Assembly (NCBI GenBank): GCA_003096535.1
Contig: QEKJ01000013.1
Span: 1 to 64,000 of the forward strand
Reading direction: 5' to 3'
From: Agathobaculum butyriciproducens
GTDB lineage: Bacteria; Bacillota; Clostridia; Oscillospirales; Butyricicoccaceae
Length of the DNA stretch: 64,000 nt
The notes under the pieces were generated by a model. It did not search any database, was not told the origin of the DNA, and saw nothing but the letters and a program-made list of their open reading frames with translations. The translations under genes and the position numbers were made by a program. Positions 1 through 64,000 of this stretch are shown piece by piece; position 1 is the stretch's first letter, and each line of letters begins with the position of its first letter.

Positions 1-1
1 C

Positions 2-94
2 CTCGTACTCGGCCTGGTTATCATCGGCGCCGTACTGCTCGACGTTACCCGTGAGCGCATGGCTGCTAAGGCTCGCCGTCTGGCTGCTAAGTAA
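2..94 (+). CDS. C-terminus of a sugar ABC transporter permease (5' partial)
   Basis: Only the last 30 residues are in the window. They read as one hydrophobic segment (LVLGLVIIGAVLLD) followed by a basic tail ending in LAAK and a TAA stop. A last membrane helix of the form GLVII-AV-D-R with a short Arg/Lys-rich cytoplasmic tail is typical of RbsC/MglC-type permeases of ribose, galactose or inositol ABC importers, which carry sugar across the cytoplasmic membrane. A good intrinsic terminator follows 20 bases later, so this is the last gene of its operon. The LacI-type regulator and two sugar-type oxidoreductases next door fit a carbohydrate or polyol uptake locus. With so little sequence the family call is tentative. 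Confidence 0.5.
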   Translation, partial: LVLGLVIIGAVLLDVTRERMAAKARRLAAK

Positions 95-113
95 TCAGTC
101 CGCGCATATCAAA

Positions 114-146
114 CAAAAAAGAGTCGCTGTAAAGCGGCTCTTTTTT
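114..146 (+). terminator. Intrinsic terminator after the permease gene
   Basis: A 7 bp stem (GAGTCGC / GCGGCTC, one G-T pair) with a TGTAAA loop is preceded by A6 and followed by T6. It ends the permease operon. Confidence 0.85.
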
Positions 147-174
147 GCGTGAATTTGGATTGATTTATTCGGCA

Positions 175-315
175 CGAAGTTTGCAGAGAGTGCTGCGCCC
201 TTTCCGGGCGGGGATAGGGAACGGCAGAGAATTTTTTCTGCCGTAGGGGAGCACAGTGTGCTCCCATGTCTCGACATATTCGCAGTATCAGATAAATTAC
301 TGCTGCACATACGGT
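175..315 (+). repeat. Partial copy of the dispersed multi-hairpin element
   Basis: This stretch aligns with 28470-28560 and with the reverse complement of 51370-51470. Shared landmarks, in order, are AACGGCAGAG, a T-rich run, GTAGGGG followed by a short palindrome, TCGCAGT (here) or GCGCAGT, and CACATAC near the end. Within this copy, hairpins form at GGCAGA...TCTGCC (about 221-241) and around the palindrome at 243-265. It fills most of the 95-446 gap. The rest of that gap holds the terminator and a second, degenerate GC-rich palindrome. Confidence 0.6.
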
Positions 316-370
316 TTCACCTCCGCTGCGAATTTTATCCTCATTGGTATCATCTTTATTATATATTCAT

Positions 371-395
371 AGGGCGAGGTGCCCTCACCCCGCCG
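371..395. repeat. Degenerate GGCGGGGTG-type palindrome
   Basis: A GGGCGAGGTG arm faces CTCACCCCGCC. The same kind of palindrome occurs at 11041-11072, 38103-38127 and 56345-56370, always between genes. Nothing else is visible in the gap up to the regulator gene. Confidence 0.5.
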
Positions 396-446
396 TTTAT
401 CCGATCTGCACCATGATAATGAACAAATGAAAAATGAAATCTCCCG

Positions 447-1463
447 CTACAACATCTCCTGCGTGATCAACCGCAGATCGGTATAATACAGTTCACGCTT
501 CGGCTTCACACCGTGCAGCAGCATTTGATACATTGCCAAAACCGCCTGAAACGACTCCTGCGAGAAGGTCTGACCGACGACAAAATCCACCGTGCCGTCC
601 CGCAGATACCGCTTCGCGGCAGGTGTGAGGTCGTTGCAGATGATATGGGGCCGTACGGCGCGGCGTGCTTTTCGGATGCCGGAAATGCAGCCGGACAGCG
701 GCTGGTTCGCCATATAGACCGCATGCAGGCGGCTGTCCGAGACGAGCGACTGTGCGACCAGTTCGCTCGTAAGATCGGGCATTTCGTTGGTCTCGATAAC
801 CTGATAGGCGTCCTCGGAGAACCCAAGCTCGAGCAGCCGGCGGCAGAAACCGTCCACACGGCCCTTGTGTGATTCCATACGCAGGTTGCCGGAGACGATG
901 AGTACATGTTCGAGCGGACGAATGAGCCGCGCCATAACGCCTGCAGCGATTGCGCCGGCGCGGACTAAATCCTGCCCGACATAGCACAGACGGCCGCTGT
1001 CCGGCACGTCGGCATCGTAGGTAATGACGGTCACGCCTTGCTGCACTGCCTGCTCGATGGCGGCGCGGACCTCCGGCGTATTCTCGGCACGGATGATGAG
1101 TCCATCCACGCCGGAACGAATCTGCTCGTCCATCGCGCGGAGCAGCTCCTGCATGGTCATGGTACGCAGCAGCTGCTCGGTCAGTACAAACGCTGGATCG
1201 GCGATATAGCGCAGTGCCTTGCGAATGCCGCTGACGATCTGACGGTTGAAGTGCCCATCCGTCCATTGCGGAATGAGAATAGCCGCTTGCCTGCAATCTG
1301 CCGATTTCGGCGGCACTGGAGGCTGGTAGCCTAGTTTTTCTGCGGCACGGACAACTTTTTCGCGTATCATCGGATTGACGTTGGGGCGTCCGTGCAGCAC
1401 ACGGTCCACCGTGCCGCGCGACACACCGGACAGTTCTGCGATTTTTTGTATGGTAACTGCCAT
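447..1463 (-). CDS. LacI-family transcriptional regulator with a periplasmic-binding-protein-like sensor domain
   Basis: Protein of 338 aa. Residues 1-50 form a LacI-type helix-turn-helix (IAELSGVSRGTVDRVLHGR), then a hinge. The remaining 280 residues look like the type I periplasmic sugar-binding fold that senses the ligand, with stretches such as GVDGLIIRAEN and VITYDADVP. I start it at the ATG at 1463 because AGGAGA lies 8-9 bases upstream. A GTG two codons earlier would sit only 3 bases from that site. The gene is transcribed away from the oxidoreductase at 1762, and the inverted repeats between them are likely operators. By family it represses sugar or polyol genes. The effector is unknown, but the flanking inositol-dehydrogenase-like genes suggest a polyol. 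Confidence 0.85.
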   Translation of the reverse strand: MAVTIQKIAELSGVSRGTVDRVLHGRPNVNPMIREKVVRAAEKLGYQPPVPPKSADCRQAAILIPQWTDGHFNRQIVSGIRKALRYIADPAFVLTEQLLRTMTMQELLRAMDEQIRSGVDGLIIRAENTPEVRAAIEQAVQQGVTVITYDADVPDSGRLCYVGQDLVRAGAIAAGVMARLIRPLEHVLIVSGNLRMESHKGRVDGFCRRLLELGFSEDAYQVIETNEMPDLTSELVAQSLVSDSRLHAVYMANQPLSGCISGIRKARRAVRPHIICNDLTPAAKRYLRDGTVDFVVGQTFSQESFQAVLAMYQMLLHGVKPKRELYYTDLRLITQEML

Positions 1464-1489
1464 TGACACATTCTCCTTTGCTACTTCAA

Positions 1490-1518
1490 AGTATAGGGGA
1501 GAGCAGCGCTGACGTCAA
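1490..1518 (-). promoter_or_regulatory. Sigma-A-type promoter of the LacI-family regulator
   Basis: Read on the minus strand: -35 TTGACG (1513-1518), 17 bp spacer, -10 TATACT (1490-1495). It lies 27 bases upstream of the start codon, with the AGGAGA ribosome site in between. Confidence 0.7.
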
Positions 1519-1530
1519 GCATAACTACGC

Positions 1531-1556
1531 ACAGTGCACAATCAAAAATGCACTGT
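1531..1556. promoter_or_regulatory. Candidate operator: 8 bp perfect inverted repeat with 10 nt spacer
   Basis: ACAGTGCA (1531-1538) and TGCACTGT (1549-1556) are exact reverse complements separated by an A-rich 10-mer. The site lies just upstream of the regulator's -35 box, in the gap it shares with the oxidoreductase gene. Such symmetry suits a dimeric regulator, presumably the adjacent LacI-type protein. Confidence 0.45.
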
Positions 1557-1634
1557 CATCTGCTTTTGAGCTTTCATTTTGCCATAAATTTGCGGTGCTT
1601 TTTTAGGCAGGCTACCAATGTTTTGGTGGGACGG

Positions 1635-1664
1635 TTGACCGTGACGGAGAGATTGCGGTACAAT
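1635..1664 (+). promoter_or_regulatory. Promoter of the first oxidoreductase, with overlapping inverted repeat
   Basis: -35 TTGACC (1635-1640), 18 bp spacer, -10 TACAAT (1659-1664). The -35 box is embedded in ACGGT-TG-ACCGT (1631-1642), and ACCAA...TTGGT (1614-1627) lies just upstream. A repressor bound to either inverted repeat would block polymerase. Confidence 0.55.
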
Positions 1665-1761
1665 GTATGCAATGAAGAAAAAGTGTGAAAAACGCGGGAA
1701 TCCGCGTGTATTAACGAGATTTTAAGTGATTATTCCTGTTGTTAAAAAGGAGAGGATCAGC

Positions 1762-2769
1762 ATGCTGAATATTGGTGTTATCGGCTGCGGCGCAATCGGC
1801 CGCGATCACATTCGACGCTTGACGGACCTTGTTCCGGGCTGTCAGGTTGTTGCCTGTGCAGACTATTTTGAAGAAGCTGCGATTAAGGTTGCGGCGCAGT
1901 ATGAAGGCATGAAGGCATACAAGACCGGCGAGGAGCTGATTGCAGCACCGGAGGTGCAGGCGGTCGTTATCACCTCGTCCGACCCGAGCCACGCAGGCTA
2001 TGTGCTTGAGGCTCTTAAAGCGGGCAAGCAGGTGTTCTGCGAGAAGCCGCTGGCACAGAGTGCCGCCGACTGCGAGAAAATCATCGCGGCCGAGACCGCA
2101 CACGGCAAGCGTCTGGTACAGGTCGGCTTTATGCGCCACTATGACCGCGGCTACGCCGAGATGAAGCGCATCATTGACTCCGGTGAGCTGGGTGCGCCGC
2201 TGATGATTCACGCGTGCCACCGCAACGTATCTCAGCCGGACGGCTTCCAGACCGAGATGGGCGTTTCCAACGTTGCAATCCACGAGCTGGACATATGCCG
2301 CTGGCTGCTCGGCGATGAGTATAAGAGCGGTCAGGTGCTCAAGGTGCGCCAGTCCGCGTGCTCTACCAAGGGTTACGACAACCCGCAGATCGTGCTGCTG
2401 GAAACCCAGTCCGGTGCTCGCATTGACGTAGAGGTTCAGGTTGCGGACGCTTACGGTTACGACATCCAGTGTCAGGTCGTCTGCGAGAAGGGCACAGTCA
2501 ACCTGCCTGATCCGTATGCGGTTGTCAAGCGCTCGAACGCAACCCGTTCGTTCCCAATCCTGACCGACTGGAAGGACCGCTTTATTGAAGCCTATGACAT
2601 TGAGCTGACTCATTGGGTCAAGACCCTCGAGGAGAAGGGTGAGCCGGATGGTCCGTCCGCATGGGACGGCTACGCTGCTTGCGTCGCAGCAGACACGCTC
2701 AACCGTTCCCGCGGCACGAATCAGTTCCTGCCGATCGAGATGATGGATAAACCTGCTCTCTACAAATAA
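1762..2769 (+). CDS. Gfo/Idh/MocA family oxidoreductase (inositol/sugar dehydrogenase type)
   Basis: Protein of 335 aa. The N-terminal Rossmann fold carries GVIGCGAIGRDHI, the NAD(P) site. Next come the family EKP motif (CEKPLAQ, about residue 94) and HELDICRWLLGDEY (about residue 176), with the catalytic His/Asp region before the C-terminal substrate domain. Family members oxidise a ring hydroxyl of inositol or sugars using NAD(P) in the cytoplasm. The start is the ATG at 1762 because AAGGAGAGG lies 7 bases upstream. An in-frame GTG at 1726 has no ribosome site. It is divergent from the regulator and has its own promoter and terminator. It resembles the enzyme at 3512-4531 but is clearly a separate paralogue. 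The exact substrate cannot be read from sequence. Confidence 0.85.
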   Translation: MLNIGVIGCGAIGRDHIRRLTDLVPGCQVVACADYFEEAAIKVAAQYEGMKAYKTGEELIAAPEVQAVVITSSDPSHAGYVLEALKAGKQVFCEKPLAQSAADCEKIIAAETAHGKRLVQVGFMRHYDRGYAEMKRIIDSGELGAPLMIHACHRNVSQPDGFQTEMGVSNVAIHELDICRWLLGDEYKSGQVLKVRQSACSTKGYDNPQIVLLETQSGARIDVEVQVADAYGYDIQCQVVCEKGTVNLPDPYAVVKRSNATRSFPILTDWKDRFIEAYDIELTHWVKTLEEKGEPDGPSAWDGYAACVAADTLNRSRGTNQFLPIEMMDKPALYK

Positions 2770-2784
2770 TCTCTCATATATAAG

Positions 2785-2815
2785 AAAAAGGACCGCCCCA
2801 GCGGTCCTTTTTCTT
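2785..2815 (+). terminator. Intrinsic terminator
   Basis: AAAAAGGACCGC pairs perfectly with GCGGTCCTTTTT around a CCCA loop. It ends the oxidoreductase transcript and probably also serves the minus-strand gene ending at 2826. Confidence 0.9.
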
Positions 2816-2825
2816 TTATATTGGG

Positions 2826-3413
2826 TTATACGGTCAGCTTTTCCGCTTGATATGCAGCGCGGATAAACAGGGCAAGCAGCACAAGGCTGGCAATCTGCGA
2901 GAGAAAAATCGGAATAGAAGTTGGCAGCATGCGCAGCAAAATGTTGATAAGGGAAAGATAAAAGCACCAGCGAATACGCTTGGGCGGAAAGTCGTAGCCG
3001 CGCTCCGTACAGACATCGTCCAGTCCGGTGTACAGCCAGAACTGCGAGACATAGGCTGCGATCACACCGGCAAGTGCGATCAGGCTGAACAGCAGATAAA
3101 ACGTGCTGGGTGTATACGGCGGCGTGTCGCTCGGAACGAGTGTCAGGGCCAGCAGGCCGACAACGGTTGCCGCCACGCTGAGCACAGTGGCTGTGAACGC
3201 ACGCTGCAGGCGCTCGGACACGCGGCTGAACCGGTAAAACGGATAAAACTGCACGAGGGTGCAGAATATACCGAGAATGCCGGTAACGGTGAGCGCTGCA
3301 CCGTTTGTGCCGTTCAAAGTGACGGGGCCGCTGAATTGTCCAAGCACCAGTGAAACGGCGCTGCACAGCCAGAACATGGAAAGCCAGCGGGCAATGGGAA
3401 TGTTGTTGTTCAT
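2826..3413 (-). CDS. Unknown integral membrane protein
   Basis: Protein of 195 aa beginning MNNNIPIARW, with a strong AAGGAGGT ribosome site 7 bases upstream of the ATG. I count about five hydrophobic segments, near residues 8-25, 38-58, 70-92, 105-125 and 160-185, with basic loops between them. It contains no catalytic motif I recognise. It sits alone between two convergently placed terminators within the oxidoreductase locus, so a link to that locus is only positional. A membrane protein of unknown role is all the sequence supports. Confidence 0.6.
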   Translation of the reverse strand: MNNNIPIARWLSMFWLCSAVSLVLGQFSGPVTLNGTNGAALTVTGILGIFCTLVQFYPFYRFSRVSERLQRAFTATVLSVAATVVGLLALTLVPSDTPPYTPSTFYLLFSLIALAGVIAAYVSQFWLYTGLDDVCTERGYDFPPKRIRWCFYLSLINILLRMLPTSIPIFLSQIASLVLLALFIRAAYQAEKLTV

Positions 3414-3462
3414 AATCTCTACCTCCTTGCCATTATAATAGCAGAGAAGATGAAAATATGCA

Positions 3463-3496
3463 AGAAAAAGCAGAGCCTTTCGGCTCTGCTTTTGTG
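3463..3496 (-). terminator. Intrinsic terminator of the second oxidoreductase
   Basis: AGCAGAGCC and GGCTCTGCT form a 9 bp stem with a 3-4 nt loop. On the minus strand it is followed by T5, so it stops the transcript coming from 4531-3512 before the membrane-protein gene. Confidence 0.85.
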
Positions 3497-3511
3497 CGAT
3501 TTTACAATATA

Positions 3512-4531
3512 TTAATACTGTACCTGAACCGGCTTGCCGGAGTGGAACGAATCCGTAATCGCGTAGGTAACGAGGGTTGCCTTGGTGCCGTCGTAAACGG
3601 TCAGCTCGGGCTTGCGGTCCTTCTGGATGCAGTCGATGAAGTCCACCATTTCGAGCAGGTAAGCCTCTGCGAAACGCTGCGGGAAGTTCTCTACGATCTC
3701 CTGACGGGCACCGTACTGATCGTAAACCATTACACGGTCCTTCCACGGTACACCGGCTACGCGGATATGCGCTTCGGTGCCGACGATTTCGGTCTCGGTG
3801 TGGTAGCCGTGCGGCGCAGTACGGCCAACGTGCAGGAAAGCAACCGTACCATTGTCAAACTTGAGCATTGCCATGCCGGTCTCGGTGTCGCCGTTCTCGG
3901 CAAACTCGGGGTGCTTAAAGTTGGTGCCTGCGGCGTAAACCTCAGTAACCTCACCGCCGAGGAACCAGCGCATCAGGTCAATGTCGTGCGAAGCCGCGTC
4001 AATGAAGATGCCGCCCGAGGTCTTGGAGAACTTGATGCAGCTCTCGACCAGTGCTTCCGGGTCAAGGCCGGTAGCCTTTACCAGATACGGCTTGCCGATG
4101 CGGCCTGCGTTGATCTGTGCTTTTGCATCCGCATAGGACGGATCGTAGCGGCGCATAAAGCCAAGGAAGAAGATCTTGTCCGGGTGACGTTCAACAGCAG
4201 CCTCAGCGCGCTTGCACTCCTCAAGCGAGCAGCCGAGCGGCTTGTCGGTGAAAACGTGCTTGCCTGCATCGAGCGCGTACTCGATCATCCAGCAGTGCTC
4301 CGGAGAGGAGGAGACGATAACGACAGCTTCGATGTCTGCCTCGTCAACCATTTTCTTGTAGTCCGTGGTGGTGTACTCTACCTTGAGGTAGTCCTTCGCC
4401 CAGTCCAGCTCCTTCTGCTCAAGCGAGCAGGCAGCGACCAGCTTGCAGCCGGGAATCTTGAACGCGAGATTCTGCGCGTGTACCGAACCGAGACGGCCCA
4501 AACCGACGATGCCAACTTTGATTTCCTTCAT
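3512..4531 (-). CDS. iolG: Inositol 2-dehydrogenase-like oxidoreductase (Gfo/Idh/MocA)
   Basis: Protein of 339 aa. The Rossmann motif is VGIVGLGRLGSVHAQ. TDKPLG is at about residue 97, and SHDIDLMRWFLGGE at about 180 contains the family Asp/His pair that acts in hydride transfer. Length and motifs match IolG-type enzymes, which oxidise myo-inositol to 2-keto-myo-inositol with NAD. AAAGGAG lies 7 bases before the ATG. It is transcribed alone, from its own promoter at 4606-4634, and a perfect palindrome sits in its 5' leader. No iolB, iolC, iolD or iolE is in the window, so the symbol reflects family resemblance, and another polyol or sugar is possible. Confidence 0.75.
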   Translation of the reverse strand: MKEIKVGIVGLGRLGSVHAQNLAFKIPGCKLVAACSLEQKELDWAKDYLKVEYTTTDYKKMVDEADIEAVVIVSSSPEHCWMIEYALDAGKHVFTDKPLGCSLEECKRAEAAVERHPDKIFFLGFMRRYDPSYADAKAQINAGRIGKPYLVKATGLDPEALVESCIKFSKTSGGIFIDAASHDIDLMRWFLGGEVTEVYAAGTNFKHPEFAENGDTETGMAMLKFDNGTVAFLHVGRTAPHGYHTETEIVGTEAHIRVAGVPWKDRVMVYDQYGARQEIVENFPQRFAEAYLLEMVDFIDCIQKDRKPELTVYDGTKATLVTYAITDSFHSGKPVQVQY

Positions 4532-4569
4532 GTTTGTTCTCCTTTTTATAGAGCGGATTTTCTCTCTAC

Positions 4570-4587
4570 GGCAATCGAACGATTGCC
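4570..4587. promoter_or_regulatory. Candidate operator: perfect 18 bp palindrome in the iolG-like leader
   Basis: GGCAATCG-AA-CGATTGCC is an exact 8+2+8 inverted repeat. It lies about 12-29 bases downstream of the predicted transcription start and 39 bases before the start codon, a position where a bound repressor blocks elongation. Confidence 0.55.
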
Positions 4588-4605
4588 AGTCTCTCTCTCA
4601 TACTA

Positions 4606-4634
4606 ATTCTATCACTGCGTGGACGCGAACGCAA
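4606..4634 (-). promoter_or_regulatory. Promoter of the iolG-like gene
   Basis: Minus strand: -35 TTGCGT (4629-4634), 17 bp spacer, -10 TAGAAT (4606-4611). It is a moderate sigma-A match and the only good one upstream of the gene. Confidence 0.55.
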
Positions 4635-4750
4635 GGAAAAACGACCAAATCAGAGCGTTTTTTATACAGTGAAAACTGGCATTTCAGCACTCGGCAGGCG
4701 GGTGTGATAAAATTCCGACGATCATTTCATAAATTGTTCACAAACAGCAC

Positions 4751-4779
4751 TTGACTTTGCCCGTATGTGGTGGTAAATT
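4751..4779 (+). promoter_or_regulatory. Sigma-A promoter of the hrcA operon
   Basis: -35 TTGACT (4751-4756), 17 bp spacer, -10 TAAATT (4774-4779). The CIRCE operator starts 5 bases after the -10 box, so HrcA bound there would cover the transcription start. Confidence 0.85.
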
Positions 4780-4783
4780 AAGT

Positions 4784-4810
4784 TTAGCACTCGGGGAGAT
4801 GGAGTGCTAA
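4784..4810. promoter_or_regulatory. CIRCE operator for HrcA
   Basis: TTAGCACTC (4784-4792), a 9 nt spacer, and GAGTGCTAA (4802-4810) match the CIRCE consensus exactly. HrcA binds this element to repress the class I heat-shock operon, and GroEL keeps HrcA active. That mechanism is established for the family. Here the element lies between the promoter and hrcA itself. Confidence 0.98.
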
Positions 4811-4836
4811 CAACCGAAAGAAAGGAGTCTGCTTCG

Positions 4837-5883
4837 GTGGAGCTTTCGGAACGTAAAAAGCAAATACTCAAAGCCATTATCGGCGATTACATCCGCACGG
4901 CTGAGCCGGTCGGCTCCAAGGCATTGACCGAGGGACACGAGCTGCCGTTCTCGTCCGCCACCATCCGCAATGAGATGAGTGAGCTGGAGGACATGGGCTA
5001 CCTCGAAAAGCCGCACACCTCTGCGGGACGAATCCCCTCACCGCAAGGCTATCGACTGTATGTGGATGAACTGATGGAGCGTCCGGCCGACAATGCGGAG
5101 GACGGAAACGCACTGCAGAACAGCGTGCTTACCAAGGTACGCGAGCTTGACCACCTCATTCAGGAGGCCGGCAAGCTGCTCACCAGTCTGACGAATTACG
5201 CGTCGGTTGCTATCACACCGGCCATGACACAGATCGCCATCCGGCAGTTTGAGATCATCGCAGTCGATAAGATGAATTTCGTAATCGTAGTAGTTACGGA
5301 TTCGGGTACGGTTAAGAACAAAATGGTCCGCACGGTGGCTGAGGTCTCCAAGGATGAGGCCGAGCTGCTCACCTATGTACTCAACCAGACGCTGACCGGA
5401 CTGCCGCTCTCGAGCATCACCGCCGAGCGATTCGACATTGTGCGCCGCGCCGCGGGATTGACCGCGCTGCTCGCTCCGGTAGCCGAGTACATCGCAGAGC
5501 TGATCACCGAGCTGAGCGACCAGAAGGTTTACCTCGACGGTGCCAGCAAGCTGCTACGTTTTCCGGAGTACCGCGATACGAAAAAGGCACAGACGCTGCT
5601 CGATTACATGGAGGACGACCGCAAGCACCTGCTGCCGGCCACCCGCAAGATCGACGGCATCCAGTTCTTCATCGGACCGGAAAACGGCGAAAACCCGCTG
5701 AGTGAAACCTCGGCGATCTACGCAAAATACGATATCGGCAAGATCGGTCAGGGCGCGATCGGCATCGTGGGCCCGACCCGCATGGATTACGCCAAGCTGT
5801 CCGCACAGCTCAGCCGCTTCGCAAAAGGGCTGAACAAACTGATCGCCGAGACATTTTTAGATGAAAAAGACGGAAATCACTGA
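4837..5883 (+). CDS. hrcA: Heat-inducible transcription repressor HrcA
   Basis: Protein of 348 aa, the usual HrcA length. The N-terminal winged helix spans residues 1-75 (ILKAIIGDYIRTAEPVGSKAL and SSATIRNEMSELE), followed by a GAF-like dimerisation region. GTG at 4837 is the likely start, with AAAGGAG 9 bases upstream. An in-frame GTG at 4804 lies inside the CIRCE element and lacks a ribosome site. HrcA represses this operon through the CIRCE just upstream. It is first in hrcA-grpE-dnaK, with dnaJ following, the standard Firmicute order. Confidence 0.96.
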   Translation: MELSERKKQILKAIIGDYIRTAEPVGSKALTEGHELPFSSATIRNEMSELEDMGYLEKPHTSAGRIPSPQGYRLYVDELMERPADNAEDGNALQNSVLTKVRELDHLIQEAGKLLTSLTNYASVAITPAMTQIAIRQFEIIAVDKMNFVIVVVTDSGTVKNKMVRTVAEVSKDEAELLTYVLNQTLTGLPLSSITAERFDIVRRAAGLTALLAPVAEYIAELITELSDQKVYLDGASKLLRFPEYRDTKKAQTLLDYMEDDRKHLLPATRKIDGIQFFIGPENGENPLSETSAIYAKYDIGKIGQGAIGIVGPTRMDYAKLSAQLSRFAKGLNKLIAETFLDEKDGNH

Positions 5884-5911
5884 TTTCCTGTAAACGGAGG
5901 CACAAAACGAC

Positions 5912-6439
5912 ATGAGCAAAAAGACAAAGCCGGAGGCGGAAGAGCAGGAGCAGGTAAAGACCGAGGCGCCCGCAGAGGAGACCGCCAAGGCTGAAGCAAA
6001 GCCCGCGACGGACTGGGAAGCCAAGTATAACGACCTGAACGACCGTTATCTCCGCATGGCGGCGGAGTACGATAATTTCCGCAAGCGCAGCCAGCGCGAG
6101 CGTGAGCAGGCGTACACCGATGCCGTCAGCCGCGCCGTAACCGCACTGCTGCCGACCTATGATAACCTCGAGCGGGCGCTCAAGGCAGAGACCGCCGACA
6201 CCGAATATAAAAAGGGTGTTGAGCTGACCATGACGCAGCTGACCGAAAGCCTCAAGGGTATTAACGTCACCGTCATCGACGCTGCCGCAGGCACCGCATT
6301 CGATCCGAACTTCCACAACGCGGTTATGCACGTTGAGGATGAAAACCTCGGCGAGAATGTCATCGCGGAAACCTTCCAGCAGGGCTTCCAGATTGGCGAT
6401 AAGGTTATTCGCCATGCGATGGTGAAGGTTGCAAACTGA
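5912..6439 (+). CDS. grpE: Nucleotide exchange factor GrpE
   Basis: Protein of 175 aa. A charged Glu/Ala/Lys-rich N-terminus is followed by a long coiled coil starting near WEAKYNDLNDRYLRMAAEYDN. The C-terminal beta domain contains FDPNFHNAVMHVED and ends in IRHAMVKVAN, as in other GrpE proteins. GrpE dimers release ADP from DnaK. The gene lies 28 bases after hrcA with an ACGGAGG ribosome site, in the same CIRCE-controlled transcript. A one-arm remnant of the TAATTAG-type repeat (6440-6465) separates it from dnaK. Confidence 0.97.
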   Translation: MSKKTKPEAEEQEQVKTEAPAEETAKAEAKPATDWEAKYNDLNDRYLRMAAEYDNFRKRSQREREQAYTDAVSRAVTALLPTYDNLERALKAETADTEYKKGVELTMTQLTESLKGINVTVIDAAAGTAFDPNFHNAVMHVEDENLGENVIAETFQQGFQIGDKVIRHAMVKVAN

Positions 6440-6462
6440 TTACTAACTACTAATTAAAGTAA

Positions 6463-8343
<1,881 letters not shown>

Positions 8344-8345
8344 TA

Positions 8346-8446
8346 AGCAAGAGTGAAGATAGAAGAGTGAAGAGTGGAGAGAAAAACTCCTCACTCTTCA
8401 CTCTCCACACTCCACTCTAATGGAGAGGCGCACTTTGGTGCGCCTA
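8346..8446. repeat. MITE-like inverted-arm element between dnaK and dnaJ
   Basis: A purine-rich arm (GAGTGAAGATAGAAGAGTG...) is followed 5 A's later by its pyrimidine-rich inverse (...CTCTTCACTCTCC), giving a hairpin of about 30 bp. A second short hairpin, GGCGCAC-TTTG-GTGCGCC, follows at 8427-8444. There is no T-run, so it is not a standard terminator. The architecture matches the other inverted-arm elements in this window. Confidence 0.6.
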
Positions 8447-8470
8447 TCCCTGTGTATAGGATGATTTTTT

Positions 8471-9622
8471 ATGGCTGATAAAAGAGATTATTATGAAGTG
8501 CTCGGCGTACAGAAGGGCGCAAGTGATGATGAGCTGAAAAAGGCATACCGCAAGCTGGCGCGCAAGTACCACCCGGACCTCAACAAGGATAATCCGGAGG
8601 CTGCGGATAAGTTCAAGGAAGCAAACGAAGCGTACGAAGTGCTGTCCGACAAGGAGAAGCGCGCCAAGTACGACCAGTTCGGCTTTGCCGGCGTTGACCC
8701 GAGCTACGGCGGCGGCGCCGGTGCGGGCGGCTACGGCGGCGGCTTTGACATGGGCGATCTGGGCGACCTGTTCGGCTCGTTCTTCGGCGGCGGCTTTGGC
8801 GGCGGACGGTCGTCCCGCCGCAATGCACCGCAGCGAGGCGAATCCATCCGTCAGACCGTGATCCTGTCGTTCGAGGAAGCCGCGTTCGGCTGTGAGAAAG
8901 AGATCACGATCGAGCGCATCGAATCCTGTGACGACTGCGGCGGCACAGGTGCCGCAAAGGGCACCACGGCGGAGACCTGTCCGAACTGCCGAGGCACCGG
9001 CGTTGTTACGCAGACCCAGCGCACGCCGCTCGGCATGTTCCAGACGCAAGGCGCCTGCCCGAACTGCCGCGGCACCGGCAAGATCATCAAGAAGCCGTGT
9101 CCGAAGTGCGGCGGTCAGGGCCGTGTCCGCAAGACCCGCAAGTTCAAGGTCAACATTCCGGCCGGTATCGACGATGGTCAGTCCATCCAGCAGCGAGGTC
9201 AGGGCAATGCCGGCGTAAACGGCGGCCCTGCAGGCGATCTGTTCGTAACGGTTGCCATCCGTCCGCACCCGATCTTTACTCGCAACGGCCCGGATGTACA
9301 TGTCGATATTCCGATTTCGTTCGCACAGGCCGCACTCGGCGATACGCTGCAGGTGCCGACCATCGACGGCCGCATCGAGTACAAGATTCCGGAAGGCACA
9401 CAGACCGGCACTACGTTCCGCATGCGCGGCAAGGGCATCCAGAACGTCAACGGCCGCGGTCGCGGCGACCAGTACGTCCGCGTAAACATCGAGGTGCCGA
9501 AGAACCTGTCCGACAAGCAGAAAAAGCTGCTGCGTGAGTTCGAGGAAACGTCTACCGACGAGAATCAGATCAAGCGCAAGAGCTTTTGGGATAAGGTAAA
9601 GGACGCACTTAAGGATAAATAA
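8471..9622 (+). CDS. dnaJ: Co-chaperone DnaJ (Hsp40)
   Basis: Protein of 383 aa. The J domain (residues 5-70) has the HPD triad at 34-36 that stimulates DnaK ATPase. A Gly/Phe-rich linker spans 76-116. Four zinc-binding repeats follow ([32 protein letters not shown], about residues 156-215), then the C-terminal client-binding domain. This is type I DnaJ at full length. It follows dnaK by 127 bases, which contain a hairpin-forming repeat that may lower its expression relative to dnaK. No terminator separates it from the next gene. Confidence 0.98.
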
Positions 9623-9640
9623 TTAAAGGAGTTTTGCTTT

Positions 9641-9676
9641 TTGAAGAAATACGGTGAATTGGATTCGGTAAGCTGA
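9641..9676 (+). CDS. Putative 11-residue leader peptide upstream of the RNHCP gene
   Basis: TTG at 9641 opens an 11-codon frame (fMet-KKYGELDSVS, stop TGA at 9674-9676). AAAGGAG lies 8 bases upstream. It ends inside the first of two leader hairpins in front of the RNHCP gene, the arrangement seen in translation attenuators. It is a prediction from layout only: the peptide matches no leader I know. Confidence 0.4.
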   Translation: MKKYGELDSVS

Positions 9677-9749
9677 CCGGGAGATCGGCTGAATCCATAA
9701 ACCACCTCCCAAAAGGACGAAAATAATCGACTTTTCAGGAGGAATTCCC
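9661..9749 (+). promoter_or_regulatory. Candidate translational attenuator: competing hairpins that sequester the RNHCP ribosome site
   Basis: Hairpin 1 closes with GGATTC (9661-9666) and GAATCC (9691-9696). Hairpin 2 pairs CCTCC (9705-9709) and AAAAG (9711-9715) with CTTTT (9731-9735) and GGAGG (9738-9742), burying the only ribosome site of the gene at 9750. GGGAG (9679-9683) in hairpin 1 could instead pair with CTCCC (9706-9710) and free that site. A translated leader peptide overlaps hairpin 1. The trigger is unknown. Confidence 0.5.
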
Positions 9750-10175
9750 ATGAATCGGGAGAATAAATGCAAGCAATATCAAAAGGGTTATTACAAAACG
9801 CATGCCTGTGACGACAGCTTCACCTGCAGGGTGTGCGGCCATCCGGTCGTACCGGTAGGCGCGGGCAGCGACCACAGGAATCACTGTCCGAACTGCCTGT
9901 CCAGCCTGCATGTGGACGATGAGCCGGGCGACCGTGCCGCCGACTGCGGCGGCATTATGGACGCCATCGGTGTCTGGGTCCGCAAAAACGGTGAGTGGAC
10001 AGTGATTCATCGCTGCCGACGCTGCGGTGTACTGCATTCCAACCGCGCAGCGGCTGACGATAACCCGATGAAGCTGATGTCTATCGCCATGAAGCCGGTG
10101 GCGTTCCCGCCGTTCCCGTTGGAGCGGATTGAGGAGCTGACCGCGCTCATGGGAGGAGACGGAGCAGTGAGATAA
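9750..10175 (+). CDS. RNHCP-domain zinc-ribbon-like protein
   Basis: Protein of 141 aa. It carries the diagnostic RNHCP motif (HRNHCPNCLSSLH, about residues 48-60), together with CRVCG at about 27-31 and CRRCG at about 89-93. These give three Cys pairs that could bind zinc. RNHCP is a Pfam family without an established function. The gene follows dnaJ by 127 bases with no terminator between them, and read-through from the heat-shock operon is possible. Its leader looks built to control translation. A good terminator follows. Confidence 0.8.
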   Translation: MNRENKCKQYQKGYYKTHACDDSFTCRVCGHPVVPVGAGSDHRNHCPNCLSSLHVDDEPGDRAADCGGIMDAIGVWVRKNGEWTVIHRCRRCGVLHSNRAAADDNPMKLMSIAMKPVAFPPFPLERIEELTALMGGDGAVR

Positions 10176-10179
10176 ATAG

Positions 10180-10212
10180 AAAACCACCCGAGATTTTCTC
10201 GGGTGGTTTTTG
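10180..10212 (+). terminator. Intrinsic terminator after the RNHCP gene
   Basis: ACCACCCGAG pairs with CTCGGGTGGT around ATTTT and is followed by T5. Confidence 0.92.
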
Positions 10213-10217
10213 CATCT

Positions 10218-10478
10218 GCGGGATAATAATTGAAAATGGAGGATGGAGAATGGAAAATGAACGCAGAGATGAGGAATTCACCATTGTTCTGAATCGTTGG
10301 CATATGCCTTATCGTAGGGGAGCACAGTGTGCTCCTATGCAGCGCCATATCAAACGTTTTGCGGGCGCACACTGTGCGCCCCTACGGTTACACATCTGCA
10401 AATGATTTTGGTATGGGAACACACGTTTTACCATCACGATAATTCTCCATTCTCCATTTTCCATTCTCAATCATTCAC
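10218..10478. repeat. MITE-like element with nested palindromes
   Basis: The left arm at about 10227-10260 repeats GGAGAATGG-type words. The right arm at about 10440-10475 is its inverse (TTCTCCATTCTCC...). Between them lie two palindromes with CA-N-TG centres, at 10314-10336 and 10361-10385, in opposite orientation. No gene is visible. The element occupies nearly the whole gap between the RNHCP and riboflavin transcripts. Confidence 0.65.
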
Positions 10479-10488
10479 GCGATAAATG

Positions 10489-10525
10489 AAAAACCCGCTC
10501 TCGGTATAACCGGGAGCGGGTTTTC
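10489..10525 (-). terminator. Intrinsic terminator of the riboflavin operon
   Basis: On the minus strand AACCCGCTCCCGG pairs with CCGAGAGCGGGTT and is followed by a T-run. It lies 18 bases after the ribH stop codon. Confidence 0.88.
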
Positions 10526-10542
10526 TGCACAATTTTAGATCT

Positions 10543-11004
10543 TTAGATCTGCGGCAGCAGGTTTGCCAGCTCGAGAGCCGCAATCGCTGCATCTGCGCCC
10601 TTGTTGCCGGCCTTGGTGCCTGCGCGCTCGATGGCCTGCTCGATGTTCTCAGTGGTAATCACGCCGAACGTTACCGGTACGCCGGTCTGCAGATTGACCT
10701 GTGCGATGCCCTTGGCAGCCTCGTTGCACACGAGGTCATAGTGGCTGGTCGAGCCGCGGATAACCGCGCCGAGGCAGATAACTGCATCATACTTGCCGCT
10801 CTGCGCCAGCTTCTGCGCCGCCAGCGGGATCTCAAATGCACCCGGAACCCATACGAGCGTGATGTCATCCGTGTCCACACCGTGACGTACCAGCGTGTCC
10901 TCCGCGCCGGAGATCAGCTTGGAAACGATAAATTCGTTGAAACGTGCACCAACGATTGCAAACTTGCCCTTGGTTGCTACTAACTTGCCTTCGAGTACCT
11001 TCAT
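10543..11004 (-). CDS. ribH: 6,7-dimethyl-8-ribityllumazine synthase
   Basis: Protein of 153 aa, the normal length. Motifs include [16 protein letters not shown] near the N-terminus, [17 protein letters not shown] at about 50, and [19 protein letters not shown] at about 76 with the catalytic His at about 89. It condenses 3,4-dihydroxy-2-butanone 4-phosphate with the ribityl-pyrimidine to give the lumazine precursor of riboflavin, in large cytoplasmic capsids. It is the last gene of the FMN-controlled operon. An 80-base gap containing a palindromic repeat separates it from ribBA. Confidence 0.98.
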
Positions 11005-11040
11005 CTTAAAATCTTCCTTTCAATATGGTGAACAGATATA

Positions 11041-11072
11041 TTGCAGGGCGAGGTGAGATCATCCCGCCCTGC
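11041..11072. repeat. Palindromic repeat inside the riboflavin operon
   Basis: GCAGGGCG-A-GGTGA and TCA-T-CC-C-GCCCTGC form a near-perfect hairpin between ribBA and ribH. It belongs to the GC-rich palindrome class also seen at 371, 38103 and 56345. It has no T-run, so it may act as an RNA-stabilising or processing site between the cistrons (inference). Confidence 0.55.
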
Positions 11073-11084
11073 GGGATAGATTGA

Positions 11085-12293
11085 TTACAATGTTTCACTA
11101 AAGAGGTGTCCCATCTTAATCTTCTTGGTTCTGAGGTAGAATGCGTCGTCCTTCTGCGGTGCAATCTCAATCGGCACGCGCTCGGCGATCTCTACGCCGA
11201 AGCCGTCCAGACCGTAAATCTTCTCCGGATTATTGGTCAGCAGGCGCAGCTCCTTCGCGCCGAGGTCCTGCAGGATCTGAGCGCCGATCCAGTATTCGCG
11301 CAGGTCGGGCGCAAAGCCGAGCTTTACGTTTGCCTCAACGGTATCGAAGCCCTTTTCCTGCAGCTCATACGCCTTCAGCTTGTTGATCAGACCGATGCCG
11401 CGGCCTTCTTGGCGCATATAGAGCAGCACGCCGCGGCCTTCCTTGTCGATCTGCTGCATGGCTGCCGCCAGCTGCTGACCGCAGTCGCACCGGCGGGAAC
11501 CGAACACGTCGCCGGTCAGGCACTCGGAGTGTACGCGGCAGAGCAGGTTCTTGCCATCGCCGATCTCGCCCTTGACGAGCGCAACGTGGTGCTCGCCGGT
11601 CAGGTCGTTGACGTAGCCGTAGATGCGGAACTCACCGAAACGGGTCGGCATTTTCGCACAGGCTTCGCGGACAACGTGCTTGTCATGGCGGCGGCAGTAG
11701 TCCTGCAGATCCTTGATGGTGATGATCTTGAGGCCCCATTCCTGGGCCTTCTCCATCAGCTCGGAGGTGCGCATCATTGTGCCGTCATCGCGCATGATCT
11801 CACAGCACAGACCGCACTGCTCGAGTCCGGCCAGACGGCACAGATCGACAGTTGCCTCGGTGTGGCCGTTGCGGGTCAGCACACCGCCGCGGCGTGCAAC
11901 AAGCGGGAAAACGTGTCCCGGACGGCGCAGCTCCTCCGGCTTGGTGTGGATATCCGCACATTTGCGGCAGGTAAAGCCGCGTTCCTCGGCGGAAATGCCG
12001 GTCGTGGTGTCCACATGGTCGATAGAGACCGTGAACGCGGTGTGGTGGTTGTCGGTGTTGACCTTTACCATCTGCTCGAGACCGAGACGGAGTGCAACCT
12101 GCTCACTCATCGGTGTGCAGATCAGGCCCTTGGCATGGGTCGCCATAAAGTTGACGTTCTCGGTCGTGGCAAACTGTGCCGCGCAGATGAGGTCGCCCTC
12201 GTTTTCGCGGTCCGGGTCATCAATGGTGAGGATGAGGTGTCCGGCGCGAAGCTCTTCGAGCGCCTCTTCAACTGTATTGAACTGATATTCCAT
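11085..12293 (-). CDS. ribBA: Bifunctional DHBP synthase / GTP cyclohydrolase II
   Basis: Protein of 402 aa, fused in the usual order. Residues 1-200 are DHBP synthase, with the acidic loop [11 protein letters not shown] and the GHVFPL and RNGHTEA segments. Residues 205-402 are GTP cyclohydrolase II, with zinc ligands in [18 protein letters not shown] and the RQEGRGIGL motif. The two domains make the two starting compounds of riboflavin: the four-carbon unit from ribulose 5-phosphate and the pyrimidine from GTP. It lies 15 bases after ribE. Confidence 0.98.
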
Positions 12294-12308
12294 AAGAGAA
12301 AACCTCCG

Positions 12309-12944
12309 TTAAAATCCGTGTTGTGCAAGAAAATCCATCGTAATACCGCTGGATTTGTGCGGCGTGAGCATTTTTTCAACATATTTGCCGATCACATCAC
12401 ATTCGAGGTTGACCGGCTCGCCCGGCTTTTTGCCGAGCAGAATGGTCTGCGCGCCGGTGTGCGGAATGATGGAGACCGAAAAGTCGGTGCCCGTCACAGC
12501 CGCCACGGTAAGGCTGACACCATCAATAGCGATCGAGCCTTTTTCGACGATGTACCGGAGCAGGGGAGCCGGTGTTTTGATCGTCACCCACACGGCGTTG
12601 TCCTCGCGCCGCTGCGAGAGAACCGAGCCGGTGCCGTCGATGTGGCCGGATACGATATGACCGCCGAACCGTCCGTCGGCAGGCATCGCGCGCTCCAGAT
12701 TGACCGGCGAGCCGCTCTGCAGACTGCCGAGCGCGGAACGCCGCAGGCTCTCCGCCATCACGTCGGCGCTGAAGCTGTCGTCCGTCAGCGCGACCACGGT
12801 CAGGCATACGCCGTTCGTGGCAATGCTGTCGCCGATTTTTGTATTTTCGAGCACGGTATTCGCCGCAATCGTCAGCCGAGCGCCCTTTGCGCCGCGCTCG
12901 ATGCGCCGCACCGTACCGATTTCTTCGATAAGTCCAGTAAACAT
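12309..12944 (-). CDS. ribE: Riboflavin synthase alpha subunit
   Basis: Protein of 211 aa made of two lumazine-binding repeats. The first starts MFTGLIEEIGTV and contains GSPVNLERAM. The second starts near GHIDGTGSV and ends in PVNLECDVIGKYVEKML. It dismutates two lumazines to riboflavin. The start codon shares one base with the ribD stop (TAATG), so the two are probably translationally coupled. It is called ribC in B. subtilis and ribE in many clostridial annotations. Confidence 0.96.
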   Translation of the reverse strand: MFTGLIEEIGTVRRIERGAKGARLTIAANTVLENTKIGDSIATNGVCLTVVALTDDSFSADVMAESLRRSALGSLQSGSPVNLERAMPADGRFGGHIVSGHIDGTGSVLSQRREDNAVWVTIKTPAPLLRYIVEKGSIAIDGVSLTVAAVTGTDFSVSIIPHTGAQTILLGKKPGEPVNLECDVIGKYVEKMLTPHKSSGITMDFLAQHGF

Positions 12945-14029
12945 TACAATCTCCCTTCAATCAGGAAATCTTCGTCCATCGGCGTGCAGGTCACGTCCTT
13001 CAGCGGAAGCGCCTGCACCATCTTGTCAAATCCCAGACCTCCGACCGGACTTTTTGCGCCTGCACCGCCGATGATTTTCGGGGCGATGTACGCCTGCACG
13101 CGGTGCACCACACCGGCCTCCAGCGCGGAGAACGCAAGTGCCGAACCGCCTTCGAGAAGCAGACCGTCGATGCCGAGTGCGCCGAGCTGGCGCATCAGGT
13201 CGGCAAGGTCTACGCGCTCGTTTTTCGTTTTGCATTCGAGAATGTGTACACCGTGCCGTTCCAGTTCAGCGGTGCGCTCATTTTGACCGATGACCGCGAT
13301 ATAGGTCGGGATTTTGTTCGCCGTCTGTACGATTCTGCTGTCGATCGGCGTTCTTGCGCGGCTGTCGCAGATTACGCGGATCGGATCGCGCCCGCCGTCA
13401 ATGCGGCAGGTGAGCAGCGGATCGTCCTCAAGCACGGTGCCGATGCCGACCATGATGGCGGGCAGCCGGTTGCGCGTTTCGTGCACATGACGGCGGGCGG
13501 TCTCGCCGGTAACCCAGCGGCTGTCACCGGTGTGCGCGGCGATTTTGCCGTCCAGCGTCATCGCGTACTTGAGCGTCACAAACGGCGTTTTGTGCGTGAT
13601 GTAGTGAAAGAAAACTTCATTCACGCGGCGGCATTCGTCCTCGCACACGCCGGTCTCGACTTCGATGCCTGCGTCGCGCAGGATCTGTGCGCCTTTGCCG
13701 GCTACCAGCGGGTTCGGGTCGAGACAGCCAACGAACACGCGGCCGATCTTGTGCTCGATGACTGCGTCTGTGCACGGCGGCGTGCGTCCCCAGTGGCAGC
13801 ACGGCTCGAGCGTGACGTAAAGGTCTGCGCCCGTGCAGTCCTCGGTGCAGTGCGCGAATGCATTGCGCTCGGCATGCAGGCCGCCGATGTGCTCGTGCCA
13901 GCCTTCACCGATGATTTTTCCGTCCTTGACGATGACGCAGCCGACCATCGGATTCGGGTTGACGTGACCGGCTCCGCGCTGGGCCAGCGCCAGCGCCCGA
14001 CGCATATATTCCTGTTTTTGCTCCTGCAT
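12944..14029 (-). CDS. ribD: Bifunctional riboflavin-specific deaminase / reductase
   Basis: Protein of 361 aa. The N-terminal deaminase domain has the zinc motifs HAERNAF (about residue 49) and PCCHWGRTPPC (about 74). The C-terminal reductase domain begins near FVTLKYAMTLDGKIA and has LLLEGGSALAF. It carries out the second and third steps from the GTP-derived pyrimidine. The ATG at 14029 is chosen because AGGTGA lies 5 bases upstream and conserved sequence begins there. The frame runs open for 46 codons further but crosses the leader. First gene after the FMN riboswitch. Confidence 0.97.
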   Translation of the reverse strand: MQEQKQEYMRRALALAQRGAGHVNPNPMVGCVIVKDGKIIGEGWHEHIGGLHAERNAFAHCTEDCTGADLYVTLEPCCHWGRTPPCTDAVIEHKIGRVFVGCLDPNPLVAGKGAQILRDAGIEVETGVCEDECRRVNEVFFHYITHKTPFVTLKYAMTLDGKIAAHTGDSRWVTGETARRHVHETRNRLPAIMVGIGTVLEDDPLLTCRIDGGRDPIRVICDSRARTPIDSRIVQTANKIPTYIAVIGQNERTAELERHGVHILECKTKNERVDLADLMRQLGALGIDGLLLEGGSALAFSALEAGVVHRVQAYIAPKIIGGAGAKSPVGGLGFDKMVQALPLKDVTCTPMDEDFLIEGRL

Positions 14030-14086
14030 AGAATCACCTGATATAATTCTGTAGAAAATTTCACGATAGTTTGGCGACAGCCATAA

Positions 14087-14118
14087 AAAACGTCCCAAAG
14101 ACAAGAATCTTCGGGACG
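14087..14118 (-). terminator. Regulated terminator between the FMN riboswitch and ribD
   Basis: On the minus strand CGTCCCGAAGA pairs with TCTTTGGGACG around a short loop, followed by T6. Lying after the aptamer and about 60 bases before ribD, it is the expected expression platform: FMN binding favours termination. Confidence 0.9.
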
Positions 14119-14202
14119 CTGAGAAAAGCATTGTGAAAATAAAAAGTCTGAAACACCGAATCAGCATTTCAGAACAGCAAACAAGCGGAAGGTCTTTCCG
14201 CG

Positions 14203-14325
14203 CATTCTTCTTTCGTCCAGACTATACTGTCGGCTTCGGAATTTCACCGAATCATGCTTCCGCCGAATGGCATCCGCTCGCGGGCTGTACCGCCGGTAGG
14301 GAATTGCACCCTGCCCTGAAGAATC
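14203..14325 (-). ncRNA. FMN riboswitch (RFN element)
   Basis: On the minus strand the conserved RFN blocks appear in order: TCTTCAGGGCAGGGTG, AATTCCCTACCGGCGGT, AGCCCGCGAGC, GGTGAAATTCCGAAGCCGAC, AGTATAGTCTGGA and GAAAGAAGA. The terminal TCTTC/GAAGA stem closes the aptamer. It senses FMN and controls the rib operon downstream through the terminator at 14087-14118. Confidence 0.98.
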
Positions 14326-14373
14326 AAATATTTGGTTTTGCGGGGCAAAGCCTTTATTACTCTGCCTGAGGAA

Positions 14374-14402
14374 AGTATAGTCCCAAGCGGAGAAAAATGC
14401 AA
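14374..14402 (-). promoter_or_regulatory. Promoter of the riboflavin operon
   Basis: Minus strand: -35 TTGCAT (14397-14402), 17 bp spacer, -10 TATACT (14374-14379). Transcription would start about 40 bases before the aptamer. Confidence 0.75.
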
Positions 14403-14561
14403 GAGTTTTTTGAAAAAATAATTTTACAGAATATGAGAATGCAAACAAAACACCGGAAAAGTTCAAAAAAGACTGAAAAATAAGCGAATAACTCACAAAA
14501 AAGTATAAAACGACCGCGCGGTCTTTATTGATAATTTCCTGTTTTCTATTCCGACTCGCTA

Positions 14562-14612
14562 AGAGCCGCCCTATGGGCGGTTGCTCGCTGGACGCCCACT
14601 GCGGTGGGTGTA
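14562..14612. repeat. Two adjacent hairpins upstream of addB
   Basis: GCCGCCC-TAT-GGGCGG (14572-14588) and CCCAC-TGCG-GTGGG (about 14596-14609) stand side by side. The second resembles the CCCAC...GTGGG hairpin at 28352-28365. Apart from the -10 box at 14640, the rest of the 14403-14677 gap is AT-rich with no other feature I can name. Confidence 0.4.
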
Positions 14613-14639
14613 TCCATTTTCAATTTGCTTCGGTTGTGC

Positions 14640-14645
14640 TATAAT
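14640..14645 (+). promoter_or_regulatory. -10 box of the addB-addA promoter
   Basis: TATAAT lies 33 bases before the addB start. The hexamer 17 bases upstream (TTTTCA) is a poor -35 box, so the promoter call rests on the -10 element. Confidence 0.45.
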
Positions 14646-14677
14646 CAAATAGCTATGAAACGAAAGGAGAGTGTGCC

Positions 14678-17600
14678 ATGCGGATCTGGACCGGACGAGC
14701 GGGAAGCGGCAAGACAACGGCCATCCTGCGGGAGATCGCGGCGCTGAGTGAAAGGGGAGAGGGACGGCAGATTCTGCTCGTGCCCGAGCTGAACTCGCAC
14801 CTGATGGAGCGGCGGCTTGCCGCGGCCACGCACAACCACGGCGCACGCACGGCCGAGGTGCTGACGTTCTCACGATTGGCTGACCGTGTGTTCTCTGAGG
14901 TCGGCGGACTGGCACAGCAGATGCTGACACCGGCAGGTCAGCTTTTGACCTTGCAGGAGGCGGCACGCCGTGTGCAGGGCGGGCTGAGTGCGTGGAAGGG
15001 TCTGGCAGACAAGCCGGAGCTGCTGCAGGAGGCACTGCGGCTGATCGACGAGTGCAAAACCTGTGCAGTCGCACCGGAGACGCTGTTTGCGGCTGCCGAG
15101 GAGAGTGAGGACGCTGTACTTGCAGAAAAATTGTCCGACCTTGCACAGATTTTGACGGCATATGAGCGCCTGTGCGATGAGTCCCTGCCTGACCCGAGAG
15201 ACCGTCTGACACACCTGCGCGACCGTCTGGCAGAAAGTCACACGCTGGACGGCGCAGCGGTCTATCTGGATGGATTTCTCGGCTTTACCGTGCAGGAAAG
15301 TGCAGTAGTTGATGCCATGCTGGCGGCAGGTGTGCCACTCTCTGCGGCGGTAACCTGTGATACGGATTACCCGGAGATTTTCCTTACCGGCTGTAAAACA
15401 GTGCAGAAATTAACACGGATGGCAAAGCATCATAACCAGACGGTCGAGCGCATCGAACTGGGCGAAAGCAAGGTGGCCCGACCGGAGGGACTGGCTGCGC
15501 TCGAACGCGAAAGCCTGTTGCCGGTGCGCACCCCGCAGGAGAGCGCAGCCGGCGTTCGTTTGTACGAGGCGGCTTCACCGTTTGACGAGTGTGAGCATGC
15601 AGCGGCTTACATTCGGCGCAAGGTGCGGGACGAAGGCGCGCGCTGCCGCGATTTTGTGGTTGCGGCACGCGATATCGAGCCGTACAGCGCGTTCCTTGCA
15701 ATGGCGATGGCGCGGTACGACATTCCGGTGTTCCTCGCGGAAAAGCCGGATCTGCTGTCCCGTCCGCCGATGGCGCTGGTCACGAATGCACTGGAAGCGG
15801 TGCGAAATCACTTCCGATATGAAGATCTGTTCTCCTGTCTCAAGACCGGACTCGCGGGCTTGGATTGGGACGAAATTGACAAATTAGAGAACTATGTGCT
15901 CACCTGGAACATCCGTGGCGGAGCATGGGAACGCGAGTGGACCGAGCATCCGGAAGGCTACGGTCTATCCATCGACGAGAACGCGAAGGCACAGCTTGCC
16001 GAGCAGAACACACTCCGCAAACGGGCAATCGCGCCGTTCTCCGCACTGCGCGAGGCACTTGCAGGTGAGCAGCCTGCAGGCGACTGCGTGCGTGCGCTCT
16101 ATGCATTTCTTCTCGCGGTGGATGCGCCGCAGCGCATGACTGACCGCGCCGCCGGACACGAGCAGGCGGGCCGTCTGCAGCTGGCTGACGAGTACCGCCA
16201 GCTGTGGGAAATCCTGGTCTCTGCGATGGAGCAGTTTGCATGGGTGTGCGGTGATATGCCGCTGACGCTCGACCGTTTCGCGCAGCTGTTCCGGCTGGTG
16301 CTCGGCGAGTATGATGTGGGTACGATTCCGGTTTCGCTCGACCGCGTGACCTGCGGCAACATCGAGCGTGCGTGTACGGAAAATGCGAAATATGTCATCC
16401 TGCTGGGCGTCAACGACGGCCTGATACCGAAAACCCCGTCCTCGACCTCGCTGTTGAGCGACATGGACCGCGACAAAATGGACGCGCTCGGCGTGGAACT
16501 CAAAGCCTACGGCGAGGAACGCCTGCTGATGGAGCAGGAAACGCTCTATCGAGCACTCGCGTGCCCGACGGACGAGCTGCTGCTGACGTATCATACCATC
16601 GACGCAGGCGGCGGTGAAACGCGGCCGTCCTACTTCGTAAACACAGTGCGCGAATTGCTGCCGGATGTGCCGTTTTCCACCCACCGGACGGAGACCGTGC
16701 GTGACCGCCTGCAGGCAGAACGACCGGCGGTCGAACTCGCGTGTGCGTATCTTTCGGGCGACCGGACAGCCGCCGTGCGGGCTGCCTATGACTACTATAA
16801 GGATGATGAGCGCGTCAAAAACGCGCAGGCGCAGCGGCGCGGCAGAGGACCGCTGAGCAGTCCGCACACGATTGACGGATTGTACGGAAAAAGCCTCAAT
16901 CTGACCGCTTCGCGTGTGGATACGTTCTATTCCTGTCGGTTTGCATTCTTTATGCAGTATGGTTTGAAGGCCAAGCCGCGCCGCGTGGCGAAGTTTGATG
17001 CGCTCTCGACCGGCACGTTCATCCACTATGTGCTCGAGCATGCGCTGGATGCTCTTGGAAAGTGCGAGGGCGGCGCCGCCCATGCCGATCAGCCGACCGT
17101 GCGCAAAGCCTGCCGTGAAGCGGTACGGCAGTATGTCGCGGAGGAACTGGGCGGCTTGGAGAACAAAACCGCGCGTTTCCAGTACCTGTTCCGCCGACTG
17201 GTGCGCGCCGTGGAGCAGATCCTCGACAACGTGATCGAAGAACTTCGCGTATCCGACTTTGCGCCGATCGACTATGAGCTGGACTTCTCGCGCAGCGGCG
17301 ACCTGCCGCCCGTGCAGTGTGAGGACGGCGATGTGTCGGTTTCACTCTCCGGCAAGGTGGACCGCGTGGACGGCTACATCAAAAACGGCCGCCTCTATCT
17401 GCGCGTTATGGACTATAAAAGCGGAAAAAAGTCATTTTCGCTGTCCGACATCTGGTATGGACTCAACATGCAGCTTATCATCTATCTGTACGCGCTGCAG
17501 CAGGAGGGTCTTGGCCGCTATCGTGCCCGCCTGACTGCCGAGCTGAACGAAATCGTACCGGCGGGCGTGCTGTACGTTCCGGTGCGCGATGAGCTGCCGG

Positions 17601-18058
17601 ACGCGGCGCGCGACACGGACGAGGAAGGGCTGCGCATCCTGCGCGATAAGGCGCTGCGGCGTTCGGGTTTGCTGAGCGACGATATGTCGCTGCTCGAGGC
17701 AATGGAGCACGGTCTGGAGGGTGACGGACGGTTTATTCCGGTCTCTATCAAGACCAGGAAGGGCGAGGATGAGCCGACGCTTGCCGCCAAGTCTGCGGTA
17801 GCTGATCTGGCGAAATTCGGCAGACTGGCACGCTACACGCAGAAAAAGCTGCTCGAAATGGGACAGGCTCTGCGAAACGGCAGCATTGAAGCCGACCCGC
17901 GCAAGACCGACCGCAGCTACTGCGAATGGTGTGATTTCCGGGCAGCCTGCCGGTTCGATGAGACCGCCGGAGACAAGATGCGCTGGCTGAAAAACATCAA
18001 GGACAAGGAATTCTGGGAGCAGTTAGGAGGGGACGACAATGCCGAAGTGGACACCTGA
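14678..18058 (+). CDS. addB: ATP-dependent helicase/nuclease subunit B (AddB)
   Basis: Protein of 1126 aa, a normal length for AddB. The N-terminus has a Walker A (WTGRAGSGKTTAILREI, about residues 4-20) in an otherwise degenerate helicase body. The C-terminal nuclease has VMDYKSGKK at about 910. The iron-sulphur cluster cysteines are visible: one in FYSCRFAFF (about 752) and three in YCEWCDFRAAC (about 1081-1090). With AddA it resects double-strand breaks to a Chi-like sequence for RecA loading, the Firmicute counterpart of RecBCD. It overlaps addA by 20 bases. AAAGGAGAG precedes the start. Confidence 0.97.
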   Translation: MRIWTGRAGSGKTTAILREIAALSERGEGRQILLVPELNSHLMERRLAAATHNHGARTAEVLTFSRLADRVFSEVGGLAQQMLTPAGQLLTLQEAARRVQGGLSAWKGLADKPELLQEALRLIDECKTCAVAPETLFAAAEESEDAVLAEKLSDLAQILTAYERLCDESLPDPRDRLTHLRDRLAESHTLDGAAVYLDGFLGFTVQESAVVDAMLAAGVPLSAAVTCDTDYPEIFLTGCKTVQKLTRMAKHHNQTVERIELGESKVARPEGLAALERESLLPVRTPQESAAGVRLYEAASPFDECEHAAAYIRRKVRDEGARCRDFVVAARDIEPYSAFLAMAMARYDIPVFLAEKPDLLSRPPMALVTNALEAVRNHFRYEDLFSCLKTGLAGLDWDEIDKLENYVLTWNIRGGAWEREWTEHPEGYGLSIDENAKAQLAEQNTLRKRAIAPFSALREALAGEQPAGDCVRALYAFLLAVDAPQRMTDRAAGHEQAGRLQLADEYRQLWEILVSAMEQFAWVCGDMPLTLDRFAQLFRLVLGEYDVGTIPVSLDRVTCGNIERACTENAKYVILLGVNDGLIPKTPSSTSLLSDMDRDKMDALGVELKAYGEERLLMEQETLYRALACPTDELLLTYHTIDAGGGETRPSYFVNTVRELLPDVPFSTHRTETVRDRLQAERPAVELACAYLSGDRTAAVRAAYDYYKDDERVKNAQAQRRGRGPLSSPHTIDGLYGKSLNLTASRVDTFYSCRFAFFMQYGLKAKPRRVAKFDALSTGTFIHYVLEHALDALGKCEGGAAHADQPTVRKACREAVRQYVAEELGGLENKTARFQYLFRRLVRAVEQILDNVIEELRVSDFAPIDYELDFSRSGDLPPVQCEDGDVSVSLSGKVDRVDGYIKNGRLYLRVMDYKSGKKSFSLSDIWYGLNMQLIIYLYALQQEGLGRYRARLTAELNEIVPAGVLYVPVRDELPDAARDTDEEGLRILRDKALRRSGLLSDDMSLLEAMEHGLEGDGRFIPVSIKTRKGEDEPTLAAKSAVADLAKFGRLARYTQKKLLEMGQALRNGSIEADPRKTDRSYCEWCDFRAACRFDETAGDKMRWLKNIKDKEFWEQLGGDDNAEVDT

Positions 18059-21000
18059 TCAGCAGACCGCGATCGACGACCGCGGCGGCGCACTGCTGGT
18101 TTCAGCGGCAGCCGGCTCGGGCAAGACAGCCGTGCTGACCGAGCGTGTGCTCCGGCGGCTGACGGACGAGAACGATCCGGTCGATATCGACCGCCTGCTG
18201 CTGGTTACCTTTACCAATGCAGCGGCAGCCGAAATGCGTGAGCGAATCGGTGCGGCCCTCGGTGCGGCCGTAGCCGCAAACCCGCGGGATACCCGTCTGC
18301 GGCGGCAGCTGTTCCTCGTGCACCGCGCGAAAATCACGACTGTGCATGCGCTGTGCCTGTCGCTCGCGCGCGAGCAGGCGGCGGTGCTCGGCATCGCGCC
18401 CGACTTTCGCCTGATGGACGAAAACGAGGGCAAGCTGCTTCGCGCCGAGGTGCTCGAAGAAGTGCTCGACACGGCCTACGAGCAGGCGGACGAGAAGTTT
18501 TTCGCGCTCTGTGACCTGCTGACGGCGGGGCGCGACGATAAAAAGCTGGGCGAGGTCATTCTCGGCACCTACGAGAAAATTCAGGCGCATCCCGATCCGC
18601 GGGCGTTCCTTGAGGACGTGCGTGCGGGGTTGTACACGCGCGGCATGGACACGCCGCACGGCTGTGTTCTGCGCGAGCAGGCAAGGTCGGCGGCACAGCA
18701 CGGTGCGGCATTTCTGCACATGGCTGTGGATGAATTGACCGGCATTGACGAGCTGGCGGACAACTATCTGCCCGCGCTGACGAGCGACTTAAATCAGGCC
18801 GAGCGTCTGCTTGATGCGCTGTATAACGGCAGCTGGGACGACTGCGTGAAGGCTGCCCGGTCGATCTCGTTTGACCGACTCAAGGCCGCGAGAAAATTTG
18901 AGGACAAGGCGTTCCTCGAGCAGATCAAGGCCATGCGCGAGGAGTGGAAGGGCGTTGCCAATAATATTCGGGAGAAATGGCTGACCGTCACCGCAGAAGA
19001 GGCGGAGTACGACCGTGGCCTGACAGCACCCGCGCTGTTCGCGCTCATCGACATGGTAAATGCCTTCGACGATGCCTTTACGGCAGCGAAACGTGCAAGA
19101 AATGCTGCGGATTTCAACGATTTGGAGCACTTTGCCGTGCGTCTGCTGTACACAGACGGCAAGCCGTCCGCACTGGCGAAAACCATGTCCGAGCAGTTCA
19201 CCGAAATTGCGGTAGACGAGTATCAGGACACCAACGCCGTGCAGGATGCCATCTTCCGCGCACTCTCCAGAGACGAGACCAACCTGTTCATGGTCGGTGA
19301 CGTCAAGCAGAGCATTTACGGCTTTCGACTGGCGGACCCGTCCATTTTCCTGGAGAAATACCGCAGCTTCGGTGAGGCGGCGGATGCCGCCGACGGGCAG
19401 CCGCGCCGTGTTGTCCTCGGGCAGAATTTCCGTTCGCGGGCGGCTGTGCTGGACGCGTGCAACTACCTGTTTGCCGCCGTCATGGGCGAGACCGTGGGCG
19501 ACCTCGCGTACACGGACAAGGAGGCGCTGCACCTCGGTGCGGACTACTATCCGGAGGCCGGAAACGAGCGGTACAAGACCGAAGTCCTGCTCGTGGATGC
19601 GGACGGACTCGGCGAAGACGATGATGCGCCGGACAAGACCGAACTCGAAGCGCGGCTTGCCGCGAAGCGGATTCGTGCGTTGCTCGATGAAGGCTTTCCG
19701 GTGACGGACAAGCAGACCGGAAAGCTGCGTCCGGTCACGCCGGGTGACATCGTAATCCTGCTGCGCTCGCCCAGAAGCAAGGCGCCGACCTACATTGCGG
19801 AGCTGGAGCGTATCGGCGTAACAGCCAGCGCCGAGCAGCGCGGCGGCCTGCTGGAGACTGCCGAGGTCGGCACGATGGTGTCGCTGCTCAGCGTCATTGA
19901 TAATCCGAGGCAGGACGTTGACCTTATCGGTGTGATGCGCTCGCCGCTGTTCGGCTTCACCGAGCAGGAACTGGCAGATATTCGCCTTGTGGATCGCAAG
20001 ATCAGCTATTATGACGCGCTTCTGCAGTCGCGAACGGATTTCCCGAAGGTGGAAACCTTTCTGCAGCGGCTGGACTTTCTGCGCACTTTTGCGTGCGATC
20101 AGCCGGTGTACCGCCTGCTGTGGGAAATTTACGATCAGACCGGTGCACTCGGCCTGTACGGCGCGCTGCCGAACGGCGCACAGCGCCAGAGCAACCTGCT
20201 GACATTCTTCGAGCGGGCGCGCTCGTTTGAGGGACAGGGCTTCCGCGGCCTGTTTGACTTTGTGCGCCTGCTGCGCGGCATGCTCGAGCAGGGCGAGGAT
20301 TTCCAGACGGTCGGTGCCGAGGCCACCGGCGGTGCGGTCCGCATTCTGTCCATCCACAAGTCCAAAGGACTGGAATTTCCGGTCGTTATCGTGGCAGACT
20401 GCGCCAAGCAGTTCAACGACAGCGACCTCAAGGAGCCGGTGCTCGTGCACCAGAACCTCGGCTTCGGCAGCAAGTGCCGCGACCGTGACCGCGGTGTGCA
20501 GTATGACACCGCCGAGCGCATTGCGGTCTCGGTGCAGATGCGCCGCGAGATGATATCCGAAGAGCTGCGCGTATTATATGTAGCGATGACGCGCGCCAAG
20601 GAAAAACTGATTCTGACGGCAGCCACCGGCAGTCTGCGGAATTCGCTGAAAAAATGGTCGCTGCTGGCATCGCTCGATGAGCTGCCGCAGTACGCCATGG
20701 GCGCGGTGCGCACGCCGCTTGCGTGGATTCTGACACCGCTGCTGCGGCATCCGTGCGCGCGTGCGTTCCGCGAGGAGTATGCGCCTGAGGTGCCCGAGCA
20801 CGGCACGGACAATGACGCATTCACGCTCAAGGTGTATTATCCGAGCGACCTGCAGCCGCAGGAAACTGAAATCCTGCGTTTCGAGGACAGGGAGACCGGC
20901 AACTGCACCGTGCAGCCGCACTTCGACTACCCGCATGCTTACCTCGCGGATCTGCCGAGCAAGCTGACCGCCACCGGTGTCGGCCGCGGCTACCGCGCAG

Positions 21001-21614
21001 ACGAGGCCGCCGAGGAGACACCGCCTCCGCGGAAGGAGGTGCAGCTGCGCGCGCCGCTGTTCGAGCAGGGAGAAAAAAAGCTGACACCGGCCGAGATCGG
21101 CACAGCACACCACCTGTTCATGCAGTTCTGCGACTTTGACGCCGCCTGTGCGCCGAACGGCGTGGAAAACGAGCTGAACCGTCTGGCGGAAAAGAAGATT
21201 TTGTCCACAGAACAGGCGCATGCTGTGGATAAACGCAAGATCGAACGGTTTTTCGCCTCCGACCTGTACAAAACCTTTATGGCGGAAAACAAGGTGCGGC
21301 GTGAGTTCAAGTTCTCCGTGCTCGTTCCGGCGCAAGCGTATTTTCCGGTTGCGGCGGACGCACCCGAGGAAAATGTGCTCCTGCAGGGTGTTATCGACTG
21401 CCTGATCGAAACCAGGGACGGTTTTGTTATCCTTGACTTCAAGACCGACCGCATCAAGAAGGGCGGTGCGGTCGAGAGAGCCGAGCAGTACCGTCCGCAG
21501 CTGGCCGCCTACGCGCGTGCCGTGCATGAGATTTACGGCAGACCGGTCCGCGCCTGCGTGCTGTACTTTTTCCACACCGGCGATACCGAATGGGTGTCGC
21601 TTGACGAGGACTGA
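18039..21614 (+). CDS. addA: ATP-dependent helicase/nuclease subunit A (AddA)
   Basis: Protein of 1191 aa, a UvrD-like helicase fused to a RecB-type nuclease. It has QQTAIDDRGG and Walker A SAAAGSGKTAVLTERVL at 6-37, the helicase box VDEYQDTN at about 391, and GDVKQSIYGFRLADP at about 420. Further motifs are ILSIHKSKGLEFPVV at about 768, LYVAMTRAKEKL at about 847, and the nuclease motif ILDFKTDRI near 1131. It unwinds and cuts DNA with AddB. The 20-base overlap with addB makes co-translation likely. Confidence 0.98.
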   Translation: MPKWTPDQQTAIDDRGGALLVSAAAGSGKTAVLTERVLRRLTDENDPVDIDRLLLVTFTNAAAAEMRERIGAALGAAVAANPRDTRLRRQLFLVHRAKITTVHALCLSLAREQAAVLGIAPDFRLMDENEGKLLRAEVLEEVLDTAYEQADEKFFALCDLLTAGRDDKKLGEVILGTYEKIQAHPDPRAFLEDVRAGLYTRGMDTPHGCVLREQARSAAQHGAAFLHMAVDELTGIDELADNYLPALTSDLNQAERLLDALYNGSWDDCVKAARSISFDRLKAARKFEDKAFLEQIKAMREEWKGVANNIREKWLTVTAEEAEYDRGLTAPALFALIDMVNAFDDAFTAAKRARNAADFNDLEHFAVRLLYTDGKPSALAKTMSEQFTEIAVDEYQDTNAVQDAIFRALSRDETNLFMVGDVKQSIYGFRLADPSIFLEKYRSFGEAADAADGQPRRVVLGQNFRSRAAVLDACNYLFAAVMGETVGDLAYTDKEALHLGADYYPEAGNERYKTEVLLVDADGLGEDDDAPDKTELEARLAAKRIRALLDEGFPVTDKQTGKLRPVTPGDIVILLRSPRSKAPTYIAELERIGVTASAEQRGGLLETAEVGTMVSLLSVIDNPRQDVDLIGVMRSPLFGFTEQELADIRLVDRKISYYDALLQSRTDFPKVETFLQRLDFLRTFACDQPVYRLLWEIYDQTGALGLYGALPNGAQRQSNLLTFFERARSFEGQGFRGLFDFVRLLRGMLEQGEDFQTVGAEATGGAVRILSIHKSKGLEFPVVIVADCAKQFNDSDLKEPVLVHQNLGFGSKCRDRDRGVQYDTAERIAVSVQMRREMISEELRVLYVAMTRAKEKLILTAATGSLRNSLKKWSLLASLDELPQYAMGAVRTPLAWILTPLLRHPCARAFREEYAPEVPEHGTDNDAFTLKVYYPSDLQPQETEILRFEDRETGNCTVQPHFDYPHAYLADLPSKLTATGVGRGYRADEAAEETPPPRKEVQLRAPLFEQGEKKLTPAEIGTAHHLFMQFCDFDAACAPNGVENELNRLAEKKILSTEQAHAVDKRKIERFFASDLYKTFMAENKVRREFKFSVLVPAQAYFPVAADAPEENVLLQGVIDCLIETRDGFVILDFKTDRIKKGGAVERAEQYRPQLAAYARAVHEIYGRPVRACVLYFFHTGDTEWVSLDED

Positions 21615-21666
21615 CAGCATTTGACCGCCCGGCAGTTAAGAGCGTGTTAAGATTCATTTGCATGCA

Positions 21667-21695
21667 TTGACATTGCGGCCGCACGATGGTAAATT
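21667..21695 (+). promoter_or_regulatory. Strong sigma-A promoter with no protein gene behind it
   Basis: -35 TTGACA (21667-21672), exact consensus; 17 bp spacer; -10 TAAATT (21690-21695), the same -10 as hrcA. It lies downstream of addA and reads into a short stretch that ends at an intrinsic terminator. Confidence 0.75.
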
Positions 21696-21701
21696 GAGTA
21701 C

Positions 21702-21824
21702 AACAAAAGCGAAGGGGCACCGGAAAAATACCGGACGGCTCCGCAGGACTTCAATATGCCACCATCATTCATTCCTCATTTCCAAATGAAAAATCCGCAG
21801 ACGGGAACGTCTGCGGATTTTTCT
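21702..21824 (+). ncRNA. Candidate small RNA of about 120 nt
   Basis: It is defined by the consensus promoter just upstream and the terminator at 21788-21824. It has no credible reading frame. The first half can fold: GAAG...CTTC encloses GGGGC paired with GCTCC, with CCGG...CCGG inside (about 21711-21753). The second half is C/A/T-rich and unstructured until the terminator. It does not match 6S, SRP, tmRNA, RNase P or any riboswitch class whose core I can recognise. Confidence 0.55.
21788..21824 (+). terminator. Intrinsic terminator of the candidate small RNA
   Basis: AAATCCGCAGACG pairs with CGTCTGCGGATTT around GGAA, followed by a T-run. Confidence 0.92.
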
Positions 21825-21889
21825 ATCTCTAATCTATCGAAAAGGAACAGGCTATATCAATTAAGCGCGATAGCGCGCATAAAATAGAA

Positions 21890-22135
21890 TTTACTGTGCA
21901 AATTCGTAGCCCGTAGGCCTCTATCCTTAAAAATGTTTAATGAGAGCAAACCGGGAGCATGTATCGGCGCAGCGCGTCCAAGAATCCGCGCAAGGATAGC
22001 GCAGGTTTTACACCCTGAGAGGGAGAAAGTTTCCGTATGGGAACTTTCGGACAACTTTGGAACGGCCCACGGTCCGTTCCTGCGTGTCGGTGAAACTGTA
22101 GTTCCGCGACAGTTTATTGCACGGATTGCATAACA
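21890..22135 (+). ncRNA. Hairpin-rich stretch upstream of guaB, possible structured RNA or repeat remnant
   Basis: Two clean hairpins stand close together: GAAAGTT-T-CC...GG-G-AACTTTC (about 22023-22046) and GGAACGG...CCGTTCC (about 22060-22081). GTGCAA near 21895 could pair with TTGCAC near 22118 to close the whole segment. The sequence 21968-22005 is a single copy of the 36 nt unit that is tandemly repeated before era. A 66-codon frame (21933-22133) crosses it, but the hairpins argue against coding. It lies upstream of the guaB promoter, so it is not a guaB leader unless read through. Confidence 0.35.
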
Positions 22136-22175
22136 CGCATGCGGCAAAAATCGTGAAAAACCGTCATATGCCCGC

Positions 22176-22204
22176 TTTACTTTACAGGGCAAAAAGGATA
22201 TAAT
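22176..22204 (+). promoter_or_regulatory. Promoter of guaB
   Basis: -35 TTTACT (22176-22181), 17 bp spacer, -10 TATAAT (22199-22204). It gives a 5' leader of about 45 bases with no room for a riboswitch. Confidence 0.75.
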
Positions 22205-22253
22205 AAACTTAACTATCAAAAACGACCTATTTGGAGAAAAGGAGAACGACGAA

Positions 22254-23759
22254 ATGGCGTATTATTTCAGTGAACCTTCGCATACCTTTAACGAATATCT
22301 GCTGGTACCGGGGTATTCCTCTGCGGAGTGCATGCCGGCGAACGTAAGCCTGCGCACACCAATCGTTAAGTACAAAAAGGGCGAGGAATCCGCGCTGTAT
22401 GCCAACATTCCGATGGTTTCTGCAATCATGCAGGCGGTATCGGATGATCGTATGGCGATCGCACTGGCGCAGGAGGGCGGTATCTCCTTTATCTTCGGTT
22501 CGCAGTCGATCGAGAGCGAGGCTGCCATGGTTTCCCGCGTAAAGAGCTACAAGGCAGGCTTCATCGTATCCGACTCCAACGTAAAGCCGGACACCACCCT
22601 TGAGGAGGTTCTCAAGCTGAAGGAGCGCACCGGTCACTCCACCATGGCTGTTACCGATGACGGCACCGCTAACGGCAAGCTGCTCGGCATTGTCACCAGC
22701 CGCGACTACCGCGTTTCCCGCATGGAGCGCAGCGTTAAGGTTGAGGAGTTTATGACTCCGTTTGACAAGCTGATCACCGCTCCGGCAGATACCAGCCTCA
22801 AGATCGCAAACGACATCATCTGGGACAACAAGCTGAACTCTCTGCCGCTGGTAGACGACAAGCAGCACCTTGTTTATATGGTATTCCGCAAGGACTACGA
22901 CAGCCACAAGGCAAACTCTCTTGAGCTGCTCGATGAGCACAAGCGTTATGTAGTCGGCGCAGGCATCAACACCCGCGACTACGCAGAGCGTGTTCCGGCA
23001 CTGGTTGAGGCGGGCGCAGACGTTCTCTGCATTGACTCCTCCGAGGGCTTCTCCGAGTGGCAGAGCCGCACCCTGTCCTGGGTACGCGCAAAGTACGGCG
23101 ACAGTGTAAAGGTCGGCGCGGGCAACGTTGTTGACCGTGAGGGCTTCCGTTTCCTCGCTGAGGCCGGCGCGGACTTCATCAAGGTCGGCATCGGCGGCGG
23201 CTCCATCTGCATCACTCGTGAGCAGAAGGGCATCGGCCGCGGTCAGGCTACCGCTCTGATCGAGGTTGCAGCCGCTCGTGACGAGTATTTCGAGGAGACC
23301 GGCATCTACATTCCGATCTGCTCGGACGGCGGTATCGTTCACGATTATCACTGCACGCTGGCGCTGGCTATGGGCGCTGACTTCCTCATGCTCGGCCGCT
23401 ACTTCTCTCGTTTTGACGAGTCCCCGACGAACAAGGTCAACATCAACGGCAGCTACATGAAGGAATACTGGGGCGAGGGTTCTGCCCGTGCCCGCAACTG
23501 GCAGCGCTACGACATGGGCGGCGACAAGAAGCTGTCCTTCGAGGAAGGCGTTGACTCCTACGTTCCGTACGCAGGCTCGCTGAAGGACAACCTCGGCCTG
23601 ACCCTGAGCAAGGTACGTTCCACCATGTGCAACTGCGGCTCTCTGTCCATTCCGGAGTTCCAGAAGAAGGCAAAGATCACGCTGGTATCCGCAACCTCGA
23701 TCGTCGAGGGCGGCGCACACGATGTTGTGCTCAAGGAAACCTCATCTACGAGCAAATAA
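22254..23759 (+). CDS. guaB: Inosine-5'-monophosphate dehydrogenase
   Basis: Protein of 501 aa. It is a TIM barrel with two CBS domains inserted at about residues 95-215. The catalytic loop is [15 protein letters not shown], with the active-site Cys at about 323. [11 protein letters not shown] follows, then ARNWQRYD holds the Arg-Tyr pair of the mobile flap. It oxidises IMP to XMP, the committed step of GMP synthesis. The loop ICITREQ and the flap sequence are those of the divergent IMPDH type I remember from Tritrichomonas foetus, not the B. subtilis type (ICTTR). It is monocistronic, with its own promoter and terminator. Confidence 0.95.
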
Positions 23760-23775
23760 GCATAGTTTACTCACA

Positions 23776-23808
23776 AATTGCCCCACAGGTTATCTCTGCG
23801 GGGCAATT
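23776..23808 (+). terminator. Intrinsic terminator of guaB
   Basis: AATTGCCCC-A-CAG pairs with CTG-C-GGGGCAATT. The T-run is weak (TTCTTA). Confidence 0.7.
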
Positions 23809-23847
23809 CTTATCGGAAATGAGATTGCATGAAGGGGGAGGGGCGCT

Positions 23848-25140
23848 ATGCCTCAGAATAACAAGCCGGGACGCCGTCTGCTGCGGCAGCTGTACGGCTC
23901 GTGGTATCGCGTGCGGCATAATATCAGCATTTTTGTGAGATGGTGCCTGTTTGCGGTAATCATCGGCGTGGTCGTCGGCGCGGTCGGCGCGGCGTTTGAG
24001 CACGCGCTTGAATGGGCGACCGAAACCCGGCAGGAGCAGAGCTGGACACTGTATTTTCTGCCGCTGGTCGGTGTTTTCATTGCGTTCTGGTACAGTAAAA
24101 TGGATATGCCGCTTGAGCGCGGCACTAACTTTATCCTGACCTCGGTGCGGCAGGATCATCCGGTACGGCTGCGGCTTGCGCCGAGCATCTTCATCACCTC
24201 GGTGCTGACCCATCTGTGCGGCGGCTCTGCCGGACGAGAAGGTGCGGCGCTGCAGCTCGGCGGTGCGATTTCGGGCAATATCGGACATCTGATGCACCTG
24301 GACGACAAGGATTCCCGCACAATCACCATGTGCGGCATGGCAGCGTGCTTTTCGGCGCTGTTCGGCACGCCGCTTGCGGCGAGCGTGTTCGCAATGGAGG
24401 TTATCAGCGTGGGCGTGATGTACTACGCGGCGCTGTTTCCGTCCATCCTTGCGAGCGTGATCGCGCATCAGGTAGCGCTGCAGCTTGGCGGCGGCACGAC
24501 CGCGTTTACGCTCTCCGGTGTGCCGGGAAATACAGATGTGCTGCTCATTGTAAAGCTGGTGGCGTTCGGCGTGGTCTGCGCCGGACTGAGTGCGCTCGTG
24601 TGCATCATCTTCCATAAAATCGGCCATCTGTTCAAGCATTTTCTGCCGAATCAGTACGCGTGCATCGCGGTCGGCGGTGCTGTCGTTGTGCTTATCAGCC
24701 TGCTGCTCGGCACCCGAGACTACAACGGTGCAGGCATGCAGGTCATTGAACGCGCGATTGCCGGTCATGCGGCCTACGAGGCGTTTTTCCTCAAGCTGGT
24801 GCTGACGGCGATTACCATTGGCGTCGGCTATAAAGGCGGTGAGATCGTGCCCGTGCTGTTCATCGGTGCGACCTTCGGCGCCGCCTACGGCGGATTTTTC
24901 GGTCTGGCGCCGTCCTTTGCGGCCGGTCTCGGCATGACGGCTGTGTTCTGCGGCGTGACAAATTCGCCGCTCACATCCATCCTGTTGGCGTATGAGCTGT
25001 TCGGCGGTCAGAGCCTTTCGCTGTTCGCGCTGGTCATCGCCATCTCGTATATGCTCTCCGGCTACTACGGCCTGTACAGTGAGCAGAAGATCGTCTATTC
25101 CAAGCTCCAGCCGAGATATATCGACCGAAAAACCAAATAA
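23848..25140 (+). CDS. ClC-family chloride channel or transporter
   Basis: Protein of 430 aa with about ten or more hydrophobic segments. ClC selectivity motifs are visible: GGSAGREGAALQLGG (about residue 129) contains the GREG glutamate that gates transport in ClC antiporters. A later VTNSPLTSILLAYELFGG region (about 370) forms the ion pathway. In bacteria such proteins usually exchange chloride or fluoride for protons across the cytoplasmic membrane. This one has the ordinary GREG motif, so chloride is the first guess. The ATG has a strong GGGGGAGGGG ribosome site 5 bases upstream. No regulatory CBS domain is present. Confidence 0.9.
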   Translation: MPQNNKPGRRLLRQLYGSWYRVRHNISIFVRWCLFAVIIGVVVGAVGAAFEHALEWATETRQEQSWTLYFLPLVGVFIAFWYSKMDMPLERGTNFILTSVRQDHPVRLRLAPSIFITSVLTHLCGGSAGREGAALQLGGAISGNIGHLMHLDDKDSRTITMCGMAACFSALFGTPLAASVFAMEVISVGVMYYAALFPSILASVIAHQVALQLGGGTTAFTLSGVPGNTDVLLIVKLVAFGVVCAGLSALVCIIFHKIGHLFKHFLPNQYACIAVGGAVVVLISLLLGTRDYNGAGMQVIERAIAGHAAYEAFFLKLVLTAITIGVGYKGGEIVPVLFIGATFGAAYGGFFGLAPSFAAGLGMTAVFCGVTNSPLTSILLAYELFGGQSLSLFALVIAISYMLSGYYGLYSEQKIVYSKLQPRYIDRKTK

Positions 25141-25156
25141 TCACACTAAGCTGAAT

Positions 25157-25231
25157 TGTAGAGCGGGGTGACCTCAGAAGGTGAATTGCCCGAAAGGCAA
25201 GAGAAGCCACTCTGGAGTGTCCCGCCCTACA
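25157..25231 (+). repeat. Composite 75 nt palindromic repeat, copy 1
   Basis: An outer palindrome (GTAGAGCGGGGTG...TCCCGCCCTAC) encloses AGAAGGTGAATTGC, a small hairpin (TTGCC-CGAAA-GGCAA) and AGAGAAGCCACTCTGGAGT. Copies occur at 37904-37976 (inverted), 56527-56602 and, degenerate, 58650-58725. In copies 2 and 3 the inner hairpin is TTGCGGC-AAA-GCCGCAA, so both arms changed together. Confidence 0.7.
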
Positions 25232-25258
25232 TCTTATCCTTCGAAAGGAACAAAACCA

Positions 25259-25915
25259 ATGCAGAATTTCAAAGGTGCAATTTTCGACATGGACGGCACG
25301 CTTTTGGACTCCATGCCGGTCTGGAAACGACTGACACAGCGCTACCTTGCGCAGTTCGACGTTCACATCACAGACGCGGACTACGCGGTATGCGAGGGCT
25401 TTTCCCAGCCGCAGGTCGCGGAGTATTTTCTGAAACGCTATCCGAACCTGCCGCTGACCCAGCAGCAGATGCTCGACGGCATGGACGAGATGATCACCTC
25501 GCGCTACGAGACGATTGCCCGGCCGAAGGACGGCGTGATCGACTTTCTCGAAGGTCTGCGCGCACGCGGCGTCAAAATGGCGATCGCTACGCTGACGGCA
25601 CGCCGCCACGCGGAGAAGGCGCTCATCGACCGCGACATGATGAAATATTTCGAGTTCATGCTCACCATCGAGGACGTAGGCGTGCCCAAGTACGAGCCGG
25701 ACATCTATCTCGAAGCCGCAAAGCGTCTCGGTCTGACGGCAGAGGAGTGCATGGTGTTCGAGGATGCGCCGTATGCGGGCGTAACGGCGAAAAAAGCCGG
25801 TTTTGCGCTCTGCGGCATGGCAGAGCCCGCCTACGCGGAGGGCGAAGACACGCTCCGGCAGGTGAGCGATGTGTTCGTCGAGCATTCCTTTGCCGAACTT
25901 GCGGATAAATTGTAA
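25259..25915 (+). CDS. HAD-superfamily phosphatase, beta-phosphoglucomutase-like
   Basis: Protein of 218 aa. Motif I is FDMDGTLLDSMPVW (residues 9-22, nucleophile Asp). A helical cap follows, then motif II (ATLTARR, about 108), motif III Lys (VPKYEPDIYLEAAKRLG, about 142) and motif IV VFEDAPYAG (about 167). This is the cap type I layout of beta-phosphoglucomutase and small sugar-phosphate phosphatases. The substrate cannot be told. The ATG at 25259 has AAAGGAAC upstream. An earlier in-frame start at 25181 would run through the repeat and lacks a ribosome site. Confidence 0.88.
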   Translation: MQNFKGAIFDMDGTLLDSMPVWKRLTQRYLAQFDVHITDADYAVCEGFSQPQVAEYFLKRYPNLPLTQQQMLDGMDEMITSRYETIARPKDGVIDFLEGLRARGVKMAIATLTARRHAEKALIDRDMMKYFEFMLTIEDVGVPKYEPDIYLEAAKRLGLTAEECMVFEDAPYAGVTAKKAGFALCGMAEPAYAEGEDTLRQVSDVFVEHSFAELADKL

Positions 25916-25922
25916 AAAACAC

Positions 25923-25951
25923 TTGCAATATAACGCATCATGTCCTATTAT
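25923..25951 (+). promoter_or_regulatory. Promoter of the MATE-luxS operon
   Basis: -35 TTGCAA (25923-25928), 17 bp spacer, -10 TATTAT (25946-25951). Confidence 0.65.
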
Positions 25952-25969
25952 ATATAGGAAAGAGAGTAT

Positions 25970-26001
25970 GGAGCTGCGTTAGAAATCCTAACGCGGCTTC
26001 C
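25970..26001 (+). promoter_or_regulatory. Leader hairpin before the MATE gene
   Basis: GCTGCGTTAG-AAAT-CCTAACGCGGC forms a 10-11 bp stem near the start of the transcript, followed by TTCCTTTT. It could be a weak terminator (attenuator) or a mRNA-stabilising stem 10-15 bases from the ribosome site. Confidence 0.5.
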
Positions 26002-26025
26002 TTTTACGTTGGGAGGCTGAAATTT

Positions 26026-27414
26026 TTGGAACAACAGAATAAAATGGGCACCGCCAAAATGGGTCCGCTGATCTTTTCGATGGCACTGCCGGCGATGATC
26101 TCCATGATTATCAACTCGCTGTACAATATCGTAGACAGTATCTTCGTGGCCAAGTATTCGCAGGATGCGCTGGCGGCGGTTTCGCTCGTATATCCGCTGC
26201 AGATGCTGGTCGTGGCGATCGGTGTCGGCACAGGCGTGGGCGTAAACTCACTCATTGCGCGCCGTCTGGGTGAAAAGCGCCAGAAGCACGCGGACTCGGC
26301 GGCAGAGCACGGCGTTGCGCTGGCGGTTGTTGGCGGCATCGCATTCTTCATCCTCGGCTGGGGATTTTCGGGTGTATTCGTTGGCGCATTCGGTGCGAGC
26401 GAGGCGGTTTCGGCTTACGCTATCCAGTATTCGCACCTTGCGGTCGGCATGAGTATTTTTGTTATGATCTCGATGATGTGCGAGAAGATCCAGCAGTCCG
26501 GCGGCAACATGATCATCCCGATGTGTCAGGGCCTGACCGGCGCCATCATCAACATCATCCTTGACCCGCTGATGATCTTCGGCATCGGCCCGTTCCCGGA
26601 GATGGGCATCCGCGGTGCGGCGCTCGCGACCGTTATCGGCCAGATCTTCGGCATGGCGCTTGGTCTGTGGGGCGTGTTCCGTCAACAGAAGGTGCTGAAT
26701 GTCAACATGCGCGAGTTCAAGTGGCGCGGACAGACGATCAAGGACATTTACCGTGTCGGCCTGCCGGGCATCGTCATGCAGAGCGTGGTTTCGGTTATGA
26801 CGGCGGGCATGAACGGCATTTTGATTGCCTTCTCGCAGACGGCGGTCAACGTACTCGGTGTGTATTTCAAGCTGCAGACCTTCGTCTTTATGCCGGTATT
26901 CGGACTCAATCAGGGTGCGCTGCCTGTCATGGGCTACAACTACGGCGCGCGCAACCGCAAGCGCCTGATGGGTGCTTATAAGATCACGCTGACGGCGGCT
27001 GTCGTCATCATGGGTCTGGGTCTGGTGCTGTTCCAGCTGCTGCCCGAGCAGATGCTCATGCTGTTTGTGGACAAGTCCGATGCGGCGGCAGCACAGGAGA
27101 TGATTGAGGTCGGCGTTCCGGCGCTCAAGACCATCAGCCTGTCCTTCCTCGGTGCAGCGTTTGGTATCATTAATTCCACAATGTTTCAGGCAACCGCACG
27201 CGGCATGAACAGCCTGATCGTGTCTGTCTGCCGTCAGCTGGTCGTTATCCTTCCGGCGGCATGGCTGCTGGGTCAGCAGTTTGGCCTGAATGCGGTATGG
27301 TATGCATTCCCGATCGCGGAGATCGCGGCATTCTTTATCTCGTATATTCTGCTCTGGCGCGAATACCGCACGGAGCTTCGATTCCTTGGTGTTGAAAGGG
27401 AGGCAAAGGCATGA
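26026..27414 (+). CDS. MATE-family multidrug efflux transporter
   Basis: Protein of 462 aa with about twelve membrane segments. MATE landmarks include PAMISMIINSLYNIVDSIF near the N-terminus and GLNQGALPVMGYNYGARN near residue 300, the conserved segment at the start of the second half. It exports cationic drugs or metabolites using Na+ or H+. The TTG at 26026 is the likely start: GGGAGG lies 9 bases upstream, while the next ATG (26044) is too far away. Its stop overlaps the luxS start (ATGA), so the two are co-translated, which is an unusual pairing. Confidence 0.9.
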   Translation: MEQQNKMGTAKMGPLIFSMALPAMISMIINSLYNIVDSIFVAKYSQDALAAVSLVYPLQMLVVAIGVGTGVGVNSLIARRLGEKRQKHADSAAEHGVALAVVGGIAFFILGWGFSGVFVGAFGASEAVSAYAIQYSHLAVGMSIFVMISMMCEKIQQSGGNMIIPMCQGLTGAIINIILDPLMIFGIGPFPEMGIRGAALATVIGQIFGMALGLWGVFRQQKVLNVNMREFKWRGQTIKDIYRVGLPGIVMQSVVSVMTAGMNGILIAFSQTAVNVLGVYFKLQTFVFMPVFGLNQGALPVMGYNYGARNRKRLMGAYKITLTAAVVIMGLGLVLFQLLPEQMLMLFVDKSDAAAAQEMIEVGVPALKTISLSFLGAAFGIINSTMFQATARGMNSLIVSVCRQLVVILPAAWLLGQQFGLNAVWYAFPIAEIAAFFISYILLWREYRTELRFLGVEREAKA

Positions 27415-27869
27415 AACGAATTGCCAGCTTTGAAGTAAACCATGACAAACTGAAGCCGGGTATGTATACCTCGCGTATCGACGGTGACATCACCACCTAT
27501 GACATCCGCATGGTGTACCCGAATGCGGGCACTTACATCCAGCCGGCGGCGGGGCATACGTTCGAGCACCTGTTTGCAACGTATGCACGCAACTCGAAGT
27601 TTGCCGATCAGATCATCTACTGCGGCCCGATGGGCTGTCAGACCGGCTTTTACTTCCTTGTGCGCGATATGAAGCCGTCGGATGCGATTGCGCTCGTGCA
27701 GGAGAGCATGGCGTTTATCGCCGCTTACGAGGGCGAGATTCCGGGCGCGAGCCGCATTGAGTGCGGCAATTATCTGCTGCACGATCTGGCAGGCGCAAAG
27801 CAGCTTGCTGCGTCCATGATTCCCGTGCTCGAGGGCTGGAAAGAAGAAAATCTGATTTATGAAAAATAA
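27411..27869 (+). CDS. luxS: S-ribosylhomocysteine lyase (autoinducer-2 synthase)
   Basis: Protein of 152 aa, standard length. The metal-binding motif HTFEH is at residues 49-53, the catalytic Cys at 76 (GCQTGFYF), and the third metal ligand Cys in RIECGNYLLHDL at about 119. LuxS cleaves S-ribosylhomocysteine to homocysteine and DPD, the precursor of autoinducer-2. It thereby recycles the methyl cycle and can provide a quorum signal. It overlaps the MATE gene by 4 bases. No pfs, metE or other methyl-cycle gene is adjacent. Confidence 0.98.
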   Translation: MKRIASFEVNHDKLKPGMYTSRIDGDITTYDIRMVYPNAGTYIQPAAGHTFEHLFATYARNSKFADQIIYCGPMGCQTGFYFLVRDMKPSDAIALVQESMAFIAAYEGEIPGASRIECGNYLLHDLAGAKQLAASMIPVLEGWKEENLIYEK

Positions 27870-27872
27870 TGC

Positions 27873-27901
27873 TTGCATTTTCGGAAAACATGTGGTAAGA
27901 T
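27873..27901 (+). promoter_or_regulatory. Promoter of rpmE, with a leader hairpin
   Basis: -35 TTGCAT (27873-27878), 17 bp spacer, -10 TAAGAT (27896-27901). A GATATG-TAAA-CATATC hairpin (27920-27935) follows in the short leader, just before the GAGGTG ribosome site. Ribosomal protein leaders of this kind can bind the protein itself, which is inference here. Confidence 0.6.
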
Positions 27902-27956
27902 AATTTTACGACTGTTGGAGATATGTAAACATATCCGTGGAAAGAGGTGAAACAAC

Positions 27957-28160
27957 ATGAAACAGGGCATCCATCCCGACTACAAGCAGACCACGATCCG
28001 CTGTGCCTGCGGCAATGTCATTGAGACCGGCTCCACCAAGGAGAACATCGTCGTTGACGTTTGCTCCAAGTGCCACCCCTTCTTCACGGGTAAGCAGAAG
28101 CTGGTAGACACCGGCGGACGTGTTGATCGCTTCAAGAAGCGTTTCAATCTGGACAAGTAA
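27957..28160 (+). CDS. rpmE: 50S ribosomal protein L31 (bL31, zinc-type)
   Basis: Protein of 67 aa beginning [19 protein letters not shown]. Four cysteines (CAC at about 16-18, CSKC at about 36-39) identify the zinc-binding form. It bridges the 30S and 50S subunits. It has its own promoter, leader hairpin and terminator. Confidence 0.97.
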
Positions 28161-28164
28161 TGAG

Positions 28165-28200
28165 AAAAGCCATCGAAACGTGTTTTCGGTGGCTTTTTCG
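28165..28200 (+). terminator. Intrinsic terminator of rpmE
   Basis: AAAAGCCATCGAAA pairs with TTTCGGTGGCTTTT around a CGTGT loop, followed by T5. Confidence 0.9.
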
Positions 28201-28224
28201 TTATCTGTTTGCAGATTGCGGAAG

Positions 28225-28625
28225 GGTGTTTGCGGCACAGGCGGTCTGGTGCGCTTGAACCGCGCAGGCGGTTCATCCTGTCCGGGCGGAAAGTTTTTCG
28301 CTGAACCTCAGCGGAGAGTTGCCGTCTGCGGACGGCAGGAGATTCGCCGTACCCACGGCGGTGGGCAAGAGGGTAGACACCTGCGGTTTCTACCCTCTTA
28401 ACTCCCGTTTCCCTTTGTTTCTTAGCTTGGCGCAGACCAGAGACCGGCGACCGCTCCGAAATAGGGGTACGGCAGTCGGGTTACCCGTCTGTAGGGGCGC
28501 GCATTGCGCGTCCATTACTCGACCGATTCGCAGTTCTCGGATACCGTACTGCTACACAGGTGGTTTACTCTGCGCAGGCGCGGCATATCTGTGCCGCGCA
28601 ACTCGTTTACGCGTTGTTATGGACA
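28225..28625 (+). repeat. Multi-hairpin array; fullest copy of the dispersed approximately 300 bp element
   Basis: At least eight hairpins in 400 bases: GAACCGC/GCGGTTC (28257-28274), CGCTGA/TCAGCG (28299-28313), TGCCGTC/GACGGCA (28320-28337), CCCAC/GTGGG (28352-28365), an 11 bp perfect stem AAGAGGGTAGA/TCTACCCTCTT (28367-28399), CGGG/CCCG (about 28477-28487), the CA-N-TG palindrome (28491-28513), and GCGCGGCA/TGCCGCGC (28578-28599). The part from about 28340 aligns end to end with the minus strand of 51300-51570. No gene is visible in 28201-28790. Confidence 0.75.
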
Positions 28626-28704
28626 GCAACTACGAGTTTAATTTGATAACAGATGTTACCGCAGGGTGCGCTGACTTACAACGATAGGGCATTTTCTATA
28701 TAAC

Positions 28705-28737
28705 AAAAAATCCGCCACGGTTTGCCGTGACGGAAAA
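28705..28737 (-). terminator. Terminator-like hairpin oriented to the minus strand
   Basis: TCCG-CCA-CGG and CCG-TGA-CGGA form a stem around TTTG. Only on the minus strand is it followed by T6. No minus-strand gene precedes it, since hflX lies on the plus strand, so it would stop antisense transcription from the hflX side. Confidence 0.5.
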
Positions 28738-28790
28738 ATATTCACTTTGTCTGCCTTTATATTACCGCAAATTGGACGGAAAATCAAGTC

Positions 28791-28819
28791 TTGTACGGTT
28801 TTGCGTTTGGGTGTAATAA
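28791..28819 (+). promoter_or_regulatory. Promoter of hflX
   Basis: -35 TTGTAC (28791-28796), 17 bp spacer, -10 TAATAA (28814-28819). Confidence 0.6.
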
Positions 28820-28856
28820 ATATAGAGGACAATTTAACAGCAAGGAGGAATTTTCC

Positions 28857-30137
28857 ATGTCGTTTACCAATCAAACAGAAGAAAAGCAGATCGAACGGAC
28901 GGTTCTGGTCGGTCTGTCGTGTCCGAGCTTCAACGCCGATCAGGATGCGGACGAGCGCACGATGGACGAGCTGCGCGCGCTGGCGGAGACTGCCGGTGCA
29001 GAGGCTGTTGCGATGACGCTGCAGCGCCGTCCGGCGCCGGATGCCCGCACGTTTATCGGTGAGGGCAAGGCGGAAGAGGTCAAGCAGCTTGCCGAGATGA
29101 ACGACGCAAGTCTGATCTTGTTCGACAACGAGCTGTCGCCGTCGCAGATGAGCAATCTGGAAGAGCTGATCGGCCGCACGGTACTCGACCGCTCGGCGCT
29201 CATCCTCGATATTTTCGCGCAGCGTGCGCGCACCGGCGAGGGCAAGCTGCAGGTCGAGCTGGCGCAGTACCAGTACATTCTGCCGCGTCTGGCAGGTATG
29301 GGCAAGGCGATGAGCCGTCTCGGCGGCGGCATCGGCACGCGCGGCCCCGGTGAGAGCAAGCTGGAGAGCGACCGCCGTCACATCCGCAGCCGCATTGACA
29401 AGCTGCGCCGCGACTTGGAGCAGGTGCGGCAGGTGCGCTCCGTGCAGCGTCGCCAGCGCAAAAAGGCCGAGCTGCCGCTGGTTGCCATTGTCGGCTACAC
29501 GAATGCGGGCAAGTCCACGCTGCTGAACACCCTGACCGGTGCGGGCATCGAGGCGAACGACCGCTTGTTCGATACGCTCGACCCGACCACGCGCAAAAAG
29601 CGCATTTCGGACACACAGGAGATACTCCTGTCCGACACCGTAGGCTTTATCCGCAAGCTGCCGCATCATCTCGTATCGGCGTTTAAGGCAACGCTCGAGG
29701 AGCTGGCGTATGCCGATCTGCTGCTGCATGTTGTGGACGTTTCGGACGAAAATTGGCAGATTCATGCACAGACTGTGGATAAGGTTGTGGCACAGCTCGG
29801 CGCACAGGATATTCCGCGCGTGATGGTGTACAACAAGGCGGATAAGTGCGATCCGGATGTCATTCCGTTCATTCGGCCGGATGAGGGCGTGAAGATTTCC
29901 GCAAAGAGCGGCGAGGGCATTGACGACCTGCTGACTGCCATCGAAAAGGCGCTCGGCAAGGGCAAGCATAAGGTAAAGCTGTGCATCCCGTACAGCGACG
30001 GCGCCGTGCTCGATATGCTGCACCGTGAAGCGCAGATCGACTCGACCGACTATGCCGCGGAAGGCACGATTGTCGAGGCGGTCGTGGATGATAAGACCTA
30101 CGGCAGAGTTTCGACATACATTATGGATAATGAGTAA
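28857..30137 (+). CDS. hflX: GTPase HflX
   Basis: Protein of 426 aa. The N-terminal HflX domain (residues 15-120) has RTFIGEGKAEE, followed by the glycine-rich RLGGGIGTRGPGESKLE linker. The G domain has G1 GYTNAGKSTLLN (about 210), G3 DTVGFIRKLPHHLV (about 257) and G4 NKAD. HflX splits stalled or stressed ribosomes, for example during heat shock or antibiotic exposure. The ATG at 28857 is preceded by AAGGAGG at 8 bases. It is monocistronic. An inverted-arm repeat follows the stop codon. Confidence 0.97.
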   Translation: MSFTNQTEEKQIERTVLVGLSCPSFNADQDADERTMDELRALAETAGAEAVAMTLQRRPAPDARTFIGEGKAEEVKQLAEMNDASLILFDNELSPSQMSNLEELIGRTVLDRSALILDIFAQRARTGEGKLQVELAQYQYILPRLAGMGKAMSRLGGGIGTRGPGESKLESDRRHIRSRIDKLRRDLEQVRQVRSVQRRQRKKAELPLVAIVGYTNAGKSTLLNTLTGAGIEANDRLFDTLDPTTRKKRISDTQEILLSDTVGFIRKLPHHLVSAFKATLEELAYADLLLHVVDVSDENWQIHAQTVDKVVAQLGAQDIPRVMVYNKADKCDPDVIPFIRPDEGVKISAKSGEGIDDLLTAIEKALGKGKHKVKLCIPYSDGAVLDMLHREAQIDSTDYAAEGTIVEAVVDDKTYGRVSTYIMDNE

Positions 30138-30240
30138 TTAGTAATGAGAAATTAGAAATTAAGGTGCGCGAAGCGCATTTTGAATCATCGCGCATGGCGC
30201 GATACCGCAATTACTAACTACTAATTCCTAATTATTTAAG
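30131..30240. repeat. MITE-like element with TAATTAG-type arms
   Basis: The left arm is TAATTAGTAATGAGAAATTA (from 30134) and the right arm ATTACTAACTACTAATTCCT (from about 30211), its inverse. The core holds two GC-rich hairpins, GTGCGCGAAGCGCA and ATCGCGCATGGCGCGAT. It fills the whole gap between hflX and the next gene, and its right end supplies part of the ribosome-site region (TTTAAGGA). Confidence 0.65.
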
Positions 30241-30249
30241 GATTTGCTG

Positions 30250-30885
30250 ATGGAAAAAGACTACTTTGTGCCTTTTGCCGATTACGGCGAGGACAAATTT
30301 GAAGAAAAACGCTCCAAGTTCACCGGACGGCTGTGGCACGTTGAAACCGCCGAAGAGGCGGTAGCGAAGATAAAGGAGATGCGCGAGACCTACTGGGACG
30401 CGACACACAACTGCTACGCCTACATTCTCCGTGAAGGCAATGTGATGCGCTACTCGGATGACGGAGAACCGCAGGGAACGGCAGGCATGCCGATCCTCGA
30501 GGTGCTGCGCCACGAGAACCTGACCGACTGCGTTTGCGTTGTCACGCGCTATTTCGGCGGTATTCTGCTCGGCACGGGCGGATTGGTCCGCGCGTACACG
30601 CAGGGTGCGCAGGTGGCTGTCGCGGCGGCCGGTGCGCAGAGAATGAGCCTGTACACGGTGGCGCTCATCGCGTGCCCGTACAATCTGTACGAGATTATTC
30701 TGCACCTGCTGCCTGATCACGACTGCGCGGTCGAGGAGACCGACTACGGCGCGGATGTAACGCTGACCGTGACGCTGCCCGCCGGTCGGGAGGACGAGCT
30801 CAATCGGGCGCTTGCCGAAGCCACGGCAGGGCAGGTCTACGCCGAGGTCATGGAGACCCGATTCATGGGTCGGCGTGTCAAGTAA
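30250..30885 (+). CDS. YigZ/IMPACT family protein
   Basis: Protein of 211 aa. The IMPACT N-terminal domain (residues 15-120) has ATHNCYAYIL, SDDGEPQGTAGMP and VVTRYFGGILLGTGGLVRAYT, all highly conserved in this family. The C-terminal half is the DUF1949-like ferredoxin fold. The family shares folds with EF-G domains and is linked to translation control, but its biochemical role in bacteria is not settled. ATG at 30250 has AAGGA 7 bases upstream. The in-frame TTG two codons earlier is too close to it. Confidence 0.92.
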   Translation: MEKDYFVPFADYGEDKFEEKRSKFTGRLWHVETAEEAVAKIKEMRETYWDATHNCYAYILREGNVMRYSDDGEPQGTAGMPILEVLRHENLTDCVCVVTRYFGGILLGTGGLVRAYTQGAQVAVAAAGAQRMSLYTVALIACPYNLYEIILHLLPDHDCAVEETDYGADVTLTVTLPAGREDELNRALAEATAGQVYAEVMETRFMGRRVK

Positions 30886-31006
30886 ATATCGGCTTGCAAG
30901 GCTCACAAAATTCTGAAAAAATTTTTGTGAAAAAAAGAGGATTTTCAGATTTCGTTTCGTATAACTATTATGTGACGGATTCTCCGAGGCTGAGGAGGCG
31001 GTACAT

Positions 31007-32008
31007 ATGACCATTCGAGAGCAGAACGAACAGCGCGAGCACGCGGTGCTTGAGCCGTGGGCGACCTTTGCGGACAGCTCCGCAGGCAGGCTGCGCCCGA
31101 TGGAACCGTGTCCGTACCGCACCTGCTTTCAGCGTGACCGGGACCGCATTATCCATTCAAAGGCGTTCCGGCGGCTGGGCAACAAGACGCAGGTATTTAT
31201 CTCGCCGGAGGGTGACCACTACCGTGCTCGGCTGACGCATACGCTCGAGGTCGCGCAGATTGCGAGGACCATCGCGCGGGCGCTCGGACTCAACGAGGAT
31301 TTGACCGAAGCGATCGCACTTGGACATGATCTCGGGCACACGCCGTTCGGCCACGCCGGAGAGGCGGCGCTTGACGAGGCTTGTCCATTCGGGTTTCGGC
31401 ACAACGAGCAGAGTTTGCGCGTTGTGGATGTGCTCGAGGATTTGAACCTTACGCGCGAGGTGCGCAACGGCATTGTCTGCCATACTGGCAGGCGCAAGGC
31501 GAGTACGCCGGAAGGCCGCATTATCCACTTTGCCGACCGCATTGCCTACATCAACCATGATATTGATGACGCGGTACGCGCGGGCATTATCCGCGAGAAC
31601 GATATTCCGCAGCATTTGAGGAAACGCCTGGGTGAGACGCACGGCAAGCGCATTGACACGCTGGTGACGGCGATGATCGAGTACGGTCAGCGGTATCTGG
31701 AGATCGGCATGGACGAGCAGATGCACGCGGACATGATGGAGCTGCGGCAGTTCATGTTCGATCATGTGTACCACGGCACGGCTGCACAGCGCGAGGAAAA
31801 ACGCGCAAAATCCATGCTGCGCAGTTTGTATGAATATTTTATTGAGCATCCCGACGAGCTGCCGGATGATTACTTCGTGCTGCAGGCCCGGGGGGAGGCG
31901 CTCGAGCGGATCGCGTGCGACTATGTTGCAGGCATGACCGACCGCTACTCGATAGCGGTTTATAAGAATTTATTTATTCCGAAAAGCTGGAATAAGATTG
32001 AGGATTAA
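31007..32008 (+). CDS. Deoxyguanosinetriphosphate triphosphohydrolase-like protein (HD domain)
   Basis: Protein of 333 aa. The HD-domain metal ligands are in RLTHTLEVAQ (His, about 76) and LGHDLGHTPFGH (His-Asp, about 108), and the family motif SKAFRRLGNKTQVF is present near residue 50. Family members hydrolyse dNTPs to the nucleoside and tripolyphosphate, adjusting dNTP pools. In Clostridia and Bacilli this gene commonly precedes dnaG-rpoD, as here. GAGGAGG lies upstream of the ATG. dnaG starts 58 bases later. Confidence 0.93.
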   Translation: MTIREQNEQREHAVLEPWATFADSSAGRLRPMEPCPYRTCFQRDRDRIIHSKAFRRLGNKTQVFISPEGDHYRARLTHTLEVAQIARTIARALGLNEDLTEAIALGHDLGHTPFGHAGEAALDEACPFGFRHNEQSLRVVDVLEDLNLTREVRNGIVCHTGRRKASTPEGRIIHFADRIAYINHDIDDAVRAGIIRENDIPQHLRKRLGETHGKRIDTLVTAMIEYGQRYLEIGMDEQMHADMMELRQFMFDHVYHGTAAQREEKRAKSMLRSLYEYFIEHPDELPDDYFVLQARGEALERIACDYVAGMTDRYSIAVYKNLFIPKSWNKIED

Positions 32009-32066
32009 CGAAAATGGGTATCATATATTCGTTTTCGTTCGATAAATAGGGAAGGAGGGGCACGAA

Positions 32067-33833
32067 ATGCCGTTTGACCGTATATTTCTGGACGAGCTGT
32101 CAGCGCGGAACGACATTGTAGAGATCGTTTCGCAATATGTGCAGCTGAAAAAGAGCGGCGCGAACTATTTCGGTCTGTGTCCCTTCCACAATGAGAAAAC
32201 CGGTTCGTTTTCGGTTTCGCCGGACAAGCAGATCTTTCACTGCTTCGGCTGCGGCGCAGGCGGCGGTGTCATCACCTTTATTATGAAGGCGGAAGGTCTG
32301 ACCTTCCCGGATGCGGTACGCTATCTCGCCGAGCGGGCGGGCATGCAGATACCCGAACAGGGCGAAGCCGAGCGCAAAGCGGCGCGCCACAGAGAGCGTC
32401 TGTACGCGCTCTGCAGGGATGCTGGACGCTATTATTATGACACACTCTGGCGGCCGGAAAACCGAACCGCACAGCAGTATTTTATCAACCGAGGTCTGTC
32501 CCGAAGGACGATGAACCGTTTCGGACTCGGCTATGCACCGGATTCCTTCCACGCGCTCATCGATGCGATGACGGCCAAAGGCTACACGCGCGAGGAACTC
32601 ATGGACGCCGGTCTGGTCAGCCGCAGCGAAAAGGGACATATTTACGACCGGTTCCGCAATCGTGTCATGTTCCCGATCATCGACGTGCGCGGTCATGTGA
32701 TCGCATTCGGCGGCCGTGTGCTGGATGATTCCAAGCCGAAGTACCTGAACTCGCCGGAAACGCCGATCTTCCACAAGAGCCGCAATCTGTTTGCGCTCAA
32801 CCTGTCAAAAAGCACGAAGAACGATTATTTTATCTTAGCCGAGGGCTATATGGATGTCATCGCGCTGCATCAGGCGGGATTTGATTCCGCGGTTGCATCG
32901 CTTGGCACCTCGCTGACCGAGGAGCAGGCGCGCATTATCGCGCGGCATACCGACCGCATTATCATCTCGTATGACGCGGACGGAGCCGGTCAGGCGGCGG
33001 CACAGCGCGCGATCGATATTCTGAAAAAATGTGATCTGCAGGTCAAGGTGCTGCGTATTCCGGGGGCCAAGGACCCGGATGAATTCATCAAGGCACGCGG
33101 CGCGGATGCGTTCCGCAATCTGATTGAACGCAGCGAGGACCACAACGCGTTCCGCATTGAACAGATCGCCGCAAAGTACGATCTTGAGGATGATGAAGCA
33201 CGCGTGCTGTTCCTTAGAGATGCAGCGCGCATGCTCGCCGGCATCGAGAGCACCATCGAGCGCGAGGTCTACGCCGGACGTGCCGCCAAGATGGCAGGCG
33301 TGACCGCCGAAGCCATGAACGTTGAGGTTCGGCGCGAACTAGGCATTCAGCGCAAGCGGCGAAAGGCCGCCGAACGGCGTGAGATACGCTCTCCGGTCGG
33401 ACTGGCGCAGCCGAAGGACAGGTCTCTGGCGTATACCGACATGAAATCCGCAAAGGCCGAGGAGAACGTGCTTAGACTTCTGTTCTCGGACCAGAAATTG
33501 ATTGCCGTTGCCGAAAAGGACTTGCAGCCGGCGTGGTTTTCCGCACCGGTGCTGCGTAAGATATACGAGCGCGTGCTGGAGCTGAACCGAAACGACCAGA
33601 TGGTCGATGTGCTGTCCTTTGAGGGATGGCTGGAGCCTAACGAAATGAGCCTGCTGTCCGCGATACTCGAACCCGGCATTCCGGCCGGAGAGCATCGAGG
33701 GGAACTGCAGGAATACATAAACACCATACGAATGCAGCGCGTCAAGGATGGAACCATTACGCAGGCGGGAGAGGACCCGCTGCTTACATTCGGACGCATC
33801 AAAAAACAAAACGCGGGAGGACAAACGATATGA
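32067..33833 (+). CDS. dnaG: DNA primase
   Basis: Protein of 588 aa. The N-terminal zinc ribbon has [15 protein letters not shown] and [10 protein letters not shown] (Cys-His-Cys-Cys, about residues 40-65). The catalytic core includes the TOPRIM motif [16 protein letters not shown] (about 258) and [15 protein letters not shown] (about 299). The C-terminal helicase-binding domain follows. It makes RNA primers at the replication fork together with DnaB-type helicase. It overlaps rpoD by 4 bases (ATGA), the classic macromolecular-synthesis operon. Confidence 0.98.
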
Positions 33834-35068
33834 CGAAAGCAAACGCAAATGCAGCCGCAAACGCACAGGAGCAGCAGGCAGCACAGCAGCAGATCCTGCG
33901 CGACCTGCTCGCGCTTGGCAAGAAGAACGGCCGATTGACCCTCAAGGAGATCTCGGATGCACTGAGCCATCTGGAGCTGTCGAGCGAGGACATCGACAAG
34001 GTGTACGAGACGCTCGAGACCATGGGCATCGAGGTCGAGACGAACGGTGTGCTGGAGAAGGTCATCGGTGACGATGACGACTCCTTTGAGCCGGAGGAAG
34101 TGGAAGAGGTTCCGGAGGAAGAGCTGGTCGATACCTCTGCCATGGCTGAGACGTTCGCCATTGACGATCCGGTCCGCATGTATCTGAAGGAGATCGGTAA
34201 GGTCGATCTGCTGTCTCCTGAGGAGGAGGTAACGCTCGCAGAGCGCATGCAGAAGGGCAACGAGGCCGCAGAGCGTATCGCAAACGAAGGCGATGCCATT
34301 CCGGCGGAGGAGCGCGCACAGCTTGAGAAGGATATCAAGCTCGGCGACCGTGCAAAGAAGCGTCTGGCTGAGGCGAACCTGCGACTGGTTGTCTCCATTG
34401 CAAAGCGCTATGTCGGCCGCGGTATGCTGTTCCTCGATCTGATTCAGGAGGGCAACCTCGGTCTGATCAAGGCAGTTGAGAAGTTCGACAGCACCAAGGG
34501 CTTTAAGTTCTCTACCTACGCAACGTGGTGGATCCGTCAGGCGATCACCCGTGCGATTGCGGATCAGGCGCGTACGATCCGTATTCCGGTACACATGGTT
34601 GAGACCATCAACAAGGTTATCCGCGTTTCCCGCCAGCTGCTGCAGGAGCTGGGCCACGATCCCAGCCCGGAGGAGATCGCCAAGGAGATGAACATGCCGG
34701 TTGACCGTGTGCGCGACATCCTGAAGATCGCGCAGGAGCCGGTATCGCTCGAGACGCCGATCGGCGAGGAGGAGGATTCTCACCTCGGCGACTTCATCCC
34801 GGATGACGACGCGCCGGAACCGGCAGAGGCGGCCTCCTTTATGCTGCTCAAGGAGCAGCTCGTTGAGGTGCTCAAGACTCTGACGCCGCGTGAGGAAAAG
34901 GTTCTGCGCCTGCGCTTCGGCATCGAGGACGGCCATACCCGCACCCTCGAGGAGGTTGGCAAGGAATTCAACGTAACTCGCGAGCGTATCCGCCAGATCG
35001 AGGCAAAGGCGCTGCGTAAGCTGCGTCATCCGTCGCGCTCCAAGAAGCTGAAGGATTTCCTGAACTAA
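33830..35068 (+). CDS. rpoD: Housekeeping RNA polymerase sigma factor (sigma-A/RpoD)
   Basis: Protein of 412 aa. Region 1.1 (residues 20-70) is followed by an acidic stretch. Regions 2.1-2.4 include [19 protein letters not shown] and the -10 recognising [19 protein letters not shown]. Region 4.2 is [19 protein letters not shown]. It directs polymerase to the TTGACA/TATAAT promoters noted throughout this window. It is the third gene of dGTPase-dnaG-rpoD, with a strong terminator after it. Confidence 0.99.
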
Positions 35069-35076
35069 AGAAGCCC

Positions 35077-35111
35077 AAAGCCGCTTACCGACAGGTAAGC
35101 GGCTTTTTTAT
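35077..35111 (+). terminator. Intrinsic terminator of rpoD
   Basis: AAAGCCGCTTACC pairs with GGTAAGCGGCTTT around GACA, followed by T6. Confidence 0.95.
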
Positions 35112-35112
35112 G

Positions 35113-35167
35113 GAAAACGGAGAATTGAGGATGGAGAATGCAACCGTTATGTTAATTCTCCGTTCTC
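35113..35167. repeat. Short inverted-arm element
   Basis: ACGGAGAATTGAGGATGGAG faces TTAATTCTCCGTTCTCAGTT across about 15 bases. It is the minimal form of the MITE-like elements. The following stretch 35170-35540 is AT-rich, with several T-runs and one GC-rich inverted repeat (GCCGCCG...CGACGGCG, about 35483-35506) but no gene. Confidence 0.55.
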
Positions 35168-35545
35168 AGTTACTGCGATATTCGAGATACCGCAAAAATG
35201 CTTGACCGCCGGAGATGCGTCTATCGTGTTGTAAAACTGCGGCAGAATATTGCCTGAGATCGGCGGAACGGCCAGCTGTGCAAAATGCCGTCACAGGCTT
35301 CCCTTTGTCAGATTGTGCGAAGGGTGTTTTTTCTTCCTTTGTGAAGTAGCACTAAAATTATATCATTTTATTTGTAAGAAATAAACAAAAGCGAGTGATT
35401 TTGCTGAAAATCTTTCAGAAATGCAAAAAACAAAGGAAAATTCGGATTTTTTATCAGAATGTGTGCGAAACGTACACTAAGTGGCCGCCGCTGTTATTCG
35501 ACGGCGTTGTGAAAAATGCTACATGAAAATTGCACAAAAAACTGC

Positions 35546-35574
35546 TTGCATACCTGGTTTGTATGGTGTATAAT
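35546..35574 (+). promoter_or_regulatory. Promoter of the EF-G-like gene
   Basis: -35 TTGCAT (35546-35551), 17 bp spacer, -10 TATAAT (35569-35574). The transcript would begin near 35581, leaving a 114-base leader. Confidence 0.8.
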
Positions 35575-35580
35575 AACGAA

Positions 35581-35694
35581 GAAGGGGAACGATCCAGCAA
35601 AGAGAGGATTGCTCCCGCGAAACAAAGCGCCCAGGAGTATAACGTGCCGGCAGGGCACGATGACAGGTTAGGGCAGGGGAGTGTAATATAAACT
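35581..35694 (+). promoter_or_regulatory. Structured 5' leader of the EF-G-like gene
   Basis: Hairpin A pairs GGG-AA-CGATCC (35585-35595) with GGATTG-CT-CCC (35606-35616). Hairpin C pairs CGTGCC (35643-35648) with GGCACG (35654-35659). CTCCC in the 3' arm of hairpin A could also pair with the ribosome site GGGAG (35677-35681), so the two states would differ in translation. It matches no riboswitch consensus I recognise. Confidence 0.45.
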
Positions 35695-37779
35695 ATGGCG
35701 AATTATCCGGTTAACAAGATCCGTAATGTATGTCTGATGGGTCACGGCGGCGACGGCAAGACCTCGCTGGTCGAGAGCCTGCTCAATATCGCCGGTGTAA
35801 CCGACCGCGTTGGCAAGATCGCGGACGGCAACACGGTTTGTGACTTTGATCCCGAAGAGATCAAGCGCAAGTTTTCCATTTCCACGGCTGTAGCGCCGGT
35901 AGAGTGGAACGGCTGCAAGATCAATCTGCTCGATACCCCGGGTTTCTTTGATTTTGAAAGTGAAGTGCAGTGCGCACTGCGCGTTGCGGAGTCCGCGCTG
36001 ATCGTCGCAACCGGCAAGTCCGGTCCGGGCGTCGGCACCGAAAAGGCTTGGGCTCACTGTGAGGAGCACGCAATGCCGCGTATGTTCTACATCTCCAAGA
36101 TCGACGAGGAAAACTCGGATTACTATAACTCTCTGCACAAGCTGCAGAAGCAGTTCGGCGTATCGGTAGCGCCGATCGTTGTCCCGATTTTTGAGGGCAA
36201 CCGCGATACCGTCGGCATTGTGGACTGCGTTATCCGCAAGGCGTACCGCATGGAAGGCAACAAGCGTGTCGAGATCCCGATCCCGGACAACATGAAGGAC
36301 CGTATCGACCAGCACCGTGCAGCACTGTGCGAGAACATCGCCGAGCTGTCTGAGGACCTGATGGAGCGTTACTTCGCAGGCGAAGAGTTCTCGGATGAAG
36401 AGCTGATCGCCGGTATCCGTCAGGGTGTGAAGGATCTGGTTCTCGCGCCGGTATTCTGCGGCACTGCTGCAACCGGTATCGGCTCCTACGCACTGCTCAA
36501 GGGCATTGCGGACTACATGCCGTCTCCCGATGAAAAGCCGGTCGAGATCTGCGAGGACGAAAAGGGCGAGTTGATTGAGATCAACTGCACCCCGAACGGC
36601 TCTACCTGTGCATTTGTATTTAAGACGGTCGCTGACCAGTACGGCCGCTTCTCCTACTTTAAGGTTATGTCCGGCGAGGTCAAGCAGGATATGACGCTGG
36701 TCAACAAGCGTGCCGATGCAAACGAGAAGATGGGCCACATCTTCACTGTATGCGGCAAAAAGACGACCGAGGTTCCGGTGATCGGCTGCGGCGACATCGG
36801 CGCGGTTTCCAAGCTGGTTACCACCAAGACCGGCGATACGCTTTCGATGAGCGTTCGCAAGGTTGAGCTTGAGCCGATCGAGATTGCGCCGCCGTGCTAC
36901 ACGCAGGCAATCGCGCCTAAGGTAAAGGGCGTTGAGGAGAAGATCTCCACCGGTCTTGCTCGTCTGCATGATGAGGATCCGTCCTTCGATACCGAGTTCA
37001 ACGCGGAAACCAAGCAGCACCTGATCTCCGGTGCCGGCGATATTCATCTGGACGTTCTGTGCTCCAAGCTGAAGGATAAGTTTGGCGTAGAGGTTACGCT
37101 GACCGACCCGATCGTTCCGTACCGCGAGAAGATCCGCAAGGCTGTTACGGTAGAAGGCAAGCATAAGAAGCAGTCCGGCGGCCATGGTCAGTACGGCCAC
37201 GTTAAGATGGAATTTGCACCGTATGCCGAGGGCGATTACCTGTTCCAGGAGAAGATTTTCGGCGGTTCCGTACCGAAGAACTTCCATCCGGCAGTTGACA
37301 AGGGCATTCGCGAGGCGATGGAGCATGGCGTTCTGGCCGGCTATCCGATGGTTGGTCTGCGTGCAACCCTGCTCGACGGCTCCTACCACGATGTAGACTC
37401 CAACGAGCTGTCCTTCAAGATGGCGGCCCGTCTGGCCTACAAGGCTGGTATCCCGCAGGCAAATCCGGTTCTGCTCGAGCCTGTCTGCTCGCTCAAGGTC
37501 GTTATCCCGGATTCCTACATGGGCGATGTTATCGGCGATCTGAACAAGCGCCGCGGCCGCATCATGGGCATGAATCCGCTCGACGGCGGCAAGCAGGAGA
37601 TCGTAGCCGAGTGCCCGATGGCAGAGCTTGGCGATTACGCGATCAAGCTGCGCTCCATGACGCAGGGCAGAGGCTCGTTTGTTTCCCAGTTCGAGCGCTA
37701 CGATGAGGCACCGGTTCCGGTACAGGAAAAGGTTATCGCAGCGAATAAGGCTCGTCTGGAGGCGCTGAACAAGGAATAA
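35695..37779 (+). CDS. EF-G-like translational GTPase (EF-G-2 type)
   Basis: Protein of 694 aa with all five EF-G domains. G1 is GHGGDGKTSL (residues 17-26) and G3 is DTPGF (about 81). G4 reads SKID where EF-G has NKxD. Domain IV has SGGHGQYGHVKMEF, and domain V GDVIGDLNKRRGRIMGM. The combination of GHGGDGKT with a divergent G4 and a standalone gene, away from the str operon, points to the EF-G-2 clade and not the housekeeping translocase. Its precise role is not established. It has its own promoter, a folded leader and a terminator. Confidence 0.9.
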   Translation: MANYPVNKIRNVCLMGHGGDGKTSLVESLLNIAGVTDRVGKIADGNTVCDFDPEEIKRKFSISTAVAPVEWNGCKINLLDTPGFFDFESEVQCALRVAESALIVATGKSGPGVGTEKAWAHCEEHAMPRMFYISKIDEENSDYYNSLHKLQKQFGVSVAPIVVPIFEGNRDTVGIVDCVIRKAYRMEGNKRVEIPIPDNMKDRIDQHRAALCENIAELSEDLMERYFAGEEFSDEELIAGIRQGVKDLVLAPVFCGTAATGIGSYALLKGIADYMPSPDEKPVEICEDEKGELIEINCTPNGSTCAFVFKTVADQYGRFSYFKVMSGEVKQDMTLVNKRADANEKMGHIFTVCGKKTTEVPVIGCGDIGAVSKLVTTKTGDTLSMSVRKVELEPIEIAPPCYTQAIAPKVKGVEEKISTGLARLHDEDPSFDTEFNAETKQHLISGAGDIHLDVLCSKLKDKFGVEVTLTDPIVPYREKIRKAVTVEGKHKKQSGGHGQYGHVKMEFAPYAEGDYLFQEKIFGGSVPKNFHPAVDKGIREAMEHGVLAGYPMVGLRATLLDGSYHDVDSNELSFKMAARLAYKAGIPQANPVLLEPVCSLKVVIPDSYMGDVIGDLNKRRGRIMGMNPLDGGKQEIVAECPMAELGDYAIKLRSMTQGRGSFVSQFERYDEAPVPVQEKVIAANKARLEALNKE

Positions 37780-37801
37780 CATTCCCTGCATTTTGTGAAA
37801 T

Positions 37802-37835
37802 TGAAACCGGCTGCGTGAGCGGCCGGTTTTTCTTT
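37802..37835 (+). terminator. Intrinsic terminator of the EF-G-like gene
   Basis: AAACCGGC-T-GC pairs with GC-G-GCCGGTTT around GTGA, followed by a T-run. Confidence 0.9.
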
Positions 37836-37857
37836 GGGAAAATTGAGATGTAATGAT

Positions 37858-38183
37858 ACGAAAATGGAAAATTGAAAATGGAGAATGGAAGATGAAATGT
37901 AATCGTAGGGCGGGGTACACCAGAGTGGCTTCTCTTGCGGCTTTGCCGCAATTCACCTTCTGCCTCACCCCGCCGGATGTAAATTCATCGGCAGCATTAA
38001 TCTCGTAGGGGAGGCCATTGGCCTCCCGCACTATGGTTTAATGGATGCGTGGGCGACCACTGGTCGCCCCTACGGTTACACGATTGCAAGTGATTTACAA
38101 ACGGCGGGGTGAGGGCACCCCGCCCTACAGTATAACGTAATCTTTACGTTCATTCTCAATTCTCCATTTTCCATTCTCCATTA
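37858..38183. repeat. Large MITE-like element carrying four nested palindromic repeats
   Basis: Left arm at about 37860-37896 (GGAAAATTGAAAATGGAG words); right arm at about 38150-38182 is its inverse. Nested inside: an inverted copy of the 75 nt composite unit (37904-37976), CA-N-TG palindromes at 38006-38028 and 38049-38073, and a GGCGGGGTG palindrome at 38103-38127. No gene. It separates the EF-G-like gene from the two-component operon. Confidence 0.7.
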
Positions 38184-38205
38184 TGTCAATCGAAAAATTA
38201 ACTTG

Positions 38206-38234
38206 TTGAATCATTGGGCTTTTTCTCCTATAAT
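38206..38234 (+). promoter_or_regulatory. Promoter of the two-component operon
   Basis: -35 TTGAAT (38206-38211), 17 bp spacer, -10 TATAAT (38229-38234). The start would be near 38241, so the 5' leader is only about 17 bases and consists of little more than the ribosome site. Confidence 0.75.
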
Positions 38235-38257
38235 GAGATTTGAAGGGGGGTCTGCCC

Positions 38258-40192
38258 ATGAAGAACAAACGAATGCGCTATATATCGATAACGGCGGCTA
38301 TCCTGCTGGTTTTTGTGCTGCTGATGCTGCTGTTTTCCAACCGATCGGGAGATTTCAGCGCAATGGAAGCGCAGGACGGCGTACTGGATGCAACATCAGC
38401 GGACTTTTCGTCGGCGGTATATGAGATAGACGGTGAATGGACGTTCTATCCTGAGGTGCTCGGCAGCGGCGCAGAGCTGGACGCTGCCAAACCGGGAGAA
38501 CGCGACGAATCCATTCCATACGGCTCATATCGGCTGAAAATACACGCGCAGCCGAAACAATACCTGACACTCGGCGGCTACTCATTCGATTACAGCACGC
38601 GCGTGCTGGTAAACGGCAGTGAAGTGCTCGAAATCGGCAAGGTGGGGGCGTCTGCGGCGGAGTCTGAGCCGCGCATCGACTACATGCTCATACCGATTTA
38701 CACCGGCGAGGATGGCACGGTCGAGGTGGTCTGTCAGTACGCGAATTTCGTGCACCGCGAAGGCGGCGGTCTGACGCAGATGCATCTGTCCACTGCGGAG
38801 AACATCGACCACATGCGCCGAAGCCGGAATTTGTATTCCCTGGTGCTTGGCGGTTCGCTGTGCCTGTTCGGCATGTATTTTCTGCTGTTTGCGGTCTTTC
38901 AGGGCGAGATCAAGTATGTTTTCCTCGCGGTTATCTGCGCGTTGCTCGGCCTGCGCGACCAGAATTTCTATGTGCTGCATCTGCTGCCTGCAAATTACAA
39001 CTGGGCAGTTCCATATCGGTTTCTGGTGCTGATGATTACGCTGCAGCCGTGTTTTCTGCTGCTTTTGCTGCAAAGCCTGTACGAAAAGCTGGCGAAGCCG
39101 ATTGTTGTGCGGTGCTATGCGGTGCTGTATGCCGTGCTGGCGGCGGCGCATTTTATCCTGCCGACGCAGGATATCGCACCGCTGAGCAGGATCGGGTATT
39201 ATCTCTCGATGCCGTTTTTCCTGTATCTGGTCGTACAGCTGATTCGGCGGTTCTGGCGTATCCGGCGGCTTGAGTGGGACGACGTGCTCGTTCTGCTCGG
39301 CTATCTGCTGCTGTTCGGGTCGAATGTATACGAGGCGGTATTCGGCCGTATCGTGATGACCATTACGCGCCACGGAGCGGCACCGCCGTATCTGCTGGTG
39401 TTCGTATTCCTGATCGCGGGAGCCATCAGTTTGAAGATCAACCGCCGGGAACAGGAGCTGTCCGAGAGCCGCCGTCAGCGCGAGGTGCTGACCCAGCTCA
39501 ACCGGCTGAAAAGCGAATTTCTGCACCAGATGGCGCACGAACTGAAAACACCGCTCACGGTCATGAGCGGCTATGCGCAGCTGACCGACTGGCAGCTTGG
39601 CACCGGAGCGGTCAGCGCGGATGCGCATGAACACATGCAGACCATTTCGTCCGAGGCGCAGCGGCTTTCTGCGCTGGTATCGCGGCTGATCGATCTCGCC
39701 AACGGCGGCTCACCCGATATTGAGATGGGCGTCATTGACGCGGCGCAGCTGCTGTCCGGCGCGGTGGATGTGTGCCGTCCGATGCTGGAAAAGAAGCACA
39801 ACCGGCTGGAAAGCGACAGTGGAGAGGGCATTACGCTCTGGGGCAATACGGAAATGCTGCTGCAGGTGCTCATCAATCTGACGGTCAATGCCAACCGTCA
39901 CACGGAGAACGGCGTGATCGCCTACCGCATTGCGGACGAGGGCGAGCGGGTGTGCCTGCGTGTGAGCGACACCGGCAGCGGCATTGCGCCCGACCTGCTG
40001 CCGCATATCTTTGAGAAGGGCTGCAGCGGTGATGGAGGCAGCGGTATCGGCCTGACGATCTGCGCGGATGCAATGAAGATTCACCACGGCTTGCTCGAGG
40101 TGGAGCACACCGATGCAGACGGCACGGTGTTCCGGCTCGAACTGCCGAAAAAGCCGCTCAAAACACAAGGAGAGAACGATTGTGGAAGATAA
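38258..40192 (+). CDS. Membrane sensor histidine kinase with 7TM-DISM-like input
   Basis: Protein of 644 aa. One N-terminal membrane segment (residues 8-28) is followed by an extracellular beta-rich domain (about 45-190, with IDGEWTFYPEVL). Then come seven to eight membrane helices (about 192-395), the dimerisation domain with phospho-acceptor His in MAHELKTPLTVM (about 427), and an ATPase domain (NLTVNANRHTENG, SDTGSGIAPDLLPHIFEKG, GSGIGLTI). The layout matches 7TMR-DISM receptors thought to sense extracellular carbohydrates. ATG at 38258 follows GAAGGGGGG. It overlaps the regulator gene by 11 bases. Confidence 0.93.
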   Translation: MKNKRMRYISITAAILLVFVLLMLLFSNRSGDFSAMEAQDGVLDATSADFSSAVYEIDGEWTFYPEVLGSGAELDAAKPGERDESIPYGSYRLKIHAQPKQYLTLGGYSFDYSTRVLVNGSEVLEIGKVGASAAESEPRIDYMLIPIYTGEDGTVEVVCQYANFVHREGGGLTQMHLSTAENIDHMRRSRNLYSLVLGGSLCLFGMYFLLFAVFQGEIKYVFLAVICALLGLRDQNFYVLHLLPANYNWAVPYRFLVLMITLQPCFLLLLLQSLYEKLAKPIVVRCYAVLYAVLAAAHFILPTQDIAPLSRIGYYLSMPFFLYLVVQLIRRFWRIRRLEWDDVLVLLGYLLLFGSNVYEAVFGRIVMTITRHGAAPPYLLVFVFLIAGAISLKINRREQELSESRRQREVLTQLNRLKSEFLHQMAHELKTPLTVMSGYAQLTDWQLGTGAVSADAHEHMQTISSEAQRLSALVSRLIDLANGGSPDIEMGVIDAAQLLSGAVDVCRPMLEKKHNRLESDSGEGITLWGNTEMLLQVLINLTVNANRHTENGVIAYRIADEGERVCLRVSDTGSGIAPDLLPHIFEKGCSGDGGSGIGLTICADAMKIHHGLLEVEHTDADGTVFRLELPKKPLKTQGENDCGR

Positions 40193-40856
40193 ACTGATTT
40201 TGCTGGTGGAGGACAACCCGCACATCATGGCGATCAACGATGCGGCACTGCACATGCGCGGTTACCGCACCCTGCAGGCGGAAACTGCACACAAGTGCCG
40301 GGAGCTGCTGTGCTTTCACGCGGTGGACTTGATCGTGCTGGATATTCTTCTGCCGGACGGCGACGGTGTGGCGCTGTGCCGCGAGATCAAGCAGGAATAC
40401 GATGTGCCGATCCTGTTCCTGACCGCTATGGGCGAAAATGAGGATATCGTCAAGGGTCTGACCGCAGGCGGAGACGATTATCTGACAAAGCCGTATGATT
40501 TGGAGGTGTTCATGGCCCGCGTGGAAGCGCGTCTGCGTGCGGCGCACCCGAAGGAACGCGCAGTACGGCTTGGCCCGCTGCAGATGAATCTGCTGAGCGG
40601 ACGCGCGTACATCGGAGAGACCGACCTGAACCTGACGCAGAAGGAATTTGCGGCGCTGCTGTATCTGGCGCGGCACCCGAACCGCAGCGTCAGCGCGCAG
40701 GAGCTGTACGAGGCGGTCTGGCAGCAGCCGATGGGAGCCGACCCGCATGCCGTGCGCATGACGATCTCACGGCTTAAGCAGAAGCTCGGCGGCGAGGATG
40801 CGAGGGTCACGGTCAATTCGTACCGCAGCAGCGGATATCGGCTCGAGGAGCAATAA
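40182..40856 (+). CDS. OmpR/PhoB-type response regulator
   Basis: Protein of 224 aa. The receiver domain has LLVEDNPHIM, the phospho-acceptor Asp in LIVLDILLPDGDG (about 52) and the conserved Lys in DYLTKPYD (about 104). A winged-helix domain follows, with MTISRLKQKLGG and VNSYRSSGYRLE at the end. GTG at 40182 is preceded by AAGGAGA. It overlaps the kinase gene and is followed by a strong terminator, then the giant surface-protein gene. Control of that gene is plausible but unproven. Confidence 0.96.
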   Translation: MEDKLILLVEDNPHIMAINDAALHMRGYRTLQAETAHKCRELLCFHAVDLIVLDILLPDGDGVALCREIKQEYDVPILFLTAMGENEDIVKGLTAGGDDYLTKPYDLEVFMARVEARLRAAHPKERAVRLGPLQMNLLSGRAYIGETDLNLTQKEFAALLYLARHPNRSVSAQELYEAVWQQPMGADPHAVRMTISRLKQKLGGEDARVTVNSYRSSGYRLEEQ

Positions 40857-40867
40857 TTGAATATTTA

Positions 40868-40921
40868 CAGCGGACGGCGAAGGTAACAAATTTGGTACCT
40901 TCGCCGTCCGCCGCCTTTTTG
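40868..40921 (+). terminator. Strong terminator after the two-component operon
   Basis: A perfect 16 bp stem (arms 40870-40885 and 40896-40911, GCGGACGGCG.../...CGCCGTCCGC) has an ACAAATTTGG loop and is followed by T5. Confidence 0.93.
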
Positions 40922-41032
40922 CCCTTATACTGAAAGTACGGTGAAATACCTGTATCCTCGGACGGTGCTCCGCGGTAAAGCAAGGGGAAAGCCGTGGAAA
41001 CCGTTTATTTCATAAGGCAAGGAGGAAGAAAG

Positions 41033-44000
41033 ATGAAAAAACGAATTTGCAGTTTGCTGCTGATATGCAGTATGCTGGCGGGTCTGCTGCCGCAGATCGT
41101 GCTGCCGCAGGCGGCGGCAGCGGATACTGCTGCAGAAAGAGACGGCTTTGGTCTGCCCACGGAAGAAAAAACGGGCATAACAGACGCAGCCACACTTCGT
41201 AATAACCCATACGGCACGTTGGGATGGGTTCCGCTGTTCCAGAACCACGAGCTGGTTGTAGCCGGTGTGGACTCGGATGAGTTCCAGACGACATACGAGG
41301 GCGCAGCCAACGGCGCCGCCAACGGCAAGGGCAAGGGCAGTCAGATGTCCACATTCCGGTGGAGCAACTCGACCGAGGTCGGCAATGCCGAGCGTATTGC
41401 GACTGTGGCGTTTGATCCGAACGGCACCGGCAAGGATGAATACATTGCGAATCTGGTATTTGATAAAAGTTCGGAACGGCTTCGTCTGTATGTGACGAAC
41501 AAGGACCGCAGAGTATCGAATGTTGTCCAGATTGGAGATGGTAACGACACCGAATACATCAAGAAACTGAAATTCTACCAGACCCGCGCTATGCTGAGTC
41601 TGGCCGCAGGCGACTTTGACGGTGACGGCAAGGACACGCTGATGATCTATACGCCGGGCAATAACAAGGATACGGCTACTGTAGACAGCATTAAGGAGTA
41701 TACGTTCAGCGGCAGCACACTGACTGACAACGGTCGCGTGATCAACCTCGGTGACGTCATCGACGGCGGCCGAGACGCGCTGAAGGCCATGCTGTACCAC
41801 GACGGCAACGGCGATAACGAGCTGCGTGCGCATCTGAGCGTTGATATGGAAGTCGGCGACGTGGATATGGACGGTATCGACGAGCTGGCAATGACGGTCA
41901 ACGTCAATGACCTGAAGGAGAAATCGTATGACGGTCATACCGACTACGAGAAATCCTATCTGACGGTTTACGATTACAACAACAATAAAAGCTGGAAGCA
42001 GATGATGAACAAGAAGCTGCTGAACAGCAATGACGGTGCAAGCGGTCGCGCCCGCTTTGCAGGCGTAACCATCGGTTATGTCAGCAATGCGCCGAGCGGC
42101 AGTATGCCGCCGGAAGTTGTTGCGGTAGGCTACTACGATAAGAATGGTAATTATCAGGACTGCGACTTCGACAAGAGCAAGCTGCTGGCGTACAGCTATC
42201 AGTACAGCACGAAGGATAATTCGTGGACAGAGAAATGCAAGGCCACCGAAGTTGTCACCAACGGCTTTACCAATACCGGCACCAAGGGTGACGATGTGCA
42301 GAATCCGATCGCGGTAGCGGCTGTTGCGGCGGACGGCGTGAACACCCAGGAATATCTGTTCATTTCCGGCAGTATGTATAAAGTCGGCACGGTGAACGGC
42401 AGTCAGCAGCTGTCTATCCTGGACGGCTCGGATAAGGGCCATGACCGCTGGCTGGGCGGCCGACTAATCAACAACAGCGGTATTCTGGACTATGCCGTCG
42501 GCAATTTTAACGGCAACAAGCAGGGCATGGAACAGGTATACTACGTTGAGTACCGCAAGCAGGAGACCTTCGACAAGCAGTTTTTGAAGATTGGTCAGCT
42601 TTATAAAAAATCGAGTACGAGCACCTCGGGCGGTCAGACAACGGTTACGCCGGACAGCACGTTCAGCCGCTGGGAGGATGACTGGACATACTATGACAAG
42701 AGCAACTGCAATCTGGCGATTGCAACGGCAGATGTAAACAACGATGCCATGCTTGCGAAGATCCAAAGCGTCAGCACCGGCTACACCGATCCGAAGGTAA
42801 TGGCGATTCTGGAAGCGTCGCCGCACTTTGCGGAGGTGAATGACGGCGATATCGGAAACTCGCAGACCGGAATCGGATACAGTAAGGATAATACTGTAGC
42901 AGTAACGGCATCCGGTTCGTTTGGTTTTGATATCATGGCGGGCTTTGAATATGTTGCACCGCTGATTGAGACCGGCGGCGGTGTTGAATTTAATACCAGT
43001 CATACCTTTACTGTTGGTGCAACAAAATCTACAAGCAAGGAAATAACGGTCGAGTATTCTAATGATACGAACGACAATATGGTGCTCATGTATGCAACAC
43101 CGATGACATATTACGAGTATCAGGTGAAGTATCCGGATGGCACAAAGAAGGGCAATTCGCCGAAGCTGACCAGTTCTATGACGCTGGCGGTTCCGGGTAA
43201 TCCTTCGATGAACATGGTTTCGGTAGATACTTATAATAAGGCTGCTTCGGCGTACGAGGGTATGCAGCAGATTGGCAGCAACCTGCATCTGGGCACGTCC
43301 GGTCAGCCGAATACTTATCGTTCCAGTCTGCCGAGCGGTTCCCATTCGGAGCAATCCGGTAAAGTTGGTCATTACAAAGATTCGGGTACACAGCTGCAGA
43401 GTTTTACGGCTGCAACCAGCAGCGGCGTAACCTTTGATTACACCTATGAGGGTTCGGTGCAGATGTATGGTGTAGTTGGCGGCTTCAAGGCTGGCGGCGG
43501 TTATCACTGGGGAGCAAGCGCCGGAACCGAAAAGGTAAACACTGAGGAGATTACCAAGCTGGGCTCTGTTACCGGCGGCGGCGATTCGCGCTATAACTTT
43601 GACTGGAGCTTCGGCACATGGACGGTACCGTTCAACGGCGATGAAGTACCGGTACTGGGCTATGTTGTCAGCAATGTGACGGCACCGCCGTCTCCGGCGC
43701 AGGATCTGTCGCTGAGTGAGCAGACCACCAACAGTATGGTGCTGTCGTGGGAATCCGGCGACCGTCCGGCGGAGTATTACAAGATTTACCGCTACATTGA
43801 GAACAATAAGAATAAGCCGTTCGTATTGATTGACACCGTAGACGCATCGGAATCACCGAGTGGTGAATATGCGTATCAGCTGAAGGATCTTGCGTCGAAC
43901 GAAGAGTATCAGTATACGATCACTTCCGGATATTATACCAGTAAGGAAGAGTCGGTTGAAAGCGAGATCGTTGTCGGCAAGACGCTGGCGAATGAGATGA

Positions 44001-47000
44001 GCCGTCCGATTATCAATGGACCGGACAAAGTAACCGTTCCGCTGAACGGCTCGACAACTTTCCGTGTGCAGGCTTCGACTCCGGCAGAATTTTCGAGCAC
44101 GGATTATCAGTGGCAGAAGCGTCTGCCGGGAAGAAAGTGGACGGATATTGAAGGTGCTACGCAGGACACCTATACCGTAAAGTCGGTAACGAGCGAACTG
44201 AATGGTGCGATGTACCGCTGCGTGGTAACGTGTTATACCAAGTCGGCAACGCCGATTTCGTTCTACAGTGATGCGGCAACGCTGACGGTCGGTACACCGC
44301 AGGCAACCGCCGGTTTGACGGTATCCGGTACTTTGGAGGGCAGCGGCACTCAGGAGAAGCCGTATATCGGTCAGAGCAATTTCAACACGGTTAAAACCAC
44401 GACAGAATCCGTAGAGACAACCGTTCCGTGCACCGTAAAAGTCGGCGACTTGACGCTGAATGTTTACAAGGTAAACAATCAAGAGGGAAAATATGTCGGC
44501 ATCGGTGAAAAGAAGGAAGATGACGGTTCGGTATCGACCGTATACTACGCCGTAACAAAGACTGGCGAGACGTATACCGCAGGTTCGGAACTCACCATGA
44601 ATACCACCTATCAGTGGAAGAACGGTGATGCAGACGCAGCAGTGCTGAGCACGATTACGCCGGAAACCGTGGTGATAGACAAAAACGAAAACGAAAAAGC
44701 AAAAGCAAAAGCGTTTACGTTGAACAGTGCAACGAATGTACCGACAGACGCGGAATACGACGAAAGCAAGTACCGGAACGGCGAGCAGTACCTGATTCAC
44801 GGTAAGGATACTGTGACGGAGAACGAAACCACGTTTGACCGCTATATTCTCAGTACAATGGCTAAGTCGACCAGTGGTAGCGCCGGTGCGGAAGAGGACA
44901 CCTATACTGTCAAGTATTATCAGCTGGTGAAGAAGACAGAGAACAGCTATGAACGGACCGAGCTGACCTGCACACAGCAGACGAAGCTGGGCGATTATGA
45001 GGAGCCTTCCTTCACACTGGTAACCGAGCAAGCGACAGTTGAAAATAAGGTTACTACATCTACGCCTGGTTCCGGTACGGCGCTGACCCTGACGACGAAA
45101 ACGGCGGAAAAGGCGGAAAAGAACGGCTCTGCACTCGGCAATGTGGAGTACACGCTGACGATTACGAACACGTCGGACGGCACGGTCAGCACGATTGTCG
45201 GCAGAACAGACAGCAGCGGCACGGACAGCAAAACGTGGACCGCACCGACAGCCGGTCTGTATGCCATCACGACCACCGCGACCGGCGGCTTGACAAGTGA
45301 TACGGTATATTATCTGGCAGGCGTGCAGAGTGTAGAGGACGGCGAGACCAGCACAACGGAGACCGTTTACACTCTTGAAAGCACTGTTGGCAAAGAAAAC
45401 AAGATTACGAGCGTATACGGTACGCCGATTGCTCTGACCGTGCAGCAGCAGACTGTAACGAAAAACGGAAACGCTGTTACCGCAGGCAGCAAAACAGAGG
45501 TTACGGGAGATATCGCCTACACATGGCGTCAGTCCGGTCAGAGCGAGAGTAAGGAAACGGCTATCAATGGCAGCACTTTCCGACCGGAGAAGGCGGGAAC
45601 CTATATCATCACGGCATACCAGAATTACAGCGATACTTCCAAGCGCACCAAGCTGGCGTCCACGACCATTACGGTAAAGCGCAAGCCGTTGGAGCTGTAT
45701 GTAACCTGGGATAAGGATAACAGCGAGCATACTTCGACAGAGGCACCGGACAGCAAGAGCGCATTGGTGGTCAAGGCGGATGCGCTGGAGACAGGTGACT
45801 CCCTGCCGTCGGCAATTACAGCCGTATGTGCGCTGTATGATGACAAGGGCAATCGAAAGAACGTCAGCGGCCGCTTTGAGGTAACGATTGCGGTCAACGG
45901 TGAGGACGCGGCTGTGAAGTCGCTGCTCGAGAAGTACGAGCTGAATCTGACCAAGCGCATGCTGGTTGTCAAGCAGGACACCCTGAGCGTAACCTATCGC
46001 GCCGGTGAAGGCGGCTCGCTTAGTGCAAGCTACAACAGCGGCAACCTCGACCAGAAGTTTGAAAGCGGTAAGAACATCGCTAAGAACACCAGGCTGATGT
46101 TTGATGCCAAGAGCAACGACGGTTTCCTTGTAAAGGAATGGAAGGTCAACGGTCAGTCCATTACCGGTAATCCAAAGTACAAGGTGACGGAGATTCTGTC
46201 GAACGGCAAAAAGGTTGGCGAACGACTGACGGTAGCGGCGCTGACAGAAAAGCTGGACGTAGAAGTAGCCTTCAGCAGTGATTCGCACACGATTACCTTC
46301 AGCAGCGGCGAAGGCGGTAAGCTGACCGCAGCACTGAAGGACGGCGGTGCAGTCACGACCGGACAGAAGATTGCGGAAGGCGCAAATGTGACGTTCACGG
46401 CTGCGCCGAACAGCGGTATGTCGGTAGCACGCTGGGTGGTGGACGACAAGCCGTATTACTGGCCGGGTACGACCGATTTGTACCGTGAGTCCACGCTGAC
46501 ACTGGAAAATGTGCAGAAGGAACGCAAGGTAGCGGTAGAGTTCAGCAAGGCAGGCACCTATAGGCTCACCTTCAACATCGAGTCGGAAACCGGCAGCACC
46601 TTGCCGTCCGTGCAGACCTCGGCGAAGCTGGCAGACGGCACTGCGGCAGATCTGAATGCGGTGCCGGACGGTGCGGCAGTAACGTTTGCACTGGAAAATC
46701 TGGGCAGCAACTACACGGTCAAGACGTGGAAGGTGGATGGTAAGGAAGCCGCAAATTCGGGTACGCAGAAGCAGTTTACGCTGCGCAATATCACTGGAAC
46801 GCATACGGTTACGGCTGTGATCAATGCGGCGCAGGAGGTAATGCTGACCTTCAAGGCAGTGGATGCAAAGGGTGACCTGATAAACGCAGACATTGCTTCC
46901 GTTACCGCAAAGATTAAAAACGGCAATGCGATTACCAGCGGCAGTACGGTTGGCAATTATTCGACGATTGAGTTTGCTGCTGCGGTAAACGAGAATTACT

Positions 47001-50000
47001 ATGTTTCTAAATGGACTGGTGCGGAAGCGGATGCAAAGGATTCGGCAAAGGCCTCCATCGCAAGTCTGGAAAAGACCACTGAGGTTATCGCACATATCGC
47101 GGAGAAGCCGCAGGTGACGGTGGCTGCGCCGGTCAACGGCACAGTCGAAGTTGCTGGCACACGCGGTATCCAGAATGTTGTATTGACTGGTGCTGAGGGT
47201 GAAAACGGTCATGTGAATATGAACAGCACGGCAGCAATCACGGCAACACCAAACGACGGTTATTTCGTGCAGAAAATCATGGTTACGGCTGATGGTGCAA
47301 CGCAGACATTCGATTACGACAATGCGCAGGCTTATCAGTCGGGCAAGGTAGCGAAGGATGATATCCAGATTACGAAGGATACCTTGGTTCAGGTAATCTT
47401 TGCCGAGAAGCCGGTGATAACCTTTGGCGGTGACACTCACATCACCGTAACGGCAAAGCAGGGTAACAAGACGCTGAGCACCGGCGATCATGTCGAGAAG
47501 TACAGCGGCGATATCGTATTTACGGCAACACCGGATGATGGCTACGAGACTGACAACTGGAACGTTACCGGTTGGACGAATGTCAACGGAGCAGAAAATG
47601 ATAACACCACTTATACCCGGAGTGGCTCTATCGAAAGCAATGTAGAAGTTCATGCAACGTCTAAGGCGCTCCCGCAGTACGACTTCACCCTGTCCGTTGA
47701 TTCGCTCGGTGACGAGGGAGACGGCGGCACGGTTTCCGCAGAAATCACCCGCAAGGGCATGCGCGCATACAAGCAGGAGAACCTCGAAGCAGGCACGCAC
47801 AGCTTCTACCGCGACTCGGATATCACGATCACGGCGGTGCCGAACGCAGGCTACCGCGTACAGGACTGGACCATCAACGGCCAGACCACGGCGGATACCG
47901 CAGTGAGCAAGACGCTGAGCAATCTGCGGGGTGAAACGACGGTTCAGGTTCGCTTTGTCAAGCTGGTGACCGGCATTACCTTCGGTCCGACGGACGAAAC
48001 AAGCGAAGGCGGCTATATCAGCGCGGCAGAGGCGAATGAAACGTCTATCCTCGGTGATGCGGCTACCGGCGCGAATATTGCGGCAAGCGTGCCGATCAAG
48101 TTCACGGCAGAGGTAAAGCCTGGTTACGAAATCGAAGGCTGGTACGTCAATAATGTGCGTGATGACAGCGCAGGCACAGGCGAAACCTATACCTATCCAA
48201 ACACGACCAGTGCAAACTCGATTTACATTGCACCGAGGTTCCAGCAGGTCGAGTACAACATCACCACCGGTGATAACGTCACCGTAAACGGACAGAACAG
48301 CACAACCGCACGCGGCGGCGAGTCGCTCACCTTTACGGCAGTACCGCCAGCAGGTCAGAATGTGACCGGCTGGACGGTCAACGGCAAGGCAGTTGCCGGT
48401 AACGGCAATACGCTGACGTGGACGGTCGAGAACGGCTGTCTCACGAAGCCGAACGTAACGGCATATCATGTTGAAGCACAGTTCAGCGCAGGAGAGTACG
48501 AAGTAACGTATAGCCAGCCGGCGGGCGGCACGCTGAGTGCATCGGTTGCAGCCGGCACACAGGTCAACGGCGGCACTAAGGTTGCCTTCACCGCAGAACC
48601 CGATAAGGGTTATGAGATTGACGAGTGGACGGTAAACGGTCATTCGGTTGCCAACAGCGGCAGCACCTACACCCTGAACGTAACCGAAAACAGCACGGTT
48701 GCAGTCACCTTCAAGGCAATGGTTCCGGTCAGCGCCGTGCCGAACGGCAGAAACGGCAATATCGCCATCACCGCAAACGGCAAGACAATAACGGACGGCT
48801 ATGTTTCCTCTGGTTCGGACGTAACCTTCACCGTAACGCCGGAGAATACGGACGATATGGTGCAGGCATGGCAGGTGAACGGCTCGACAGTCGCTGAGAT
48901 GACCGATACGGCAGATGCACCGCTCACTTATACGGTCAAGAATGTAACCGCAAAGACTGAGGTTTCCGCAACGCTGATTGAGCGCCCGACATACACCATT
49001 ACGGTAACAAGCGAGGGCAGCGGTACGGCGTCGGCAGAACCGGCAAGCGTCAAGCGCGGCGGCAGCACGACTGTTACCGCAGTACCGAGCAGCAATAGCT
49101 ACTATCTCAAGGAATGGTCGGTTAACGGCGGTGCTGCACAGGCTGCATCCGGCAATACGCTGGCACTGACGGAAATTCGCAGGGATACGACGGTCAAGGC
49201 CGTATTTGACGGCGCGATCAACTACGATGTAACCCTGGATGTTCAGGATGCAGATACCGGCACAACGGTTGCTGCAGCGGCAAACGGCAAGGCCATTACG
49301 CCGCAGAAGAACAGTCCGGCAAGTGTTACCCGCGGCAGCAAGATCGTATTCACGGCAACGCCTGCCGTAGAAAACGGACGAAACAAGCAGATGGTCGCAC
49401 AGTGGATGGTAAACGGTGTAGATCAGAATAACATCTCTAACGAGCTGGTTATCCCGAGCCTGACCGGCAAGACCGATGTAGCTGTCAAGTTCGTTCCCTA
49501 CAAAGGTTTCGCCATTCCGACCGGCGGCATCGGCTGGAAGGTCTCCGATGTGAAGCGTACACCGGACGATACCAAGCCGGAGACTGAAATCCGCAAAAAC
49601 GGCGATCTGACATTCACAGTCGGTCTGGCAGGTGACTACACGGTAATCAGCAAGCTGGTCATCAACGGCTACGACTGCATCAACGGCAAACTTGCCGAAC
49701 ATGCAACGCTGCATGGCTGTGACGCAGTGGAAGCCAGGAAGAACGCAAACGGCAGCTACACCGTCACGATCAAGAACGTAACGGCAGTGCCGGATATGAG
49801 CGTAGAAGCACATCGGGTAATCATCGGCGATCTGACCGTTCCGGAGAAATTCAAAAATATTCCGGAACTGGATACGGTCGAAAAGATTCAGACAAAGCTG
49901 GCAGCGGAACTGACCGGCAGGAAGGATGGCGTGGCATTCTACGACATCGCGCTTAAATACTATGACAGCGGCAAGTGGATTCCGGTAAACGAAAACAACT

Positions 50001-51067
50001 TCCCGGCGGACGGTGTAGACGTTGTTCTGCCGTATCCGAACGGTACGGACAGCAAGGATACCTTCCAAATCGTCCATATGCTGACCAAGACCGGTTCCGA
50101 GGGCAAGATCGAGAAGTTTACCCATATCACCAAGGAGACCGATGGTCTGCGGTTCCATGTAACCAGCCTGTCTCCGTTCGGCGTAAGCTGGACGAAGTAT
50201 ACCGCGCCGACGTCGGGCGGCGGCGGTGGCGGCGGCGGAGCCGTTGCCCCGACCACCTACGACATCGTGATCCCGTCCGCACTGGCGAATACCGTCAAGG
50301 CGGATAAGACCAAGGCGGCCGCAGGCGACACCGTAACGCTGACTGTTGCCGGAGAAGGTACGCTGACTGTCACGGACGTAAACGGCAAGACGGTTGCCCT
50401 GACCGATCTCGGCAGCGGCAAATACACCTTTAAGATGCCGGCGGCTAAGGTCAGCGTGGGCTTCAAGACTACCGCAGACCAGCCGTGCGATGGCGGCAAG
50501 GATTGTCCGTCCGCACCGTTTACAGATGTAGATACTGCAAAGTGGTATCATCTGTCCATTGATTATGTGCTCACGCACAAAATGATGAACGGTGTATCGA
50601 GCCGTGCATTTGCACCGAATGCCAACCTGACGCGCGGTATGCTCGTGCAGATCCTGTATAACCTGGAAGGCAAGCCGAAGGGCACAGCAGCGAACTTCTC
50701 GGATGTGCAGGCTGACGCATGGTATGCCGAAGCAGTCGGCTGGGCAGCGTCCAGTAAGGTCGTAACCGGCTATGCAGACGGTACCTTCCGACCGAATGCA
50801 GCCGTCACCCGCGAGCAGGCGGCAGCGATCCTGTATCGCTACGCCCAGAGCAAGGGTATCGACGTAAGCGTGGGTGAGAATACCAATATTCTCAGCTATG
50901 TGGATGTTCAGCAGGCAAGTGAGTACGCGATTCCGGCTCTGCAGTGGGCAGTCGGCGCAGGCGTGCTGAACGGTAAGAATGGCGGCCGTCTGGCACCGAC
51001 CGGCACCGCCACCCGTGCCGAGATCGCAGCGATCATGCAGCGCTGGTGCGAAAACATCATCAAGTAA
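41033..51067 (+). CDS. Giant secreted surface protein with FG-GAP-like, Ig/Fn3, InlB-type repeats and SLH anchor
   Basis: Protein of 3344 aa. Signal peptide 1-30 (hydrophobic core then QAAAAD). Residues 60-600 hold calcium-loop motifs of FG-GAP/VCBS type (AAGDFDGDGKDTLMIY, VGDVDMDGIDELAM). Residues 620-880 form a Gly/Ser/Thr-rich beta module I cannot assign. Fn3-like is at about 882-985 and Ig-like (YQWQK...YRCVVTC) at 988-1088, followed by mixed beta regions to 1650. About thirteen divergent InlB B-type repeats occupy 1650-2825, each with a W-x-V-N-G core. A poly-Gly linker sits near 3061, then three SLH domains at about 3160, 3220 and 3286 to the end, anchoring it to cell-wall polymer. The ATG at 41033 follows AAGGAGG. 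It is likely a surface adhesin or binding protein. Confidence 0.9.
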   Translation: MKKRICSLLLICSMLAGLLPQIVLPQAAAADTAAERDGFGLPTEEKTGITDAATLRNNPYGTLGWVPLFQNHELVVAGVDSDEFQTTYEGAANGAANGKGKGSQMSTFRWSNSTEVGNAERIATVAFDPNGTGKDEYIANLVFDKSSERLRLYVTNKDRRVSNVVQIGDGNDTEYIKKLKFYQTRAMLSLAAGDFDGDGKDTLMIYTPGNNKDTATVDSIKEYTFSGSTLTDNGRVINLGDVIDGGRDALKAMLYHDGNGDNELRAHLSVDMEVGDVDMDGIDELAMTVNVNDLKEKSYDGHTDYEKSYLTVYDYNNNKSWKQMMNKKLLNSNDGASGRARFAGVTIGYVSNAPSGSMPPEVVAVGYYDKNGNYQDCDFDKSKLLAYSYQYSTKDNSWTEKCKATEVVTNGFTNTGTKGDDVQNPIAVAAVAADGVNTQEYLFISGSMYKVGTVNGSQQLSILDGSDKGHDRWLGGRLINNSGILDYAVGNFNGNKQGMEQVYYVEYRKQETFDKQFLKIGQLYKKSSTSTSGGQTTVTPDSTFSRWEDDWTYYDKSNCNLAIATADVNNDAMLAKIQSVSTGYTDPKVMAILEASPHFAEVNDGDIGNSQTGIGYSKDNTVAVTASGSFGFDIMAGFEYVAPLIETGGGVEFNTSHTFTVGATKSTSKEITVEYSNDTNDNMVLMYATPMTYYEYQVKYPDGTKKGNSPKLTSSMTLAVPGNPSMNMVSVDTYNKAASAYEGMQQIGSNLHLGTSGQPNTYRSSLPSGSHSEQSGKVGHYKDSGTQLQSFTAATSSGVTFDYTYEGSVQMYGVVGGFKAGGGYHWGASAGTEKVNTEEITKLGSVTGGGDSRYNFDWSFGTWTVPFNGDEVPVLGYVVSNVTAPPSPAQDLSLSEQTTNSMVLSWESGDRPAEYYKIYRYIENNKNKPFVLIDTVDASESPSGEYAYQLKDLASNEEYQYTITSGYYTSKEESVESEIVVGKTLANEMSRPIINGPDKVTVPLNGSTTFRVQASTPAEFSSTDYQWQKRLPGRKWTDIEGATQDTYTVKSVTSELNGAMYRCVVTCYTKSATPISFYSDAATLTVGTPQATAGLTVSGTLEGSGTQEKPYIGQSNFNTVKTTTESVETTVPCTVKVGDLTLNVYKVNNQEGKYVGIGEKKEDDGSVSTVYYAVTKTGETYTAGSELTMNTTYQWKNGDADAAVLSTITPETVVIDKNENEKAKAKAFTLNSATNVPTDAEYDESKYRNGEQYLIHGKDTVTENETTFDRYILSTMAKSTSGSAGAEEDTYTVKYYQLVKKTENSYERTELTCTQQTKLGDYEEPSFTLVTEQATVENKVTTSTPGSGTALTLTTKTAEKAEKNGSALGNVEYTLTITNTSDGTVSTIVGRTDSSGTDSKTWTAPTAGLYAITTTATGGLTSDTVYYLAGVQSVEDGETSTTETVYTLESTVGKENKITSVYGTPIALTVQQQTVTKNGNAVTAGSKTEVTGDIAYTWRQSGQSESKETAINGSTFRPEKAGTYIITAYQNYSDTSKRTKLASTTITVKRKPLELYVTWDKDNSEHTSTEAPDSKSALVVKADALETGDSLPSAITAVCALYDDKGNRKNVSGRFEVTIAVNGEDAAVKSLLEKYELNLTKRMLVVKQDTLSVTYRAGEGGSLSASYNSGNLDQKFESGKNIAKNTRLMFDAKSNDGFLVKEWKVNGQSITGNPKYKVTEILSNGKKVGERLTVAALTEKLDVEVAFSSDSHTITFSSGEGGKLTAALKDGGAVTTGQKIAEGANVTFTAAPNSGMSVARWVVDDKPYYWPGTTDLYRESTLTLENVQKERKVAVEFSKAGTYRLTFNIESETGSTLPSVQTSAKLADGTAADLNAVPDGAAVTFALENLGSNYTVKTWKVDGKEAANSGTQKQFTLRNITGTHTVTAVINAAQEVMLTFKAVDAKGDLINADIASVTAKIKNGNAITSGSTVGNYSTIEFAAAVNENYYVSKWTGAEADAKDSAKASIASLEKTTEVIAHIAEKPQVTVAAPVNGTVEVAGTRGIQNVVLTGAEGENGHVNMNSTAAITATPNDGYFVQKIMVTADGATQTFDYDNAQAYQSGKVAKDDIQITKDTLVQVIFAEKPVITFGGDTHITVTAKQGNKTLSTGDHVEKYSGDIVFTATPDDGYETDNWNVTGWTNVNGAENDNTTYTRSGSIESNVEVHATSKALPQYDFTLSVDSLGDEGDGGTVSAEITRKGMRAYKQENLEAGTHSFYRDSDITITAVPNAGYRVQDWTINGQTTADTAVSKTLSNLRGETTVQVRFVKLVTGITFGPTDETSEGGYISAAEANETSILGDAATGANIAASVPIKFTAEVKPGYEIEGWYVNNVRDDSAGTGETYTYPNTTSANSIYIAPRFQQVEYNITTGDNVTVNGQNSTTARGGESLTFTAVPPAGQNVTGWTVNGKAVAGNGNTLTWTVENGCLTKPNVTAYHVEAQFSAGEYEVTYSQPAGGTLSASVAAGTQVNGGTKVAFTAEPDKGYEIDEWTVNGHSVANSGSTYTLNVTENSTVAVTFKAMVPVSAVPNGRNGNIAITANGKTITDGYVSSGSDVTFTVTPENTDDMVQAWQVNGSTVAEMTDTADAPLTYTVKNVTAKTEVSATLIERPTYTITVTSEGSGTASAEPASVKRGGSTTVTAVPSSNSYYLKEWSVNGGAAQAASGNTLALTEIRRDTTVKAVFDGAINYDVTLDVQDADTGTTVAAAANGKAITPQKNSPASVTRGSKIVFTATPAVENGRNKQMVAQWMVNGVDQNNISNELVIPSLTGKTDVAVKFVPYKGFAIPTGGIGWKVSDVKRTPDDTKPETEIRKNGDLTFTVGLAGDYTVISKLVINGYDCINGKLAEHATLHGCDAVEARKNANGSYTVTIKNVTAVPDMSVEAHRVIIGDLTVPEKFKNIPELDTVEKIQTKLAAELTGRKDGVAFYDIALKYYDSGKWIPVNENNFPADGVDVVLPYPNGTDSKDTFQIVHMLTKTGSEGKIEKFTHITKETDGLRFHVTSLSPFGVSWTKYTAPTSGGGGGGGGAVAPTTYDIVIPSALANTVKADKTKAAAGDTVTLTVAGEGTLTVTDVNGKTVALTDLGSGKYTFKMPAAKVSVGFKTTADQPCDGGKDCPSAPFTDVDTAKWYHLSIDYVLTHKMMNGVSSRAFAPNANLTRGMLVQILYNLEGKPKGTAANFSDVQADAWYAEAVGWAASSKVVTGYADGTFRPNAAVTREQAAAILYRYAQSKGIDVSVGENTNILSYVDVQQASEYAIPALQWAVGAGVLNGKNGGRLAPTGTATRAEIAAIMQRWCENIIK

Positions 51068-51092
51068 CGGCAGACAAAACAGCAGGACAGAG

Positions 51093-51126
51093 AAAGGGCT
51101 GACCCGACGGGTCAGCCCTTTTTTAT
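51093..51126 (+). terminator. Intrinsic terminator of the giant SLH gene
   Basis: AAGGGCTGACCC pairs perfectly with GGGTCAGCCCTT around GAC, followed by T6. Confidence 0.95.
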
Positions 51127-51130
51127 GCGG

Positions 51131-51275
51131 TTGAATAATGGAGAATGGAAAATGGAGAATGGAAAATTGACGTGACGATTTTCTGTTGCGTGGGCGGCCA
51201 ATGACCGCCCCTACGGTTACGCGTGTGCAGGTTGTTTGATACGGTGCGCCGAGTCGTCGCACCCTACGGTATAGT
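51131..51275. repeat. One-armed MITE-like remnant plus palindromes
   Basis: Purine-rich arm words (ATGGAGAATGGAAAATGG) occupy 51135-51172 without a matching right arm. The CA-N-TG palindrome follows at 51190-51214, then GGTGCGCCGAGTCG-TCGCACC at about 51242-51266, which also occurs at 58640-58662. Confidence 0.55.
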
Positions 51276-51299
51276 CTTACATCAGATACAATTCGTAGA

Positions 51300-51570
51300 T
51301 GCCGTCCGTAACAACGCGCAAACGAGTTGCGCAACACTGTTATGTTGCGCCTGCGAAGAGTAGCTGGTATGTGTAGAAGCAATGTATCTGGCACTGCGCA
51401 GAGGTAGAGAAATGGGAGCACACTGTGCTCCCCTACGGAAGAAAAAATCCTCTGCCGTTCTCCTTTTCGAAGCGGTCGCCGCTCTCCGATTTTCGCTAGA
51501 CTATCCCAAAGGGAAAGGGGTGATTCACAAGAGGGTGGAAACCTTGGTGTCTACCCTCTTGTGCCCCTGC
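51300..51570 (-). repeat. Inverted copy of the dispersed multi-hairpin element
   Basis: Read on the minus strand, it aligns with 28340-28625: AGAGGGTAGACACC and its partner arm, GGCGACCGCT, the CA-N-TG palindrome (51414-51436), CTACACA, GCAGGCGC and GCAACTCGTTT...GCGTTGTTA. The hairpin GCGCAACA...TGTTGCGC replaces GCGCGGCA...TGCCGCGC, with two compensatory pair changes. It lies between the giant protein and the kinase gene, with no coding visible. Confidence 0.75.
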
Positions 51571-51603
51571 CGGGCAGGCAAGATTCGTTCGCTTCGCAAG
51601 CGA

Positions 51604-52530
51604 TTACTCTGCAAGCATCGCTGCGCCCACCAGACCTGCGTCATTGCCGAGCGACGCACAGACGATCTCGGTATTTCGGTCCTCACCGCGGAAGGTCTGC
51701 GGGAAAGTGAGCATGCGCAGCGGCTCGAGCAGCTTTTCGCCATAGCCCGCCAGTCCGCCGCCGAGCACGATACTCTCCGGCTGGAACAGATTCACAAAAC
51801 TTGCCAGACCGTTCGCCAGATTGCCGCAGTATTCGTCGAACAGCTCCTGCGCGAGCGCGTCACCTGTGTCTACTGCATCGCAGATCTGCTTGGCGTTCAG
51901 CTGACCCTTGTGTACGGCAAGCACGCTCTTTCGTCCGTCCTCGAGCGCACGCTCGGCAAACCGCACGAGCGAAGCCGCCGAGCAGTACGCCTCCAGACAG
52001 CCGTGCCGTCCGCAGTTGCACGGCTCGCCGTCTTTTCGGATCACCATGTGCCCGATCTCACCGGCAATGCCGTTGCAGCCGGTGTACAGCTGGCCGTTAA
52101 TGATAATGCCGCCGCCAACGCCGGTGCCGAGCGTTACCATCAGCATGTTGCGCGTGCCCTTGGCCGCACCGGCAGTCGCTTCGCCGAGCGCGGCGCAGTT
52201 CGCGTCGTTATCCAGATGCACCGGACAGCCGAACTCAGGCAAAAACGCATCCGCAAAGCTGACGTTATTCAGACCCAGATTGGTGCCGAACCGCAGGGTG
52301 CAGGTTTTCTTGTCAAACGAGCCGGGCACGCCGATGCCGATCGCCGTTACGTCCTCTACCGCACAGCTGTGCGCCTTGCACAGCGAGAGCGCCAGCGTTT
52401 TCATATCTGCTTTCAGGCCGGCTGCGTTGCCGGTCCGGGTCGGAAGGCTGTCCTTGCACAGCAGCGTGCCGTCCTCGGTGCAGAGCGCCGCCTTGACGGT
52501 CGTGCCGCCCAGATCAATACCGATTCTCAC
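51604..52530 (-). CDS. ROK-family sugar kinase (glucokinase type)
   Basis: Protein of 308 aa. The phosphate loop is GIDLGGTTVKAAL at the N-terminus. LDNDANCAALGEA carries the catalytic Asp (about 106). The ROK zinc motif CNCGRHGCLEAYCS is at about 165. Together these indicate an ATP-dependent hexokinase of the ROK family, and glucokinase is the commonest function. It is not a ROK repressor because there is no DNA-binding domain. The GTG start at 52530 overlaps the stop of the upstream PHP gene (GTGA), so translation is coupled. No terminator is evident at its end, where the repeat copy begins. Confidence 0.92.
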   Translation of the reverse strand: MRIGIDLGGTTVKAALCTEDGTLLCKDSLPTRTGNAAGLKADMKTLALSLCKAHSCAVEDVTAIGIGVPGSFDKKTCTLRFGTNLGLNNVSFADAFLPEFGCPVHLDNDANCAALGEATAGAAKGTRNMLMVTLGTGVGGGIIINGQLYTGCNGIAGEIGHMVIRKDGEPCNCGRHGCLEAYCSAASLVRFAERALEDGRKSVLAVHKGQLNAKQICDAVDTGDALAQELFDEYCGNLANGLASFVNLFQPESIVLGGGLAGYGEKLLEPLRMLTFPQTFRGEDRNTEIVCASLGNDAGLVGAAMLAE

Positions 52531-53267
52531 AGCAAATCCTCCTCGTCGAACAGATGCAGGCCGCGGCCCTTGAAATAGTTGTTCAGCCGCTCCACACTGC
52601 TGTTGATGATCAGCTCCTCCGGGAAACCAATTTCCTCGAGCATTTCCAGTGCGCCCTCCACATGACCGACGCGGTAGCAGATATGGCTGTCGCTGTCCAC
52701 CGAGATAGGCACCTCATACTTCATGCACAGGCGGGCGATGTCCATGCAGTTGTCATGGCTGCCCTTACGGATGGACAGAGATGCGTTGTTAATTTCTACA
52801 ATCTTGCCGTGGTCGTTGCAGCGGCTGATGATGTACTCGTGGTCGAACGGGAAGTTGGAGTTGCCGAGGTGGCCGAACGCGTTGACATACGGGTTGTACA
52901 GGATGGCCTCGAGCGCCGCCGTGTGCACGCTGCTGTCCACCGGCGGGAACATGCACTCGTGGAAGGATGCGAGCGCAAACTCAACGGGCTTGAGACTCTT
53001 GTTGGAAATGACGTTGATGCCGCCTGCCGGAGCAGTGATGTCGAATTCAATGCCGCGAATGACCGTTACCTTGCCAATCTTGCGCGGGATAAGGTCCAGG
53101 TTGGAGAAATGCCACTCGTGCGGGCCGTCCGGATTGGTGGGGCCGTGGTTGGTGATGGCGATAGCCGCAAGACCGCGGTCCTCGGCCGCCTGCACCATTT
53201 CGGTGAGCGTGCTGAACGCGTGGTCGGTTACACTGGTGTGGGTATGCAGGTCTGCGATGATTTGCAT
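52527..53267 (-). CDS. PHP-domain phosphoesterase (YcdX type)
   Basis: Protein of 246 aa. PHP metal ligands are visible in order: ADLHTHT (residues 4-10), AITNHGP (about 38), GIEFD, ASFHECM, GHLGN and DSDSHICY near 193. This matches the trinuclear-zinc YcdX phosphatase subgroup and not histidinol phosphatase HisK, as no his genes are near. The substrate is not known. It is first in a two-gene unit with the ROK kinase. The ATG at 53267 is followed by conserved sequence at once. Confidence 0.9.
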   Translation of the reverse strand: MQIIADLHTHTSVTDHAFSTLTEMVQAAEDRGLAAIAITNHGPTNPDGPHEWHFSNLDLIPRKIGKVTVIRGIEFDITAPAGGINVISNKSLKPVEFALASFHECMFPPVDSSVHTAALEAILYNPYVNAFGHLGNSNFPFDHEYIISRCNDHGKIVEINNASLSIRKGSHDNCMDIARLCMKYEVPISVDSDSHICYRVGHVEGALEMLEEIGFPEELIINSSVERLNNYFKGRGLHLFDEEDLL

Positions 53268-53373
53268 GGGAAAAGGCTCCTTTTGACGTATGATTTTTGG
53301 GGGTAAGATGAAAGGCGGACACATGGGTCCGCCTCTGTATTTGCAGTTCGCTGAACCGCCGGTATGCGATTGT

Positions 53374-54918
53374 TTATCGGCGGTGTCTGCGCGGATAATC
53401 ATCGTTATCGTAGCGCTTGCGCATCGCCTTGCGGCGACGGCGGCGCCGGATTCCGCCGAATGTGATGTTGAACAGAATGTACAGCACGATGAAGATTGCG
53501 GCTGCGATCAGCACGATTTTGAACACGGTGCTCTGGAAGAAATGGCTCAGCTTGTCCGAGTAATAGAGTACGCGGCTCATTTCCACATCGCTGAGCGCGA
53601 CCAGTTCGACCGTGCCGTAGGACGTGCCGTTGTAGCTGTATGTCATGCTGCCGACCACATCACCGGCCTTGATGGGCGCATCAACGGCTTCCGGCAGATT
53701 GGGTGTCGCTTCCAGCGAATCGGTCTCTACATCGGCAGGGAGCAGCGCTACCAGATCGTTTTTTGCGGTCAGCACCAGCTGATCGGTCTGCGTGGACAGA
53801 TCCACCTTTACATGGGCGAGCGTGTCGCCCTTTTTCGCAACGGTCTTGGTCTTAAAGTGGGTGAAGCCCCACTGATACAGCGATTTGGTATCCGTGAAGC
53901 TGGCCGCTACCGTCGGGTACTCCTTGGACGAGGCGGCACTGCCGAGCACGACCGAATACAGCTTGGCATCGCCGTACTCCGCGTAGCCGACAAAGCAGTT
54001 GCCCGCCTGCGAGGTATGTCCGGTTTTGATGCCCTTGTTGTACGGGTACGACCACGGATTGAACGAGCTGAAGATGAGCTGGTTGGTGGTGAAGATGATG
54101 CGTTCCTCGTGCATGTTGGTCTTGGGCATACGGTACTGCACGGTGTCGATAATGTTGGTGAACGTGTCGTTCTTCATGGCCTCGCGGGCAATGAGGTACA
54201 GATCACGGGCGGTGGTGTAGTGGTCTTCTTCGTGCAGGCCGCACGGGTTGCAGAAATGCGTTCCGGTGCAGCCAAGCTCCTCGGCGCGGGTGTTCATCAT
54301 GTCCACAAAGTGCTCGCTCGTGCCGCCGACATGGCGCGCGAGCATGTACGCCGCCTCGTTTGCGGAGGGCAGCATAAGCGCATACAGCAGGTCGATGACG
54401 CGCACGGTCTCACCGACCTTGATGTCTGCGTTCGAGCTGTCCGATGTAACCTTGGCGAAGTCGCCCTGTTCGGCTGTGACGGTCTCGTTCAGATCCTTGA
54501 CATTCTCAAGCGTCAGCAGCGCGGTCATAATTTTGGTCGTGGACGCCGGATACCGCTTTTCGTCCGCATTTTTCTCATACAGCACCATGTCGGAATCCGG
54601 GCTGATGAGCAGGGCGGCGGTAGCCGTTACGGCAGGCGCTTCGCTTGCCGCTGCGATAACGTCCTTGTCGTTGTCGGCGGTCGCGTCCTTGGAATCCTTG
54701 CTGTCGGCAGAATCTGTGCTGCCCGAATCGATGGACGAGGTGTCCGTGCTGTCGGAATCGGTGGACGAGGTGTCCGTGCTGTCGGAATCCGACTGGCTCG
54801 ATGAGGTATCACTCTCGTCATTCACGGCATAAGCGCGGGTGATCGGCGCCGCACCAAGCAGCAGTGTAAAGCACAGCGCCAGTGCGGTAAGACGGTTTTT
54901 GAAATTATTGCTCTTCAT
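53374..54918 (-). CDS. D-alanyl-D-alanine carboxypeptidase (PBP5/DacA family)
   Basis: Protein of 514 aa. A signal peptide (1-30) is followed by a Ser/Asp/Thr-rich linker (33-85) built from DSTDTSS-like repeats, then the penicillin-binding domain. The active site has SxxK at 126-129 (STTKIM), SxN (PSANEAAY) and KTG (IKTGHTSQ). A C-terminal beta domain and one membrane helix with an Arg-rich tail (RRRRRKAMRKR) follow. It trims the terminal D-Ala of peptidoglycan stem peptides at the outer membrane face. The transmembrane, not amphipathic, C-terminus and the acidic linker are less usual. Its first codons overlap the preceding small gene by 14 bases. Confidence 0.94.
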   Translation of the reverse strand: MKSNNFKNRLTALALCFTLLLGAAPITRAYAVNDESDTSSSQSDSDSTDTSSTDSDSTDTSSIDSGSTDSADSKDSKDATADNDKDVIAAASEAPAVTATAALLISPDSDMVLYEKNADEKRYPASTTKIMTALLTLENVKDLNETVTAEQGDFAKVTSDSSNADIKVGETVRVIDLLYALMLPSANEAAYMLARHVGGTSEHFVDMMNTRAEELGCTGTHFCNPCGLHEEDHYTTARDLYLIAREAMKNDTFTNIIDTVQYRMPKTNMHEERIIFTTNQLIFSSFNPWSYPYNKGIKTGHTSQAGNCFVGYAEYGDAKLYSVVLGSAASSKEYPTVAASFTDTKSLYQWGFTHFKTKTVAKKGDTLAHVKVDLSTQTDQLVLTAKNDLVALLPADVETDSLEATPNLPEAVDAPIKAGDVVGSMTYSYNGTSYGTVELVALSDVEMSRVLYYSDKLSHFFQSTVFKIVLIAAAIFIVLYILFNITFGGIRRRRRRKAMRKRYDNDDYPRRHRR

Positions 54919-55147
54919 CGGTATCTCCTAAAGAAAAATCGGCATCGGTGAAGTGCCCGCGCAGAACCGCCGGCTTGGGCGGTGTGCGCCGCAGCGGATC
55001 GTAGCGGAAAGAACGGCAGTGATCGGTGCCGTTTACCACACCGCGTTTGCGGCAGGCAATGCGTTCGCCGTCCGCCAGCGGAGAGCCGTGCGCGCAGTAG
55101 GTGCAGCGCGGTTCTATATTTTTTCGCAGCAGCTTTTTGAGCCTCAT
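54905..55147 (-). CDS. Small Cys-rich protein of unknown function
   Basis: Protein of 80 aa. Four cysteines in CTYCAHG, ACRKRG and DHCRSF (residues 15-45) could bind zinc. The N-terminus is basic (MRLKKLLRK) and the C-terminus acidic. GGAGTGA lies 6 bases upstream of the ATG, and the gene overlaps the carboxypeptidase start, so the two are translated together. I do not recognise a named family. It could be a regulator or partner of the carboxypeptidase. Confidence 0.6.
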   Translation of the reverse strand: MRLKKLLRKNIEPRCTYCAHGSPLADGERIACRKRGVVNGTDHCRSFRYDPLRRTPPKPAVLRGHFTDADFSLGDTDEEQ

Positions 55148-55179
55148 GCGTGGTCACTCCAGTCGTGATAAAATCAGGT

Positions 55180-55216
55180 GAAAAAGTGTCCGACAGGATC
55201 AGTATCGGCGGACACA
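55180..55216 (-). terminator. Intrinsic terminator of the ylbJ-like gene
   Basis: Minus strand: GTGTCCG and CGGACAC form the stem with a longer loop, followed by T5. Confidence 0.75.
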
Positions 55217-55238
55217 AGACATATATAAATATTATATA

Positions 55239-56261
55239 TCATTTCCTGCGCTTTTTCCACCCCCAAATTGGATACAAAGCGGAAACGAACAGCACAGCAA
55301 GCGTATACCGGAACCGTACCGATATCGGTGTCAGCTCCGGTGAGGAAACCGTCAGCACGGCAGGCGAGAGGGAAAACAGGAAAGCCGTCAGCACAGCTGC
55401 GAGCGTACCGTGCAGCAGCTTTGCGGCAAACAGGCCGCGCACCGGCAAATCGTGTGCTTCCGCGAGGGCGCGCACCTGAAACTGCACAGCCAGTCCGCCA
55501 AATCCCAGCAGGAAGGACGCAAGCGTCAGCCGTGTCCTGCGCGGCAGCGTCAGCACCGTCAGCTCGTCTAAGCCGTTAGTCAGCTCGATCATGCCGTCCA
55601 GTACGTTTCCGTACGGCAAAAGTGCAAAAACCGGCGAAAGCAGCCGCAGCAGGATGGAAAACATGGTCAGAAATGCCGTCACGGTCAGCGCCGTGGACGC
55701 TGCCTGCTGTACGGACGCGCAGAAAATCGAGGGGAATGAGGTGCGGTTCCGGTTATGGATACGCTGCGACACGGCAGATAATGGGGTACGCGCGGAAAAC
55801 AATCCGACGATCAGTGCCGAAACGATATGTATCCCGTATAGCATCGCGCCTGCCTGCGCGGAGCCGAACACGCCGAGACCAACCAGTCCGATGCAGAAGC
55901 CCGGACTGGCGCAGTTGCAGAACCGGTTCACGCGCTCTGCCGCTTCGCGGGAAAGCACACCCTCGGAGAGCAGCGCACATGCGGTCGTGGCGCCGACCGG
56001 ATACCCGCCGATGAGTCCGAGCACCAGTGCAGGCGCAGCCTCGGGCGGCAGGCCGTATAAGCGGGCAAGCGGCTTTGCCAGCAGCGGCGACAGCCGCGCG
56101 GTATCACAGCGGACAAGCAGTCCGCTGACAACGAAAAACGGAAATAAAGCCGGTAAGGCCTGCACTGCGGCTAAAGAAAGCCCCTCGCGGACACCATCCG
56201 CGCAGGCAGTCGGGCAAAGCAAAAACGCGGCAAAAAGAGCCAGCGATAAGAACAGCTTCAT
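55239..56261 (-). CDS. ylbJ: YlbJ-like sporulation integral membrane protein
   Basis: Protein of 340 aa with about eight membrane segments. The nucleoside-recognition-type repeats show ALFPFFVVSGLLV near the N-terminus, GLIGGYPVGATTACALL at about 83 and CNCASPGFCIGLVGLG at about 116, as in YlbJ. YlbJ is needed in the mother cell for normal spore formation in B. subtilis. Its molecular role is unknown. It is monocistronic on the minus strand and divergent from the spore genes yqfC-yqfD, across a gap full of repeats. Confidence 0.8.
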   Translation of the reverse strand: MKLFLSLALFAAFLLCPTACADGVREGLSLAAVQALPALFPFFVVSGLLVRCDTARLSPLLAKPLARLYGLPPEAAPALVLGLIGGYPVGATTACALLSEGVLSREAAERVNRFCNCASPGFCIGLVGLGVFGSAQAGAMLYGIHIVSALIVGLFSARTPLSAVSQRIHNRNRTSFPSIFCASVQQAASTALTVTAFLTMFSILLRLLSPVFALLPYGNVLDGMIELTNGLDELTVLTLPRRTRLTLASFLLGFGGLAVQFQVRALAEAHDLPVRGLFAAKLLHGTLAAVLTAFLFSLSPAVLTVSSPELTPISVRFRYTLAVLFVSALYPIWGWKKRRK

Positions 56262-56344
56262 AGCGTCACCTCGGAACAGTGTATGAGAAGCAGGAAAGTT
56301 TCAGTACGTTTATACATAACATATACCGTTATACCTGATATACC

Positions 56345-56602
56345 GTAGGGCGGGGCACCCTCACCCCGCCGTATCTGTCTGGTCTGCACAATCTACCCCG
56401 TAGGGGAGCACATTGTGCTCCCACGTAACGTGAAATCATGCGGTTTTGGCCGTTCCTTGCGCAGACTCCGGTCGCGTTGCGGGCGAACACTGTTCGCCCC
56501 TACGGCTACGCATCTGCAAATGAGTTACACGGCGGGGTGAGGGCAGAAGGTGAATTGCGGCAAAGCCGCAAGAGAAGCCACTCTGGAGTGCCTCGCCCTG
56601 CG
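56345..56602. repeat. Cluster of four palindromic repeats between ylbJ and yqfC
   Basis: In order: a GGCGGGGTG-type palindrome (56345-56370), CA-N-TG palindromes at 56400-56422 and 56479-56503, and the composite 75 nt unit at 56527-56602. They account for most of the 56262-56636 gap, and the last one ends 35 bases before the yqfC start. I see no sigma-E-type promoter in what is left. Confidence 0.65.
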
Positions 56603-56636
56603 GAGAAGGTAAAATGCGATATGAAGGTGGCGCAAC

Positions 56637-56897
56637 ATGCTAAAAGATAACTTATACGCCGAACTCATGGAGGACCTCCACCCAAACCGCCCGCGTGTGG
56701 AAATCCTCGGAGATAGCCGGGTGATCGTGGAGAACCACTGCGGCATACAGGAATACGACGACAGCATCCTGCGCGTCAGATGCCGCGGGTGCGAGGTACG
56801 CATTCTGGGTGCAGACCTGGAGCTGACGGCGCTTTCCATGGACGAACTGGCGGTGATCGGCGTGATCTCGTCGGTGGAATACATTACGACCGAGTGA
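56637..56897 (+). CDS. yqfC: Sporulation protein YqfC
   Basis: Protein of 86 aa of the YabP/YqfC family: RVEILGDSRVIVENHCGI, YDDSILRVRCRG and ADLELTALSMDELAVIG. It is transcribed with yqfD in the mother cell of spore formers, and its biochemical role is unknown. GAAGGTGG is the ribosome site. The gene lies 16 bases before yqfD. Confidence 0.92.
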   Translation: MLKDNLYAELMEDLHPNRPRVEILGDSRVIVENHCGIQEYDDSILRVRCRGCEVRILGADLELTALSMDELAVIGVISSVEYITTE

Positions 56898-56913
56898 GGA
56901 AGGAGGAGCGCGA

Positions 56914-58137
56914 ATGATCGGGCGGCTGTGGCTGCTGGCTTGCGGGCAGGTGCGCGTGCGCGTGACAGGCGCAAGCCTGACGCGGTTTCTCAACCTGTGC
57001 GCGGCGCAGGGTATCACGCTGCGGCAGATGGACCGCACGGCATGGAATGAGCTGCACGCAACCCTGTCCATCCGGGATTTCCGGACGCTCAGGCGGCACA
57101 TGGGCCGCACGGGATGTCGCGTGCATATTCTCCGGAAACGCGGTCTGCCGTTCCTTGCGGCGCGTCTGCGTCCGCGTACGGCGCTCTGGGGCGGAGCCGT
57201 ATTCGCCGCGGCACTGTGCTGGCTGCTCGGCACGCATGTATGGGCGATACAGACCGAGATCGCACCGGCGATAGACGAAACGGCTGTCATGCAGCAGCTG
57301 AGCGAAATGGGGGTGCATATCGGCATGCCCATCAAGGACCTGAACACCCGTCAGATACGGTGGAAGATGATGCAGCTGCAGCCGAATATCACGTTTTTTT
57401 CGCTCAATCTGCGGGGCAACAGCCTGACCGTGGTCGCCTACGGCAGCACCGACCCGCCGGAGGTACTGGACGAGCACGCGGTCACCAAGGTGGTGGCCAC
57501 GCGGGACGGCGTGGTAACGCAGGTGCGTGCGCTCGAGGGACAGCCAATGGTGCAGGCAGGAGATGCCGTGCAGACCGGTGATACGCTCATCAGCGGCCTG
57601 GTGGAGCCGACACGCGAAGGCGGAAAGTACCGCACAGCGCATGCGCACGGCACCGTGCAGGCGTACACCACGCATACGGTTCAGGCGGCGCGGCCGCTCA
57701 CCGAGCAGAGCAAGCGATATACGGGTAAAATTCGTCATCAATATGCACTGGTGATGGGAAATAAACGGTTAAATTTCTATATTGGCAGTGGAATTGCAGG
57801 GGGCACTTGTGATAAAATAATAACGACCAGACATTTTTGGCTGTCGGACAGCGTGGTGCTGCCGGTGGCGCTGGTCACACAAACGTATACATTCTACGAG
57901 CGGGAGCCGACGACGCGCACCGCCGAGGACGTGCGGGTGGCTATGCTGTCGCGCGCACTGGGCGAGACAGCCGCGGATATCGACGGCATGGTGACGAGCC
58001 ACAGCGAAACGCTCACCGAGCAGAACGGCGCGGCAGTGCTGTACCTCACCGTCCACGCCGAGGAGCAGATCGGCACCGAGGCCGTGGATGACAGTACCGT
58101 TCCGGAGGAAAATGCGGAGATGGAGCAAGTGCCGTAG
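56914..58137 (+). CDS. yqfD: Sporulation protein YqfD
   Basis: Protein of 407 aa. The N-terminal region (1-80) has the conserved FLNLCAAQGITL segment. A single membrane helix lies at about 92-112, followed by a large extracytoplasmic domain with DGVVTQVRALEGQPMVQAGDAVQTGDTLISG, the biotinyl-like turn seen in YqfD. It is expressed during sporulation and its role is not defined. Position after yqfC, then phoH-ybeY-dgkA-era-recO downstream, is the classic Firmicute order, interrupted here by one extra membrane gene and a repeat region. Confidence 0.94.
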   Translation: MIGRLWLLACGQVRVRVTGASLTRFLNLCAAQGITLRQMDRTAWNELHATLSIRDFRTLRRHMGRTGCRVHILRKRGLPFLAARLRPRTALWGGAVFAAALCWLLGTHVWAIQTEIAPAIDETAVMQQLSEMGVHIGMPIKDLNTRQIRWKMMQLQPNITFFSLNLRGNSLTVVAYGSTDPPEVLDEHAVTKVVATRDGVVTQVRALEGQPMVQAGDAVQTGDTLISGLVEPTREGGKYRTAHAHGTVQAYTTHTVQAARPLTEQSKRYTGKIRHQYALVMGNKRLNFYIGSGIAGGTCDKIITTRHFWLSDSVVLPVALVTQTYTFYEREPTTRTAEDVRVAMLSRALGETAADIDGMVTSHSETLTEQNGAAVLYLTVHAEEQIGTEAVDDSTVPEENAEMEQVP

Positions 58138-58157
58138 AGACAGAAAAGGAGACGCCT

Positions 58158-58580
58158 ATGAACCGTAAACCCGCGACGATTCTCACAGGACTGAGCACCG
58201 CAGCAGCATTTGTCGTAAACGGCTCGGACTGGTTTCACGGCGGTTCCGCGAGCGCAGGCAAATTCTGCGTCAGCGCGGTGTTTATCGTGCTGGTATCGCT
58301 GCTGCTGTACGCATGGCGGAAAAGCAATACCGCTATGTGTCTGCTGACGATTGTATCGGCTCTGATTTCGATTGGAGCGGCATCCGGTTTGCTTATGACG
58401 GCGGATATTCTTCCGGCAAATTCGATGCTGCTGCCGTTTAGTGTGTTCCTTGTGCCGCTTTTCGGTGTGACGAATTTTATGACGTCCACAGCTGCCGCAA
58501 TGTTTCTGCCGACGGCGGTTTCGGTGGTGTGGCTGATTGTCGCGGTTGGAAACTGGATTCACAATTGGAAAAACGTATGA
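58158..58580 (+). CDS. Small membrane protein of unknown function
   Basis: Protein of 140 aa with four hydrophobic stretches near residues 8-20, 36-53, 62-80 and 95-130, and a short basic-aromatic tail (WIHNWKNV). AAAGGAGAC precedes the ATG, and it starts 20 bases after yqfD, so it probably shares the sporulation transcript. No family recognised. Confidence 0.6.
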   Translation: MNRKPATILTGLSTAAAFVVNGSDWFHGGSASAGKFCVSAVFIVLVSLLLYAWRKSNTAMCLLTIVSALISIGAASGLLMTADILPANSMLLPFSVFLVPLFGVTNFMTSTAAAMFLPTAVSVVWLIVAVGNWIHNWKNV

Positions 58581-58589
58581 TTTTACGTT

Positions 58590-58728
58590 GTGTGGGCGAA
58601 CAATGTTCGCCCCCTACGATTAGGCAATGTGCAGATTGTTTACAACGGTGCGCCGAGTCGTACCCCAGGGCACCTTCTCTTGGGGCGTTGCCGCAATTCA
58701 CCTTGCCGCCCCCTACGGTAAAACATCA
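58590..58728. repeat. Palindromic repeat pair with a degenerate composite unit
   Basis: The CA-N-TG palindrome is at 58592-58616. GGTGCGCCGAGTCG (shared with 51242) follows at 58645, then a rearranged, inverted composite unit (GGCACCTTCTCTTG...TTGCCGCAATTCACCTT) to about 58725. Confidence 0.6.
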
Positions 58729-58765
58729 TGTATTGCTGCAGATAAGTGCAGATATATGAAAATTA

Positions 58766-58835
58766 ACTGTATGTAACCGTATGCAACTGTATGTTGAACG
58801 AGTTATTGCAACAGATACATACACTTGCATACAGT
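58766..58835. repeat. Array of 10 bp repeats in inverted arrangement
   Basis: Three direct 10-mers (ACTGTATGTA, ACCGTATGCA, ACTGTATGTT; 58766-58795) are followed after 20 bases by two copies on the other strand (58816-58825, one mismatch, and 58826-58835). The one-turn spacing suggests a multi-site protein-binding region. Downstream to 58982 there is only a one-armed TAATTAG-type repeat remnant (58918-58950). Confidence 0.6.
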
Positions 58836-58982
58836 TTATTTGATAGATAAACACTATCCGCAGGAGAGCAGGTAACGACAGGGAAAACGCCTGCCTCCTG
58901 CCTTGCACGGATGAAAACTAACATTTAATTCCTAACTCTAATTACTAATTAAACATAAGAGGGTGTAACCATAGAACAGGTA

Positions 58983-59986
<1,004 letters not shown>

Positions 59987-59990
<4 letters not shown>

Positions 59991-60481
59991 TGAACCATCA
60001 GATCAATATCGGCTTTGAAACCGAGGTAGCGGACGAAAACAGCGTGCGTGAGCTCATTCGCACCTGCGCCGAGCGCGTGCTGACGAGCGAGCAGGTGGAC
60101 TTTGACGCGGAAATCGACGTTACCGTTGTCGATGCCGACGCCATCCGCGAGATGAACGCCGAGTACCGGAATAAGGATGCCGTGACAGACGTTCTCTCGT
60201 TCCCGATGTACGAGTTTCTCAACGGCGAGCCGCAGGAGGAGCTGGAGGCCGAACCGGACTCCGGCTGTGTCATGCTCGGTGATATGATCCTGTGCTACAC
60301 GCGCGCCTGCGAGCAGGCGGAGCAGTTCGGGCACTCGCCTGCAAGAGAGTGCGGCTACCTGACCACGCATTCCGTGCTGCACCTGCTCGGCTACGACCAC
60401 GAGCGCAATGACGAGGACACTCGCCTGATGCGCAGCAAGGAAGAGGACAACCTTGCGTTCCTCGGCCTGACGCGGGACTGA
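59987..60481 (+). CDS. ybeY: Endoribonuclease YbeY (rRNA maturation factor)
   Basis: Protein of 164 aa. The zinc motif THSVLHLLGYDH near residue 125 carries the three His of H-x3-H-x5-H. TDVLSFPMYEF, a family signature, precedes it. YbeY matures the 3' end of 16S rRNA and helps ribosome quality control. Its start overlaps the phoH stop (ATGA), and dgkA begins 3 bases after its stop. Confidence 0.97.
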
Positions 60482-60484
60482 GCC

Positions 60485-60952
60485 ATGAAAAAGAATATCC
60501 GAAAACTGAGCGAGAGCTTTCTGCACGCTTTCCGCGGCCTGCGGCTGTGCATCCATGACGAGCGCAACTTCCGCGTGCACATGACGGCGGCGTTCTACGT
60601 CATCCTGTTCGGCGTGTTCGGCGGCGTGAGCATGACCGAAGCGGCCATCCTGTGTATCTGCTTCGGCCTTACCATGGGCGCGGAACTGCTGAATACCGCC
60701 ATCGAGCGCCTGTGCGACAAGCAGGCGAGCGGGTATGACGGCATGGTACGCAACGCGAAGGATATCGCGGCGGCAGGTGTGTTTGTGTGCGCGGCAGCGT
60801 GCGTCGCGGTCGGCGCGTGCATCTTTATCGGAAACGGCGTGCTTGCGGCAGCCATCAAATTTTTGTGGTACAGGCTGTGGCTCGGCATGGCGGTTGTGGT
60901 CACCGTGCCGTTTGCGGTTTGGTTCGTTTTTCATTTTGGAAGAATTCAATAA
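60485..60952 (+). CDS. dgkA: Diacylglycerol/undecaprenol kinase (DgkA family)
   Basis: Protein of 155 aa. The conserved segment GAELLNTAIERLCDK at about residue 64 holds the catalytic Glu, and an amphipathic N-terminus (FLHAFRGLR, HDERNFRVHM) precedes it. There are four hydrophobic segments, one more than usual, because the C-terminus carries an extra helix (residues 120-150). In Firmicutes this enzyme phosphorylates undecaprenol for cell-wall lipid carrier recycling. The position between ybeY and era is standard. Confidence 0.93.
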   Translation: MKKNIRKLSESFLHAFRGLRLCIHDERNFRVHMTAAFYVILFGVFGGVSMTEAAILCICFGLTMGAELLNTAIERLCDKQASGYDGMVRNAKDIAAAGVFVCAAACVAVGACIFIGNGVLAAAIKFLWYRLWLGMAVVVTVPFAVWFVFHFGRIQ

Positions 60953-61102
60953 TAATGGAGAATGGGAAAATGGAGAATTCGCGCAAGGATAGCTCGTCGC
61001 AGCGCGGACGGAACTCGCGCAAGAATAGCTCGTCGCAGCGCGGACGGAACTCGCGCAAGGATAGCGACATTTTCAATTTTCCATTCTCAATTCTCAATTA
61101 CT
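60953..61102. repeat. MITE-like element with a 36 nt tandem repeat core, upstream of era
   Basis: Left arm ATAATGGAGAATGGGAAAAT (from about 60953) and right arm CAATTTTCCATTCTCAATTC (from about 61074) are inverted. Between them about 2.5 contiguous copies of a 36 nt unit (CTCGCGCAAGGATAGCTCG then TCGCAGCGCGGACGGAA) run from 60978 to 61066. Copies 1 and 2 differ at a single base. Confidence 0.7.
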
Positions 61103-61119
61103 GTACTGGAGATAAATAA

Positions 61120-62016
61120 ATGAGCAAAATTACAAAAACTGCGGTCGTATCCGTTGTAGGACGGCCGAACGTGGGCAAATCCACGCTGACAAACAAGCTG
61201 GTCGGTCAGAAGGTGGCCATCGTATCCAGCAAGCCGCAGACGACGCGCACGCGCATTACGGGCGTACTCAGCCGCGGTGAAACGCAGTATGTTCTGCTGG
61301 ACACCCCGGGTCTGCACAAGCCGCGCTCCCGTCTGGGCGACTACATGTGCAAGGTGGTGACGGACACGGTTTCCGAGGTGGACGTTGCCGTTCTGGTGGT
61401 AGAGCCGATCCCGAACATCGGTCCTGCTGAGGAAAGCCTGATCGCTCAGATCAAGCAGCATCACATGCCGGCAATCCTCGTCATCAATAAGATCGACACC
61501 GTCAAGAAGGAGGAGCTGCTCGCTGTCATTGCGACCTACGCGGCGGTGCATGAGTTCGATGCGGTTGTGCCTATCTCGGCACGCACCGGCGAGGGCGTAG
61601 AGGAGCTGCTCACCGAAATCGACAAATACGCCATCGAAGGCCCGCAGCTGTTCCCGGAGGACATGGTATCCGATCAGCCGGAGCGTCAGCTTGTCGCCGA
61701 GATCATCCGCGAGAAGATGCTGCGCCTGCTCGACCGCGAGGTTCCGCACGGTGTAGCCGTCGGCATTGAGCGTTGGAACGAGCGTGAGGACGGTCTGGTG
61801 GAGATTAACGCGGTTATCTACTGCGAGAAGGCCAGCCACAAGGGCATTATTATCGGCAAGCGCGGCGCGATGCTGAAAGAAATCGGCCAGCAGGCGCGCG
61901 CGGACATCGAGCGCATGCTGGATGCCAAGGTATTCCTTGAGCTGTGGGTCAAGGTCAAGGAGGGCTGGCGCAACAACCAGTACCAGATGCGCAACTTTGG
62001 CTACGAGGATCAGTAA
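61120..62016 (+). CDS. era: GTPase Era
   Basis: Protein of 298 aa. G1 is GRPNVGKSTLTN, followed by the TTRTRITGV switch I, G3 DTPGLHKP and G4 NKID. The C-terminal KH domain has GIIIGKRGAMLKEIG. Era binds the 3' end of 16S rRNA and helps assemble the 30S subunit. The upstream repeat separates it from dgkA, but no terminator intervenes. recO follows with no gap. Confidence 0.98.
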   Translation: MSKITKTAVVSVVGRPNVGKSTLTNKLVGQKVAIVSSKPQTTRTRITGVLSRGETQYVLLDTPGLHKPRSRLGDYMCKVVTDTVSEVDVAVLVVEPIPNIGPAEESLIAQIKQHHMPAILVINKIDTVKKEELLAVIATYAAVHEFDAVVPISARTGEGVEELLTEIDKYAIEGPQLFPEDMVSDQPERQLVAEIIREKMLRLLDREVPHGVAVGIERWNEREDGLVEINAVIYCEKASHKGIIIGKRGAMLKEIGQQARADIERMLDAKVFLELWVKVKEGWRNNQYQMRNFGYEDQ

Positions 62017-62772
62017 ATGGCCGAGGTCAAGCTGCGGGCACTCGGTCTGCGCGAGGTGGATTTCGGTGACTTTGACCGCTATCTGACTGCATTGACCGAG
62101 GACGGCCGCAGGATTGAAATCCTGTGCAAGAACGCGCGGCGCGGAAAAAAGCAAAATCCGGCGGCACGGCAGTTGTGCTACTCGGAGTTCATTCTGTCGG
62201 ACCGCGGCGGCAGGTACACCCTGCGGGACGCCGACCTGGTACACTCGTTTTTCGCGCTGGCAGGCGATATTGAGAAGTACGCGCTGTCGTGCTACCTAAA
62301 TGAGCTGACGACCGCCCTGACCGTGCCGGATTTCGACAATCCGGCCTTGTGCCGTCTGCTGCTGTACGCGCTGTATGCGCTCGAGGGCGGCAAACGCGCC
62401 CCCGAGCTTGTCAAGGCGGCGTTCGAGTGGCGTATTATGGCTGAGAGCGGCTATGCGCCGGATTTAACCTCGTGCGGCGTATGCGGCGAGCTGATAGAGA
62501 ACCCGCCGGTGTGCTTTTCCGTTCGGGCAGGCACAGCCGCGGACGCAAAGTGCGCGAAGCGTGTCGGCGGTTACACACAGCTTGTGGACAGTACCCTGCG
62601 GGCGATGCTTCATGTGCTGACAGCCGAGCCGAATAAGGTCTACGCGTTCGCGCTCAGCGGACCGGCAAGAGAGCAGTTCTGCGGCATGGCCGAGGAGTAT
62701 GTGAAGTATCACCTCGGACGCGGGTTTGAGAGTCTGCAGTTTTATCGGTCGCTGCAGATGCCGATGAAGTAA
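62017..62772 (+). CDS. recO: DNA repair protein RecO
   Basis: Protein of 251 aa. An N-terminal OB fold (residues 1-80, LRALGLREVDFGDFDRYLT) is followed by a helical domain with cysteines in SCGVCGELI (about 151) and further C residues at about 168 and 179 that may bind zinc. RecO loads RecA onto SSB-coated DNA with RecR. Its ATG directly follows the era stop codon, so the two are tightly coupled. Confidence 0.95.
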   Translation: MAEVKLRALGLREVDFGDFDRYLTALTEDGRRIEILCKNARRGKKQNPAARQLCYSEFILSDRGGRYTLRDADLVHSFFALAGDIEKYALSCYLNELTTALTVPDFDNPALCRLLLYALYALEGGKRAPELVKAAFEWRIMAESGYAPDLTSCGVCGELIENPPVCFSVRAGTAADAKCAKRVGGYTQLVDSTLRAMLHVLTAEPNKVYAFALSGPAREQFCGMAEEYVKYHLGRGFESLQFYRSLQMPMK

Positions 62773-62791
62773 CAGCAGAAAGGAGCATCCT

Positions 62792-63178
62792 ATGACGCAC
62801 AAAACGGTTTCCATGTGGAAGGTAACGAGAAATCTGATTCTTACAGACGTCTGTGCAATCGCCTTGTACTGGCTCATACCGAGCGCAAAGATGCTCGTGC
62901 TGCCGCTTGGTGTACTGTGCGCCATCGGATATATGCTGTGGCTGGGACGGTGCTTCCTGAACGACTGCAAGGCCAATCTGCCGAATGAGGACTATCAGCG
63001 CATTGCCGCCGAGTTCGGCTTTATCTGGTTCTGGAACCCCGGTCGGAGAGAACAGTGGCAGTACACCGCCGAGGAAAGCGGCGAGACCGGTGCGGCGCTG
63101 CTGCGCATCTGGCGCGGGAATATGGTGCTTGTCATCGTGTCGCTGGCGGTCATGGCGGTACTGGTTTGGATGGGGTAA
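62792..63178 (+). CDS. Small membrane protein of unknown function
   Basis: Protein of 128 aa. Two adjacent membrane segments lie near residues 15-50 and one at the C-terminus (108-127), with a soluble middle part rich in Trp/Phe/Glu (FGFIWFWNPGRREQWQY). AAAGGAG lies 6 bases upstream, and it begins 20 bases after recO, so it is probably the last gene of that operon. No family recognised. Confidence 0.6.
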   Translation: MTHKTVSMWKVTRNLILTDVCAIALYWLIPSAKMLVLPLGVLCAIGYMLWLGRCFLNDCKANLPNEDYQRIAAEFGFIWFWNPGRREQWQYTAEESGETGAALLRIWRGNMVLVIVSLAVMAVLVWMG

Positions 63179-63294
63179 ACGTATAGAAATGTCGTAGGGT
63201 TGCGTGGGTATGTGAATGTATATTGGTAATCCATCAACGAAACTCTGCGCAATAGGTTGAAATAATTCCTAAATTATAATTGAGAGGATTTGAA

Positions 63295-64000
63295 ATGAAC
63301 AAATTAGGCGAAAAATCCCTTAAAACACTGGAATACTACGAAATACTGGAAAAACTGGCCGGACAGGCGGCATCGCAGGCGGCAAAGGAGAAATGCCGCG
63401 CGCTTCGTCCGCTGGACGACCACGAGCAGGCCGAGCTGTGGCTGCAGCAGACCACGGACGCGAAGGACCTGATGGTTCGGCAGGGCAGCCCTGCCTTTGG
63501 CGGCATCCGAGAGGTCGGCGCGATCCTGTCCCGTGCGGACCGCGGCGGCACGCTCAACCCGCGCGAGCTGCTGGCTGTCGCGAGCCTTTTGCAGACGGCG
63601 CGCCGTGCGCTGCTGTACGATGCCGAGCACGAAACCAAGACCACGCTCACGCCTGTTTTCGGTCTGCTCTCCGGCAACCGCGACCTGGAGGAATCCATCA
63701 CGACCGCCATCATCTCCGAGGAGGAGATCGCGGACGGTGCGTCTCCCGAGCTGCTGAGCATCCGCCGTGAGCTGCGCCGCGTGTCCGGCAAGGTGCGCGA
63801 AACGCTCAACCGCATGATCTCCGGTGAGCGCTCCAAGTACCTGCAGGAGAATATCATCACCCAGAGAAACGGCCGCTTTGTTGTGCCGGTCAAGGTGGAG
63901 CACCGCGGCGATGTGCCCGGTCTGGTGCATGATACCTCGTCCACCGGTGCGACCGTGTTCGTTGAGCCGCAGCAGGTCGTGGAAATCAACAACCAGATTA
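63295..64000 (+). CDS. mutS2: Endonuclease MutS2, N-terminal part (3' partial)
   Basis: The first 235 residues of MutS2 are in the window. They begin MNKLGEKSLKTLEYYEILEK and include the MutS2 pattern KYLQENIITQRNGRFVVPVK and VHDTSSTGATVFVEP near residues 181-222, before the ATPase domain, which lies beyond the window. MutS2 acts on branched DNA or collided ribosomes, depending on species. AGAGGA is the ribosome site, 8 bases from the ATG. A TATAAT (63275-63280) close upstream has no good -35 box. Confidence 0.95.
   Translation, partial: MNKLGEKSLKTLEYYEILEKLAGQAASQAAKEKCRALRPLDDHEQAELWLQQTTDAKDLMVRQGSPAFGGIREVGAILSRADRGGTLNPRELLAVASLLQTARRALLYDAEHETKTTLTPVFGLLSGNRDLEESITTAIISEEEIADGASPELLSIRRELRRVSGKVRETLNRMISGERSKYLQENIITQRNGRFVVPVKVEHRGDVPGLVHDTSSTGATVFVEPQQVVEINNQI

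Follow-up and report, generated by a model that had tools for sequence, protein, structure and literature searches.

The window, the whole stretch of 64,000 nucleotides of Agathobaculum butyriciproducens contig QEKJ01000013.1 that was analysed, carries copies of a large repeat family that is probably, on balance, a mosaic DNA element of nested hairpins of the REP/RAYT kind. Judged from its sequence, the repeating unit (the arm) has several GC-rich hairpins in succession, joined by conserved linkers that are single-stranded. The direct observations behind this explanation are the dispersal of the arms, their occurrence as a paired unit, modules that are present or absent in the hairpin loops, one site at which congeners lack the element, a RAYT gene that has REPs of its own, and the lack of strand preference in half-changes of the stems. 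Against it stand the length of the arm, which at 340 bp is far longer than a REP, and the scores of the genome's own RAYT, which fall below the Pfam and NCBIfam cut-offs.

The sequence-only reading had aligned 28340-28625 (plus) with 51300-51570 (minus) and had added a fragment near 175-315 (plus). Both likenesses are real: the two long copies were extended to 28326-28665 (plus) and 51263-51595 (minus), which is nearly full length, and 175-328 (plus) matches the middle of the arm only (profile positions 106-251 of 339). The conserved blocks named earlier, CTACACA included, are present as described, and so is the paired variation of the arms of one hairpin, GCGCGGCA/TGCCGCGC at 28578-28599 as against GCGCAACA/TGTTGCGC at 51329-51350. 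The features assigned in the window are collected in Table 1.

Table 1. Features of the hairpin family in the window (positions count from the first letter of the window).
Feature	Position	Strand	Basis or remark
Arm copy 1 of composite hairpin element	28326..28665	+	blastn, nhmmer profile
Outer GC-rich hairpins before arm copy 1	28240..28325	+	resemble 66-67 bp tandem units of L011 1724-2017, partly by eye
Hairpin A (AAGAGGGTAGACACC-TGC-GGTTTCTACCCTCTT) and linkers, copy 1	28362..28408	+	model R1
GTAG-tagged REP-like hairpin GTAGGGGCGCGCATTGCGCGTCC, copy 1	28491..28513	+	counterpart missing from some arms
Hairpin C, stem with paired changes, copy 1	28578..28599	+	
Central hairpin (CTACGAG...CCGCAGG) fused to degraded REP (GTGCGCTGACTT), copy 1	28630..28677	+	
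Arm copy 2	51263..51595	-	starts at most 9 bp from end of gene called at 51604-52530 (-)
Hairpin A, variant linkers GCACAAG...CTTGTGAATCAC, copy 2	51520..51565	-	
Hairpin C, copy 2	51329..51350	-	
GTAG-tagged REP GTAGGGTGCGACGACTCGGCGCACC, 3' end of copy 2	51243..51267	-	type of the RAYT-flanking REPs
Second GTAG-tagged hairpin GTAGGGGCGGTCATTGGCCGCCC, beyond copy 2	51192..51214	-	
Arm fragment, middle part only	175..328	+	profile
GTAG-tagged hairpin GTAGGGGAGCACAGTGTGCTCCC within arm fragment	243..265	+	
X2 double hairpin in loop of REP-2 type palindrome (GCGGGGTG...CCCGCCCTAC)	25178..25224	+	
X2 double hairpin in loop of REP-2 type palindrome	37911..37959	-	
X2 double hairpin in loop of REP-2 type palindrome	56547..56595	+	
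X2 model match between GTAGGGGGCGG and GACTCGGCGCACC	58656..58704	-	host REP-1 type (by eye)

The family proved larger than the three copies seen at first. A blastn search of the window's own genome (2.8 Mb, 57 contigs) with copy 1 returned at least 65 matches, 40 of the 94 first-look candidates having been scored; apart from the query itself, the best match had E 2.7e-79. An iterated nhmmer profile over 41 sites, 38 in fetched stretches and three in the window, gave 61 arms above 60 bits, dispersed between genes and each about 340 bp when full length. R1, a covariance model of a single 47-nt hairpin module (hairpin A) built from own-genome copies, matched at least 101 places at E 0.01 (102 of 1,343 candidates scored).

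From the outside to the centre, an arm consists of GC-rich outer hairpins, preceded at some sites by 66-67 bp tandem hairpin units, then hairpin A (AAGAGGG...CCCTCTT), a linker, a core with GGCGACCGCTTCGAAA, a GTAG-tagged hairpin in some copies, CTACACA, hairpin C (GCGC..CA/TG..GCGC) and the central hairpin. Two arms were found at 20 of the 41 sites, all 20 pairs being convergent in the same relative orientation. At 16 of these neither arm stops before the profile ends and the two overlap at the central hairpin, giving a composite of about 620 bp, and at the remaining four (L022, L030, L041 and L043) one or both arms stop short. The central hairpin, about 38 bp, lies between unlike arms (types A and B). 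Arms at the same site are no more alike (mean similarity 0.627, 20 pairs) than arms at different sites (0.642, 1,810 pairs), and like arms at different sites share up to 0.91 (91% identity), so that the hetero-pair was copied as a unit.

Single arms end either in a GTAG-tagged REP or in neither a REP nor the central hairpin. By eye, a REP of type CCGTAGGGTGCGACGAC..GGCGCACC terminates nine of the 21 single arms, degraded and recombinant ends counted, and sits tag to tag against the arm's own CTACGG/CTGCG end. This REP is clean in the 51.3 kb copy and at L018, L013 and L009, variant at L037 and degraded in the 28.3 kb copy; at L033 and L034 its loop contains the insert X2, and L024 is a hybrid of REP, X2 and hairpin C. 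The other 12 of the 21 single arms showed no REP at the 3' end by eye, which counts against the REP/RAYT reading. In 228,576 bp scanned there were 52 sites with GTAG beside a hairpin of at least 8 bp, several of them within arms or ending them. A ATTCTCCATTCTCCATTTTCAATT type repeat also adjoins several single arms (window 51150-51190, minus strand, and L009, L013 and L038). Gene orientations at the 41 sites, taken from a codon-usage gene caller, were -- at 17, ++ at nine, +- at eight and -+ at five, with two unknown, and by eye arms are placed past stop codons and also ahead of start codons.

Copy 1 lies between two genes that we take to be rpmE and hflX. The spacer is 695 bp here as against 64-118 bp in all 21 congeners that have both genes on the fetched locus (two further loci lacked rpmE, and the locus of one more congener lay outside the fetched set), and the terminator after rpmE is retained on the near side. 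As read from these loci, the element is missing from this site in all 21 readable congeners, this being the one site of the 41 that was compared. Neither a target-site duplication nor an exact element end was established for the arm family, the species offering no alignable empty site. Among 59 relatives, with up to 12 candidates scored in each genome, no full arm was found, and single modules occur in at least seven. Hairpin A, searched with R1, matched in 23 of 24 congeners, in none of 12 genomes from the family's other genera, and in five of 23 genomes from other families. One of these last, G042 of the same order, gave 29 matches, and the one that was read (L114) looks related, sharing the ACC/GGT loop and carrying a CCCTCTTTCC linker; the single matches in G045, G052, G053 and G056 look by eye like ordinary terminators and were set aside. 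The arm of the 28.3 kb copy had no match by blastn at E 0.01 in 50,697 phage and 72,556 plasmid records, and the exact core pattern was absent from the viral contigs scanned. A species-level collection, which may omit the window's own genome, gave one sole match to the arm-core pattern (L047), which falls within coding sequence of a Muribaculaceae MAG and was rejected as a chance match.

The earlier note had held that selection on folding is the simplest reading of the paired stem changes. The paired changes themselves are borne out by the additional copies. Hairpin C could be aligned in 39 of the 61 arms (the other 22 have an insert there, are shortened, or were missed by the regular expression), in 31 distinct rows, and all 248 cells are standard pairs; loss of complementarity was thus not seen for this hairpin. 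Half-changes comprised one G-U and no A-C, and both sides were changed in 26 cells. In a shuffle test, 0 of 500 shuffles reached the observed cells, pairing or covariation score, whereas the count of doubly changed pairs (three) was equalled by 194 of 500 and that of further pair types by 500 of 500, so that the strength of the test rests on the cells, which are not independent events. The step from these changes to selection was too strong, since double changes that are Watson-Crick only, together with an inverted self-copy at L180, are also explicable by intrastrand template switching, which can give the same pattern without selection. The paired changes and the scarcity of half-changed intermediates are equally compatible with selection on DNA hairpins and with template-switch correction, and paired stem changes alone should not be taken as proof of selection on RNA.

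RNA-level selection on one strand should favour G-U over its counterpart on the other strand. For the 53 pairs common to the sense and antisense folds we counted 1,944 Watson-Crick, 89 G-U, 118 A-C and 154 other cells in 50 of the 61 arms, the remaining 11 being fragments or shortened arms together with the gapped or divergent L038 and the L021 plus arm. RNAalifold omits columns where the type-A arms differ, and some of the hairpin A A-C counts are misalignments kept in the total. There was thus no excess of G-U on this strand at these pairs, and since G-U and A-C are about equal and both rare, DNA hairpins fit better than RNA. The consensus fold is better in the sense (-133.6 kcal/mol) than in the antisense direction (-113.8 kcal/mol), which leans to RNA. 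In Rfam, the window element had no match at the gathering threshold, and one full element gave only a chance-level match to IMES-5 (E 0.9).

From comparison of copies, hairpin modules (X1, X2 and a GTAG hairpin of about 20 nt) seem to have entered loops and linkers as insertions, the direction of the change being an inference from presence and absence. Four arms (L037, L042 minus, L019 plus, L017 plus) carry X1, an insert of 51-52 nt, within the hairpin A loop. X2, an insert of about 43 nt, occupies the hairpin C loop of ten arms (shortened in L036, divergent in L030). X2 itself is a double hairpin of 43-47 nt, AAGGTGAATTGCC..GGCAAGAGAAG followed by a second small hairpin. As two adjacent hairpins that recur as a unit in unlike sites, it may be classed as a double-hairpin element. 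Its hosts in the window's own genome are four palindromes, namely hairpin C, REP-1, REP-2 (in both orientations) and an AT-rich palindrome (L173, L174, L178); in congeners they are a variant of REP-1 (L052) and two or more further palindromes (GCCGCTC/GAGCGGC and GATACC/GGTATC), the last of which (L134/L137, L148/L149) is one palindrome with X2 at two positions. At least 52 copies of X2 were found in the own genome (150 of 1,618 candidates scored) and from one to 23 per genome in 16 of 24 congeners, as against none in 14 genomes from other families; this search covered the genus and other families, leaving aside the 12 genomes from the family's remaining genera.

Fifty-three distinct X2 contexts, 43 from the own genome and 10 from congeners, were classed by eye, L126 and L191 being unsortable. 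Host arms with a complementarity score of at least 6 flank X2 in 45 of the 53, compared with 67 of 600 positions drawn at random from the window and 12.3% of 530 flanks after shuffling; the contexts are non-independent in that many hosts were copied with X2 already inside. By eye, the left half of REP-1 and the right half of hairpin C appear to be joined at X2 in L024, as do the left half of hairpin C and the right half of REP-2 in L179. L180 is an 80-bp palindrome with five mismatches in 40 pairs, the second half being an inverted copy of the first, and L184 seems by eye to have a shorter inverted copy of its own REP start, for which the script, allowing no insert, scored only 11 bp. Around X2 in REP-1, no target-site duplication longer than GAC/GAC was seen by eye.

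A search of the own genome with Pfam PF01797 (Y1_Tnp) returned nothing, which proved to be a false negative. In the relative G041, GTAG hairpins lie within the RAYT gene (L064), and with the protein of that gene as the query a homologue was found in the own genome (161 aa, 41% identical, E 8.6e-31, C1:184068-184538, minus strand), in a frame at C1:184059-184541 with an NHVH motif. The predicted protein matches NCBIfam REP_Tyr_transpos at E 2.4e-18 (66.4 bits, cut-off 80) and TnpArep of PDB 4er8 at E 3.5e-6, and scores 17.9 against the Pfam cut-off of 23. By these similarities the genome probably holds a REP-associated tyrosine transposase (RAYT), below curated cut-offs, such as the sequence-only reading had suggested looking for; with Pfam as the only check, the idea of a transposase would have been dismissed in error. 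On either side of the gene lie GTAGGGTGCGCCGAC...GCGCACC hairpins, the REP type that also ends single arms, and the gene contains two inverted copies of GTAGGGCGCGACGACCTCGGCGCGCC. With up to two mismatches the REP-1 pattern was found 26 times in the own genome, 42 times in G010, 36 in G024, seven in G041 and four in G020, and at most five times in any other of 60 genomes, the reversed control being 0 everywhere. REP-2 is confined to the own genome (G000), G010 and G024, with 13, 24 and 14 sites.

In four species (G000, G010, G020 and G024) the RAYT gene contains, in frame, an inverted GTAG pair spaced by 168 bp; the stem is GTAGGGCGGGGTGACC.. in G010 and G024, and stems differ between species. 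Eight RAYT loci were scanned and seven gave a motif-bearing frame, six of these with in-gene GTAG hairpins, while G026 has them only outside the gene and G048 gave no frame. In-gene pairs are found at the own locus (L124/L195) and at L196, L197, L198, L200 and L202. The intact in-gene pair of G010 and G024 is REP-2, yet REP-1 is the commoner dispersed type in both (42 vs 24 and 36 vs 14), so that the match between gene and dispersed copies is loose there. Many inverted REP pairs with an offset of 123-124 bp and tags pointing outward, REPIN-like, were also observed on contig 1 of G010 (e.g. 1244328-1244476). In-frame REP pairs well inside RAYT genes were not described in the literature searched, of which subscription papers were mostly outside coverage.

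The three RAYT-carrying congeners have 23, 21 and 15 copies of X2, counts as high as these being reached by two of 2,024 triples, or three of 2,024 by density; the carriers G010 and G024 look like sister species, so these are not three independent cases. In 13 of the 16 X2-bearing congeners no member of this RAYT group was found at E 1e-5. One of these is G015, which has 16 X2, and several of these genomes are 76-86% complete. In view of these 13 congeners and the two sister carriers, mobilisation of the composite by the RAYT is an inference.

REPs and RAYTs are widespread, and the present elements resemble the GTAG class (REPtrons, REPINs, BIMEs) in having GTAG beside a hairpin, many extragenic copies, inverted dimers, and a gene for an HUH tyrosine transposase flanked by the same hairpins. 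According to PMC3733652, REPs are classed by GTAG or CGTC tags, RAYT genes are flanked by REPs or have their ends overlapped by them, REPs occur also in other coding regions, a few species have REP dimers inserted into palindromes, and a role as RNA may hold for many REPs; according to PMC6006769, TnpAREP recognises GTAG. An unpaired GTAG beside a hairpin is a property of the sub-modules, the arm itself having only a GYAG-like end (by eye). Unlike a REP of 20-40 bp, the arm is about 340 bp and the composite about 620 bp, the sub-modules alone being of REP length. Further differences are the several hairpins of the arm, the nesting of modules in loops with X2 in several unlike hosts, and the two REPs that lie in frame deep within the RAYT gene, spaced by 168 bp in four species. 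X2 is similar in shape to the mitochondrial hairpin elements of fungi and sponges, small, dispersed and likely mobile double hairpins of which the sponge elements have conserved stems and variable loops (PMC2800124). Here the host is bacterial, linkers are conserved and stems variable, and the likeness drawn is one of shape. The literature searched, subscription papers again being mostly outside its coverage, describes no bacterial double hairpin that is lodged in the loops of further hairpins. MITEs are likewise non-coding and dispersed with inverted arms; in the present elements the arms are themselves rows of hairpins, and no target-site duplication was found.

Spread of an amplifying or mobile hairpin DNA independently of a RAYT is a somewhat unlikely alternative. 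Another enzyme, such as a DDE transposase acting on long inverted arms in a MITE-like manner, or template switching and gene conversion alone, would fit the long inverted arms, the inverted self-copy at L180, the joints at X2 in L024 and L179 that look recombinant by eye, and the 13 congeners that have X2 and not this RAYT group; it fits poorly with RAYT-type GTAG REPs at the ends of nine of 21 single arms and with X2-rich congeners that are mostly RAYT carriers. The structured-RNA option of the sequence-only reading has become weaker and is now improbable. A 3' UTR, an attenuator or a free RNA kept by selection on RNA folding would be in keeping with the better sense fold, the perfectly paired and doubly changed hairpin C and the conserved linkers, whereas it predicts a wobble preference that the 53 shared pairs lack, a match above the Rfam gathering threshold was missing, and there is no single gene arrangement, arms lying both past stops and ahead of starts. 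Immobile structural DNA sites under selection, binding gyrase, IHF or a nucleoid protein or acting as terminators, seem more improbable still: intergenic location and GC-rich palindromes would suit them, and supercoiling and termination roles are hypothesised for REPs (PMC3733652), but the rpmE-hflX site is empty in every readable congener, the 59 relatives, with up to 12 candidates scored in each, yielded no full arm, the species-level collection gave one chance core match inside a gene, and modules vary from copy to copy.

The mosaic, REP/RAYT-type element is for these reasons the reading we prefer, and the original suggestion of a non-autonomous element of REP-transposase type has gained support from the RAYT, the GTAG REPs at single arms and the one empty site. 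A strand that becomes single-stranded at replication would fold into hairpins; the resident RAYT (HUH, Y1 type) would recognise GTAG together with a stem, and would then move REPs and REP-bounded composites, so that the composite or X2 may be its cargo. Intrastrand template switching would both keep the stems perfect and re-write them. A bolder and tentative extension, possible rather than probable, is that X2 is a bacterial double-hairpin parasite which inserts specifically into loops and so gives rise to nested composites, and that RAYT genes of this group hold an in-frame inverted pair of the very REP on which they act, as a built-in template. If true, such a template would keep enzyme and target matched while the stem drifts between species. 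For the question of how REPs change in sequence, combine and stay matched to their enzyme, this one genome presents several levels of nesting, hosts with an insert alongside hosts without one, joints that look recombinant, and a RAYT gene with an embedded REP pair. The order of insertions, the role of template switching and the matching of enzyme to target are directly testable with its elements.

Other features of the window were also noted. An AT-rich inverted repeat (GTAATTAGTAATGAGAAATTAG...CTAACTACTAATTCCTAATTA) surrounds GC-rich hairpins at 30125-30240, past hflX, and resembles another small element. An FMN riboswitch at 14201-14327 (minus strand, 116 bits) is an ordinary feature. Very long open frames overlap on opposite strands at 40994-51067 (plus, 3,357 aa) and 43853-51421 (minus, 2,522 aa), and ARAGORN called a tRNA-Ser at 46268-46340 (minus) inside the overlapping long frames of 40994-51421.
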